In this document: piece by piece, positions 1 through 37,041 of the stretch
Position numbering within the stretch: the stretch's first letter is position 1
How the letters are laid out: every line of letters starts with the position of its first letter
The notes under the pieces: model-generated
The model's database searches: none
Seen by the model: the letters and a program-made list of their open reading frames with translations, nothing else
What the model was told of the DNA's origin: nothing
Translations under genes and position numbers: made by a program
Virus record (IMG/VR): IMGVR_UViG_3300033143_001488
Location: 1 to 37,041 of that record
Source of the DNA: a virus
Length of the DNA stretch: 37,041 bases
Reading direction: 5' to 3' (one strand)

Positions 1-258
1 AAGTATTATTTTCTCTTTGTATACGTGAGAAGTTGCCCCTTGAGCTAATTCATAACCTTCTTTAAAAGCTTTCTTCTCAAATTCTCTACCAAGTTTTATA
101 GCTGCCATTGATACGTGTTCATCAGCAGGTTTTGGCATAACAGCTAATTCATTATGATCTTTATCATAAATAACCCAGCAGTTATCAAATGTATCTTGAA
201 CCCATGTTGCGTAAGCGGTTTTTAAAGTAAGATCATCTAGTAGTAGTAATTCATTCAT
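1..258 (-). CDS. Hypothetical protein, 3' end beyond the window
   Basis: An open frame reads leftward from ATG at 258 and is still open at base 1, giving 86 visible residues that begin MNELLLLDDLTLKTAYATWV. A clear SD (GAGGAATAA) sits in the 12-nt gap after the preceding gene, which fixes the start. The visible part is soluble, mixed-charge and lysine/glutamate rich towards its end, without a signal peptide or membrane helix. I do not recognise the family. It is the most distal visible member of the late minus-strand operon that carries virion proteins, so a virion or assembly role is possible but not shown. Confidence 0.8.
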   Translation of the reverse strand, partial: MNELLLLDDLTLKTAYATWVQDTFDNCWVIYDKDHNELAVMPKPADEHVSMAAIKLGREFEKKAFKEGYELAQGATSHVYKEKIIL

Positions 259-270
259 TCTTATTCCTCA

Positions 271-588
271 TTATGTATATGTAAAACTTGCTCGGTTGTC
301 CCATATATGAACAAACCCTTCGTTATCATTTGCGTATCTTTCTACGATGTCACCATCAGCACCTACAAATTCAATTCTTAGAACTCGCCACGTAGCACTA
401 GATGTTGCTTCCCCAACGGCTGCAAAACCTTTATATATGTAATCATTTACATCATCAAAATCTACTTCTTTATTGTAAGGCACTTCTAACTCCGCATCAC
501 CGCCACCAGTTGATCCTGCAACAGTATCTCCAGTAGGTAATTGTTCTATTTGGCCATTGATTAAAACTAATGGTCTTTGTTCAGCCAT
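271..588 (-). CDS. Small putative virion protein (105 aa)
   Basis: This is a 105-residue acidic protein starting MAEQRPLVLINGQIEQLP, followed by a glycine/serine linker (about residues 20-33) and a compact beta-rich C-terminal part with several aromatic residues. Its N-terminus (a short 'loading' segment, then a Gly-rich linker) resembles that of the 173-aa protein at 1517-2038, with which it was probably adjacent before an endonuclease gene inserted between them. The start codon shares one base with the stop of that endonuclease (TAATG), which indicates coupled translation. Assignment as a virion (neck, tail or decoration) protein rests on context and style; the exact role is unknown. Confidence 0.75.
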   Translation of the reverse strand: MAEQRPLVLINGQIEQLPTGDTVAGSTGGGDAELEVPYNKEVDFDDVNDYIYKGFAAVGEATSSATWRVLRIEFVGADGDIVERYANDNEGFVHIWDNRASFTYT

Positions 589-1520
589 TATATTGACTCA
601 AATCCAAATCCTAAATCATATGTAGTTTTTCCTACTATATCTTCTCTAGTTCCTAGAGATTGTAGAAAAAATGACTTAGAATAACTTTTATTATTTATAA
701 CTTTATTATTTTTGCACCAGTTTTTAATACCAGAACTTCCTGTATCAAGTTTTGCTGCTAAAGCGTTAGCTGATTCTTCTCTAAGTGAGTTGTATAACCA
801 ATAACCTCTAAACATACAATTATTTTTGCCTATATTATTAGTAGAATTATTCTTACACCAACTCTCACTCATTTTTATACCATGAGCTATACCAACTAAG
901 TCATCATCACTATCAAAATCTTTTTTTGATATATAGAACTCTTCGTTAGTATTTTTATCTTTGCAAGAAACCATATTAGAGTTTCGTTTGCTTATTTCTA
1001 TACAAATATCTTTACTATGAGTTTGTCCTACAGTAGTGGATATAAGTTCTCCACTAACGTATCTGCTATCATTTACATTAACTAAATATGTAATCCCATT
1101 AATATCCCTAACTGAAACTTTTCCAGTATTATTTCCAACTAACTCTCTTGATAAGAATCTAGGATCATCATTACGTATATTAATTATATTTCCATCTTTA
1201 TCAATAGCATTAAATCTATTTTTAGTAGTTTTGACATTATCTCTAGGATTATGTCCACCCAATGATAAATTATAATTATCATCTTTAGAAATGAATTCTT
1301 CATCCACGATTTCGATTTCTTTATTATTCATGTCATCAAAATTATCAAATATGAATAATATATCTTTTCCGAAGTTTTCTTTACCGTATTTATTTACAGC
1401 ATTAGATAGATATGTGCCAGAACCTATATACGAATCATTCTCATCTTCTGTTATATGCTGACCAATATAAAACTTACCGTTTATTAAATTGGTTGTTTTA
1501 TATATGGTGTATTTCATCAT
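588..1520 (-). CDS. GIY-YIG homing endonuclease (seg-like)
   Basis: The 310-residue protein opens with the GIY-YIG nuclease core: YTIYKTTNLINGKFYIGQH at residues 4-22 gives the paired motif as YTIYK/FYIGQ. Residues of the type NKYGKENFGKDILF follow, as in T4 Seg and I-TevI nucleases. The rest is a DNA-recognition region with repeated DKDGN...DPRFLSRELVG-like units at about 105-165 and a C-terminal FLQSLG...DLGFGF motif. The same units occur in the endonuclease at 28277-28960. It is free-standing, lies between two small virion genes, overlaps the upstream stop by 4 nt (ATGA) and meets the downstream start as TAATG. A second ATG at 1517 is an equally possible start. Such genes spread by cutting alleles that lack them; no virion function is expected. 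Confidence 0.9.
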   Translation of the reverse strand: MMKYTIYKTTNLINGKFYIGQHITEDENDSYIGSGTYLSNAVNKYGKENFGKDILFIFDNFDDMNNKEIEIVDEEFISKDDNYNLSLGGHNPRDNVKTTKNRFNAIDKDGNIINIRNDDPRFLSRELVGNNTGKVSVRDINGITYLVNVNDSRYVSGELISTTVGQTHSKDICIEISKRNSNMVSCKDKNTNEEFYISKKDFDSDDDLVGIAHGIKMSESWCKNNSTNNIGKNNCMFRGYWLYNSLREESANALAAKLDTGSSGIKNWCKNNKVINNKSYSKSFFLQSLGTREDIVGKTTYDLGFGFESI

Positions 1521-2038
1521 GCAAGTTTTATAGAATTTGCAGGTTCGAATGCAATTGAAGTATCACTTACAGCACGTCCAAGACGTTGAACCATATTTCC
1601 TGAACCTGTAGGAACAGTACTTGTAGATTGACCTGCTGTTGTTGATAAGAAATGAACGTTACCGTCATCTAATCCTGAAAGAGCATTATTTGTACCTTCA
1701 AAATATACATTAATAAAGTTACCTGATGTTACCGCTGCAAGAATAAACCCATTAACTTCTTTTCCTTCTGTAGTAGCATCTGCTTTACGTACACGAGGGT
1801 CTAACGCTACACCATCATAGTAAACGTTTACGAAATCTCCAGCATTCATGTTTTCAAATGCAATAAGAGAATTGATATCATCACCAAATCCTGTAGGAAG
1901 CATAGAAGCATCTAATTTACCAGAAGCATCTAACGAAGGTATTTGATCTTCTTTTCCTGCACCGCCAGATTGAGTAGATATTGATTCTTCAATATTACCT
2001 GTTGTTGTATTAATTTTTAAAAATTTTTCACCAGCCAT
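1517..2038 (-). CDS. Putative virion structural protein (173 aa)
   Basis: The N-terminal part carries a phrase common in phage head/tail decoration and fibre proteins, SLDASGKLDASMLPTGFGDD (residues about 34-53). A beta-rich domain follows, with alternating G/T/V segments (NVYYDGVALDPR, NVYFEGTNNALSGLDDG) and a closing FEPANSIKLA. No catalytic motif is visible. A T4-type late promoter lies about 33 nt upstream at 2072-2079, and a weak SD (AGG) precedes the ATG, so this is a late product. I infer a minor virion protein (head fibre, decoration or tail appendage); the precise location is unknown. Confidence 0.75.
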   Translation of the reverse strand: MAGEKFLKINTTTGNIEESISTQSGGAGKEDQIPSLDASGKLDASMLPTGFGDDINSLIAFENMNAGDFVNVYYDGVALDPRVRKADATTEGKEVNGFILAAVTSGNFINVYFEGTNNALSGLDDGNVHFLSTTAGQSTSTVPTGSGNMVQRLGRAVSDTSIAFEPANSIKLA

Positions 2039-2071
2039 GTGGATTTACCTGTTTTATGTTAGTTATAGTAC

Positions 2072-2079
2072 TATTTATA
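2072..2079 (-). promoter_or_regulatory. T4-type late promoter (perfect TATAAATA)
   Basis: On the minus strand the octamer reads TATAAATA, the exact T4 late-promoter consensus recognised by the gp55-type late sigma factor with the sliding clamp. It lies in the 44-nt gap upstream of the gene starting at 2038 and would give a leader of about 28 nt. Confidence 0.8.
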
Positions 2080-2082
2080 TAT

Positions 2083-2691
2083 TTACACTGATAATACGAT
2101 AGCGGTTTTTATATCGACTACCATACTTGTCGTAGAAGTTGGATAACCTACTTGTAATAAGAATCCTGTACTTGGAGCTGTTTGTGTCATCAACCCATTA
2201 GCGGTCAAGAATATTGGTTTATCTAAAGTCCAACTCCATGAACCTTCTGATACCTCACCGCTTATTGTAACATTCACCGCTTCACCAGAGAGAACCGCTT
2301 GTGTGGTAATACCTGTTACTATAGATGAATGTGATGCTACTGTATTATCCGCATATGCTATCTGAGATCCGAGAGCAACAACAATTCTATGACCACCTAA
2401 ATCTTCAGCAGCAACACCGCTAAATACAGAGTTATCATTCGTTATATTATTTGTTACAGGTTGAAGAACTTCTTGAAAAGTGAGATTAATATCATCTGTC
2501 GTATCAGATATAACTACATTATCTGTAGTATCTTCTTTTACTATTACACTATCTGTAATTTCACTAACTGATACTAATAGATCACCATCAGTTACAGTGA
2601 TAATTTCTGTCACATCAGAAATTTGTGACGGATCGGTAGGATCTGTTATTGTAAATTGATCTTCTTGATCTGTAAACGTTTGCGTAGTCAT
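2083..2691 (-). CDS. Beta-rich putative virion protein (202 aa)
   Basis: This acidic, threonine/valine-rich protein lacks cysteine. Its first half is a low-complexity run of T/D/V/I strands (residues 1-85). The second half (about 90-202) looks like a compact beta domain, ...GHRIVVALGSQIAYADNT... to ...GFLLQVGYPTSTTSMVVDI, reminiscent of small capsid-decoration or trimeric fibre-head domains. I cannot name the family. A GATAAATA late-type octamer lies 6 nt before the ATG (2698-2705), with no SD in the remaining space. It sits in a row of small late genes of similar style. Confidence 0.7.
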   Translation of the reverse strand: MTTQTFTDQEDQFTITDPTDPSQISDVTEIITVTDGDLLVSVSEITDSVIVKEDTTDNVVISDTTDDINLTFQEVLQPVTNNITNDNSVFSGVAAEDLGGHRIVVALGSQIAYADNTVASHSSIVTGITTQAVLSGEAVNVTISGEVSEGSWSWTLDKPIFLTANGLMTQTAPSTGFLLQVGYPTSTTSMVVDIKTAIVLSV

Positions 2692-2697
2692 ATAGAC

Positions 2698-2705
2698 TAT
2701 TTATC
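2698..2705 (-). promoter_or_regulatory. Late-type promoter GATAAATA next to a start codon
   Basis: Minus strand GATAAATA, one mismatch from the T4 late consensus and followed by G as in its neighbours. Only 6 nt separate it from the ATG at 2691, so the transcript would begin at or almost at the start codon. Confidence 0.6.
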
Positions 2706-2710
2706 CGTTA

Positions 2711-3079
2711 TTATACAGTAACTTTCGTAAGGCCAGGTACTACTGTAATTTTATCTTTATAGTCTTCAATAGGAGGAAGAATAGTTTTTATTACAGGAGG
2801 ATTTCCACCTTTAGAAACTTGTACATCATAATAGTATTTTCCTGGTGTTATATCATAGCTCGTAGATGAGTCTAATGTAATATAAACTAATCCGTTTAAT
2901 ACATCATCAAGAGCATCATCGCCAGCGGTTGTAGAAACCTGTGCTATGATAGTAGAAGCATCAAGCTCTGTTTTCATAGTAAACCAGAATTTCCATCCAG
3001 TAATATCTACACCTGTACCGTACTCAATTTTGATAACTTTAGAGTCACCTTGTCTAAAATCTGTAATATAATCGCTCAT
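2711..3079 (-). CDS. BppU-like N-terminal domain protein (122 aa), probable baseplate/fibre component
   Basis: The sequence follows a pattern known from small phage tail proteins and from the N-terminal region of upper-baseplate proteins. It starts with FRQGDSKVIKIEY, then ITGWKFWFTMKTELD, a short acidic loop, ITLDSSTSYDITPGKYYYDVQ and a final strand ending in a proline-rich TILPPIEDYKDKITVVPG. The 'PGKYYYDVQ' segment is the most typical. That family is beta-sandwich and serves as an attachment domain for receptor-binding proteins. Here the domain stands alone. The preceding gene ends 2 nt upstream, so translation is probably coupled. Function is inferred from the pattern and the late-gene context. 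Confidence 0.65.
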   Translation of the reverse strand: MSDYITDFRQGDSKVIKIEYGTGVDITGWKFWFTMKTELDASTIIAQVSTTAGDDALDDVLNGLVYITLDSSTSYDITPGKYYYDVQVSKGGNPPVIKTILPPIEDYKDKITVVPGLTKVTV

Positions 3080-3081
3080 TT

Positions 3082-3357
3082 TTATTTCTTCTGTTTAGTA
3101 CGAGTGTTAGTTTTTTTATCTATAATAAATTTATCGCCGTTTGCTTTTGTAATACTTATATCACCGCTTTTATTATTCACAATAAATTTATCACCTATAT
3201 CGGTATTTATATTAATATCATTGGTTTTTTTATCTACAGAAACACTTACATTTGAATAGTTTTCAATTTCATTATTAGTTATATCTAATGATAAAGATAA
3301 TTCTAAAGATGTAGCTACTCTTTTTGTTTCACTCAGAAGAATTTTCTTTGACATCAT
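3082..3357 (-). CDS. Small basic protein with internal repeats, unknown
   Basis: This 91-aa lysine-rich protein has no cysteine or tryptophan. Its second half repeats the unit GDKFIVNNKSGDIS / GDKFIIDKKTN (about residues 56-85), alternating strand-forming and charged residues. It starts with tandem ATG codons (3357 and 3354) and overlaps the C-terminal coding end of the receiver-domain gene by about 29 nt. I do not recognise it. The repeats suggest a short beta-solenoid or fibrous segment, which would suit an accessory virion protein, but no function is claimed. Confidence 0.65.
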   Translation of the reverse strand: MMSKKILLSETKRVATSLELSLSLDITNNEIENYSNVSVSVDKKTNDININTDIGDKFIVNNKSGDISITKANGDKFIIDKKTNTRTKQKK

Positions 3358-3826
3358 CTATTCTTCTTCTTCTTCGATTTACCCTACGTTCTTCAATTCT
3401 GTATGGTGTTTGGTAAAAACAGTTATTATTATTAGCACATAATATTAATCGTCTAAATGCAGCAGGAAAGTCTTCTTCTATCGGTTTACGATATACTAAT
3501 CCATGCTGCCATAATATATTATTAATTTTAGGATCTTCTATACTTGTTACAAATAATATAGGTATATTTGGATATTTTTCATGTATATCTCGTGCTATAC
3601 TAATACCACTAGCATCAGGTAATACAGAATCTAATATAATAGCTTCTATATTTTGTCCTTCACGATTTATTTCATATAGAGCAGCTACACTAGTATTCGC
3701 TACAATATATTCTACGTTTTCACGTTCTATAATAGCTTCCATATAATGTAATACTTCATGGTCTTCCTCAATAACGAGTATTGAACCATTTAGTTTACAT
3801 GGTGATAGTGTACCATTACATTCCAT
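3329..3826 (-). CDS. CheY-like receiver-domain protein
   Basis: Residues about 14-128 form a response-regulator receiver domain with all key positions. The acidic pocket is E20-E21-D22 (ILVIEED), the phosphoacceptor is D66 (AIILDSVLPDASG), the conserved Thr is T94 (ILFVTS), and the Lys-Pro is K114-P115 (VYRKPI). After the domain comes a short arginine-rich tail (RRVNRRRRR, about residues 148-156) and no DNA-binding or enzymatic output domain. The family accepts phosphoryl groups from histidine kinases. In this phage the gene lies among late minor virion or accessory genes. It could interfere with or tap a host two-component pathway, or act as a structural fold. The complete active site argues for retained phosphorylation; the partner is unknown. 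Confidence 0.85.
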   Translation of the reverse strand: MECNGTLSPCKLNGSILVIEEDHEVLHYMEAIIERENVEYIVANTSVAALYEINREGQNIEAIILDSVLPDASGISIARDIHEKYPNIPILFVTSIEDPKINNILWQHGLVYRKPIEEDFPAAFRRLILCANNNNCFYQTPYRIEERRVNRRRRRIDDVKENSSE

Positions 3827-3829
3827 TGG

Positions 3830-4153
3830 TTATTGACCTTTATCCTGCTTTTTATCTAATTTAGACTCAATCGAATCGAGTTTAAGAAACAAAGCATCAG
3901 AAAGACGTTGTAAGTCTTCCTTCATAACATAATATGTTGGTAAATTGACATTTAACGTATTTATTTCTTTAGACAAAATTTTGTCCTGTTTAGTAAGATT
4001 ATCTAATTGACTAAATAATCTATTAACCACGAATCCACCTGTGAACGCTATTATTGCTACTGCTATATTAAATAGTGTTTGGAAGGATACTACAGCATTC
4101 TGTGGATTTAGATTTTGTACTGCGTGATTTATAATTTCTGCTTCCACTATCAA
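3830..4153 (-). CDS. Single-helix membrane protein with coiled coil; lysis candidate
   Basis: The 107-aa protein has one hydrophobic helix (about residues 27-46, TLFNIAVAIIAFTGGFVVNR). A charged helical region rich in heptad Leu/Ile and Lys/Glu/Asp runs from about 48 to 103. The N-terminus is short and acidic, suggesting an N-out/C-in or tail-anchored helix. Phage proteins of this size and plan include holin-like and spanin-like proteins and small tail-associated membrane proteins. No lysozyme is visible nearby, so the lysis assignment is only a candidate. A late-type GATAAATA octamer lies upstream at 4184-4191. Confidence 0.7.
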   Translation of the reverse strand: MIVEAEIINHAVQNLNPQNAVVSFQTLFNIAVAIIAFTGGFVVNRLFSQLDNLTKQDKILSKEINTLNVNLPTYYVMKEDLQRLSDALFLKLDSIESKLDKKQDKGQ

Positions 4154-4183
4154 CCCTTTATTTTTAAATTTTATTGTTATTAT

Positions 4184-4191
4184 TATTTATC
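4184..4191 (-). promoter_or_regulatory. Late-type promoter GATAAATA
   Basis: The minus-strand octamer is one base from TATAAATA. It lies 30 nt upstream of the ATG at 4153, in the short gap between two late genes. Confidence 0.5.
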
Positions 4192-4207
4192 AAAAAGGTA
4201 ATATAAT

Positions 4208-4576
4208 TTATTCTACCAACAACCATTCCAAATCAAATAATATTGTTGGTTTAATTGATATATTACTTTGTTCTAATTGAGATATATTAATCTGATAATC
4301 TTCAATATTTTCTAGTACTTCTTCATTATGTAATTCGTTTACCTTTTCATTAAACTGTTCTACATTTTCAGGTAGTACTTGATATACACCTGAACCATCA
4401 TCTAATTCTTTACCTAAAGATGTATATAAATCATTTACTTTTTTCTGATATAAAGCTTTAATCTCATCATATTCTTTCAATACCTTTTTAATTTTTATAC
4501 TTGTAGATATTGAAAGTTCTTTATTTGATAATTCTAATAATGCTTCCCCACTGTTAATAACTTTTTCTAGCTTCAT
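4208..4576 (-). CDS. Conserved-type small helical phage protein (122 aa), unknown
   Basis: This mostly helical, glutamate/lysine-rich protein is organised as MKLEKVINSGEALLELSNKEL, then a long helix (KIKKVLKEYDEIKALYQKKVNDLY). A GDGSGVYQV-like turn follows, then another helix with NEKVNELHNEEVLENI, and the protein ends ISIKPTILFDLEWLL. The layout resembles a small helical family found in several phage tail and lysis regions (DUF1617-like), a resemblance I cannot verify. No catalytic residues are apparent. It is preceded by an AATAAATA late-like octamer (4590-4597). Confidence 0.65.
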   Translation of the reverse strand: MKLEKVINSGEALLELSNKELSISTSIKIKKVLKEYDEIKALYQKKVNDLYTSLGKELDDGSGVYQVLPENVEQFNEKVNELHNEEVLENIEDYQINISQLEQSNISIKPTILFDLEWLLVE

Positions 4577-4589
4577 AATATATACCTTA

Positions 4590-4597
4590 TATTTATT
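4590..4597 (-). promoter_or_regulatory. Possible late-type promoter AATAAATA
   Basis: The minus-strand octamer is one base off the late consensus and lies 13 nt upstream of the ATG at 4576, overlapping the end of the preceding gene. In AT-rich DNA it could be coincidence. Confidence 0.35.
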
Positions 4598-4898
4598 TAA
4601 TTAATTTTACTTTAATTGAATCCTTTCCGAGTGGATAGAATATTTTACCTTTTCTAGCTTTGTAGAATACTTTTAATAATTCATCAGTTTCTATAGGTTT
4701 TTCAGGTAAATCTAACAATTTAGTGTGTTCTTTCTCATTATCAAGTTTTTCGTTTTTCTTGACAATACCTTTATTTATGCTTACAATACGCTCATATTCT
4801 GATAAAATACTTGCATAGTTATGGTCTAAAGTACGTATTAACCAGTCTTCGCTAGTATTACTCCATACTTTACCATTCGATGATCTTTGAATTTTCAT
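4593..4898 (-). CDS. Hypothetical protein (101 aa)
   Basis: This basic, lysine-rich protein has a short aromatic N-terminus (KVWSNTSEDWLIRTLDHNYA), a central charged helix and a C-terminal strand. I see no family signature, signal peptide or membrane helix. It is the first gene of this minus-strand late block; a CATAAATA late-type octamer at 4937-4944 lies 38 nt upstream of the ATG. Beyond it is the divergent plus-strand sigma-70 island. Confidence 0.65.
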   Translation of the reverse strand: MKIQRSSNGKVWSNTSEDWLIRTLDHNYASILSEYERIVSINKGIVKKNEKLDNEKEHTKLLDLPEKPIETDELLKVFYKARKGKIFYPLGKDSIKVKLIK

Positions 4899-4936
4899 AT
4901 TATTTCTCTTTTATTAACTATTCATTACAATATATC

Positions 4937-4944
4937 TATTTATG
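4937..4944 (-). promoter_or_regulatory. Late-type promoter CATAAATA
   Basis: Minus-strand CATAAATAG. It matches the late octamer except for the first base and faces the gene starting at 4898. It is the only promoter-like sequence on this strand between that gene and the plus-strand island. Confidence 0.5.
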
Positions 4945-4997
4945 CACGTTTTAATGGCAATAAATAACATTATTATCCAAATTTAGTGAAATAATGC

Positions 4998-5026
4998 TTG
5001 ACACGCATATTTACCTATTATATAAT
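4998..5026 (+). promoter_or_regulatory. Consensus sigma-70 promoter (P1)
   Basis: TTGACA at 4998-5003 and TATAAT at 5021-5026 are separated by exactly 17 bp, a 12/12 match to the consensus. Transcription would start near 5033 and cross the 19-codon ORF and the secreted-protein gene. Confidence 0.85.
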
Positions 5027-5054
5027 AGAATCTGAATTGAGAGAAGAACTTATT

Positions 5055-5114
5055 ATGAGTCTATTACTTAATATATCTTATCTTATTATTTATCACAAAC
5101 TAATTGACATATAA
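5055..5114 (+). CDS. 19-codon leader ORF
   Basis: ATG at 5055 is preceded at 8 nt by a GAGAAG SD and followed by 18 sense codons (MSLLLNISYLIIYHKLIDI) and TAA. It begins about 20 nt after the expected start of transcript P1, and its last codons overlap the -35 box of P2. The product is a hydrophobic mini-peptide. It could be a translated leader affecting the downstream secreted protein, a small membrane peptide, or a decayed gene start. Only the ORF, the SD and its placement are seen. Confidence 0.4.
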   Translation: MSLLLNISYLIIYHKLIDI

Positions 5115-5132
5115 TTATATTTGTGATATACT
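5104..5132 (+). promoter_or_regulatory. Sigma-70 promoter with extended -10 (P2)
   Basis: TTGACA at 5104-5109, a 17-bp spacer and TATACT at 5127-5132, with TGA directly before the -10 (extended -10). The expected start near 5139 gives a leader of about 36 nt to the ATG at 5175. Confidence 0.85.
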
Positions 5133-5174
5133 ATTATTATCAATATAATTAAATATTAACTTAGGAGTAATATT

Positions 5175-5624
5175 ATGAAAAAAATTATCTTAACAACAGT
5201 TTTATCGTTAGCTGTAGCTTTTCCAGCTTTTGCGGAATTTAACAACCGCCTAGAAGGTAAAGTATTAACAAGCTATGGTTATAAACAAACAACTACATAT
5301 ACTGGTGATGCTACTGTAGCAATCGACGCAAATACATCTGATAATGTACGAGTTGCTGGTTCAACCATCAATATTAGTTATAGTATTGTTCGTAGTAATA
5401 ATGTGAAATCACGTACACCATATAACCAACGAGGTATTTTGGACACTCGCATTAAAATTGCAATCGAAGAAGCTATTGATAGTACATTTGCAAAATATGA
5501 TATTAACTATATCAAGAAAAATACACAAGATGTATTTGAAGAAGTGATGGATACTGCACAAGGTAATGCTGACTTCGCTAATCCTGGATTACGGATTAAT
5601 CTTACAAAACTATCTTTTAGATAG
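5175..5624 (+). CDS. Secreted (signal-peptide) protein, moron-like
   Basis: The 149-aa product starts with a classical Sec signal peptide: MKK, a hydrophobic core ILTTVLSLAVAF and a PAFA cleavage site, giving an expected cut after residue 20. The mature part of about 129 residues is Thr/Ala/Asn rich with no cysteine, so disulfides are not involved. I recognise no family. An AGGAG SD lies at 5163-5167. Two consensus sigma-70 promoters drive it, opposite in direction to the flanking late genes, and its 3' end overlaps the APS-kinase-like gene by 8 bp. This is the arrangement of a moron: an independently expressed gene for host alteration, such as periplasmic superinfection exclusion. That role is inference. 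Confidence 0.85.
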   Translation: MKKIILTTVLSLAVAFPAFAEFNNRLEGKVLTSYGYKQTTTYTGDATVAIDANTSDNVRVAGSTINISYSIVRSNNVKSRTPYNQRGILDTRIKIAIEEAIDSTFAKYDINYIKKNTQDVFEEVMDTAQGNADFANPGLRINLTKLSFR

Positions 5625-6033
5625 AAAAATCGGTAGCCAAGGACGGCTTAATACCAATTAATACATTTGATTTTCTATTATATACAAAATCAAATGTATT
5701 AATTGGTATTTCATATGGATAATCAACATGTTCTACTCCACCAGGAATATAAACAAAAATACAATTAGTAATTTCTTTTACTTTTTCTCTAAGAGATTCA
5801 TAAGGACATATTAAAGAAACTATAACAATCTTACCTTGTTTTGACAAATTTAATGCAAGTCTAGCAACTCTAAGATTATGTTCTTCCCTATCTTCTTTAC
5901 TTAATCCCAAATCAATTGATATTGATTCCCTCATTTCATCACCATCAAGTATTATCACATCATAATAAGAAGCGATAATATTTGCTAATGTGGTTTTACC
6001 TGAGCCTGAATTACCTGTTAACCAGATAATCAT
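5617..6033 (-). CDS. cysC-like: Compact adenylylsulfate (APS) kinase-like enzyme
   Basis: APS kinase phosphorylates adenylylsulfate at the 3'-OH with ATP to give PAPS, the sulfate donor of sulfotransferases. The 138-aa protein has the P-loop GNSGSGKT (residues 7-14), the LDGDEMR motif (29-35), the DREEHNLR motif (48-55, the dRxxNxxR signature) and VSLICPYESLR (72-82), all in family order. A YEIP segment near residue 106 matches the family's late PYExP. The lid region usually present before it (RDxKGLYKKA type) is absent, and the C-terminus is shortened. A perfect 25-bp inverted repeat lies in this 3' part. Its start shares a base with the methyltransferase-like stop (TAATG). Substrate could differ from APS, since other small P-loop kinases share these motifs. 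Confidence 0.8.
   Translation of the reverse strand: MIIWLTGNSGSGKTTLANIIASYYDVIILDGDEMRESISIDLGLSKEDREEHNLRVARLALNLSKQGKIVIVSLICPYESLREKVKEITNCIFVYIPGGVEHVDYPYEIPINTFDFVYNRKSNVLIGIKPSLATDFSI
5650..5710. repeat. Perfect 25-bp inverted repeat with 11-nt loop
   Basis: Bases 5650-5674 are the exact reverse complement of 5686-5710, and 5675-5685 form the loop. The structure lies inside the 3' coding part of the APS-kinase-like gene and 26 nt beyond the end of the convergent secreted-protein gene. No U-run follows on the plus strand, so it is not a standard terminator, though it could still block or stabilise both convergent transcripts. Confidence 0.95.
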
Positions 6034-6545
6034 TATAACATCTCACCTGTTGATAGGTTATATGTTGTATGAGTTTGTACACTTATTGAAATTCTTTCCC
6101 ATAATATCATGTAAGAGTTCTCTATCTCACTATCAATTAGATTATGTATAACTTCTTTAGCTAATTCTAATTGTTCACCTGTTTCGTCCATAAATAAATG
6201 GTACGTGTATATTGTGTTATTTTGTGGATCTTCTTTCACAACTTCTCTATAATCACCATTGATAAGTTTATATGTATCTAATGTTGCTTTTGCATCAGGG
6301 TCTATTTCAATAGAAGTGATGCTCATATCACTAGGAAGTTTTTCATATAGGTATTCATTTACACCATAATCAATTAGATTATTAGCTCCAGTATCCTCAC
6401 TCAATTGAGCAATTGCATCAGCTCTTTTTTGTACATCATTACCTTTACCGATATGTCCAGTAAGACCATCACCTTTATCTAGTGCTCTATAGCTTTTCCA
6501 AGAATCTCTACTCCACGGCTTTCTATAACCAAAATCTTTTTTCAT
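6033..6545 (-). CDS. Methyltransferase-like (Rossmann-type) protein, degenerate motif I
   Basis: This 170-aa protein has a pattern of class I SAM-dependent methyltransferases around residues 54-105. ANNLIDYGVNEYLYEKLP sits where motif I would be, SITSIEIDPDA matches the post-I acidic strand, and KLINGDYREVV matches motif II/III spacing. The glycines of the usual GxGxG are mostly missing, so cofactor binding is uncertain. The C-terminus is helical, then strand (YMILWERISISV). It may be a divergent methyltransferase or a related Rossmann domain. Position between sulfotransferase and APS-kinase-like genes, with a 4-nt overlap upstream (ATGA) and TAATG downstream, makes it part of the same module. 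Confidence 0.6.
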   Translation of the reverse strand: MKKDFGYRKPWSRDSWKSYRALDKGDGLTGHIGKGNDVQKRADAIAQLSEDTGANNLIDYGVNEYLYEKLPSDMSITSIEIDPDAKATLDTYKLINGDYREVVKEDPQNNTIYTYHLFMDETGEQLELAKEVIHNLIDSEIENSYMILWERISISVQTHTTYNLSTGEML

Positions 6546-7240
6546 GTTATTATTTTCTCATATCCAAATAAATCGAATAGTTTATCATCAGCTTTAATAA
6601 TTTTTTCAAGATCTTCTTTAGAAGCATTTTGTGAGGGATAACTAACATTATCTCTACTAAATTCTGTTACACCTAATTCTGGTAGTTTAAGCATCTCTAT
6701 AACAATATCTTTTTGATCTTCAATTCTGTATGTTGTTGATCCAAGAACTCCAATACCTTTGATTAATAGTTCATATAAAGAGCCATTAAACTTAATATCA
6801 CTGAGTTTTGTAAGATCGCCTATAATTGCTTTCCACCAATCGTATGTTCTATGACTTAACATTATATCTCTAAGAATTTCAAGTTTTTCTGGATTATTCT
6901 TAAAAAATCTAGGTAGATTAGTTGCTCTATCTATAAAAGTGTGAATATCAACAGTTACACCGTTCTCTAATAATAGAACTGCATTAAGTGGTGTGTTATA
7001 ATACGACATTTCCTTGTGTTTTTTACAACTCCATGTGTACCAAGATATGTACCATGTAAGCGGGTTTCTTACTAATGAAACAACTGGAAAGTGTTTGAAC
7101 TCATCTGGTAGAGTATTTAATGAATTGTGTGTGCTAACATACTGTATGTCATACTTTCTATATTTCTCTACGGTATTACCCATAGATGTGCCTGCACATT
7201 TATGTAAATGTAGAAAAATTGTATCATCTATTATTAACAT
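6542..7240 (-). CDS. Sulfotransferase family protein
   Basis: The 232-aa protein has the two PAPS-binding signatures. A P-loop-like 5'-phosphosulfate motif at residues 9-20 (FLHLHKCAGTSM) matches the H-x-K-x-A-G-T-S type of glycan sulfotransferases. A 3'-phosphate motif at 52-68 (PVVSLVRNPLTWYISWY) carries the conserved Arg58 and Ser66. The C-terminal half is helical. Such enzymes move sulfate from PAPS to hydroxyls or amines of carbohydrates, lipids or peptides. Length is near that of the compact sulfotransferases. It is the third gene of the five-gene cassette. The gap to the upstream gene is 10 nt, and it overlaps the next by 4. With an APS-kinase-like gene in the same operon, a phage-made PAPS supply is plausible. 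The acceptor is unknown. Confidence 0.85.
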   Translation of the reverse strand: MLIIDDTIFLHLHKCAGTSMGNTVEKYRKYDIQYVSTHNSLNTLPDEFKHFPVVSLVRNPLTWYISWYTWSCKKHKEMSYYNTPLNAVLLLENGVTVDIHTFIDRATNLPRFFKNNPEKLEILRDIMLSHRTYDWWKAIIGDLTKLSDIKFNGSLYELLIKGIGVLGSTTYRIEDQKDIVIEMLKLPELGVTEFSRDNVSYPSQNASKEDLEKIIKADDKLFDLFGYEKIIT

Positions 7241-7250
7241 TCAAATTCAT

Positions 7251-8000
7251 CTATAGAACCGTGATACCATTTTCTTCTATTATTGAATTGATATCTTGAT
7301 ATCTCTTTTCTAATGCTTCATTATATTGTTTCATAGTTTCTTTAAAAAGTTTTGAGCTATGTTTATCTTCTCTTCCCTGTCTAGGAACTTTAGAAATAAT
7401 TTCTTTTAAGTCAGAGTCATGTTGCAACCCAAGATGTTCAAATATTTTTCCTGTGTCATTTAAGATCGTATCTTTAGTGAGAATAACTAAATTCAACTTA
7501 CCTTCATTATGTAATTCCACAATTCTTTCAAAGTCATGCATCATTAGAATATTATCAACATTTTGGTGTAACTTTATACCATCATTCTCTAGTTTATTAA
7601 CTCCATAATAATGAGCAACACAATTAACCATCGCATCATTTATATCTTCTGAAGGTGTGAATTTACTTAAAGATTCTCTGTGTGTTATAGAATATATTCT
7701 TTCTTCATATGGTACAAGTGGAAACAATACTGTATATTTAATACCTTTCATTTGAGTGTTAAATGTTTCTATCGGTGATGGTACAAACTCTTCATTTACT
7801 GAAAGAAATGGCGCAACATAATATAGTTTACTATCATCATAGTGTTTATGTATATTTTTAATTTCGCTTAATCCATATTGGTTAGGCTTTTTAATTCTCC
7901 CTAAAAGAAAGTCAGAATAATGCTCATCTAATATTGGTTTAAAAATTGCAGATAATATTTTTGTATAAGATGCAATCGTATTATATTTTAATACTATCAA
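7251..8000 (-). CDS. Unknown cassette protein, possibly sulfotransferase-like C-terminus
   Basis: This 249-aa soluble protein starts at a TTG (8000) whose last bases overlap the radical SAM stop (TTGA), with an AAGGAAAG SD just upstream. I cannot assign a family. The C-terminal third (KLNLVILTKDTILNDTGKIFEHLGLQHDSDLKEII, about residues 168-202) reads like the typical sulfotransferase ending 'vlryEdL..dp...l..i..fLgl..d..l'. No clear PAPS 5' motif is visible in the N-terminal part. Histidine and tyrosine are frequent. It may be a divergent second sulfotransferase or a partner protein. It is translationally coupled to the radical SAM gene and precedes the recognised sulfotransferase. Confidence 0.7.
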   Translation of the reverse strand: MIVLKYNTIASYTKILSAIFKPILDEHYSDFLLGRIKKPNQYGLSEIKNIHKHYDDSKLYYVAPFLSVNEEFVPSPIETFNTQMKGIKYTVLFPLVPYEERIYSITHRESLSKFTPSEDINDAMVNCVAHYYGVNKLENDGIKLHQNVDNILMMHDFERIVELHNEGKLNLVILTKDTILNDTGKIFEHLGLQHDSDLKEIISKVPRQGREDKHSSKLFKETMKQYNEALEKRYQDINSIIEENGITVL

Positions 8001-9064
8001 TTACTTTCCTTTATCTGACTATATTGTGATTTCAATATTTCATATCCGTAAATTGATGATAGTAATTTATCTGGTGTTTGTACATACCCACCATTCTCAG
8101 TTATTGTAATTGTGTTTTTTATTTCTTGTTCTAATTTACCATTTCCCCAGAAATTTGAATCATCAAGAATATCTATATTTCCACATTCTATATATTCCCG
8201 TTTACCATTTCCCCAGAAATTATGTTCTAGTTTACTTTTTTTAATTTTAACTTCAAACTTATCACTAAGTTTATCAATTGCCATGTTAGATACCTTAATA
8301 TCTATATCATTGTTGAATGGAAATAACCCCCAGCCAACTAGTGCTGCTGAACCAATTAAAAGATAATCATCGCTTACATCTAAATCTATAAGTTCCTGAT
8401 AATGTTGGATTCTTTTTATATCAAATGATAATTCATGGTTTATGAAAGGAGGATACCATATTTTTGGATATGGGTAGTTTGGTTTATTACATATATGTTC
8501 ATCTTGTATAGTTTCACCAACTTTATATCCTACATGTTTATATTCATCACACATATGCCATGTTCCATTAGGTGATACATGCACTCCATGAGTTTTGTGT
8601 GGACAACCATCAAAACCAACTTTAGCTCTACCACCTTTCACTATTAAATTTTTAGGTGTATATCTAATTCCATATTTTCTAATGAAAAGATCTTTTCTAG
8701 GTTCAGTAAATAAATATTTAGTTCTCTCTTCTATTGGGTCATGATACTCATCTAAAGAGAGAACTACTGTAAGAATATAGGACTCACTATACTTGATAAG
8801 CTTAGAAGTAATATCATAATCGCTACCATTAGTTGTTATATGTGCTCTTGGAAACCCTTTTGCAAAGATTAAATCTATAATATCAAAAAGGTTTCTATGT
8901 AAAGTTGGTTCGCCGCCTCCAATAAATATTGTTTCATTTTTATCAGCAAACTCTAGATTATGTTCTACATCTTCTAGAGTCATGAAGTCTTTATTTCTTT
9001 TATGTGAGTTAGCTATACAGAAACTACATGCAAAATTACATTTATTTGTTATTTCTAGATACAA
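7997..9064 (-). CDS. Radical SAM protein fused to a nucleotidyltransferase domain
   Basis: Residues 1-200 form a radical SAM enzyme. The Fe4S4 triad is C9, C13 and C16 (CNFACSFC), the glycine-rich strand is FIGGGEPT (47-54), TTNGS is at 77-81, and a SPASM-like tail has C154, C172 and C192 around HVSPNGTWHMCDE. Residues 233-355 form a pol-beta-type nucleotidyltransferase: G238-S239 (LLIGSAALVGWG), D253-x-D255 (NNDIDI) and a third acid, D298 (GNIDIL), so the catalytic triad is complete. A 21-bp direct repeat in this part encodes NFWGNGK twice. The start is TTG at 9064, directly after the adhesin stop (TAATTG), with GGAG as SD. I know of no standard function for this fusion; peptide or glycan modification is inferred. 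Confidence 0.85.
   Translation of the reverse strand: MYLEITNKCNFACSFCIANSHKRNKDFMTLEDVEHNLEFADKNETIFIGGGEPTLHRNLFDIIDLIFAKGFPRAHITTNGSDYDITSKLIKYSESYILTVVLSLDEYHDPIEERTKYLFTEPRKDLFIRKYGIRYTPKNLIVKGGRAKVGFDGCPHKTHGVHVSPNGTWHMCDEYKHVGYKVGETIQDEHICNKPNYPYPKIWYPPFINHELSFDIKRIQHYQELIDLDVSDDYLLIGSAALVGWGLFPFNNDIDIKVSNMAIDKLSDKFEVKIKKSKLEHNFWGNGKREYIECGNIDILDDSNFWGNGKLEQEIKNTITITENGGYVQTPDKLLSSIYGYEILKSQYSQIKESN
8135..8221. repeat. Two 21-bp direct repeats inside the nucleotidyltransferase domain
   Basis: Bases 8135-8155 and 8201-8221 are identical and in the same reading frame. They encode the peptide NFWGNGK at residues 282-288 and 304-310, on both sides of the third catalytic aspartate strand. 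This could be a recent segmental duplication or a conserved beta-hairpin pair. Confidence 0.85.
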
Positions 9065-9958
9065 TTAAGTTCTCCAATAAATTCTAGCTGCGCCACTTTT
9101 TCCTGCTCCACCATAGTAACCAGAAATAACTTTCCCACAACCTCCTCCTCCAGCACCAATATTGATTGCAGCACTTCCGCTACTATCCGTTCCACCAGCA
9201 CCACCAATACCATAAGGGGATGAACCAGAACCACCACCACCACCAGAACCACCTGCATCACCAACATTAACCCCTTTTGCAGACACTTCTGGAACGTTCC
9301 AAGACTCGTCTAAGATATTATCCACCGCACCTGTGCCATATGTTGAAATCAAATTAGTTGTAAATTCTCCACCATCTCCACCATCTCCACCACCATTCAC
9401 ACCAGTACCACCATAACCAGTATTGGTGTTATCTCCATGTGAACCATAACCACCACCTAATGATGATATAGTTTTTACAGTGGTTGTGCCACCGCTATTT
9501 CCATCGGTTGCCTGAGTGGGGCCGCCACTACTACCACCAGTACCACCCGTCCCAACTGTTACTGTTACATTCTCGGCTGGAGTTACTACTACAGTTCCAA
9601 CTACAAATCCTGAAGCTCCACCACCGCCACCGCCTATACCATAGAATTGGCTGTAAGCATCACCATCAGTAACGCTACCACCACCACCACCACCACCACC
9701 ACAAGCAGCAACTAATATTTCAGTTACACCTGCCGGAACTACAAATGTTCCTGATGAATCGAATTGTTGTACGTTATTCCAGTATGAAATTTCTGTTGGA
9801 CTAACGTTAGATAATCCATAGAAATCAGATAGAGATAGAATACCACTAGCAGGAGCACCGCCAGCACCATAAAATTCACTCATACTATGTGGAGCAGTAT
9901 CTTCAAATTCTGTCGCTACATCTCCTATAGAAATTATTCCTGAAGCTGGCAAAGTCAT
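9065..9958 (-). CDS. Glycine-rich tail-tip adhesin (receptor-binding protein)
   Basis: The 297-aa protein starts with two copies of an attachment motif, PASGIISIGDVATEFEDT...SMSEFYG and PASGILSLSDFYG (residues 4-48). It then has an FDSSGTFVVPAGVTEILVAA strand segment, and from about residue 88 long polyglycine runs interspersed with short variable loops. Closely packed GGG/GGGG runs are the hallmark of T4-type gp38-like adhesins, in which polyglycine-II helices present receptor-binding loops. The C-terminus (GKSGAARIYWRT) is typical of the Gly-rich tail domain. The gene directly precedes the modification cassette, coupled through TAATTG, and its own start shares a base with the fibre stop (TAATG). 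Confidence 0.85.
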   Translation of the reverse strand: MTLPASGIISIGDVATEFEDTAPHSMSEFYGAGGAPASGILSLSDFYGLSNVSPTEISYWNNVQQFDSSGTFVVPAGVTEILVAACGGGGGGGGSVTDGDAYSQFYGIGGGGGGASGFVVGTVVVTPAENVTVTVGTGGTGGSSGGPTQATDGNSGGTTTVKTISSLGGGYGSHGDNTNTGYGGTGVNGGGDGGDGGEFTTNLISTYGTGAVDNILDESWNVPEVSAKGVNVGDAGGSGGGGGSGSSPYGIGGAGGTDSSGSAAINIGAGGGGCGKVISGYYGGAGKSGAARIYWRT

Positions 9959-12420
9959 TATTTAGTTTCCATATTTTCTACTTTCATATTTAATTCCTTT
10001 ATTGCTTCAACTAATAATCCTACCATATTTCCATATGCAAGTGATAACATACCGTTATCATTTTCACGTACAACTTCTGGTAAAATCTCTTTAACTTCTT
10101 GAGCAATCAAACCAGACTGTCTTTGTTTTGTATCAGTACGAGAATAAGTACAACCATTTAAACTTAAAACTTTATTAAGTGCGTCTGTTATATTATTTAT
10201 ATCTTTTTTTAATCGCTTATCAGAATACGCAGTTACATCACCACCAGCGGTTAAATCACCAGTGCTAGGATTAAATGTAAGCTTAGTGCTAGAAACTTTT
10301 GTAGCTAGATTTCCACTCGTACCAGATGCAAACTCTACATAGTGTGTTGCGTTTGTAGTTGTATCATTTGTAATTGCCGCAAGTGTTGACGCAGCCGCTG
10401 TTGCAGATGTTGTTAGTAAAGCAAGATTAGAAATAAAGTTAGCTTTTGTCTGTCTCTGTAGTTTTCCATTATCAAATTCAACAATAACATTAGTTGGATT
10501 AGTCGAAGCGGCGGCTAATGACATATCTATAGTTCTGCAAAAAATATCTCCACTAGCATCTCTTTGAGCAATTGTGTTAACTGTAGAAGATTTACTTGCT
10601 AATTGTCCATTTAAGTATTGTACTGATATTCCAGATGTTGGGCCGTCTACAGTCAGTAACGCTGTTAAAATTTCTGCTGCTGATTGATCCGCAGTTGCTC
10701 CAGCTTCAATACCTAATATAGATCTTGCTGTTGTTGCTGATAAAACTTCTGGGACACCTGTTGTTGCTGTATTTCTACCTATGAAAGAAGCGGTAGCTAT
10801 ATCAGCCATTTGTGCAAGTGAAATAGAGTTATTAGCTATACGTGCTGTAGGAAGTGTTCCAGATGTTAAGTTAGTAGCACTTTGATAAAATGATCCTTCT
10901 TGACCATCTAGTAAATCTGCGTCTAATGTAGAACCTGTACCATCATTACCTGCGTGCCAAGTTTTATTACCATTAATCTGTACTTCACCACCAATAGCAT
11001 TCAAGGATAATATTTCAGCAACACCATTGTTGCGACACATAATTTCATTGCCGTCCATAGCGATATTAACACCACTAGATATACCTATTTGGAAAGCATG
11101 TAATGTAGAAGCTAACGTAACATCAGTAATATTTTCTAATCGTAATACAGCAGCACTATCTATTGTTAAAATATCACCTGTGAATATATCATCAACATCA
11201 CTACGTAAAAATTGATCACTAGTTATACCACCAACAGTTACAGCAGAAGCTTCTTGATATGTAGGATTTAATCCTGCTCCATTACTTGTAAGAACATATC
11301 CTGTTGTACCTATTGCGGTAACATGTACTGGACCAGCACCGTTTCCTATTACAACACCATATTGACTTAGTGTATTTACTCCTGTACCACCATTAATAAC
11401 TTCTTTTACTAATGATTCAGTACTTCTAAATTGATTACCAAATGCTGATTCTGTAATATTTAAAAATGTACTAGCTTGTTTTATTATAATACGCCCAACC
11501 ATTACACCCAATTCATCTAATTGAGGTGGTAGATCTGTAGGTATTACTTCTATTTGAGCATCGTTAATAGAGTCATATTCATTTTGTCCATATAGCACAT
11601 ATAACTCATCTGAGTTAGAACCAATTTTTAAAAATACCCAATTAACAACATACTTACCAGCTGTGATTGTGTCTAATGTACCTGTACCTAAACCATCATA
11701 GTTTATATTACTAATAACAGTTGCACTAGTCTCTGTCCATCCACCAACACCATCTCTATAATAGTATTCAAAAGTATCAGCAGCAGCGGTATCATATGCA
11801 TTATGTGAATATTTGTTTAATCCACGATAGAATTCACCACTAAGTAATGATACCTTACGTGTGTTAGTACCACTTTCTGATATTTGTGTACCACCAATAA
11901 CATGCTTGAACCCTTCAGTATCAATTAACATATTATTAAGTTTATTATGTTGATCTACTATTTCACTAGTAGCTTCTAAAATAGTTAAATTATTTCCTTC
12001 ACGAGATATGATAGCAATTAAACATACATCATTATTATTAATTGTAGCAGATGTAACTATTGAACTTACAATAGGTGTACCAGCATTGTAATCTACGTAT
12101 ACATAGTTTAAATCGTTATCTGTTAGAGTAACATTTGGTTGAGCATCTATCGCAACACTAAATAATTCAGAACCTTCCGTATTATTAAGTCTTAATAATG
12201 CTTCACCTAATGCAACATCAATAGTACCATTTGCATTATCCGTGATCGCGCAACCGCTAAACACACCTGCACTATCAATATAATTAAATATATCTCGTAA
12301 TGTTTGTACTTTATCTGGTGTACCTACTTTATTAATATTAACTATATCAATAATATCATTAGTACGTGTACGCCAATCAAGGAATGTAGTTCCTAACGCT
12401 ACCTGTGGGATTGTAGACAT
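9958..12420 (-). CDS. Tail fibre protein with S74 chaperone domain
   Basis: The 820-aa beta-rich protein has a collar-like N-terminus (residues 1-170, with a STIPQVALGTTFLDWRTRTNDIIDIVN opening typical of virion-attached fibres). A long repetitive Thr/Ser/Gly shaft follows, with LLDGQ-type repeats, and then a C-terminal S74 intramolecular chaperone from Ser733: SDKRLKKDI, then SGLIAQEVKEILPE and GNMVGLLVEAIKEL. S74 domains trimerise the fibre and cut themselves off at the serine just before DKRLKK. It is therefore a trimeric receptor-binding or side fibre. A late-type octamer (12450-12457) lies 29 nt upstream. Downstream come the adhesin and the modification cassette. Confidence 0.9.
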   Translation of the reverse strand: MSTIPQVALGTTFLDWRTRTNDIIDIVNINKVGTPDKVQTLRDIFNYIDSAGVFSGCAITDNANGTIDVALGEALLRLNNTEGSELFSVAIDAQPNVTLTDNDLNYVYVDYNAGTPIVSSIVTSATINNNDVCLIAIISREGNNLTILEATSEIVDQHNKLNNMLIDTEGFKHVIGGTQISESGTNTRKVSLLSGEFYRGLNKYSHNAYDTAAADTFEYYYRDGVGGWTETSATVISNINYDGLGTGTLDTITAGKYVVNWVFLKIGSNSDELYVLYGQNEYDSINDAQIEVIPTDLPPQLDELGVMVGRIIIKQASTFLNITESAFGNQFRSTESLVKEVINGGTGVNTLSQYGVVIGNGAGPVHVTAIGTTGYVLTSNGAGLNPTYQEASAVTVGGITSDQFLRSDVDDIFTGDILTIDSAAVLRLENITDVTLASTLHAFQIGISSGVNIAMDGNEIMCRNNGVAEILSLNAIGGEVQINGNKTWHAGNDGTGSTLDADLLDGQEGSFYQSATNLTSGTLPTARIANNSISLAQMADIATASFIGRNTATTGVPEVLSATTARSILGIEAGATADQSAAEILTALLTVDGPTSGISVQYLNGQLASKSSTVNTIAQRDASGDIFCRTIDMSLAAASTNPTNVIVEFDNGKLQRQTKANFISNLALLTTSATAAASTLAAITNDTTTNATHYVEFASGTSGNLATKVSSTKLTFNPSTGDLTAGGDVTAYSDKRLKKDINNITDALNKVLSLNGCTYSRTDTKQRQSGLIAQEVKEILPEVVRENDNGMLSLAYGNMVGLLVEAIKELNMKVENMETK

Positions 12421-12435
12421 CTATTATATCCTGTA

Positions 12436-12681
12436 TTAATCTTTATTATTATTTATCAGTTGATTAACTAACGTAGTTAATTGTGCAACCTGTTTTCTTA
12501 ATGTTTTTATTTCATTATTATTAATATCATTTGTTAATGCTTGACGTTTTCTACGAACGGCTTGTTGATATTTTGCTTGATCATTAAAAACAACAGCACC
12601 AGAGTTACTATCTCGTACCGCATCTTCATTTTCAACTTTCAACCCTTTATTACTTTTTGGTGTTTTATTTTTTTTAGCCAT
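12436..12681 (-). CDS. Small coiled-coil structural-type protein (81 aa)
   Basis: It begins with a basic, flexible segment (MAKKNKTPKSNKGLK), has a short acidic SNSGAVVFND stretch and ends in a leucine heptad helix (NNNEIKTLRKQVAQLTTLVNQLI, residues 54-76), a typical trimeric coiled coil. It sits between the giant structural protein and the tail fibre. Small proteins of this architecture, with an 'AVVxND' strip before a coiled coil, occur at this place in marine T4-like phages and probably connect or seed tail proteins. I cannot name it. Confidence 0.75.
   Translation of the reverse strand: MAKKNKTPKSNKGLKVENEDAVRDSNSGAVVFNDQAKYQQAVRRKRQALTNDINNNEIKTLRKQVAQLTTLVNQLINNNKD
12450..12457 (-). 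promoter_or_regulatory. Late-type promoter GATAAATA before the tail fibre
   Basis: Minus-strand GATAAATAA inside the 3' end of the coiled-coil gene, 29 nt upstream of the fibre ATG at 12420. It would drive fibre, adhesin and probably the modification cassette, none of which shows another promoter. Confidence 0.5.
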
Positions 12682-12694
12682 TTTAGTATCCTTA

Positions 12695-15600
12695 TTAGTA
12701 TACAGCTATTGATCTAAATGATTTACAACGTGGGTAAACCAATTCGCTATTAGTTAACAATTCTATTTTAATTGAGAAAGAAGAGAACTCATCAATAATT
12801 GCTTCTTTAGGTTTAAATGTTGTTTCAACAAAATCGAATTCATCAGCACTTTCAACAGTCTCAGCAGTCATTTCACGCCAAGTTTGTTCAGCATCAACAA
12901 CTAACGCATTTGTAATATTTGTACTAGGAATTAATAACCATATAGTATTATTAGTGCCAGGAGTTGTACCTGTATCACCTGTTAGATTTTCATACAACAG
13001 TCCAGCTTCCCATACATGTTGACCTACCGTATAACCAGTTCCAACGTTCCAAGTTTCAAGGAATGTAATATCATTAATAAGACAAGCAAATATTGTTTGT
13101 CCAGATAGACCTGCTGGGTCTACTAATTTACTACTATCCGCAATACTCTTTAAGTAGTATCTATCATTTGCAACATCTACTTGTGAGACTATAGCAGAAG
13201 TTTCTTGTGAGACTACGTTAGAAGCTGTAGTATCGTAGTAGAAATAAACAGTCTCTTCATCAAAATTAGTTTGTTCTTCACCATTAGTTACAGGTACATA
13301 ACGTGGTTCATATGTTCCTGTTTTAAAGTATACTGCAACATCAGTCCCAGATGGTTTATTAGTATCTATCAACACTTTTAAATCATCAGAAGGATTAGCT
13401 AAGTTAGTAGAACGTGTAATATACGTTCCTGCTACTTTATATGAAGCACCATCATTAGGAGATACAACACTATATGTAGATAATTCTGTAGCAATTACAA
13501 CAGAACTCGATGAATCTAATGATATAACAGGAGTTAAATTATTTTTACTTGTTTCCATTGTACCAAAAACTTGTATCTGATCAGCACCACCACCGCTTGT
13601 TAGAGTCTTTAATGAAGATAAATCTACATCTTCTTTATTTTCAAATGTAATTACATCATCACCTAAGTATTGGTATGATAATGCTAAATTAGAAGCATCA
13701 GGAGTTATATTCTCAATATCAAACATATTTGTAGTTACTAAAGCAGGAGAAACAAAACTCGATACATCTAATTCCATTGCATATGTAGAAGATACACCAG
13801 TATCAAATACACAACGATTCATTTCAAACATAATATCACGTTCTTGATCCGCAGTCCATGTAGAACTATTTTGAGATTTGAACATTACACCTGTATATGG
13901 TTGTTTATCAATACGATTAGTAGTACCAATTTTATTATCACCGATTTTAGCAATATATACTTCATATTCATTTGAGTTAGAAATTAACATAAATGAATAT
14001 TCAACAGCATCTTGTAAATAAACAGGATCACTAAATGTAAACTTAGTAGCTGTTACAGGACTTGTTTCATTGCCTGTAGTAGTTATTGAAGTTGGATTTA
14101 ATGTTACTTCTGAGTAAGGTACAATAACTTGTGAAGGGTAACCATTATCATTTTCAACAATACGTAAAGTAATTGGTACACCAGATGTTAAAGGTTTACC
14201 TTTAAACCAAATATCTATATCAGATACGAATACTCCACCCTCTCTATCAATCAAGAAAGATTCTGCAATAGGATCTGACCAAACTGTTCGTAGAAGACGA
14301 CTAGTAGTTGATACAGAAGTAACAACACGAGATTGTGATACTGTCTGTCTAACTAATTCTGGTTTAGTAACTGATAAAATAGTACGGCGTTTATGTTGAC
14401 GTAATCCACTAGCAACATATGTACCTTCTGATGAAGTTGTTGGATTACTAGTACTGTCATCAGCAAATCGTAATATACGTTCACCTGTTCTGAATTTATC
14501 AGAAGGTATAGTAAATGTACCTGACATAGCACCATTAATATCAGTAGTAAGATTTGTACAATCAGCACTTACATCAACACCATCGAAATATGCTATAATA
14601 GTAGTATTAGGTTTCATTCGTGTAGCAGTATATGATATAGCGCGTGAACGAATCCAAGGTATAATAGTAGTATTAACTACATTATCACCTAAATTCTTTC
14701 TAGTAGTCTTAGGACGAACAACCATACGAGTACCAAAACGAGTCTGTCCACGTCTTGTATTAGTAATAGTTGTTTGTGTTGTTCTTCTATTGCCCCAATT
14801 TATTCTAGTGGTAGTAAATGTTCTACGTGAAACACCAACCCAATTAGTTCTCCACCATGACCATTGAGTACCAAATGCAGCAGCTTCTCTACGAGCAGTA
14901 GCCCAATTAGCATTACTATCATCTTCATTAACTAATAGATCAGGTAATCTTGTTGTATCTACCCAATTATCAATTGAAGGACTTAACTTAATAGTACCTT
15001 CCCATACAAATACATTGTAAGGATTTACATTAATAGTTTCAGACGCTAATAATTGTGAAATAAGAGGAGTTGTAGTATAACTTTTAGTAACAATGTTATC
15101 ATGTACTGTTATATTAGATGAGTTAGTAGCATCATGTGATAAATTAATACTATCAATTAAGAACGAAGGTCTTAATTCTTCTTCTATAGGATCTACAGCA
15201 CAACGGTAATCTACATTATATACATCACCAACATCATGACCAGTAAACTTATCTACTAAAATACCATTTTTAAATTTATCAAAACCATTCTTATCTGTAA
15301 TGCGTAAATCTTTAGCGTTTAATTCTAATAGATTCATTGCTGTATAATATTCAACATTTTCTAATCTACGCTCAAGTTCACCAATATCTTCCATTGTGTA
15401 ACGGCGAGTATCTTTTAATTCTATATTAACTTCTTCTGGGAATGATGTATAAGGAGAAAGATATAAAGTACTTATAACCATAGCACCATCTGGTTCTTTA
15501 GGATGGTCAGCTATTAATTCTGGAACACCAGTAATTGTACCAAAGTTTCCATAAGGGTCTACATATACTTTATCAATACGTGGTATGTAATAAGAATAAT

Positions 15601-17746
15601 CTGTAGTTATAGTATCACTAGGGATAAGTAAATCTGTACTACCTTCACTCACACTACGTCTGAAATCAAATGAATCACGTAAATTATAATATACACCTAA
15701 CGTAGATGTGTATGTAGGAATATAACCATAAAAATCATCGTATGGTAAACCAGTTCGTGGGTTTATAGTAGTTGCATTAGCAGCAGGAGTTATATAAGAT
15801 TCTACATCAAAGTAATCACCTAGACCACCATGAGCAAAATATAAATATGTTATGGTATGTGTTTCAGAAGCAGTTAATCCGCTTAGTTTTCCATAATCGT
15901 AGAAATAGTCATTTTGACCACTATCTAATATAGCGTTTTCTGTTACGTCTGTATTAGTTCCAGCTGGGTCTTCAAATACAGATACGATATCGTAAACATC
16001 AACATGAGATAATGCAATCTCACCATTTGCATCAGTTGATACACTTGACATTGTACCTTGTGTTAATGTTTTTGTTTTACCATTTGCATTTTGTTTAGTA
16101 ATTCTATATGTTATGCTATATGAAGCATCAGGTAAACCACCTGTATCCGTTATAGTAAGAGTTTCACTTGATGCACCAGATATAACTGCTGAGTAACCTG
16201 AACTTGCTTCAAACGCACCATCAACCCCTGTAATATACATAACAGGATTTGACGCGAATCTCTCATTAGCACCAGCACTAATAACAGCACTACCACCACT
16301 AATAATTATTGTACCTGTACGTGTTACTTCGTATGTAGTAGAATTATCTACAATGGCAGCTATATAATCATTTGGAGTACTGAATACTAATGGTTTAGTA
16401 TCTTTACCACTTAAAAGAGGTACACCATCGTACAATTCAATATTCATGAAATTTCCTGGTGTTGCAGATGATCTAATAGATCTTACTGAACTGAATATTG
16501 ATTCATACTTATCTAATCCTGATATGTAAAGTCTTAACTTACCACCACTATTTTGTATAGATAAAATACGTCCAGAACCTAATACATCACCAGCACCATC
16601 TACACTAGACATTAATTCTACAGTTTCTTTAGCATCTATATCTAATGTACCATTTACATTAGTAGTTGTACTATAATCAACTTCGGTATAAGGCCCGTAA
16701 GGAGTTGAAGATATAGCATTAAGTTTAGAAACAGAAGTTCTTGATCTATCAATATTTACTGTACTAGGAGAAACAGATTCTACTTCGTAACCAAGTACGT
16801 AAGCTTTTCCTGGGTCTACAATAACAGCAAGTTTATCTGCATCAGTTGCATGGTCTGTAACTTTAACATTAAACACGTCAACACTATAGTTACCAGATTC
16901 ATCAAATGTTCTACGCGCAAGAGTATCTAAAATAACAGAATAGTCAACTAGTTTTTGTTGCTTTGTTATTTCACCACTTACGATTTCTACTATAGATATG
17001 AAATTATTATCTGGAGTCTCAGCACTTTCGTAAGAATCTAAATCTAAAGTAATTTTGTAACGATCACCACCAGGGGCATTGAAGTTATATGAACCATTAG
17101 CGGGGTCATTAAGTGTAGTATCATCAGCGATAGTACTTACACTTTCTACAACAGTATAACCAATCTTATGAGTAGTACTTACATTTTTAGGTTCTACTAC
17201 TTTAGTTTGTGATTCTATAATAACAAAATGACTGTTTACGTAAACAATACCTTTTGATACATGAGCTAATGTACCAAATAGTTTAGAACCAGTAGCAGTG
17301 ATAACAATATTATTAGCTTGCACACCACCTGTAATAGTAACTTCTTCTGAGTCTGAGAATTCTCCACCAGCAAAGTTAATAAACAATATGCGATTTGTAG
17401 CATCATAGTTATCAATAGTAGCAATTGCACCAGAAGAGACACCAACTAAAGATTGACCTATCCATGTATCATCAATACTGATAGCAGTAGCACCAGCATC
17501 TAACGCTTCTAATTCAATACAAGTTTTTTCTGTATCTACTGTAATTTTAGCATCTAATACAGAAGAACCATCATTGAATATATGATTACCGAATTTAGTA
17601 ACTTGATTTTGTAAAATAGTTTGAGCTTGAGTTAATTCTCTTGCTTGAACAGCACGACCTGGATTAAACAAAATACGTAAGTAATTTTTGTCTTCATCGT
17701 AATCATCGTAATAAGGAGCAACTGCACCAGAATCTTTATATGCCAT
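12695..17746 (-). CDS. Giant virion structural protein, DUF4815-type (1683 aa)
   Basis: The first segment has the signature of DUF4815 virion proteins: residues 20-62, ...NYLRILFNPGRAVQARELTQAQTILQNQV... with HIFNDGSSVLDA after it. The family is known from marine T4-like phages as a long baseplate- or tail-associated protein. The centre contains many small beta domains. A Trp/Arg/Thr-rich stretch follows, near residues 985-1050 (TRINWGNRRTTQT and similar), then IPWIRSRAISYTATRMKPNT, a motif of phage tail proteins that introduces an Ig-like domain. A later part (ESFLIDREGGVFVSDIDIWF) is also typical. It probably forms a tail- or baseplate-attached appendage. The endonuclease gene ends directly before its ATG. 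Confidence 0.9.
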   Translation of the reverse strand: MAYKDSGAVAPYYDDYDEDKNYLRILFNPGRAVQARELTQAQTILQNQVTKFGNHIFNDGSSVLDAKITVDTEKTCIELEALDAGATAISIDDTWIGQSLVGVSSGAIATIDNYDATNRILFINFAGGEFSDSEEVTITGGVQANNIVITATGSKLFGTLAHVSKGIVYVNSHFVIIESQTKVVEPKNVSTTHKIGYTVVESVSTIADDTTLNDPANGSYNFNAPGGDRYKITLDLDSYESAETPDNNFISIVEIVSGEITKQQKLVDYSVILDTLARRTFDESGNYSVDVFNVKVTDHATDADKLAVIVDPGKAYVLGYEVESVSPSTVNIDRSRTSVSKLNAISSTPYGPYTEVDYSTTTNVNGTLDIDAKETVELMSSVDGAGDVLGSGRILSIQNSGGKLRLYISGLDKYESIFSSVRSIRSSATPGNFMNIELYDGVPLLSGKDTKPLVFSTPNDYIAAIVDNSTTYEVTRTGTIIISGGSAVISAGANERFASNPVMYITGVDGAFEASSGYSAVISGASSETLTITDTGGLPDASYSITYRITKQNANGKTKTLTQGTMSSVSTDANGEIALSHVDVYDIVSVFEDPAGTNTDVTENAILDSGQNDYFYDYGKLSGLTASETHTITYLYFAHGGLGDYFDVESYITPAANATTINPRTGLPYDDFYGYIPTYTSTLGVYYNLRDSFDFRRSVSEGSTDLLIPSDTITTDYSYYIPRIDKVYVDPYGNFGTITGVPELIADHPKEPDGAMVISTLYLSPYTSFPEEVNIELKDTRRYTMEDIGELERRLENVEYYTAMNLLELNAKDLRITDKNGFDKFKNGILVDKFTGHDVGDVYNVDYRCAVDPIEEELRPSFLIDSINLSHDATNSSNITVHDNIVTKSYTTTPLISQLLASETINVNPYNVFVWEGTIKLSPSIDNWVDTTRLPDLLVNEDDSNANWATARREAAAFGTQWSWWRTNWVGVSRRTFTTTRINWGNRRTTQTTITNTRRGQTRFGTRMVVRPKTTRKNLGDNVVNTTIIPWIRSRAISYTATRMKPNTTIIAYFDGVDVSADCTNLTTDINGAMSGTFTIPSDKFRTGERILRFADDSTSNPTTSSEGTYVASGLRQHKRRTILSVTKPELVRQTVSQSRVVTSVSTTSRLLRTVWSDPIAESFLIDREGGVFVSDIDIWFKGKPLTSGVPITLRIVENDNGYPSQVIVPYSEVTLNPTSITTTGNETSPVTATKFTFSDPVYLQDAVEYSFMLISNSNEYEVYIAKIGDNKIGTTNRIDKQPYTGVMFKSQNSSTWTADQERDIMFEMNRCVFDTGVSSTYAMELDVSSFVSPALVTTNMFDIENITPDASNLALSYQYLGDDVITFENKEDVDLSSLKTLTSGGGADQIQVFGTMETSKNNLTPVISLDSSSSVVIATELSTYSVVSPNDGASYKVAGTYITRSTNLANPSDDLKVLIDTNKPSGTDVAVYFKTGTYEPRYVPVTNGEEQTNFDEETVYFYYDTTASNVVSQETSAIVSQVDVANDRYYLKSIADSSKLVDPAGLSGQTIFACLINDITFLETWNVGTGYTVGQHVWEAGLLYENLTGDTGTTPGTNNTIWLLIPSTNITNALVVDAEQTWREMTAETVESADEFDFVETTFKPKEAIIDEFSSFSIKIELLTNSELVYPRCKSFRSIAVY

Positions 17747-18538
17747 TTATATTTTCTCTTTTATTTTTTTAACTTTGTAATTCTTATATTTATCAACTTT
17801 TCCAGTGGATAGTTGACACATAGAAGGATAGTTTAATTTATTTTCTTTACAGTATTCTTTTAAATTGTTAATCTCTTCTACATTACCATCTGGTTTTGTG
17901 ATGATATATGATTTAATACCATTCTTCTGTCCTTTACGAGATTCACTAAGTTTTTTCTTAGCTGAATCAGACATAGGTACACCTTTATTCCAAGCTTTCT
18001 GTCCTTTATTAGATTCACTTATTTTCTTTCGTGTTTCTTTAGAACGTTGTTTACCCCAGTTAGGATGTTTATCACCTGATCTTAATCCCATTAGAGACTC
18101 ACTGTATCTTTGTTTAGCTTCTTCACTCCACTTCCAACCTTTATTATTGGATCTGTCTGTACCATACATAGGATTATTTTTACCAGAAACTTTTTTACTT
18201 ATACGCTTCTTTGTTTCTTCTGTATGAAATACAACTCCATCTGTACCACCTTCATCCATGTTATAACCACTATTGAAAGTGTTATATTCTACTACAAAGT
18301 GTTTCTCCATAGCTTTTAAATAATCATTATCTTCTTCTAATAAATTATATAATACATCAAATTTAAAATTATCAATACCATATTTTCTTATCGCTCTTTG
18401 TATCGCGCCATGAGGTATTCTAACAGTACTCTTTATTTTATAATCATACCATCTCTTTTGTACACCTCTACGAGTAAGTCCAACGTATTGCTTTTCGTTA
18501 ATCGTGTTGGTTATAATGTATATTTGATATTTAGACAT
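17747..18538 (-). CDS. GIY-YIG homing endonuclease with NUMOD3 repeats
   Basis: The nuclease core is YQIYIITNTINEKQYVGLTRR (residues 4-24), followed by a conserved Arg region (GVQKRWYDYK) and YGIDNFKFDVL. The tail holds several NUMOD3-type DNA-binding units (NNPMYG, SEEAKQRYSESLMG, GDKHPNWGKQRSKETRKKISESNKG, SAKKKLSESRKG). A last small helix-turn-helix-like stretch of NUMOD1 type follows (NLKEYCKENKLNYPSMCQLSTGK). Length and plan equal T4 Seg and I-TevI-like enzymes. It is inserted between the gp8-like wedge gene and the giant structural gene, abutting the latter with no spacing, and carries its own late promoter at 18561-18568. It is a selfish mobile element. Confidence 0.92.
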   Translation of the reverse strand: MSKYQIYIITNTINEKQYVGLTRRGVQKRWYDYKIKSTVRIPHGAIQRAIRKYGIDNFKFDVLYNLLEEDNDYLKAMEKHFVVEYNTFNSGYNMDEGGTDGVVFHTEETKKRISKKVSGKNNPMYGTDRSNNKGWKWSEEAKQRYSESLMGLRSGDKHPNWGKQRSKETRKKISESNKGQKAWNKGVPMSDSAKKKLSESRKGQKNGIKSYIITKPDGNVEEINNLKEYCKENKLNYPSMCQLSTGKVDKYKNYKVKKIKEKI

Positions 18539-18560
18539 ATAATTTTTCCTCTTATATATC

Positions 18561-18574
18561 TATTTATATAAATA
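18561..18574. promoter_or_regulatory. Palindromic late promoter, TATAAATA on both strands
   Basis: On the minus strand TATAAATA occupies 18568-18561, facing the endonuclease at 18538. On the plus strand the same octamer occupies 18567-18574, so the two overlap head to head in a palindrome. Only the minus copy has a gene in front of it; the plus copy would give antisense RNA of the gp8-like gene. Confidence 0.75.
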
Positions 18575-18593
18575 GTAGAATTATAATACAGGT

Positions 18594-19424
18594 TTAAAAC
18601 TGGAGCACCGTCTGAACTACTTCCGTTTGATTTGCTGCGCGGGTAACCGCAAATTTATTATCAATATGCAATACATTACCTGTATTAGCTGTCACACCAG
18701 CAGCACCAACTGTAGTTGCTGCTAATCTATCTACACCACCACTATCTAAAGGATTGCTTATAATCGCTGTCTGGCTGTATGAAGTACCAGAAGAACCAAG
18801 ATCAGGTTCAGTATCATCTAAAGTAACAAGAACTAATATATACTTACAACCTAATGTATATACAGCTTGATCATCACGTTTTGTATCACCTACATCAATG
18901 AAATCGCCGTAGTTAATTGGCATCCAAGTATCGTTTAATAAATTATCAATAACTACTTGAGGTAATTCATATAGATATTGCCATGTATAACCATCACCAG
19001 CTGTAATAAGTCCATCTACATCTTCAGAAAGTAATACAGGTTCTTGTGTACTTGTACCACCACCTACCACAGTACATTCATATACACGATATTCACTATT
19101 CATAACATAGAAAGAAGAGTTGTAAGATGTAGTACTTGAAGTATCTAATATAACGTAAGTATCACCACTAACCCAATTAATACGAGGAACAACAGGAACA
19201 GTACGTGTAGAATCAATAAGTTTCAAACCAATAACAGTAGACCAGAAGTTTGTTTCTTCATCTATCGTGTCAGTAAGTGCATCAGGATTAGCTGGGTCAC
19301 CCCAACCTGCCGGCAAACCTGTTGCAAGGTAAATGCGCTCTGTAGTTTCTGATGCTAATCCATATGTGTCTGCGAAGCGTAACGCATTCTCAACATGGGT
19401 TTTGTATTTAATAAGTGTACTCAT
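18594..19424 (-). CDS. 8: Baseplate wedge protein, gp8-like
   Basis: The 276-aa protein has the gp8 pattern: an early segment about YLATGLPAGWGDPANPD and WSTVIGLKLI, a strand-rich middle (SSFYVMNSEYRVYECTV), and the motif DGYTWQYLYELP (residues about 144-155), a near-constant phrase in gp8 of T4-like phages. A second domain ends with a short strand. T4 gp8 is 334 aa, so this is the shorter marine type. In T4, gp8 dimerises in the wedge and links gp7, gp10 and gp6. Two CATAAATA octamers upstream (19453-19460, 19465-19472) suggest late expression. Confidence 0.8.
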   Translation of the reverse strand: MSTLIKYKTHVENALRFADTYGLASETTERIYLATGLPAGWGDPANPDALTDTIDEETNFWSTVIGLKLIDSTRTVPVVPRINWVSGDTYVILDTSSTTSYNSSFYVMNSEYRVYECTVVGGGTSTQEPVLLSEDVDGLITAGDGYTWQYLYELPQVVIDNLLNDTWMPINYGDFIDVGDTKRDDQAVYTLGCKYILVLVTLDDTEPDLGSSGTSYSQTAIISNPLDSGGVDRLAATTVGAAGVTANTGNVLHIDNKFAVTRAANQTEVVQTVLQF

Positions 19425-19452
19425 ATTCTATATGTCCTGTATATAATATCTA

Positions 19453-19472
19453 TATTTATGTATATATTTATG
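19453..19472 (-). promoter_or_regulatory. Tandem late-type octamers CATAAATA
   Basis: Two minus-strand CATAAATA copies start 12 bp apart, 28 and 40 nt upstream of the ATG at 19424. Each differs from the T4 late consensus by the first base. Confidence 0.5.
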
Positions 19473-20835
19473 TTGTAATAATATAATCTGGTAATTCTAT
19501 ACCTAATTCCATACGATGTATTTTTGTTGGTAAAATGAATGTATCTTCTCCAACCTTACCAAAAAACGTGTATACTCTATTGTTGACTGGTATAGTAAAA
19601 TCTGTAGTGGTAGCTACAATTACCTGATCTGAAACTAATGGAGTGTCTAATGTCAATTCCTCATTAACTATTGAGTACTCAGTACTTAACGTACCACCAA
19701 TTGTTATTGTCATATAATTTTCAGGATAATTATTACTAACGTGTTCAACAGTTAGTAATCCAAATGTAATAAGTGGTGGATACATTTGAACAAAAGGTGT
19801 TTCTTCACGATGTAATTCAAAATATTTCCAATCATAGTCATTACCACTACCGTATTTTGGTACAATAGATAATGAAGATAATTCCTGTTTAGTACTATTT
19901 ATAGTTTGTTCTACAACCTCTGTTCTTACCCAATCAATAATATGATGAATAAAATCACCCATTGCAGAACCAATATCTTGTAATTGAATACCCTCAGTAA
20001 CAAGAGCAAAGAATTTCATTCCCGCAGGATGTAGATTATCTCGTACTGGTTTTTCAAATAATGAAGTTGATATAGATGATTCTAATACATATGAATAATC
20101 TTGATAATATTCTGAATCTTGTATATATTTATTCCACGATAAAAATCCTTCTGTACCTTCCCAATAACCATCACCAGTAATAATAGGATCAGTAGCGTCC
20201 AATGTAATTGTAGGTGTAATTTCTCCATCTACATTAATTGAGTCAGCACCAGTAAAAATACCTGTACGTTCAACCAATGATAATACAAATATTTTTTCAT
20301 TAATATCATCAGGATCAGTAATTTGAAGTATATCTTTTACATATGCTACTGAATTAGTATCACTACCTATTATACTTTTATCGTAAAAATATAATAACTC
20401 AGAATATGTTTGAGATACTGTATATAGATAATATGGTTCAATCCATCTTCCATCAGAAGCTCGTAACATATCGACTTTAGGATAATATAAATCTACTGTA
20501 GCGTTAAAAATCATTCTAAAAAATGTTTTGAATGATTCTTCTGTTCCTTTTGTTTGGTAAAATTTAGTAGCGTTCTTTACTATAATTGAAAGAGATGCTT
20601 TATACTTTTCTGGTAATAAAGGTATATACATCTTTTTAAAATCTTCATAGAAATCAGATACAGTTTCATCAACATTAAGATAATCTAATAATTGTGATGG
20701 TATATTATACTCACCTAAATCACGACTTATATATTCAAAATACTTTTCTACGAATAAAGCAAATTGTGGATGTTCATCTCTTATATTGCTAGGAACAGCT
20801 CTACTTATGAAATGATCTAATTTAGTATTACTCAT
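19468..20835 (-). CDS. Putative baseplate wedge protein (gp7 position)
   Basis: The 455-aa protein starts HFISRAVPSNIRDEHPQFALFVEKYFEYI, a pattern shared by proteins that follow gp6 in marine T4-like phages. It continues with helical DETVSDFYEDFKKMYIPLLPE and TKGTEESFKTFFRMIFNA (about residues 55-110), then a beta-rich C-terminal half. T4 gp7 is 1032 aa, so if this is a gp7 equivalent it is much reduced. Position (gp25, gp6, this, gp8-like) is exactly the T4 order 25-6-7-8. It overlaps gp6 by 4 nt (ATGA). Role as a wedge initiator is inferred from that order more than from sequence. Confidence 0.65.
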   Translation of the reverse strand: MSNTKLDHFISRAVPSNIRDEHPQFALFVEKYFEYISRDLGEYNIPSQLLDYLNVDETVSDFYEDFKKMYIPLLPEKYKASLSIIVKNATKFYQTKGTEESFKTFFRMIFNATVDLYYPKVDMLRASDGRWIEPYYLYTVSQTYSELLYFYDKSIIGSDTNSVAYVKDILQITDPDDINEKIFVLSLVERTGIFTGADSINVDGEITPTITLDATDPIITGDGYWEGTEGFLSWNKYIQDSEYYQDYSYVLESSISTSLFEKPVRDNLHPAGMKFFALVTEGIQLQDIGSAMGDFIHHIIDWVRTEVVEQTINSTKQELSSLSIVPKYGSGNDYDWKYFELHREETPFVQMYPPLITFGLLTVEHVSNNYPENYMTITIGGTLSTEYSIVNEELTLDTPLVSDQVIVATTTDFTIPVNNRVYTFFGKVGEDTFILPTKIHRMELGIELPDYIITT

Positions 20836-22598
20836 GCAAGCTTCTCAACTTCAATATCACTACTACCGAGTAGCATAATATTATTTGTACTCATTTTTAC
20901 ATTATTGTCTGTTGGGACTGCTTCTATATTTATTTCTTGACTCGTTGATTGTGTATAAAATACAGCACCAACTAAATCAATAATACCATTTGTATAATCT
21001 ACTCTACCAATTGAATTACCAGTAAGTACACCATCTTTATAAAAATATATTTTACCTTGTGAATCGTCTCTTATTTCCCAAGTAGTAGATAAGTCAGGGT
21101 CAATCCATACATTACTTTGTACTGTTCCAGCATTGATAGAAGAATTATATTGTAAATTAACATTTGTAATAGCTGATGACACTGGCGTAATTTTTTTAGA
21201 TAACGTAACACTTGTTACATTACCTACAATAGAACCATCAATATTATCAATATATGTAGTTAATTTAGAGAATCTAAAGTCTGTACTGAATGCACTCACA
21301 CTCTCACTAAAATATGATGACACACCAGTTGTAATAGCGGTTTTAATTTCACCAATCTTTAATATAGTTTTTTCATCATTGTATGTAACTAAAGAAGTTA
21401 TGTTGATATAAGTATATTCAGCATCAACAATTTCAGGAGTAATTCCTATAGCAGAGTATTTAATTAATATATTATCAGTGATATCTATTTTAGTTGCTGG
21501 TGATATAGTTAATCCGTAAATAGGTTTCACAGCAAGAAATACTTTTCCGTATTGGGGAGGTATATTATCTTCTCCACCCCATACGTTTAATGATTCGATA
21601 GCAGGATACTTATTTAATAATAAAGAACGATAATCATGTACAGTGATTGCACGTTCTTGAGTTGAATTTACTAAAGGCCCGTTAAACTTAATACTTTCAA
21701 TAGTTTCTTCATCAGCACCACCAGCCGACTGATATAATGTAGTAACAGTAAAATCATTTGCATTATACGTAGCTACGTCAATAATATTATCAACAAGTGT
21801 AAATATTGAAGCATCATTAGCATCTTTTCCTTTAGTTGCTAAATATGTTATATCAATAGCATTATTAATAGCAATAGCTTTACCTAAATTATCATCACCA
21901 AAGTATATTTCTACATTACCATTCTCTGCTTCTTGTATATAATAAACTGTACTTTCATCAGTTATACTAGCCAAAGAAGAAGCACGAGTGTAATTAGTAG
22001 TAGTTGTTGAGCCAGAAGTTAATCTAATATCAACACTAAAATATGATTCATTAGCATCTACATCATCTTGATCTAATATGAAACGTTGAGTTGGATCACC
22101 TGATTTTATAAAAGTTTGAGTTCTGAAAACTCCTTGATTGATTACTATATCAGCTTCATATGTACCTATGGTATCTAGGTCATCTAACTGTACATCATCT
22201 GTAGTTACAAAAGTAAATGTTTGACTGTCTACCGCAGAAGTGAAACGTGTTCCTTTTGGTACAGTAATAATACCACCTAAACCACCATTAGGATCTACAG
22301 TAGGAGTAATAGAAAGATTAACAGTTGATATAGCAGAACTAATCTGTCTAGGGAAATAATTTATATCTTTAACACGAGCAACAACGTTCTTTCTAATTTG
22401 TGCTGAATCGAGAAATGCTTCACTCATCACTAAATTTGATGTGAGAGCGTTGTAATGAGTTACATAAGCGAGTGAATCTAATAATACGTTAAGACCACTT
22501 CCATCGAAATTATAATCACTGAACTCAGATTGACTCTCTAGGAAAGTCTTTATATTATCTTTGATTGAATCAAAATCTAAATCTATTTCTGCTGCCAC
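20832..22598 (-). CDS. 6: Baseplate wedge protein gp6
   Basis: The 588-aa protein carries the gp6/baseplate J-like N-terminus: FDSIKDNIKTFLESQSEFSDYNFDGSGLNVLLDSLAYVTHYNALTSNLVMSEAFLDSA (residues about 9-66), where the G-S-x-L-N-x-L-L-D-x-L-A-Y segment is diagnostic. The R-x-Y/F-x-P-R-Q segment (KDINYFPRQISSA) follows. The central GGADEETIESIKFNGP and Ig-like beta parts follow in family order. gp6 dimers form the continuous inner ring of the T4 baseplate and hold gp25 and gp53. T4 gp6 is 660 aa. The start codon is GTG at 22598, just after gp25 with an AAGG SD. Confidence 0.92.
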   Translation of the reverse strand: MAAEIDLDFDSIKDNIKTFLESQSEFSDYNFDGSGLNVLLDSLAYVTHYNALTSNLVMSEAFLDSAQIRKNVVARVKDINYFPRQISSAISTVNLSITPTVDPNGGLGGIITVPKGTRFTSAVDSQTFTFVTTDDVQLDDLDTIGTYEADIVINQGVFRTQTFIKSGDPTQRFILDQDDVDANESYFSVDIRLTSGSTTTTNYTRASSLASITDESTVYYIQEAENGNVEIYFGDDNLGKAIAINNAIDITYLATKGKDANDASIFTLVDNIIDVATYNANDFTVTTLYQSAGGADEETIESIKFNGPLVNSTQERAITVHDYRSLLLNKYPAIESLNVWGGEDNIPPQYGKVFLAVKPIYGLTISPATKIDITDNILIKYSAIGITPEIVDAEYTYINITSLVTYNDEKTILKIGEIKTAITTGVSSYFSESVSAFSTDFRFSKLTTYIDNIDGSIVGNVTSVTLSKKITPVSSAITNVNLQYNSSINAGTVQSNVWIDPDLSTTWEIRDDSQGKIYFYKDGVLTGNSIGRVDYTNGIIDLVGAVFYTQSTSQEINIEAVPTDNNVKMSTNNIMLLGSSDIEVEKLA

Positions 22599-22599
22599 G

Positions 22600-22995
22600 T
22601 TAGTTTACCTTTTTCAGTATGAATGATATTACACTCAAGTCTATATTGTTTAAAATTTTGAAAATTAATTTCACATCATACGTAGCATTATCATAGTCAG
22701 CAGTCACACGAATATCTTCTACACTGATACGTGGTTCGTACTTATCCAAAACTTCTTTTATTTCTTCTTTTAATTCTATAACGACATCTACACCCATTGG
22801 TTCAAATAACAATCGACCAACACCACTTCCCTTTCTCGGTTGCATTGGACTTTCGAAATAATCCATATCTAATAATGTTTCAACAGATTGTTTAATTGCA
22901 TTATCATCAATGACCTTAACTATATCTCCAGTCAATGGATGATTATTAAAATCTAATGATATATCAACGTAAGTATTTTTTATTTTAATTGCCAT
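22600..22995 (-). CDS. 25: Baseplate wedge protein gp25
   Basis: At 131 aa this equals T4 gp25 (132 aa). It has the family signature: DDNAIKQSVETLLDM, a middle segment PRKGSGVGRLLFEPM and the EPRI motif (YEPRISVEDI, residues about 89-98). gp25 nucleates sheath assembly on the baseplate, binding gp6 and gp53 and resembling the sheath C-terminus; the same fold is found as TssE of type VI secretion. A GATAAATA octamer overlaps the PAAR stop, 6 nt upstream of this ATG. Confidence 0.95.
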   Translation of the reverse strand: MAIKIKNTYVDISLDFNNHPLTGDIVKVIDDNAIKQSVETLLDMDYFESPMQPRKGSGVGRLLFEPMGVDVVIELKEEIKEVLDKYEPRISVEDIRVTADYDNATYDVKLIFKILNNIDLSVISFILKKVN

Positions 22996-23001
22996 ATCTT
23001 C

Positions 23002-23009
23002 TATTTATC
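23002..23009 (-). promoter_or_regulatory. Late-type promoter GATAAATA overlapping a stop codon
   Basis: Minus-strand GATAAATAG begins within the PAAR gene stop codon (TGA) and ends 6 nt before the gp25 ATG. There is no normally spaced SD in between. Confidence 0.55.
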
Positions 23010-23298
23010 ATCCCGCAAATACATTTGAAGAACCTTCAGCACAAACAGATCCACAAGCGACACTATCACCTATTCTTCCTAGTGCCTTACCGTTTACAAA
23101 TACAGTAGAACTACCTTGCGCTAATGCACTATCATGACAACTAGGTACAGGATTACAATGAGTAACCCAATGATCACCTTCTCTATGAGCACCAATACCA
23201 TTAATAAACACATCGGAACTTCCACTATCACATACTCTAGGTGGAAAAGATCCATGTCCTGTACATATATCACCTATTCTTACTATTGCTTGACCCAT
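23008..23298 (-). CDS. 5.4-like: PAAR-domain spike-tip protein
   Basis: The 96-aa protein shows the PAAR plan: three related beta turns with GSSDVFINGIGAHREGD, GSSTVFVNGKALGRIGD and a terminal GSSNVFAG. These are separated by metal-binding His/Cys candidates (GHGSFPPRVCD, THCNPVPSCHD, CGSVCA). PAAR proteins sharpen the central spike, here capping the gp5-like trimer, as T4 gp5.4 does, and hold an ion with His/Cys ligands. Its start shares one base with the stop of the gene upstream (TAATG). Confidence 0.93.
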   Translation of the reverse strand: MGQAIVRIGDICTGHGSFPPRVCDSGSSDVFINGIGAHREGDHWVTHCNPVPSCHDSALAQGSSTVFVNGKALGRIGDSVACGSVCAEGSSNVFAG

Positions 23299-23774
23299 TA
23301 GTATAATCTCTCCATTAATTCTAACAAACTTGCTTTATGAGCATCCCAACTATTAATAATAGTTAGAGTATATGTATTTTGCTCTGATTCTAATAGTAGG
23401 TCACCAACATCAAAAAATTCTACTTTAATTATAATCGTAGCATCTCTAGATATAGTCTGGTCCGGCTTCCATTGATACACATCATCACCTTCCACAATAT
23501 CCAATGGTTCATATGTCTCTTTAGGAACTATTCCATTTTCCATATACAATATAGGAGAACCACTAGTAAATTCTGATAAAGAGTTTCCTGTTATATAAAC
23601 ACCATTCTCATCAGAATTAACAAAACTCGTATTTGGCATGTCATGAGATATCACAGTAAACACACTATATGACAAATCAATATCATCTGAACTCGCACTT
23701 ATAGTAAATGACGTATCGTTAGGTTTAGTTACATCATCTAATATTAATACTATAGGACTCCATGTAATAGCCAT
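23298..23774 (-). CDS. Unknown baseplate-region protein (158 aa)
   Basis: This acidic beta-rich protein (TWSPIVLILDDVTKPNDTSFTISASSDD..., then WKPDQTISRDATIIIKVEFFD) ends in a helix (NSWDAHKASLLELMERLY). The strand pattern looks Ig-like or fibronectin-like, which would suit a decoration of the hub, but I recognise no family. It lies between spike (gp5-like) and tip (PAAR) genes, sharing one base at both junctions (TAATG), so it is made in the same stoichiometric operon. A chaperone or plug for the spike is possible. Confidence 0.65.
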   Translation of the reverse strand: MAITWSPIVLILDDVTKPNDTSFTISASSDDIDLSYSVFTVISHDMPNTSFVNSDENGVYITGNSLSEFTSGSPILYMENGIVPKETYEPLDIVEGDDVYQWKPDQTISRDATIIIKVEFFDVGDLLLESEQNTYTLTIINSWDAHKASLLELMERLY

Positions 23775-24811
23775 TAGTTAATATCTACACGTCCAGCGGT
23801 TATCTTAATAGCTGGTCCACCCTCTACAGTGATACCTCCACTTACATTAGAACTTTGAGAACCGTTTACAGTTTCACTATCTGAACCTGTGATCGCTAAC
23901 GTCTTATTTGATTTAAACGTTTCTGTTACATCACCTTCAATAGTACGTGTTACCGTTCCTTTCACCAATTCTGTAACATTACCTTCTACAACCCTATTAA
24001 CATTCTTTTTAACTTGTTCTTCCACATTCCCGTTAACCAATATATCGGCATCACCATCGACAGTGATACTAATATTGCCACGTACATGAAGATGTTTATC
24101 TTTATGTATGATCTCAAAATCATCTCCTACAATCTTATGTACTACTGTTCCATCATTATGAACTTCTCTAAAAGTTCCTGTTCTATGATACTCATGTATT
24201 CTTTCCGCACCCTCTGTATCATCAACCTCTATGATATGTCCACTCTCACTTTCTCTAACGTGGTTGTATGGATACTTCGCTGCATAGGGACTCGATGGTT
24301 CATCCCATTCTCCAATGCCGTTAGCTTTAGTGACACTCTTATCTAAACCATCTTCTTTTAACTTAACTATGGTCTCTTCGGTCTTTTCATTACGTGATAA
24401 TCTATTTGTATCCGCTTCTTCAATGAAATCACTCTTAGGGTATATTCCATTAGGATCATTAAATCCTATTTGTCCATTAGGTTCTTTCTGTGGTATACCA
24501 CCCAACGTACCAATAATAATCAAATCATTCATGAATTGACCATCACGAGAGATACCTACTACATGCGTTCCCTCTACAATACCTGTAGGAGATTCACCTA
24601 TACCATTCATAGCCGCGCTTGTTATTGGTTGTAATGGATACGCCCAAGGTAGATCCTCAGTAGGAATACCTTCACCTGTATTGTCATCTCCAACTTTGAT
24701 ATCACTATGTAAACCCATGATACGGACTTGTACACGACCTAACATCATTGGGTCATGTCTATTCTCTACCACACCATAGAAGACTGGGGCGCCTGTTAAT
24801 CCTGTTATCAT
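23774..24811 (-). CDS. 5: Baseplate central spike, gp5-like, without lysozyme domain
   Basis: The N-terminal OB-fold domain (residues about 5-110, FYGVVENRHDPMMLGRVQVRIMGLHSD, then PWAYPLQPITSAAMNGIGESP) matches gp5/VgrG. The C-terminal part (about 185-345) is a beta-helix of octapeptide-like repeats (NGNVEEQVKKNVNRVVEGNVTELVKGTVTRTIEGD). In T4 gp5 (575 aa) a lysozyme domain lies between them. Here the gap is a short linker, so the spike is purely mechanical. The ATG at 24811 overlaps the hub stop (ATGA) and has an AGGTGG SD, which I prefer over an upstream GTG at 24820. It is trimeric, threaded through the hub. Confidence 0.92.
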   Translation of the reverse strand: MITGLTGAPVFYGVVENRHDPMMLGRVQVRIMGLHSDIKVGDDNTGEGIPTEDLPWAYPLQPITSAAMNGIGESPTGIVEGTHVVGISRDGQFMNDLIIIGTLGGIPQKEPNGQIGFNDPNGIYPKSDFIEEADTNRLSRNEKTEETIVKLKEDGLDKSVTKANGIGEWDEPSSPYAAKYPYNHVRESESGHIIEVDDTEGAERIHEYHRTGTFREVHNDGTVVHKIVGDDFEIIHKDKHLHVRGNISITVDGDADILVNGNVEEQVKKNVNRVVEGNVTELVKGTVTRTIEGDVTETFKSNKTLAITGSDSETVNGSQSSNVSGGITVEGGPAIKITAGRVDIN

Positions 24812-25992
24812 TCGTACCACCTATCAGAGCTTAATTCTAATGATTGATTGTATACCCCATCAACAAAAGAATGTCTTACATTTGTAATTAAGTATTTCTT
24901 AGGGAATATTCTATGGTCTTTATCATCACTACCTAATACATTTGTTTTATATTTGTAATTAACTGTCTGTCCTATTGTGATATTACTATTACCATATACA
25001 TTGACTATCACATTAAAGTTATCAAAGAGTTGAGCATCACCACTCGATTTCTGATTCCATTTACCACTCTCACTACTATCATAGTTTTCTGACATAAAAG
25101 AGAAACGATTCAATGTAGAGTAGTCTCCCGTATTGGGAGCAAGCGTACCACTATATCCATATTCATGAGTAGTCAACGTTTTGTTTATTATATTGTGGTT
25201 AACTGTAGTATTACCAAAGACACCTAACATCTGATTATCACTATTATTAAACATAGTAGGAAGATACGATTCAATAACAATATCTAATTTCTCTTTCGAA
25301 TTGCTCTTGATAACAATATTCTTCCCTTTCTCTAACAATTCAAATGGTTCACCATCTTCATAGAGACCACGTAGATATCTAAAGTTAAAGCCTACACTAC
25401 TCTCATAGAAGATAAAGCCAGCATCTGCATCATCATTAGAGAAACCATCTATACTAGTCCTAGCTAAATAATTGAATAAGGTTAATGGAGTCATTCTAGG
25501 GACAACAATCTTACGAGGATATTTTGTACCATCAGATAGAATCTCATCTTCAAATCCTAATGTATTCTGATATATGTTGTTGATAATGTTCTCAGCATAA
25601 TCACTATATGACTTACTAATTTTATAATTCTTATCTATAAATGCAATGGGAGTCGTTAAGTGTAGGGTATAGAATTGTTCCTTACCTTCACTAATGAAAT
25701 CAGATATCTTTGATATAATAAATGTTTTATCTATAGTATGGAAACCACCCTCAGTACTCGTAGTCATTCTAAAGATAATCTTCTCACTACCAACCATATT
25801 ATATGTTTCGAGTATTGACTTATCATCCTGAAAGATAATGATACCTGTCATAGCTGAAGCGGTTAGACTTTCGAATATATCTATTTGTATTGCATTATTA
25901 GAGATATCCAATTTTGTATTGTTATGGAATACTATTGATAACTCTAGGAGATTGTAGTCCCCAGGTCTTTGCCACTTATTCGTATTAGCCAT
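24808..25992 (-). CDS. 27: Baseplate central hub, gp27-like
   Basis: A protein of about 394 aa starting MANTNKWQRPGDYNLLELSI. The length, the opening 'QRPGDYNL' (cf. T4 gp27 LQRPGYPNL) and the ending GQTVNYKYK...HRIFPKKYLITNVRHSF, as in the 'GvkI.f...yyV.eV.H.f' of gp27, fit the hub trimer that adapts the sixfold baseplate to the threefold spike. The domain order (beta-barrel, helix, barrel) also fits. The ATG at 25992 overlaps the gp53 stop by 8 nt. An upstream ATG at 26013 would add seven residues and overlap gp53 more, so I prefer the shorter form. Confidence 0.8.
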   Translation of the reverse strand: MANTNKWQRPGDYNLLELSIVFHNNTKLDISNNAIQIDIFESLTASAMTGIIIFQDDKSILETYNMVGSEKIIFRMTTSTEGGFHTIDKTFIISKISDFISEGKEQFYTLHLTTPIAFIDKNYKISKSYSDYAENIINNIYQNTLGFEDEILSDGTKYPRKIVVPRMTPLTLFNYLARTSIDGFSNDDADAGFIFYESSVGFNFRYLRGLYEDGEPFELLEKGKNIVIKSNSKEKLDIVIESYLPTMFNNSDNQMLGVFGNTTVNHNIINKTLTTHEYGYSGTLAPNTGDYSTLNRFSFMSENYDSSESGKWNQKSSGDAQLFDNFNVIVNVYGNSNITIGQTVNYKYKTNVLGSDDKDHRIFPKKYLITNVRHSFVDGVYNQSLELSSDRWYE

Positions 25993-26458
25993 TGATAGTA
26001 GTCTCAAACTCATTGATTAGCTGATATAAGTACTCAGGACGTAAAACCTTAATCTCACGCTTATCATTATTTATTTCTTCTTCATACTCTCTATTAGTGA
26101 TTGTAACAGTACTCTGATCAACATAAGCAGCAATGACATAACCATCAGAATCCTCATAGTGATGCACAGCACTAGGGTCAACATATTTGTCAGCAATGTA
26201 TAAATCCATCTCCACATCATTACGAAACCACTCCCCTAAAGGATCACTAATATCATTCATTAACAATACCACCCAATGATAGGTCACCTCTCCATACATA
26301 CGGAAAGCAACATCCTCAGGCTTCTCACCCTCACTCAAACGATATAACTCATAGGTATTCACACTATCACGTACCATAGTATTAATCTTATAGCGAATAC
26401 TTATATCAGGAATAACCACACCATTGTATTCTATCTTAGGAAATTTCTCAAAATACAT
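25985..26458 (-). CDS. 53: Baseplate wedge protein gp53
   Basis: The 157-aa protein carries the gp53/LysM-like pattern: RYKINTMVRDSVNTYELYRLSEGEKPEDVAFRMYGEVTYHWVVLLMND (residues about 22-70) and a later EYLYQLINEFE. T4 gp53 is 196 aa; it binds gp6 and gp25 at the wedge junction and initiates polymerisation of the baseplate ring. The start shares one base with the preceding stop (TAATG). The 3' end overlaps the hub start. Confidence 0.93.
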   Translation of the reverse strand: MYFEKFPKIEYNGVVIPDISIRYKINTMVRDSVNTYELYRLSEGEKPEDVAFRMYGEVTYHWVVLLMNDISDPLGEWFRNDVEMDLYIADKYVDPSAVHHYEDSDGYVIAAYVDQSTVTITNREYEEEINNDKREIKVLRPEYLYQLINEFETTING

Positions 26459-27414
26459 TATAGTTCATACTCCGCTTTATCATAATCATTTCTTTCTAAT
26501 ACATCATTCTCTACAAAGGATATATTCAATGTCCATACCACAGGATGTCCAGAATGAAAAGTTGTCCATACACTATCAGGACTCATGTTAGTCGTAGTAG
26601 ACGTAATGTAACATCTCTCACAACCCATTAAAGGTAATACCTTCCCCTGATCTTTATAATTCGCGCTATAGACAGCAAACTTCCAAGCCATAGGATACTT
26701 AAAGACATGAGCACTAGTACTAACAGGTAGACTATACTTTTTAAAGGTACGACATATGATTAATGCATTCCTTAATTCCGCTTCACTTCTAGGAGCAAAC
26801 TCAAACGCAAAAGAAAACTTACGTAATCCCATACCACTAAAGAAAGATTCTATATTATTACTTAGAGCAATCCCTTTATCTTTAAATGTAGTTTCCGCTA
26901 TCTTACCACCAGCACCCTTTAAAGCATGTTGTACACCTGTCTTTACTATCTCCCCCGCACTACTCATACTCAAATCACTACGAGCTATAGCAGAAGTCTC
27001 TTTAGTTTCCCAATCTAGTTGAGTCCCATTAACCATAGACTGTGCTGGTACGTACATATAGATATCAGCAGCTTTCGTAGGTACTTCACCTTTATAGTTA
27101 TCAATCTTATCAGCAACTCTCGTAACACCAATCTTATCTAGAATACTCTTAGATACTTTTTCACTAACAGTCTTTGAAGGTAGGTTAGCAGAAGTCTGAG
27201 GTTTCAAGGTAATATCAAACATAGTGAACTTTATCATCTCACCATAGTTATCATTACCAAAGAGGTCAATAGGGTATACTGTTTTGATATTACTTTTAGC
27301 GGTATGAAACTTATCATCCTTAGTAACACCTGTAAGATAATCAGTTGCTTTGTCTAATACATCACCTATCTTATTAGTAGTGAAATTATCTATGGTACTC
27401 TTAATTCTAGCCAT
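26458..27414 (-). CDS. 48: Tail-tube cap/initiator protein, gp48/gp54 family
   Basis: The 318-aa protein has the C-terminal features of the gp48/gp54 tube initiators: FAFEFAPRSEAELRNALIICRTFKKYSLP (about residues 203-231), FKYPMAWKFA, a PLMGCERCYITSTTTNMSP strand, and the final VVWTLNISFVENDVLERNDYD. These proteins are tail-tube-like rings on top of the hub where tube and sheath assembly start. T4 gp48 is 364 aa and gp54 320, and which of the two is meant cannot be decided here. It begins the baseplate operon. The late promoter TATAAATA at 27450-27457 lies 35 nt upstream. Confidence 0.8.
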   Translation of the reverse strand: MARIKSTIDNFTTNKIGDVLDKATDYLTGVTKDDKFHTAKSNIKTVYPIDLFGNDNYGEMIKFTMFDITLKPQTSANLPSKTVSEKVSKSILDKIGVTRVADKIDNYKGEVPTKAADIYMYVPAQSMVNGTQLDWETKETSAIARSDLSMSSAGEIVKTGVQHALKGAGGKIAETTFKDKGIALSNNIESFFSGMGLRKFSFAFEFAPRSEAELRNALIICRTFKKYSLPVSTSAHVFKYPMAWKFAVYSANYKDQGKVLPLMGCERCYITSTTTNMSPDSVWTTFHSGHPVVWTLNISFVENDVLERNDYDKAEYEL

Positions 27415-27449
27415 TGTTTTTACATATTCCAGATAAATTTATATAGTAC

Positions 27450-27457
27450 TATTTATA
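27450..27457 (-). promoter_or_regulatory. T4-type late promoter (perfect TATAAATA)
   Basis: Perfect late octamer on the minus strand, followed by G. It faces gp48 (ATG at 27414) with about 30 nt of leader and probably heads the baseplate operon. Confidence 0.8.
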
Positions 27458-27604
27458 CGTCCTGAGAGGAGTGGTATAGGTGAAATTTGATATTATTTTC
27501 TGTCCGCACACTTTTTTCCAGATAAAATTCTGGTCCGGTATGAATCTCCTGGCTATCAGAAAAACATATGACCACATTAGTTATACTATGAATAAGGCAG
27601 CCCA

Positions 27605-27663
27605 CCAGAGTTACTATAAGGTTTTACTTATGTATCCAGAGTTACTATAAGGTTTTACTTATG
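27605..27663. repeat. Two-copy 28-nt direct repeat (period 31)
   Basis: Bases 27605-27632 are repeated exactly at 27636-27663, separated by 3 nt. It lies 50 nt before gp4, in the divergent late control region. It contains no start codon with an SD and no palindrome. Confidence 0.95.
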
Positions 27664-27702
27664 ATACGGCTGTTACTGCTGCCTTCTCTCGCAGATATCG
27701 CA

Positions 27703-27710
27703 GATAAATA
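27703..27710 (+). promoter_or_regulatory. Late-type promoter GATAAATA five nt before gp4
   Basis: Plus-strand GATAAATAC, one base from the consensus. It ends 5 nt before the gp4 ATG (27716), leaving no room for an SD in a transcript that starts at the usual distance. Confidence 0.65.
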
Positions 27711-27715
27711 CTCAT

Positions 27716-28183
27716 ATGGGAAAGAAATATAAGCAAGGTAAGTTTACTCCAACGAATCCGCAGAAGTACTTAGGAGATATAGACGCGATAACTTATCGGT
27801 CAGGTTGGGAAAGACAGTACATGGTTTACTGTGATACTAATCCTGCTATCATACAATGGAACTCTGAGGGCGTGAAGATACCTTATAGGTCACCATTAGA
27901 TGATCCATCAGCTAATAAGATACGTACATACTGGATAGACTTCTATATAAAGTATAAGGATAATACAGGGAATGTTGCTCAAGCGTTAATAGAGATTAAA
28001 CCTCATGCTGAGAGTATAGAACCTAAGAGGGGAAAGAAACGCCAGAGAACTTATTTACGTGAGGTAACAACTTATATACGTAATCAAGCTAAGTGGAAAT
28101 ATGCTAGAGCTTTCGCTGCTAAACATGGATTGAAGTTCGTTGTGGTAACCGAGAAGACTTGTCCACAATTACTCAGGGGATAA
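27716..28183 (+). CDS. 4: Head completion protein gp4
   Basis: The 155-aa protein (T4 gp4 is 150 aa) has the full family pattern: KQGKFTPTNPQKYLGD, YRSGWERQYMVYCDTNPAIIQWNSEGVKIPY (residues about 28-58), TYWIDFYIKY, ALIEIKPHAE (94-103) and a C-terminal AFAAKHGLKFVVVTE. The E-W/Y...D-F...E-I-K arrangement resembles the nuclease-like core (YRSxWE, D, ExK) of TnsA-type endonucleases. In T4, gp4 and gp50 act after DNA packaging to make heads competent for tail joining. A late-type octamer lies 5 nt before its ATG. Confidence 0.95.
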   Translation: MGKKYKQGKFTPTNPQKYLGDIDAITYRSGWERQYMVYCDTNPAIIQWNSEGVKIPYRSPLDDPSANKIRTYWIDFYIKYKDNTGNVAQALIEIKPHAESIEPKRGKKRQRTYLREVTTYIRNQAKWKYARAFAAKHGLKFVVVTEKTCPQLLRG

Positions 28184-28195
28184 TTGTAGTGTTTG

Positions 28196-28203
28196 TATAA
28201 ATA
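28196..28203 (+). promoter_or_regulatory. T4-type late promoter (perfect TATAAATA)
   Basis: Perfect octamer on the plus strand, 12 nt after the gp4 stop and about 73 nt before the endonuclease ATG. It gives a structured leader of about 68 nt. Confidence 0.8.
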
Positions 28204-28221
28204 GTAGTGTCAGTCAATAAA

Positions 28222-28247
28222 GGAGCGAGAACTCCATTATGACCTAA
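28222..28247 (+). promoter_or_regulatory. Leader hairpin with hidden SD and a two-codon ORF
   Basis: GGAG (28222-28225) pairs with CTCC (28232-28235) around a 6-nt loop. Just after it stands ATG ACC TAA (28239-28247), a two-codon ORF using that GGAG as SD. The real gene start at 28277 has its own AGGA (28266-28269). This could limit translation of the downstream endonuclease. Confidence 0.4.
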
Positions 28248-28276
28248 TCAACACTATTATCTTGCAGGATAACAAC

Positions 28277-28960
28277 ATGACTACATCTATTTATCACTAC
28301 GTATATCGTATCACAAATACCCTTATCGGTAAACATTATTATGGTACTAGAAAATCTATAGGAAAAACTCCTAAAGAAGATCTTGGTATTAGATATTACT
28401 CTTCATCCTCTAATAAAAAATTCATATCAGAACAGAAAGCATATCCAGACCACTTTAAATATAAAGTAATTCGTACATTCTCCACTCGTGAATCTGCTGT
28501 AGAATTTGAAATATTTCTACATAACAAATACGATGTTAAGAATCATACTAAATTCTATAATGTATCCAATCAAGTGTCAACTGGATTCGACACTAGCGGT
28601 TTTGTTACTGTAAAGGATAAATCAGGAAATACCTTCAATACTCCAATGAGTGACCCTAGATACATATCTGGTGAATTAGTTCATATCAATACAGGGAGAT
28701 TAGCTAAGAGAGGTTCAGGATCAGGCTGCAATAGGGGAACATTCTTATATAACAATAAACAATATGATATATTAAAAGATTTAGCAGATGATATTAATTG
28801 TCCTATGGCATCAGTACATAGGTATTGCTGTACAGAGAATGATAGAGTAATAACACTACCTTCTTATTGCCGTTCCTCATTCCTGCAAACTCTTGGTAAT
28901 AGTGTAGACATCATAGGTAAATCATTCAAAGAGCTTGGATTTGGATTTATAGCAAGATAG
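28277..28960 (+). CDS. GIY-YIG homing endonuclease
   Basis: A 227-aa protein starting MTTSIYHYVYRITNTLIGKHYYGTRKS, whose YHYVYRITN/HYYGTRKS pair is the GIY-YIG core, followed by R-x-Y (LGIRYYSSS) and a Glu around SAVEFE. The recognition part has DKSGN...DPRYISGELVHINTGR, a HTH-like IKD/YDILKDLADDINCPMASVHRYC and a C-terminal SFLQTLG...ELGFGF. The same modules occur in the endonuclease at 588-1520, so the two are paralogues. The start is ATG at 28277, with AGGA at 28266. An upstream TTG at 28262 is less likely. It is free-standing next to gp4, which is intact, so no intron is needed. Confidence 0.9.
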   Translation: MTTSIYHYVYRITNTLIGKHYYGTRKSIGKTPKEDLGIRYYSSSSNKKFISEQKAYPDHFKYKVIRTFSTRESAVEFEIFLHNKYDVKNHTKFYNVSNQVSTGFDTSGFVTVKDKSGNTFNTPMSDPRYISGELVHINTGRLAKRGSGSGCNRGTFLYNNKQYDILKDLADDINCPMASVHRYCCTENDRVITLPSYCRSSFLQTLGNSVDIIGKSFKELGFGFIAR

Positions 28961-28963
28961 TTA

Positions 28964-29137
28964 TTACACCTTACCTCTCACTTTCAAATACTCTTTCATA
29001 GCATCACTAGGTAGAACATCATTCTCATATGCACTTAGCCAGAAATCTGCATACGTACCTTTTATACCCATCTCACTAAGTAAACGATTCACTTCTTTAC
29101 AGAAATCTTCGAATGTACCATTGTCATTATCAGCCAT
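28964..29137 (-). CDS. Small acidic protein (57 aa)
   Basis: An ATG at 29137 with a GAGAGG SD opens 57 codons: MADNDNGTFEDFCKEVNRLL, then MGIKGTYADFWLSAYEND and a lysine-rich end. It ends 3 nt from the stop of the convergent endonuclease. No family is recognised. SD strength and the same leftward direction as its neighbours (early small-gene operon headed at 29940) support it as real. Confidence 0.7.
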   Translation of the reverse strand: MADNDNGTFEDFCKEVNRLLSEMGIKGTYADFWLSAYENDVLPSDAMKEYLKVRGKV

Positions 29138-29175
29138 ATCAATAACCTCTCTCCAAAGGGTAATTATATTGTAAG

Positions 29176-29271
29176 TCAGAACGCTGATGAACCTTTCTCA
29201 CGAGCAATCAATATCCAGTCAACCTTATTGGATACTTCTAATATAAGCTTTCCGATATCTGTCTTAGTCAT
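29176..29271 (-). CDS. Very small protein (31 aa), coupled
   Basis: Its ATG at 29271 shares a base with the TAA of the preceding gene (TAATG), and 31 codons follow (MTKTDIGKLILEVSNKVDWI...). It has no distinct domain. The coupling pattern matches that of recognised genes in this window, which is the reason to list it. It could be a remnant. Confidence 0.5.
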   Translation of the reverse strand: MTKTDIGKLILEVSNKVDWILIAREKGSSAF

Positions 29272-29555
29272 TAGAAATACTTCACTCGTGTATGGTCTGT
29301 ACCTTCAAATCGTTTATCCATAGGTAGACTCTCACCACGTAACTCATTGATACCAACAGTTGTACCCTGATCAGAACTTTCCATATCAGCAACGTCTAGG
29401 TAACCATAACCTCCATAGTTGCTAGTACTCATCAATACACGTTCAATCATATTAATTAATGCTTCACGACCATCTTGATAGTCATCAGCAGAATTAAGTA
29501 ATGTAAGATTAATTGTATCTTTAAGTACTTCAACATCAATTGTTTTTCTAGACAT
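29271..29555 (-). CDS. Hypothetical early protein (94 aa)
   Basis: I place the start at ATG 29555 (MSRKTIDVEVLKDTINLTLL) because GGAG lies 6 nt upstream; an ATG at 29567 lacks that. The protein has a helical N-terminal half and a flexible Gly/Tyr/Ser centre (STSNYGGYGYLDVADMESSDQG), ending in a basic tail. The function is unknown. It overlaps the gene before it by 8 nt (ATGTCTAG). Confidence 0.7.
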   Translation of the reverse strand: MSRKTIDVEVLKDTINLTLLNSADDYQDGREALINMIERVLMSTSNYGGYGYLDVADMESSDQGTTVGINELRGESLPMDKRFEGTDHTRVKYF

Positions 29556-29709
29556 AATTATCTCCATCGGTGTCTCTGATATGTTCTTCCAAGCTAGTCA
29601 ATACTGTCTCGTCATATACATAATAACGGAATTCTTGATCTAGATCAAGGTATTCTTCCTCTGAGATTGCCACACCTGTTACATTAGATACATATTGTTT
29701 CTCACTCAT
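29548..29709 (-). CDS. Small acidic protein (53 aa)
   Basis: An ATG at 29709 is preceded by GGAGAGAG and followed by 53 codons (MSEKQYVSNVTGVAISEEEY..., ending RDTDGDNYV). Glu and Asp are abundant. The 3' end overlaps the next start by 8 nt. No family is recognised. SD strength and position in the coupled series support it. Confidence 0.7.
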   Translation of the reverse strand: MSEKQYVSNVTGVAISEEEYLDLDQEFRYYVYDETVLTSLEEHIRDTDGDNYV

Positions 29710-29718
29710 AACTCTCTC

Positions 29719-29940
29719 CTATCCGTAAACGATTTCATAATCTATTGTATCAACAACAGCAACATCGAACCCTTCCGCATCAGCTAGTTCAATAGCTTCC
29801 TTGATAGTATCTGCGCTGTCAAAGTTATCAGCACTACCACCCCACTTATATAGATAAGCTAAATGGTCTTCTAATGTACAGGTCACACCGTTCTCATCAC
29901 TATACTCAGCAGCGGTGGTAAACAATAAGTAATTCGACAT
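29719..29940 (-). CDS. Hypothetical early protein (73 aa)
   Basis: The first gene of the leftward early operon, with start ATG 29940 and a GAGGAGAGAG SD. The acidic protein has an aromatic N-terminus (MSNYLLFTTAAEYSDENG), a helical LEDHLAYLYKWGG and a C-terminal segment (IKEAIELADAEGFDVAVVDTIDYEIV) like the small DUF-type modules of T4 early proteins. A sigma-70 promoter with the shared leader (29967-29995) lies directly upstream. It is probably expressed right after infection. Confidence 0.75.
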   Translation of the reverse strand: MSNYLLFTTAAEYSDENGVTCTLEDHLAYLYKWGGSADNFDSADTIKEAIELADAEGFDVAVVDTIDYEIVYG

Positions 29941-29966
29941 TTCTCTCTCCTCATCAATTAAGACCT

Positions 29967-29995
29967 ATTATCACATGACTATTATACAGTGTCAA
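29967..29995 (-). promoter_or_regulatory. Early sigma-70 promoter with shared leader (module D)
   Basis: On the minus strand TTGACA (29995-29990), a 17-bp spacer and GATAAT (29972-29967). It is followed by the leader GTCTTAATTGA and a GAGGAGAG SD, the same leader as three plus-strand promoters in this window. Confidence 0.85.
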
Positions 29996-30011
29996 GGACT
30001 TTCGAATATTA

Positions 30012-30050
30012 TCTGCGATTACTGCTGCCGATCCTTGCAGCTAGAGCAGA
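30012..30050. other. Bipartite hairpin
   Basis: TCTGC at 30012-30016 pairs with GCAGA at 30046-30050, and GCTGC at 30024-30028 with GCAGC at 30037-30041, around an 8-nt loop. It lies 17 nt upstream of promoter D's -35 box and inside any transcript made from promoter E. The stems are short, so significance is uncertain. Confidence 0.35.
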
Positions 30051-30066
30051 CAGGCTACGAAACTAT

Positions 30067-30110
30067 TATCCAGCACTTCTATTATACCATAGCTGGATAT
30101 CCAGTGTCAA
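30067..30110 (-). promoter_or_regulatory. Sigma-70 promoter E with operator-like repeats
   Basis: Minus strand TTGACA (30110-30105), 18-bp spacer, TATAAT (30086-30081). The spacer contains the perfect palindrome CTGGATATCCAG (30093-30104). An 8-bp inverted repeat (TATCCAGC 30067-30074 and GCTGGATA 30092-30099) flanks the -10. Three TATCCAG half-sites around one promoter look like a repressor operator. Confidence 0.6.
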
Positions 30111-30383
30111 ATAAGCTGAGTTAATTTAACATAATGTATATTATCCCTCTCTTTGATGCAGGAAATATATTTGTTGAATGAAACCAGTGACTTACAATTA
30201 TTTCGGCGGTCATAAGAAATACTGATGAGTGCTTATTAGGGGTACTCAATTATCGTGCCAGATGAGGCGTATATAAAAATTTGATGACCAGAAAGTACTG
30301 GACAAGACAATGGATGTGATGTATATTATAATGGGGAGAGTGATCTATTTCGGCTGACCCGATAGGCTGCGCCCAGATAAAGC

Positions 30384-30412
30384 TTGACTCCTTTATATAG
30401 ATAGGTCATAAT
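30384..30412 (+). promoter_or_regulatory. Early sigma-70 promoter with shared leader (module A)
   Basis: TTGACT (30384-30389), 17 bp, CATAAT (30407-30412), then GAGTCTTAATTGA and a GAGGAGAG SD at 30424 for the gene at 30439. Confidence 0.8.
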
Positions 30413-30438
30413 GAGTCTTAATTGAGGAGAGATAGAGA

Positions 30439-30723
30439 ATGAGATTTGAAAGAACATTAGTAGTAACAACTAAGGACGGTGAGGTATTCACTACTGACAT
30501 CGTTGCTGACAACTCATCTGTATCAGTGTTCCGTAATGGATATAGTAACTGGGATGGTAAACGTTCTGTTGGTGGTTTTCGTGTTTACTTTACCGCTAGT
30601 GATGGTGAAGAGACATCAACGTTTGGTTCGACTCGTAAAGAAGCGATTGAGGAAGTTGCATATAGAATCGCCCCATATGGTAAGAGTCGTGGATTGACTT
30701 ACGAATTAGTTAAAAAGTCTTAA
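30439..30723 (+). CDS. Hypothetical early protein (94 aa)
   Basis: The protein starts MRFERTLVVTTKDGEVFTTD, followed by strand-loop repeats with SVSVFRNGYSNWDGKRSVGGFRVYF and a helix (STRKEAIEEVAYRIAPYG). The alternating strands suggest a small alpha+beta domain. No catalytic motif or known family is apparent. GAGGAGAG is at 30424 and the start is unambiguous. Under promoter A it is among the first genes expressed. Confidence 0.75.
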   Translation: MRFERTLVVTTKDGEVFTTDIVADNSSVSVFRNGYSNWDGKRSVGGFRVYFTASDGEETSTFGSTRKEAIEEVAYRIAPYGKSRGLTYELVKKS

Positions 30724-30738
30724 TTGAGAGGAAGTGAT

Positions 30739-30966
30739 ATGTCATTGAGTAAAATAAAGAAATTCTTTGGAGATGTCTCAGGATACAATGCTATGAGAGA
30801 AGCATCTCTACGTGAGCAATTAGAAGAAGCTCGTATTGAGAAAATTAAAGAACTTAATAGACGTGCCAGATTAAAAATGGTTGGTGATGCTATTATGAAA
30901 TACGCTGCTACTCCTGAAGAAATTGAATTAGAGGAAGCTGAGAGGAATTGGATATTTAGTAAATAA
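30739..30966 (+). CDS. Small helical charged protein (75 aa)
   Basis: I place the start at ATG 30739 (MSLSKIKKFFGDVSGYNAM), with GAGAGGA upstream. The centre is a highly charged helix (REASLREQLEEARIEKIKELNRRARLKMVGDAIMKYA), probably a coiled coil, with an acidic end (PEEIELEEAERNWIF). No family is known. It follows the 94-aa gene with a short gap and shares its transcript. Confidence 0.7.
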   Translation: MSLSKIKKFFGDVSGYNAMREASLREQLEEARIEKIKELNRRARLKMVGDAIMKYAATPEEIELEEAERNWIFSK

Positions 30967-30969
30967 CTC

Positions 30970-30998
30970 TTGACACCATATTGAGACCATGTAATAAT
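30970..30998 (+). promoter_or_regulatory. Early sigma-70 promoter with shared leader (module B)
   Basis: TTGACA (30970-30975), 17 bp, AATAAT (30993-30998) with TGT before it (extended -10). The module 30969-31011 is identical over 43 nt to 31944-31986. Confidence 0.85.
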
Positions 30999-31024
30999 GA
31001 GTCTTAATTGAGGAGAGTTCGGAA

Positions 31025-31255
31025 ATGAGTAAAGTTTCTATTACAGTGTTGGATGATTTTGATGGTTTGACAGCTAATGTTGTTGAGGTCATTGAGCGTA
31101 CTATTAAGCGTGGTAGTAGACAGAACCGTAAAGGTGTTCCTCATATCCCTGTTGATACTGTGAGCTACAAAGGAAATACCTATAGTGTATTTGGTTTAGG
31201 TAGTTCTTACGGTGTTCCTCATGCGAGTTGTATTTCTATTGGTTGGAGGTATTAA
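31025..31255 (+). CDS. Hypothetical early protein (76 aa)
   Basis: It starts MSKVSITVLDDFDGLTANVVEVIERTIKRGSRQNRKGVPH, a strand, helix and basic loop, and ends GLGSSYGVPHASCISIGWRY. The fold is probably small alpha/beta. No family is recognised. An excellent SD follows promoter B, and its stop shares a base with the next start (TAATG). Confidence 0.7.
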   Translation: MSKVSITVLDDFDGLTANVVEVIERTIKRGSRQNRKGVPHIPVDTVSYKGNTYSVFGLGSSYGVPHASCISIGWRY

Positions 31256-31545
31256 TGAGTTTCTATTTTGAGAATTGGAAAGGTAAGCAGAAGCTAACAT
31301 TGAAACGTGGTAGTGCTGAATGGGTTAATTGTGATACTCCAAGTATCTATGATGATCATGGTGCTGAGATATTTCATGGTAGTTCAATGTATCCTTATAT
31401 TGGAGAGTTCGTTACTGAGTCAGGTCGTGAGCTGTTGATTAACTTTTTCGAGAAGAGTTCAATTGCTTTTGATAAGAAGTATCCTGAGATTAAAGGATGC
31501 TCTACAGAAGGTTTTGTTAAGCGTTGTATGGGAGAGGTTGTATGA
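31255..31545 (+). CDS. Hypothetical early protein (96 aa)
   Basis: The start is ATG 31255 (MSFYFENWKGKQKLTLKRGS), with GGAGGT 4 nt upstream, which outweighs a more distal start. The protein is aromatic and charged (EWVNCDTPSIYDDHGAEIF, YPYIGEFVTESGRELLINFFEKS). No known family. Its stop overlaps the next ATG by 4 nt (ATGA). Confidence 0.7.
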   Translation: MSFYFENWKGKQKLTLKRGSAEWVNCDTPSIYDDHGAEIFHGSSMYPYIGEFVTESGRELLINFFEKSSIAFDKKYPEIKGCSTEGFVKRCMGEVV

Positions 31546-31697
31546 GTTACGAACAGCGTAAACTAACTATTGCAGAACTATTCTATATGTTGAATGATAC
31601 TGAGGATGGTGATATAATTGACCATGCTATTAGTGAGCTGGCTGATTATGGTGTTAATATTGACAGAGATATTTATTTCTCATGGGATAATGTATGA
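31542..31697 (+). CDS. Small acidic protein (51 aa)
   Basis: ATG at 31542 with GGAGAGG upstream and 51 codons (MSYEQRKLTIAELFYMLNDT..., then IIDHAISELADYGVNIDRDIYF). The protein is helical and acidic. It overlaps both neighbours by 4 nt (ATGA), like a genuine member of the operon. No family is recognised. Confidence 0.7.
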   Translation: MSYEQRKLTIAELFYMLNDTEDGDIIDHAISELADYGVNIDRDIYFSWDNV

Positions 31698-31948
31698 AGA
31701 AGTTTAAATTAGATATGTTTAAGATTCCTAGTAAGCTGTGGAATTCAGTTGTGAGTAACACTATAGATGGAATACTAATAGCATTTCCACTTCTAGCTAT
31801 GACCTATCTATCATCTATTACTCTTCCATTACTAGTTGATGACCCTAGTGGGGGATTGGGATTTTTAGTATTTGCTGGTCATCTAATTGTTGGATTTGCT
31901 ATTGCAGCGTATCTAGTTATGGTAAAAGTAAATTACGATAATGCTTGA
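31694..31948 (+). CDS. Two-helix inner-membrane protein (84 aa)
   Basis: After a basic start (MKKFKLDMFKIPSKLW) the protein has two hydrophobic helices, about residues 24-46 (ILIAFPLLAMTYLSSITLPLL) and 55-78 (LGFLVFAGHLIVGFAIAAYLVMV), linked by a short acidic turn (DDPSGG). It is probably in the host membrane early in infection, perhaps for superinfection exclusion; that is inference. It starts within the preceding stop (ATGA). Confidence 0.75.
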   Translation: MKKFKLDMFKIPSKLWNSVVSNTIDGILIAFPLLAMTYLSSITLPLLVDDPSGGLGFLVFAGHLIVGFAIAAYLVMVKVNYDNA

Positions 31949-31973
31949 CACCATATTGAGACCATGTAATAAT
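31945..31973 (+). promoter_or_regulatory. Early sigma-70 promoter with shared leader (module C)
   Basis: TTGACA (31945-31950), 17 bp, AATAAT (31968-31973). Its module is identical to B over 43 nt, then has a TGA insertion before GAGGAGAG. It overlaps the last codons of the two-helix membrane gene. Confidence 0.85.
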
Positions 31974-32000
31974 GAGTCTTAATTGATGAGGAGAGTGTTG

Positions 32001-32096
32001 ATGACTTTATTAGGTTGGGTAGCTGTTGCGGTAGTTTGGTTTATTATTGATATTATTGCTGGTATTCATGACCAACAGAAGCGTTACAAAAGATAA
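32001..32096 (+). CDS. Single-helix micro-protein (31 aa)
   Basis: ATG 32001 follows GAGGAGAG of module C by 9 nt. The product MTLLGWVAVAVVWFIIDIIAG has one clean transmembrane helix and ends in a basic tail (HDQQKRYKR), a typical N-out/C-in small membrane protein. It is the first gene of promoter C, so a real product is likely. The function is unknown. Confidence 0.65.
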   Translation: MTLLGWVAVAVVWFIIDIIAGIHDQQKRYKR

Positions 32097-32112
32097 TTGA
32101 GGAGATAATATT

Positions 32113-32502
32113 ATGATGACAGCTATTGAACAGGAAAAGCTAGGAGTTGGTAGTCGTGTTGGTATCGCATCAGGTTTTGGTAGAGGTTCTGCTAAAATAC
32201 GGATTTCTAAAGTTACCAGTATCAATGCACGTATCATTACTACTGAGTTAGGTAAGTTCTCTGCCACCACATTAAAGAAGTGGGGTAATGGTGATTCATT
32301 CTATGCTGAAGAATTAACCTCATATGAGTACGCTCTCGATGTGAATAAACAGCGTGACGTAGAAGATGAGAAGAATATTACTAAAGGTAATGTTAACCAG
32401 AAGATTGGATTGCTCAAACAGAAGCTAGAGTATAATCATTTTAATCTTCAAGAACTCGAATCGTTACATGAATTTTTAGATGACCTATTAGAGGCGAAGT
32501 AA
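32113..32502 (+). CDS. Hypothetical early protein (129 aa)
   Basis: A beta-barrel-like N-terminal half (GVGSRVGIASGFGRGSAKIRISKVTSINARIITTELGKF, about residues 11-50) resembles small KOW/SH3-like nucleic-acid-binding barrels. A charged helical C-terminal half follows (NQKIGLLKQKLEYNHFNLQELESLHEFLDDLL). No catalytic residues are seen. An SD (GAGGAGAT) lies before it. Its stop shares one base with the next start (TAATG). A nucleic-acid-binding role is only a guess from the fold pattern. Confidence 0.7.
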   Translation: MMTAIEQEKLGVGSRVGIASGFGRGSAKIRISKVTSINARIITTELGKFSATTLKKWGNGDSFYAEELTSYEYALDVNKQRDVEDEKNITKGNVNQKIGLLKQKLEYNHFNLQELESLHEFLDDLLEAK

Positions 32503-32738
32503 TGTCAAAACCAAAAATTGTAAATATTCAAAGGTATGGTGATTTCGGTCAACCCTATGTTGCTGTGAGTATGTTAGCTCCTGATAATATCTCTAAAGAT
32601 ACTATGAGGAAAATTACTAAGCTTGCAGAAGCGATATCTGTTGATACGGATGATACTGATGTTGCTGTAAAATATCTAAAAGATTGGGGATGTATTGTCT
32701 GTAGCGATTACGAAGTAACCGTTGGTGGTAACTTGTAA
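32502..32738 (+). CDS. Hypothetical early protein (78 aa)
   Basis: Starts MSKPKIVNIQRYGDFGQPYVAVSMLAPDNISKDTMRKITKL, then helix and acidic VDTDDTDVAVKYLKDWGC and a C-terminal strand. It is small alpha/beta. No family is recognised. Both ends are coupled to the neighbours by TAATG, so it is translated together with them. Confidence 0.7.
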   Translation: MSKPKIVNIQRYGDFGQPYVAVSMLAPDNISKDTMRKITKLAEAISVDTDDTDVAVKYLKDWGCIVCSDYEVTVGGNL

Positions 32739-32989
32739 TGGCTCGTAGGAAACGAATTAAAGTTGTCTTATCTGAGAATATTGTATTGTCAGGGAATGCA
32801 TCGGTTTCTTTTGAGATGGTGAACAATGAAGAATATGATCTTCCTAATAGATTACGTATGATTGCATACGAGGTTATTGATGGTAACTATCATATACAAG
32901 ATATCATAGAATCGAGTTTTGATGATATGCCCTGGTTTGCTAATGATAGATATGGTATATTAATATCTGTTGATCATTTAGAGGAGTAG
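32738..32989 (+). CDS. Hypothetical early protein (83 aa)
   Basis: A basic start (MARRKRIKVVLSEN) is followed by strands (IVLSGNASVSFEMV), a helix (LPNRLRMIAYEVI) and an acidic end (YGILISVDHLEE). No known family. It starts at TAATG, within the previous stop. It is followed after 3 nt by the 152-aa gene. Confidence 0.7.
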   Translation: MARRKRIKVVLSENIVLSGNASVSFEMVNNEEYDLPNRLRMIAYEVIDGNYHIQDIIESSFDDMPWFANDRYGILISVDHLEE

Positions 32990-32992
32990 AAT

Positions 32993-33451
32993 ATGGAATT
33001 AGATTTTTTAACAGAAGATGAGAATAGTTTATTTGAACACTTCGCTACCAAGTTATTTGATAATCGTAGTGAATGGTATTTGAATTTTCATGGTACTCCT
33101 TGGTCAATTGAATCTGATGCTGTTGTTTATATTGATGAAGACGGTTGTGATACAGCGAGTTTTGGCTGGGGCGCAGAGTACTTACTTAATGAACACTTGA
33201 CAAAAGAAGAAATTGTTCATATGAGTGAAGTCGGCTTCATTGCTAAAGATAAAAAGATATTTGCTTTTAGTAGATTCCTTATGGAAGAATTCATCAAGGC
33301 CACTGTATTATTGAAAGGTGCTGATGTAAAGATTGCAACGGTGACTAATAATTTAAAAATTCTTACTGATGGACTTGATGAAATCGCAAAGGATTATCCT
33401 CTTGAAGATGAAGAAGATGATTTAAAAAAGCTTGAAGATAACAGTAAATAA
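32993..33451 (+). CDS. Hypothetical acidic early protein (152 aa)
   Basis: The product begins MELDFLTEDENSLFEHFATKLFDNRSEWYLNFHGTPW, has a strand region (DAVVYIDEDGCDTASFGWGAEYLL), a helical centre (KKIFAFSRFLMEEFIKATVLL) and a very acidic tail (PLEDEEDDLKKLEDN). The acidic tail could mimic DNA or bind a basic partner; nothing more can be said. It is the last gene of operon C; promoter 33453-33480 follows. Confidence 0.7.
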   Translation: MELDFLTEDENSLFEHFATKLFDNRSEWYLNFHGTPWSIESDAVVYIDEDGCDTASFGWGAEYLLNEHLTKEEIVHMSEVGFIAKDKKIFAFSRFLMEEFIKATVLLKGADVKIATVTNNLKILTDGLDEIAKDYPLEDEEDDLKKLEDNSK

Positions 33452-33452
33452 C

Positions 33453-33480
33453 TTGCATATCATAATAGGTATGCTATACT
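33453..33480 (+). promoter_or_regulatory. Promoter of a putative small RNA
   Basis: TTGCAT (33453-33458), 16 bp, TATACT (33475-33480) with TGC before the -10 (extended -10). The start is expected around 33487. Confidence 0.65.
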
Positions 33481-33486
33481 GTATAG

Positions 33487-33603
33487 GAAATGTAAAAATA
33501 TAAATATTTAATTCAACCAGAGGAGTCTGTCATGTAGTTATCTAATTTATAATAGAGAGCAATACAATAGAGAAAAAGCCCTGAGAACGTATTAGGGCTT
33601 TTT
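33487..33603 (+). ncRNA. Putative small RNA with AUG-UAG mini-ORF
   Basis: A promoter at 33453-33480 and an intrinsic terminator at 33573-33603 enclose about 117 nt that contain no gene. Inside, AGGAG (33521-33525) stands before ATG TAG (33532-33537), a start codon immediately followed by a stop, well spaced for ribosome binding. The RNA may act by base pairing or by ribosome titration. It could also be the remnant of a deleted gene. Confidence 0.5.
33573..33603 (+). terminator. Rho-independent terminator
   Basis: The 10-bp stem AAAAAGCCCT/AGGGCTTTTT (33573-33582 and 33594-33603) has an 11-nt loop and ends in a U-run. It closes the rightward early region. Confidence 0.92.
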
Positions 33604-33721
33604 CATGTCTGACTTATATACGGGTCATTCTTATCATATATGTACATAATGACACCTATAAGGTACAATATTAACAGATATGATAACTATACTAGCCATT
33701 AACCCTCATATAACCCCTTAG

Positions 33722-33745
33722 TGATAATTTAACTTATCATAAATA
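33722..33745 (+). promoter_or_regulatory. Late-type promoter CATAAATA with inverted repeat
   Basis: CATAAATA at 33738-33745 ends 5 nt before the ATG at 33751. An inverted repeat TGATAA/TTATCA (33722-33727 and 33734-33739) overlaps its upstream edge and could be an operator. Confidence 0.5.
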
Positions 33746-33750
33746 ATCAT

Positions 33751-34245
33751 ATGCCAGATACAGAAAACATTGCATTACAGAAACTTGCTGATCTAAGAAA
33801 GTCAGGTAAGAACATGAGCGCATCAGAAGCGCAGAAATGGTTGAAGCAAGTTATTCAACGATCTCAATTCGTCTCTAAGAAAAAGGGGAGAGTTGGAGGA
33901 AAGATTAATAAGAACTCATTGGTGCCAGGATTAATGGTTACCTATGTGTATGATGCTAAGACAAAAGATAAACTTCCCTATTGGGATAGACACCCTTTGA
34001 TTATTGTTACCGATGTAACAAAAGATGGATGGTACGGTATTAACTTCCATTACCTAGCTGCGGCTCAGAGACTCGCATTATTAGAAGCATTAATGGTAAA
34101 GACTATTGGTAAATCGTTTAAAGAGCGTGTTGCTGTCTCTTATGTTGCTGATTGGCACGCCGCTGTATTATTACCTACGCAAAAATTTGTTGGTTCATCT
34201 AGACAGCAGGTTTATAAGGATTCACTTAGAATAGCTAAGAAGTAA
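33751..34245 (+). CDS. Conserved T4-like late protein (164 aa), possible DNA-end or head protein
   Basis: After a helical, basic N-terminus (KLADLRKSGKNMSASEAQKWLKQVIQ) the protein has the segment VPGLMVTYVYDAKTKDKLPYWDRHPLIIVTDVTKDGWYGINFHYLAAAQRLALLEAL (residues about 55-111). I associate this pattern with a conserved protein of marine T4-like phages, sometimes labelled a DNA end protector or a structural protein. That association is from memory and unverified. A late-type octamer 5 nt before the ATG places it among late (virion or packaging) genes, in contrast to the early genes around it. It meets the convergent gene without a gap. Confidence 0.7.
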   Translation: MPDTENIALQKLADLRKSGKNMSASEAQKWLKQVIQRSQFVSKKKGRVGGKINKNSLVPGLMVTYVYDAKTKDKLPYWDRHPLIIVTDVTKDGWYGINFHYLAAAQRLALLEALMVKTIGKSFKERVAVSYVADWHAAVLLPTQKFVGSSRQQVYKDSLRIAKK

Positions 34246-34656
34246 TTAATCAGGTTCTATCTGGTAAATTATTTCCTTTGCTCTATCACGCCATTCGTTC
34301 ATATCTATACCATAATCTAACGCATCCTTAGTAAGAGTATACATGTCCGTTATGATATCAGTTAAGCCGAGTAGCTTTGTTGTATGCTTATGGTAATCTC
34401 TTAGGAGGTTCAAGTTTTCTTCTTCTAATGCTGCTATTTCACTACGCAGACTTTCTATATTATTAGTCACTTCAAATTTTTTTTTCAGTTTTAATATAGG
34501 GTAATACATACCTTCCGTCATACTTACAAACTCATATTTCTCAGATAATGATTCTGCATCAATCTTAGATATACCTATAAGATCGAAACCCCCATCACGT
34601 TTAACAAGGAATCTAAAATTTGAATCTTGCGCTTGTTCTTTAAAATGTTCTATCAT
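34246..34656 (-). CDS. Hypothetical coiled-coil protein (136 aa)
   Basis: A globular N-terminal half (EHFKEQAQDSNFRFLVKRDGGFDLIGISKIDAESLSEKYEFV) is followed by a coiled-coil stretch (NIESLRSEIAALEEENLNLLRDYHKHTTKLLG, about residues 66-97) and a helix with DWREIIYQ-like ending. Phages often have such small helical proteins of unknown role. It is the last gene of the leftward early block, overlaps its upstream neighbour by 4 nt and ends next to the stop of the convergent gene. Confidence 0.7.
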   Translation of the reverse strand: MIEHFKEQAQDSNFRFLVKRDGGFDLIGISKIDAESLSEKYEFVSMTEGMYYPILKLKKKFEVTNNIESLRSEIAALEEENLNLLRDYHKHTTKLLGLTDIITDMYTLTKDALDYGIDMNEWRDRAKEIIYQIEPD

Positions 34657-34973
34657 AATTTATCCTTCTTACTAAACGCTCTAATTTTATTCCGCATTTC
34701 TGTTGCATCATCCATAACCCATAAATCATCTAGCAAAGTATTAACCGATTCAAGTTCTGCTTGTAGATCTATTATCTTCTCAGGAGCACCAGCTATAAAA
34801 TCCGCAACCTCTTGACGCTCATCTTCAGGTACATCATCATGTATAATAGCGATATAATGAGCACCCCATCTAGCGATACGTCCTACTGAACATTCATTAG
34901 AATCTTCATGCGATGGAGATGAAAGCCAACCCTTTAATATATCACTATATGATATGTGTATTATTTTACTCAT
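34653..34973 (-). CDS. Hypothetical protein (106 aa)
   Basis: It starts MSKIIHISYSDILKGWLSSPSHEDS with strand-helix elements, has a conserved-looking RIARWGAHYIAIIHDDVPEDERQEVADFIAGAPEKI and then a C-terminal helical/leucine segment. The 'HYIAIIHDD' phrase resembles other small phage proteins, but no function is known to me. It overlaps the genes on both sides (4 and 8 nt). Confidence 0.7.
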   Translation of the reverse strand: MSKIIHISYSDILKGWLSSPSHEDSNECSVGRIARWGAHYIAIIHDDVPEDERQEVADFIAGAPEKIIDLQAELESVNTLLDDLWVMDDATEMRNKIRAFSKKDKL

Positions 34974-35280
34974 AATACGTTTCTTCTATGGTTCTAGTTT
35001 TCTTTTCTACAAACTTAGCATTATCAATATCATAATGTAGATCCATATCACTCATACTATTATCACCTGTAATAATATAATCGTCGTATTGTATAAACCT
35101 ACCTTCTATTTGTTGAACAGATCCAATCTCTCTAATATACCAACGGTGAGAATCTTGCTCTCCTGAGTATACTTTCCTACCATGATCAACTAATGTTTCA
35201 CCTAGACTTTCATCATCAATATCCCAATCTTCTTTGATATTAATAGCTGTTAAAAATTCTCTTACGCTTTGTTCATTCAT
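34966..35280 (-). CDS. Hypothetical protein (104 aa)
   Basis: I place the start at ATG 35280 (MNEQSVREFLTAINIKED), with AAGAG 8-12 nt upstream. An ATG at 35307 would overlap the upstream gene by 31 nt. The protein is acidic with strand-rich middle (DHGRKVYSGEQDSHRWYIREIG, EGRFIQYDDYIITGDN). No family is recognised. It ends within the next ATG. Confidence 0.65.
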   Translation of the reverse strand: MNEQSVREFLTAINIKEDWDIDDESLGETLVDHGRKVYSGEQDSHRWYIREIGSVQQIEGRFIQYDDYIITGDNSMSDMDLHYDIDNAKFVEKKTRTIEETYYE

Positions 35281-35435
35281 AATAATTTCTCTTTTGTTAA
35301 TTTCCATTTAGCCAATGCCTGCTCCCATTGAGAAGGATTTTCTTCTACCTCACAAAAGTATAATGTGGTTGCAAGCTCAATCTCTTCTAAATGTTCTTGG
35401 TTTTCCATAGTTAAAATATTAGGTACATTATCCAT
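35277..35435 (-). CDS. Small acidic helical protein (52 aa)
   Basis: I place the start at ATG 35435 (MDNVPNILTMENQEHLEEIELA), which overlaps the zinc-ribbon stop by 8 nt (ATGGATAA). A start at the second Met (35408) is possible. The C-terminal sequence (EENPSQWEQALAKWKL) is amphipathic. No known family. Overlap at both ends indicates coupling. Confidence 0.6.
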   Translation of the reverse strand: MDNVPNILTMENQEHLEEIELATTLYFCEVEENPSQWEQALAKWKLTKEKLL

Positions 35436-35652
35436 CACTTGTATCCATAGTAGATTCACGCCAGTCATAACCACATTCATTACATTTGAAATGTAAATGT
35501 TCTTTCTTTGCTTTCAACTGGAAACAGAAATCATATTCCGAAGATCTTACGAATTCATTTTCTACACGTTCATAAGAAGAACTATTAATAAGATCCCCTT
35601 CAGGAACATACGATGTATTAACATCATCACTATGGCATTTTACACATTTCAT
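35428..35652 (-). CDS. Zinc-ribbon protein (74 aa)
   Basis: Two CxxC knuckles, CVKC at residues 3-6 and CNEC at 57-60 (HFKCNECGYDWRES), make a zinc ribbon with a long insert between them. The DYDFCFQLKAKKEHLH-like middle contains a further Cys and His. Zinc ribbons of this size in phages often modulate host RNA polymerase or translation; nothing specific can be assigned. Confidence 0.75.
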   Translation of the reverse strand: MKCVKCHSDDVNTSYVPEGDLINSSSYERVENEFVRSSEYDFCFQLKAKKEHLHFKCNECGYDWRESTMDTSDG

Positions 35653-35654
35653 AA

Positions 35655-35840
35655 TTATTTCTCAAGTATATCTGATTGACATACAGGACAACTAAGTTTA
35701 GGAACGAACGTATCCCAGTTCTTACTCCACGCAGCTATTTCTAGATCTACGCATCCATCATCCTTAATGATGTCATTAGGAAAGTATAACTTATCGAAAT
35801 CTAATACGACACCACAATTATCACAACTTTTAAGATTCAT
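35655..35840 (-). CDS. Zinc-ribbon protein (61 aa)
   Basis: Knuckles CDNC at residues 6-9 and CPVC at 51-54 frame a compact domain (LDFDKLYFPNDIIKDDGCVDLEIAAWSKNWDTFVPKLS). It is adjacent to another zinc ribbon (2-nt gap), so the two may derive from a tandem duplication of zinc-binding modules. The function is unknown; a nucleic-acid-binding or host-modulating role is usual for such proteins. Confidence 0.75.
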   Translation of the reverse strand: MNLKSCDNCGVVLDFDKLYFPNDIIKDDGCVDLEIAAWSKNWDTFVPKLSCPVCQSDILEK

Positions 35841-35842
35841 TT

Positions 35843-36040
35843 TTATTCTCCAAGCTTCCTAACAGCTACCGTCACTTCAGGAAATATTTCTTCACCAAAG
35901 GTATCTATAATCGAATCATGGGTAGTAAGAATTTTAACCGCTTCAGCTATAGCAGCGTTCCATGCTTTCTCTTCCCATTCCTTATGTAGTTGACCGAAAT
36001 TAGGATCATACGTTTCTTTATACCATTCTTCGAAATTCAT
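35843..36040 (-). CDS. Hypothetical protein (65 aa)
   Basis: An aromatic start (MNFEEWYKETYDPNFGQLHKEWEEKAWNAAIAEAV) is a phrase typical of many phage-encoded small proteins ('FEeWy...f..W.A..a'), followed by a helix and an acidic end. The start has an excellent SD (GGGGATAGG). The function is unknown. Confidence 0.75.
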   Translation of the reverse strand: MNFEEWYKETYDPNFGQLHKEWEEKAWNAAIAEAVKILTTHDSIIDTFGEEIFPEVTVAVRKLGE

Positions 36041-36042
36041 TC

Positions 36043-36270
36043 CTATCCCCTATTAAAAGCTTGTGTTCGTGTAATTAATCCATTCTTCTTAGCGTTACGT
36101 TTAATAGCTTTTAACTCAGCTTGTACTTCCTCTAATGTACATTTTCCTAACCACACTTTCTTCATTAGAGCTAAACGGACATCTTCACTATCAGCAACGA
36201 TACCAGCTTCCTCACATTCTTTCATGTTTCTTTTTTTATCTAAGCTTGCTTCAAATCGAGTTCTTGACAT
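36043..36270 (-). CDS. Hypothetical basic protein (75 aa)
   Basis: It starts MSRTRFEASLDKKRNMKECEEAGIVADSEDVRLALMKKVW, basic and helical, and continues KCTLEEVQAELKAIKRNAKKNGL. GGAG 6 nt before the ATG at 36270 supports this start, although it overlaps the preceding gene by 31 nt. No family is known. Next to small regulatory-type proteins, it could bind nucleic acid. Confidence 0.7.
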   Translation of the reverse strand: MSRTRFEASLDKKRNMKECEEAGIVADSEDVRLALMKKVWLGKCTLEEVQAELKAIKRNAKKNGLITRTQAFNRG

Positions 36271-36521
36271 TCTTTACTCCACAATTCTTCAGCATCAGCC
36301 GGCTCTACAATAAATCCCAATGTTCCATCATATGTTATCCTTGCATGACCTACACCTTTATATGAGAATTTATATTCACCTTCATTTTTAAAGCAATCAA
36401 CCATAACAGCTTGATCCTCAAACTTACCTAGATATTGGTCATCCTCTGGCGTCCATATAGCTTCCCTTTCATCTAAATATACTCTAAGATCTTTTACTGA
36501 CATGTAATGTTTGTTATTCAT
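36240..36521 (-). CDS. Hypothetical protein (93 aa)
   Basis: Begins MNNKHYMSVKDLRVYLDEREAIWTPEDDQYLGKFEDQAVMVDCF, then a strand pair (GEYKFSYKGVGHARITYDGTLGFIV) and an acidic C-terminus (PADAEELWSKECQEL). It is probably alpha/beta. No family is recognised. It starts within the stop of the previous gene (ATGA). Confidence 0.7.
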   Translation of the reverse strand: MNNKHYMSVKDLRVYLDEREAIWTPEDDQYLGKFEDQAVMVDCFKNEGEYKFSYKGVGHARITYDGTLGFIVEPADAEELWSKECQELDLKQA

Positions 36522-36682
36522 AACTTATTCATAGCTTTTAACCACATATCATAATGTTTATCAGCGAGTTCTCTATAATGTTTATTTTCTTCTTGTAGCA
36601 TATGAATTACATATCCTAGCGCAGCTACATATGCACCCATGAATATTGCTACACAATAAAATAATAGGGGTTCAATAACCAT
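36518..36682 (-). CDS. Small membrane protein (54 aa)
   Basis: ATG 36682 to TGA, 54 residues. One hydrophobic helix (about residues 5-27, PLLFYCVAIFMGAYVAALGYVI) is followed by a charged coiled segment (HMLQEENKHYRELADKHYDMWLKAMNKL). It overlaps the downstream ATG by 4 nt. The plan, a tail-anchored helix plus a cytoplasmic charged tail, fits a small early membrane protein. The function is unknown. Confidence 0.65.
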   Translation of the reverse strand: MVIEPLLFYCVAIFMGAYVAALGYVIHMLQEENKHYRELADKHYDMWLKAMNKL

Positions 36683-36684
36683 AG

Positions 36685-36876
36685 CTATACTCCACACGTA
36701 CCCTGTTGTTGATGTGATTTATCAACATAGGTTTCTCCAGTGGTTTTCCATTTCATACAATCACTACCAATACATAATACTTTTGTAGTTATAGTTTCTG
36801 GCCCTCGATTACTAAATCGTATATAACCTTCTGACATAAAAGGACATACTTTTTTCTTAGCTTCACTTTCTATCAT
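36685..36876 (-). CDS. Small cysteine-rich protein (63 aa), conserved phage type
   Basis: Four cysteines in the pattern KKVCPFM...VLCIGSDCMKWK...GTCGV form a compact module that recurs in small phage proteins ('CPF...CIGS.CM.W...G.CG'), probably zinc- or iron-binding. A basic start (MIESEAKKK) precedes it. It starts within the preceding TAA (TAATG). The exact role is unknown. Confidence 0.75.
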   Translation of the reverse strand: MIESEAKKKVCPFMSEGYIRFSNRGPETITTKVLCIGSDCMKWKTTGETYVDKSHQQQGTCGV

Positions 36877-37040
36877 TATTCTTCTAACTCTATGTCATCC
36901 ATATCTAATTCTGATATAGGTAAATATCCCCATCCCATACAATCACTTTGTAGGACACCATTCATTTTAATTACATCACCATAATAATCTTCTGATATAC
37001 AGTGAAGTTTCATACCTTCTTCTAGTTCATCATAATCCAT
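36876..37040 (-). CDS. Hypothetical acidic protein, possibly truncated at window edge
   Basis: From ATG 37040, 54 codons are visible (MDYDELEEGMKLHCISEDYYGDVIKMNGVL..., ending MDDIELEE) before TAA at 36878-36876, whose last base is the first of the next ATG. Because the window ends one base upstream, a longer protein starting outside cannot be excluded. The protein is very acidic with one Cys pair (HC, DC). No family is recognised. Confidence 0.65.
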   Translation of the reverse strand: MDYDELEEGMKLHCISEDYYGDVIKMNGVLQSDCMGWGYLPISELDMDDIELEE

Positions 37041-37041
37041 A

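Follow-up and report, generated by a model that had tools for sequence, protein, structure and literature searches.

Organization of the locus

The window, by which is meant the whole stretch of viral DNA analysed here, is a 37,041-base IMG/VR virus record. Its minus strand carries, at positions 7997 to 9064, an uninterrupted frame of 355 amino acids that encodes a radical SAM–nucleotidyltransferase-like fusion protein; a plus-strand reading of the same interval meets stop codons throughout and was rejected. The frame begins with a TTG at 9064 that abuts the TAA ending the glycine-rich gene upstream. A ribosome site, GGAG, stands 7 nt before this TTG, and the frame's own TGA overlaps the TTG from which the following gene starts. 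A preliminary description of this DNA had placed a single 355-aa chain at these coordinates and in a modification cassette. Coordinates and single chain are both correct, the strand being minus, and the neighbours bear out the cassette; these point to PAPS-dependent sulfation, which that description did not name.

Just upstream of the fusion lies a glycine-rich tail adhesin gene (9065–9958, minus strand; PF21722, E 4e-14). Downstream on the same strand is a 249-aa protein (7251–8000) whose start overlaps the fusion's stop codon and for which profile searches gave no family match; its motifs had raised the suspicion of a divergent sulfotransferase, an idea discarded when profile comparison returned a probability of 0.1%. 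There follow a sulfotransferase (6542–7240, minus) with a 5′-phosphosulfate loop (HKCAGTS) and the stretch VRNPLTWYISWY, which scores just above the cut-off of PF00685 (Sulfotransfer_1; 23.3 bits against 22), a 170-aa protein (6033–6545, minus) with no family match that is possibly Rossmann/methyltransferase-like, and a short APS (adenylylsulfate) kinase homologue (5617–6033, minus). The kinase homologue clears PF01583 (APS_kinase) with 88 bits against a cut-off of 21.1, falls short of the TIGR00455 equivalog (87.9 bits against 138.7) and is missing much of the lid region. Start and stop overlaps among the cassette genes indicate one coupled operon. A terminator-like hairpin within the last codons of the kinase gene (5635–5648, minus strand) is plausibly where transcription of the cassette ends. 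In the tightly packed cassette of the window no small open reading frame resembling a RiPP precursor was recognised, which makes a RiPP cluster a disfavoured reading.

The surroundings hold several further features. On the plus strand, in the direction opposite to the cassette, positions 4998 to 5624 hold the gene of a 149-aa protein whose N-terminus resembles a signal peptide and which has no family match. Ahead of it stand a sequence that fits the TTGACA-17-TATAAT promoter perfectly (4998–5026) and two more strong promoter matches, and the gene looks like a moron. A response-regulator receiver domain protein (3329–3826, minus strand; PF00072, E 5e-12) sits among the phage tail-region genes, and GIY-YIG (SegE-like) endonuclease genes or fragments at 588–1520, 17747–18538 and 28262–28960, recognised by weak Pfam matches and in one case by sight only, suggest the presence of several homing endonucleases.

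Recurrence of the fusion

A frame that joins two domains could in principle come from a sequencing or assembly error that ran two genes together, and the radical-SAM half does have many other relatives in viruses that are stand-alone proteins of 200–250 aa. This explanation is practically out of the question: a viral scan that collected radical-SAM relatives recovered a full-length homologue, 53% identical over residues 1–350, in an independent contig (IMGVR_UViG_3300033388_005273, hereafter L009) with no frame break, and this refutes an artefactual join. The domain pair is thus present in a second viral contig, and the union of a radical-SAM enzyme and a nucleotidyltransferase-like domain in one phage gene, the central claim of the preliminary description, is confirmed.

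Further scans seeded with other parts of the fusion and with a neighbour gene returned L009 as the only contig with a full-length relative. Two pattern-seeded scans of 84,980 prokaryote genomes, which reach fairly close relatives only, held no full-length relative, and named phages and plasmids gave radical-SAM matches without a full-length relative. Given the limits that pattern seeding sets on sensitivity, the two known examples are a lower bound. A literature search, in those portions of the sources that it reached, found no paper describing a radical-SAM/nucleotidyltransferase fusion.

The radical-SAM half

The core (8717–9055, minus) carries the C9xxxC13xxC16 motif together with GGGEPT, TNG and LSLDEYHDPI, and PF04055 (Radical_SAM) matches residues 4–116 well above its gathering cut-off (Pfam E 8.9e-17, 62.2 bits against 29.5; E 4.6e-19 for the place at 8717–9055), as had been expected from the CxxxCxxC motif. 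Against the core, a large number of NCBIfam radical-SAM equivalogs give weak matches that all stay below their own cut-offs, and it therefore cannot be assigned a specific function.

Behind the core lies an auxiliary-cluster region of the SPASM/twitch-like sort (residues 132–206; 8447–8671, minus) delimited by alignments and segment identities. Its cysteines C154, C172 and C192 stand in a P-x-G context within about 90 residues after the core. This is the best-conserved stretch between the two fusions (75% identity), and all six cluster cysteines are kept in the L009 homologue while non-cluster cysteines are not. The SPASM-like Cys tail proposed earlier therefore holds as to the placement and conservation of the cysteines, but not as to formal family membership: Pfam finds no SPASM domain (PF13186) in the window protein, and the homologue scores 13.6 bits against a cut-off of 21.5. 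What is present is a related but altered Cys region.

The nucleotidyltransferase-like half

The C-terminal half (residues about 218–355; 7997–8413, minus) is harder to place. Its motif (GSAALVGWG..NNDIDIKVS; GSAALVGWGLFPFNNDIDIKVS) resembles that of minimal nucleotidyltransferases (NTases), and G238-S239 and D253-x-D255 have the spacing expected of the Pol beta-like superfamily and are conserved in L009, as is the whole NNDIDIKVS segment. D298, the third Asp by position, is present in the window protein and is a His in L009; D302 is conserved in L009 and is a possible substitute for D298. In identity to L009 this is the least conserved part of the fusion (33%, compared with 61% for the radical-SAM core).

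When the C-terminal half was searched by sequence, nothing in Pfam, PHROGs, the PDB or named phages matched it significantly. With a degenerate pattern of the motif, phage proteins of stand-alone type were retrieved, and two of these have weak matches to the Pfam NTase families DUF6036 and DUF2204. Another tail-linked NTase is seen at L099 (3–7771), where a stand-alone NTase-like gene (146 aa) lies directly 3′ of the gene for a phage tail protein of 2442 aa that contains Fn3-like repeats.

Structure prediction for the whole fusion from a single sequence reached a pLDDT of 37. An AF2 model of the C-terminal domain, built from a five-sequence alignment, is likewise of low confidence (pLDDT 46.7, pTM 0.41); its matches in the PDB are mostly NTases, led by TM1012 (Foldseek prob 0.96) and including ANT(2'')-Ia, MenT1 and tRNA/polyA nucleotidyltransferases. 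For the same low-confidence model the best match in VIA was ANT(2'')-Ia with a Z of 5.2, below 8, and matches in a viral structure library point to NTases too. The best PDB profile match of the five-sequence alignment was again TM1012 (E 0.2), and as that alignment contains motif-selected proteins the sequence and fold lines are not fully independent. Taken together, these weak but convergent signs suggest an NTase fold.

The preliminary description had called this domain a complete nucleotidyltransferase. Its NTase-like character stands, with GS, D253, D255 and D298 all in place and with fold matches of the low-confidence model that are mostly NTases. The word complete does not: the third carboxylate is not conserved, no curated NTase model matches the C-terminal domain, and the structure model is weak. 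With a His in place of D298 in the homologue, the label of a complete, active nucleotidyltransferase is not yet justified.

A cassette shared by two phages

When every reading frame of 60 aa or more in the window was compared with those of L009, the strong matches were confined to five adjacent cassette genes. Besides the fusion (53%), these are the 249-aa protein, whose counterpart of 260 aa occupies the same place in L009 (47%), the 170/160-aa protein (57%), the sulfotransferase (46% to one L009 copy and 35% to a second) and the APS-kinase homologue (37% over 86 aa). Four of the five genes keep the same order, with the kinase at the opposite end in L009. Each phage has a glycine-rich tail adhesin gene just upstream of its cassette. 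That of L009 belongs to the same gene type (Gly_rich_2 tail protein; PF21722, E 2.7e-13), and the two adhesins are modestly similar (44% over 100 aa).

The phages themselves are otherwise of unrelated types. The window phage has T4-like baseplate genes; L009 has genes resembling those for portal, protease, capsid, tape measure and tail assembly, by roles assigned on inspection, and no match to gp6. Since only the five cassette genes are strongly shared between two such different phages, the cassette most likely moved between phages as a unit, to judge from the sequences compared.

The kinase of L009 has an architecture of its own: at 3963–4984 an APS-kinase-like domain is fused to an adenylyltransferase-type domain with HxGH and SGTxIR motifs, possibly a mini PAPS synthetase or a sugar-activating enzyme, and a 66-aa DUF2061 membrane protein, rather than a RiPP precursor, is encoded after it.

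Proposed role in sulfation

The APS kinase and sulfotransferase families imply PAPS-dependent sulfation, and the fusion among them is thus most simply an acceptor-tailoring enzyme. We propose, at about even confidence, that phages carry a mobile cassette for PAPS-dependent sulfation next to the genes of their tail adhesins and that the fusion serves in it as a tailoring enzyme of two domains. The APS-kinase homologue would convert host APS to PAPS; the radical-SAM half, with its putative second iron-sulfur cluster, would alter a group on the acceptor by hydrogen abstraction; the nucleotidyltransferase-like half would bind, and perhaps nucleotidylate, the same acceptor; and the sulfotransferase would then sulfate it. 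The acceptor would most likely be a molecule that governs adsorption, either a host-surface glycan or its precursor or the tail adhesin itself. The fullest version of this scheme, in which a single polypeptide carries out radical chemistry as well as nucleotidyl transfer, its acceptor is later sulfated and either the tail adhesin or the host receptor is thereby remodelled, all within a unit that moves between unrelated phages, is quite unlikely to hold in all its parts.

The sulfation-cassette reading is favoured by the recurrence of the fusion, the five shared genes, the operon overlaps and the family scores above cut-off, and also by the conserved cluster cysteines, the adhesin upstream in both phages and the NTase fold retrieved in structure searches with the model. 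Weighing against it are the kinase of the window, below the equivalog cut-off and without lid residues, a sulfotransferase barely above its own cut-off, and the small number of examples (n = 2). Unrelated cargo genes commonly land in the neighbourhood of tail fibres, so that location alone says little about the target.

How much catalysis should be credited to the C-terminal half is a separate matter. The replacement of D298 by His in the only homologue means that nucleotidyl transfer may not occur, and the domain may instead keep the NTase fold as a module that docks or binds substrate on behalf of the radical-SAM half. The low conservation of this half fits such a module, as does L103, a distant single-domain relative that is also without an obvious third Asp, but conservation of G238-S239, D253, D255 and the entire NNDIDIKVS segment speaks for a working site, and D302 could act in the place of D298; we regard the module as a serious possibility, at somewhat less than even weight.

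Two other roles would take the cassette away from sulfation of an adsorption-related acceptor. The PADLOC prokaryotic viperin profile matches residues 3–110 (E 1.1e-17) and the cassette includes a P-loop kinase, from which one might envision an enzyme that is viperin-like or serves counter-defence by acting on nucleotides: a modified nucleotide would be the product of the radical-SAM half, and the small kinase and the NTase domain would likewise act on nucleotides. That match covers only the generic core, however (103 of 257 profile positions, 4–106), and identity as a viperin is rejected by the NCBIfam equivalog, where the protein scores 47 bits against a cut-off of 180; the extra Cys cluster region of the fusion also argues against such a role, which leaves the sulfotransferases unexplained and is very improbable. 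Somewhat better placed, though still unlikely, is auxiliary metabolism, in which the cassette of the infecting phage would divert sulfate or make a small sulfated metabolite for the host cell, and neither the virion nor the cell surface would be involved. The APS kinase homologue speaks for this role, and cysC-like genes have been reported, without validation, as auxiliary genes of aquatic viruses (PMC12713726), yet the cassette contains no sulfate-reduction enzymes, its sulfotransferases and fusion point to the tailoring of a product, and it lies among tail genes in both phages.

The two halves of the fusion, like those cassette enzymes that can be recognised, come from known families; with respect to the sources searched, it is the fusion architecture and its mobile sulfation context that are new. 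What role sulfotransferases play in phages has been stated to be unclear (PMC10580990). The partners of the fusion tie the radical-SAM/nucleotidyltransferase architecture to PAPS-dependent sulfation, and a five-gene unit common to two unrelated phages provides a delimited group of proteins for asking which molecules phages sulfate and for what purpose.

Relation to known systems

The closest relatives of the radical-SAM half are stand-alone phage proteins of 200–250 aa, a widespread family (L010–L037 in IMG/VR; Vibrio phages V-YDF132, PG28 and KarBoss, with L003 and L004 among the Vibrio phage loci) about 25–35% identical to the fusion over residues 1–172. They share the radical-SAM core, the LSxDxxHDPI helix, GRA and a Cys-rich P-x-G auxiliary region, which in these viral relatives contains C-x-C pairs, whereas the fusion has a single Cys plus a His. 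Unlike the fusion they have no C-terminal nucleotidyltransferase, and none was found nearby by profile in the loci examined. Their neighbours differ as well, no listed neighbour family being common to two; a polyamine aminopropyltransferase gene adjoins the radical-SAM gene in two Vibrio phages.

For the C-terminal domain the best match, both by Foldseek and by PDB profile, is the putative nucleotidyltransferase TM1012 of Thermotoga maritima (PDB 2fcl, 2ewr, 4hx0), which together with the DUF6036-type NTases of Pfam has the GS...DIDI motif in common with the fusion. TM1012 differs in being stand-alone, and its sequence match (E 0.2) is below significance; DUF6036 weakly matches the stand-alone phage relatives of the domain but not the fusion. 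The small-molecule nucleotidyltransferases ANT(2'')-Ia and LnuA and the MenT1 toxin are minimal-NTase-fold matches of the model (Z 4.0–5.2), but they show no sequence-level match, are without a radical-SAM domain and stand apart in the third Asp, which is not kept in the fusion's homologue. The cassette as a whole resembles pairs of PAPS synthesis and sulfotransferase genes (cysC/Sulfotransfer_1), in that APS-kinase and sulfotransferase families likewise occur in one operon. It differs from them in that its kinase is short and below the equivalog cut-off, that it is carried by phages, and that it adds a fused radical-SAM enzyme and two further proteins for which no family match was found.
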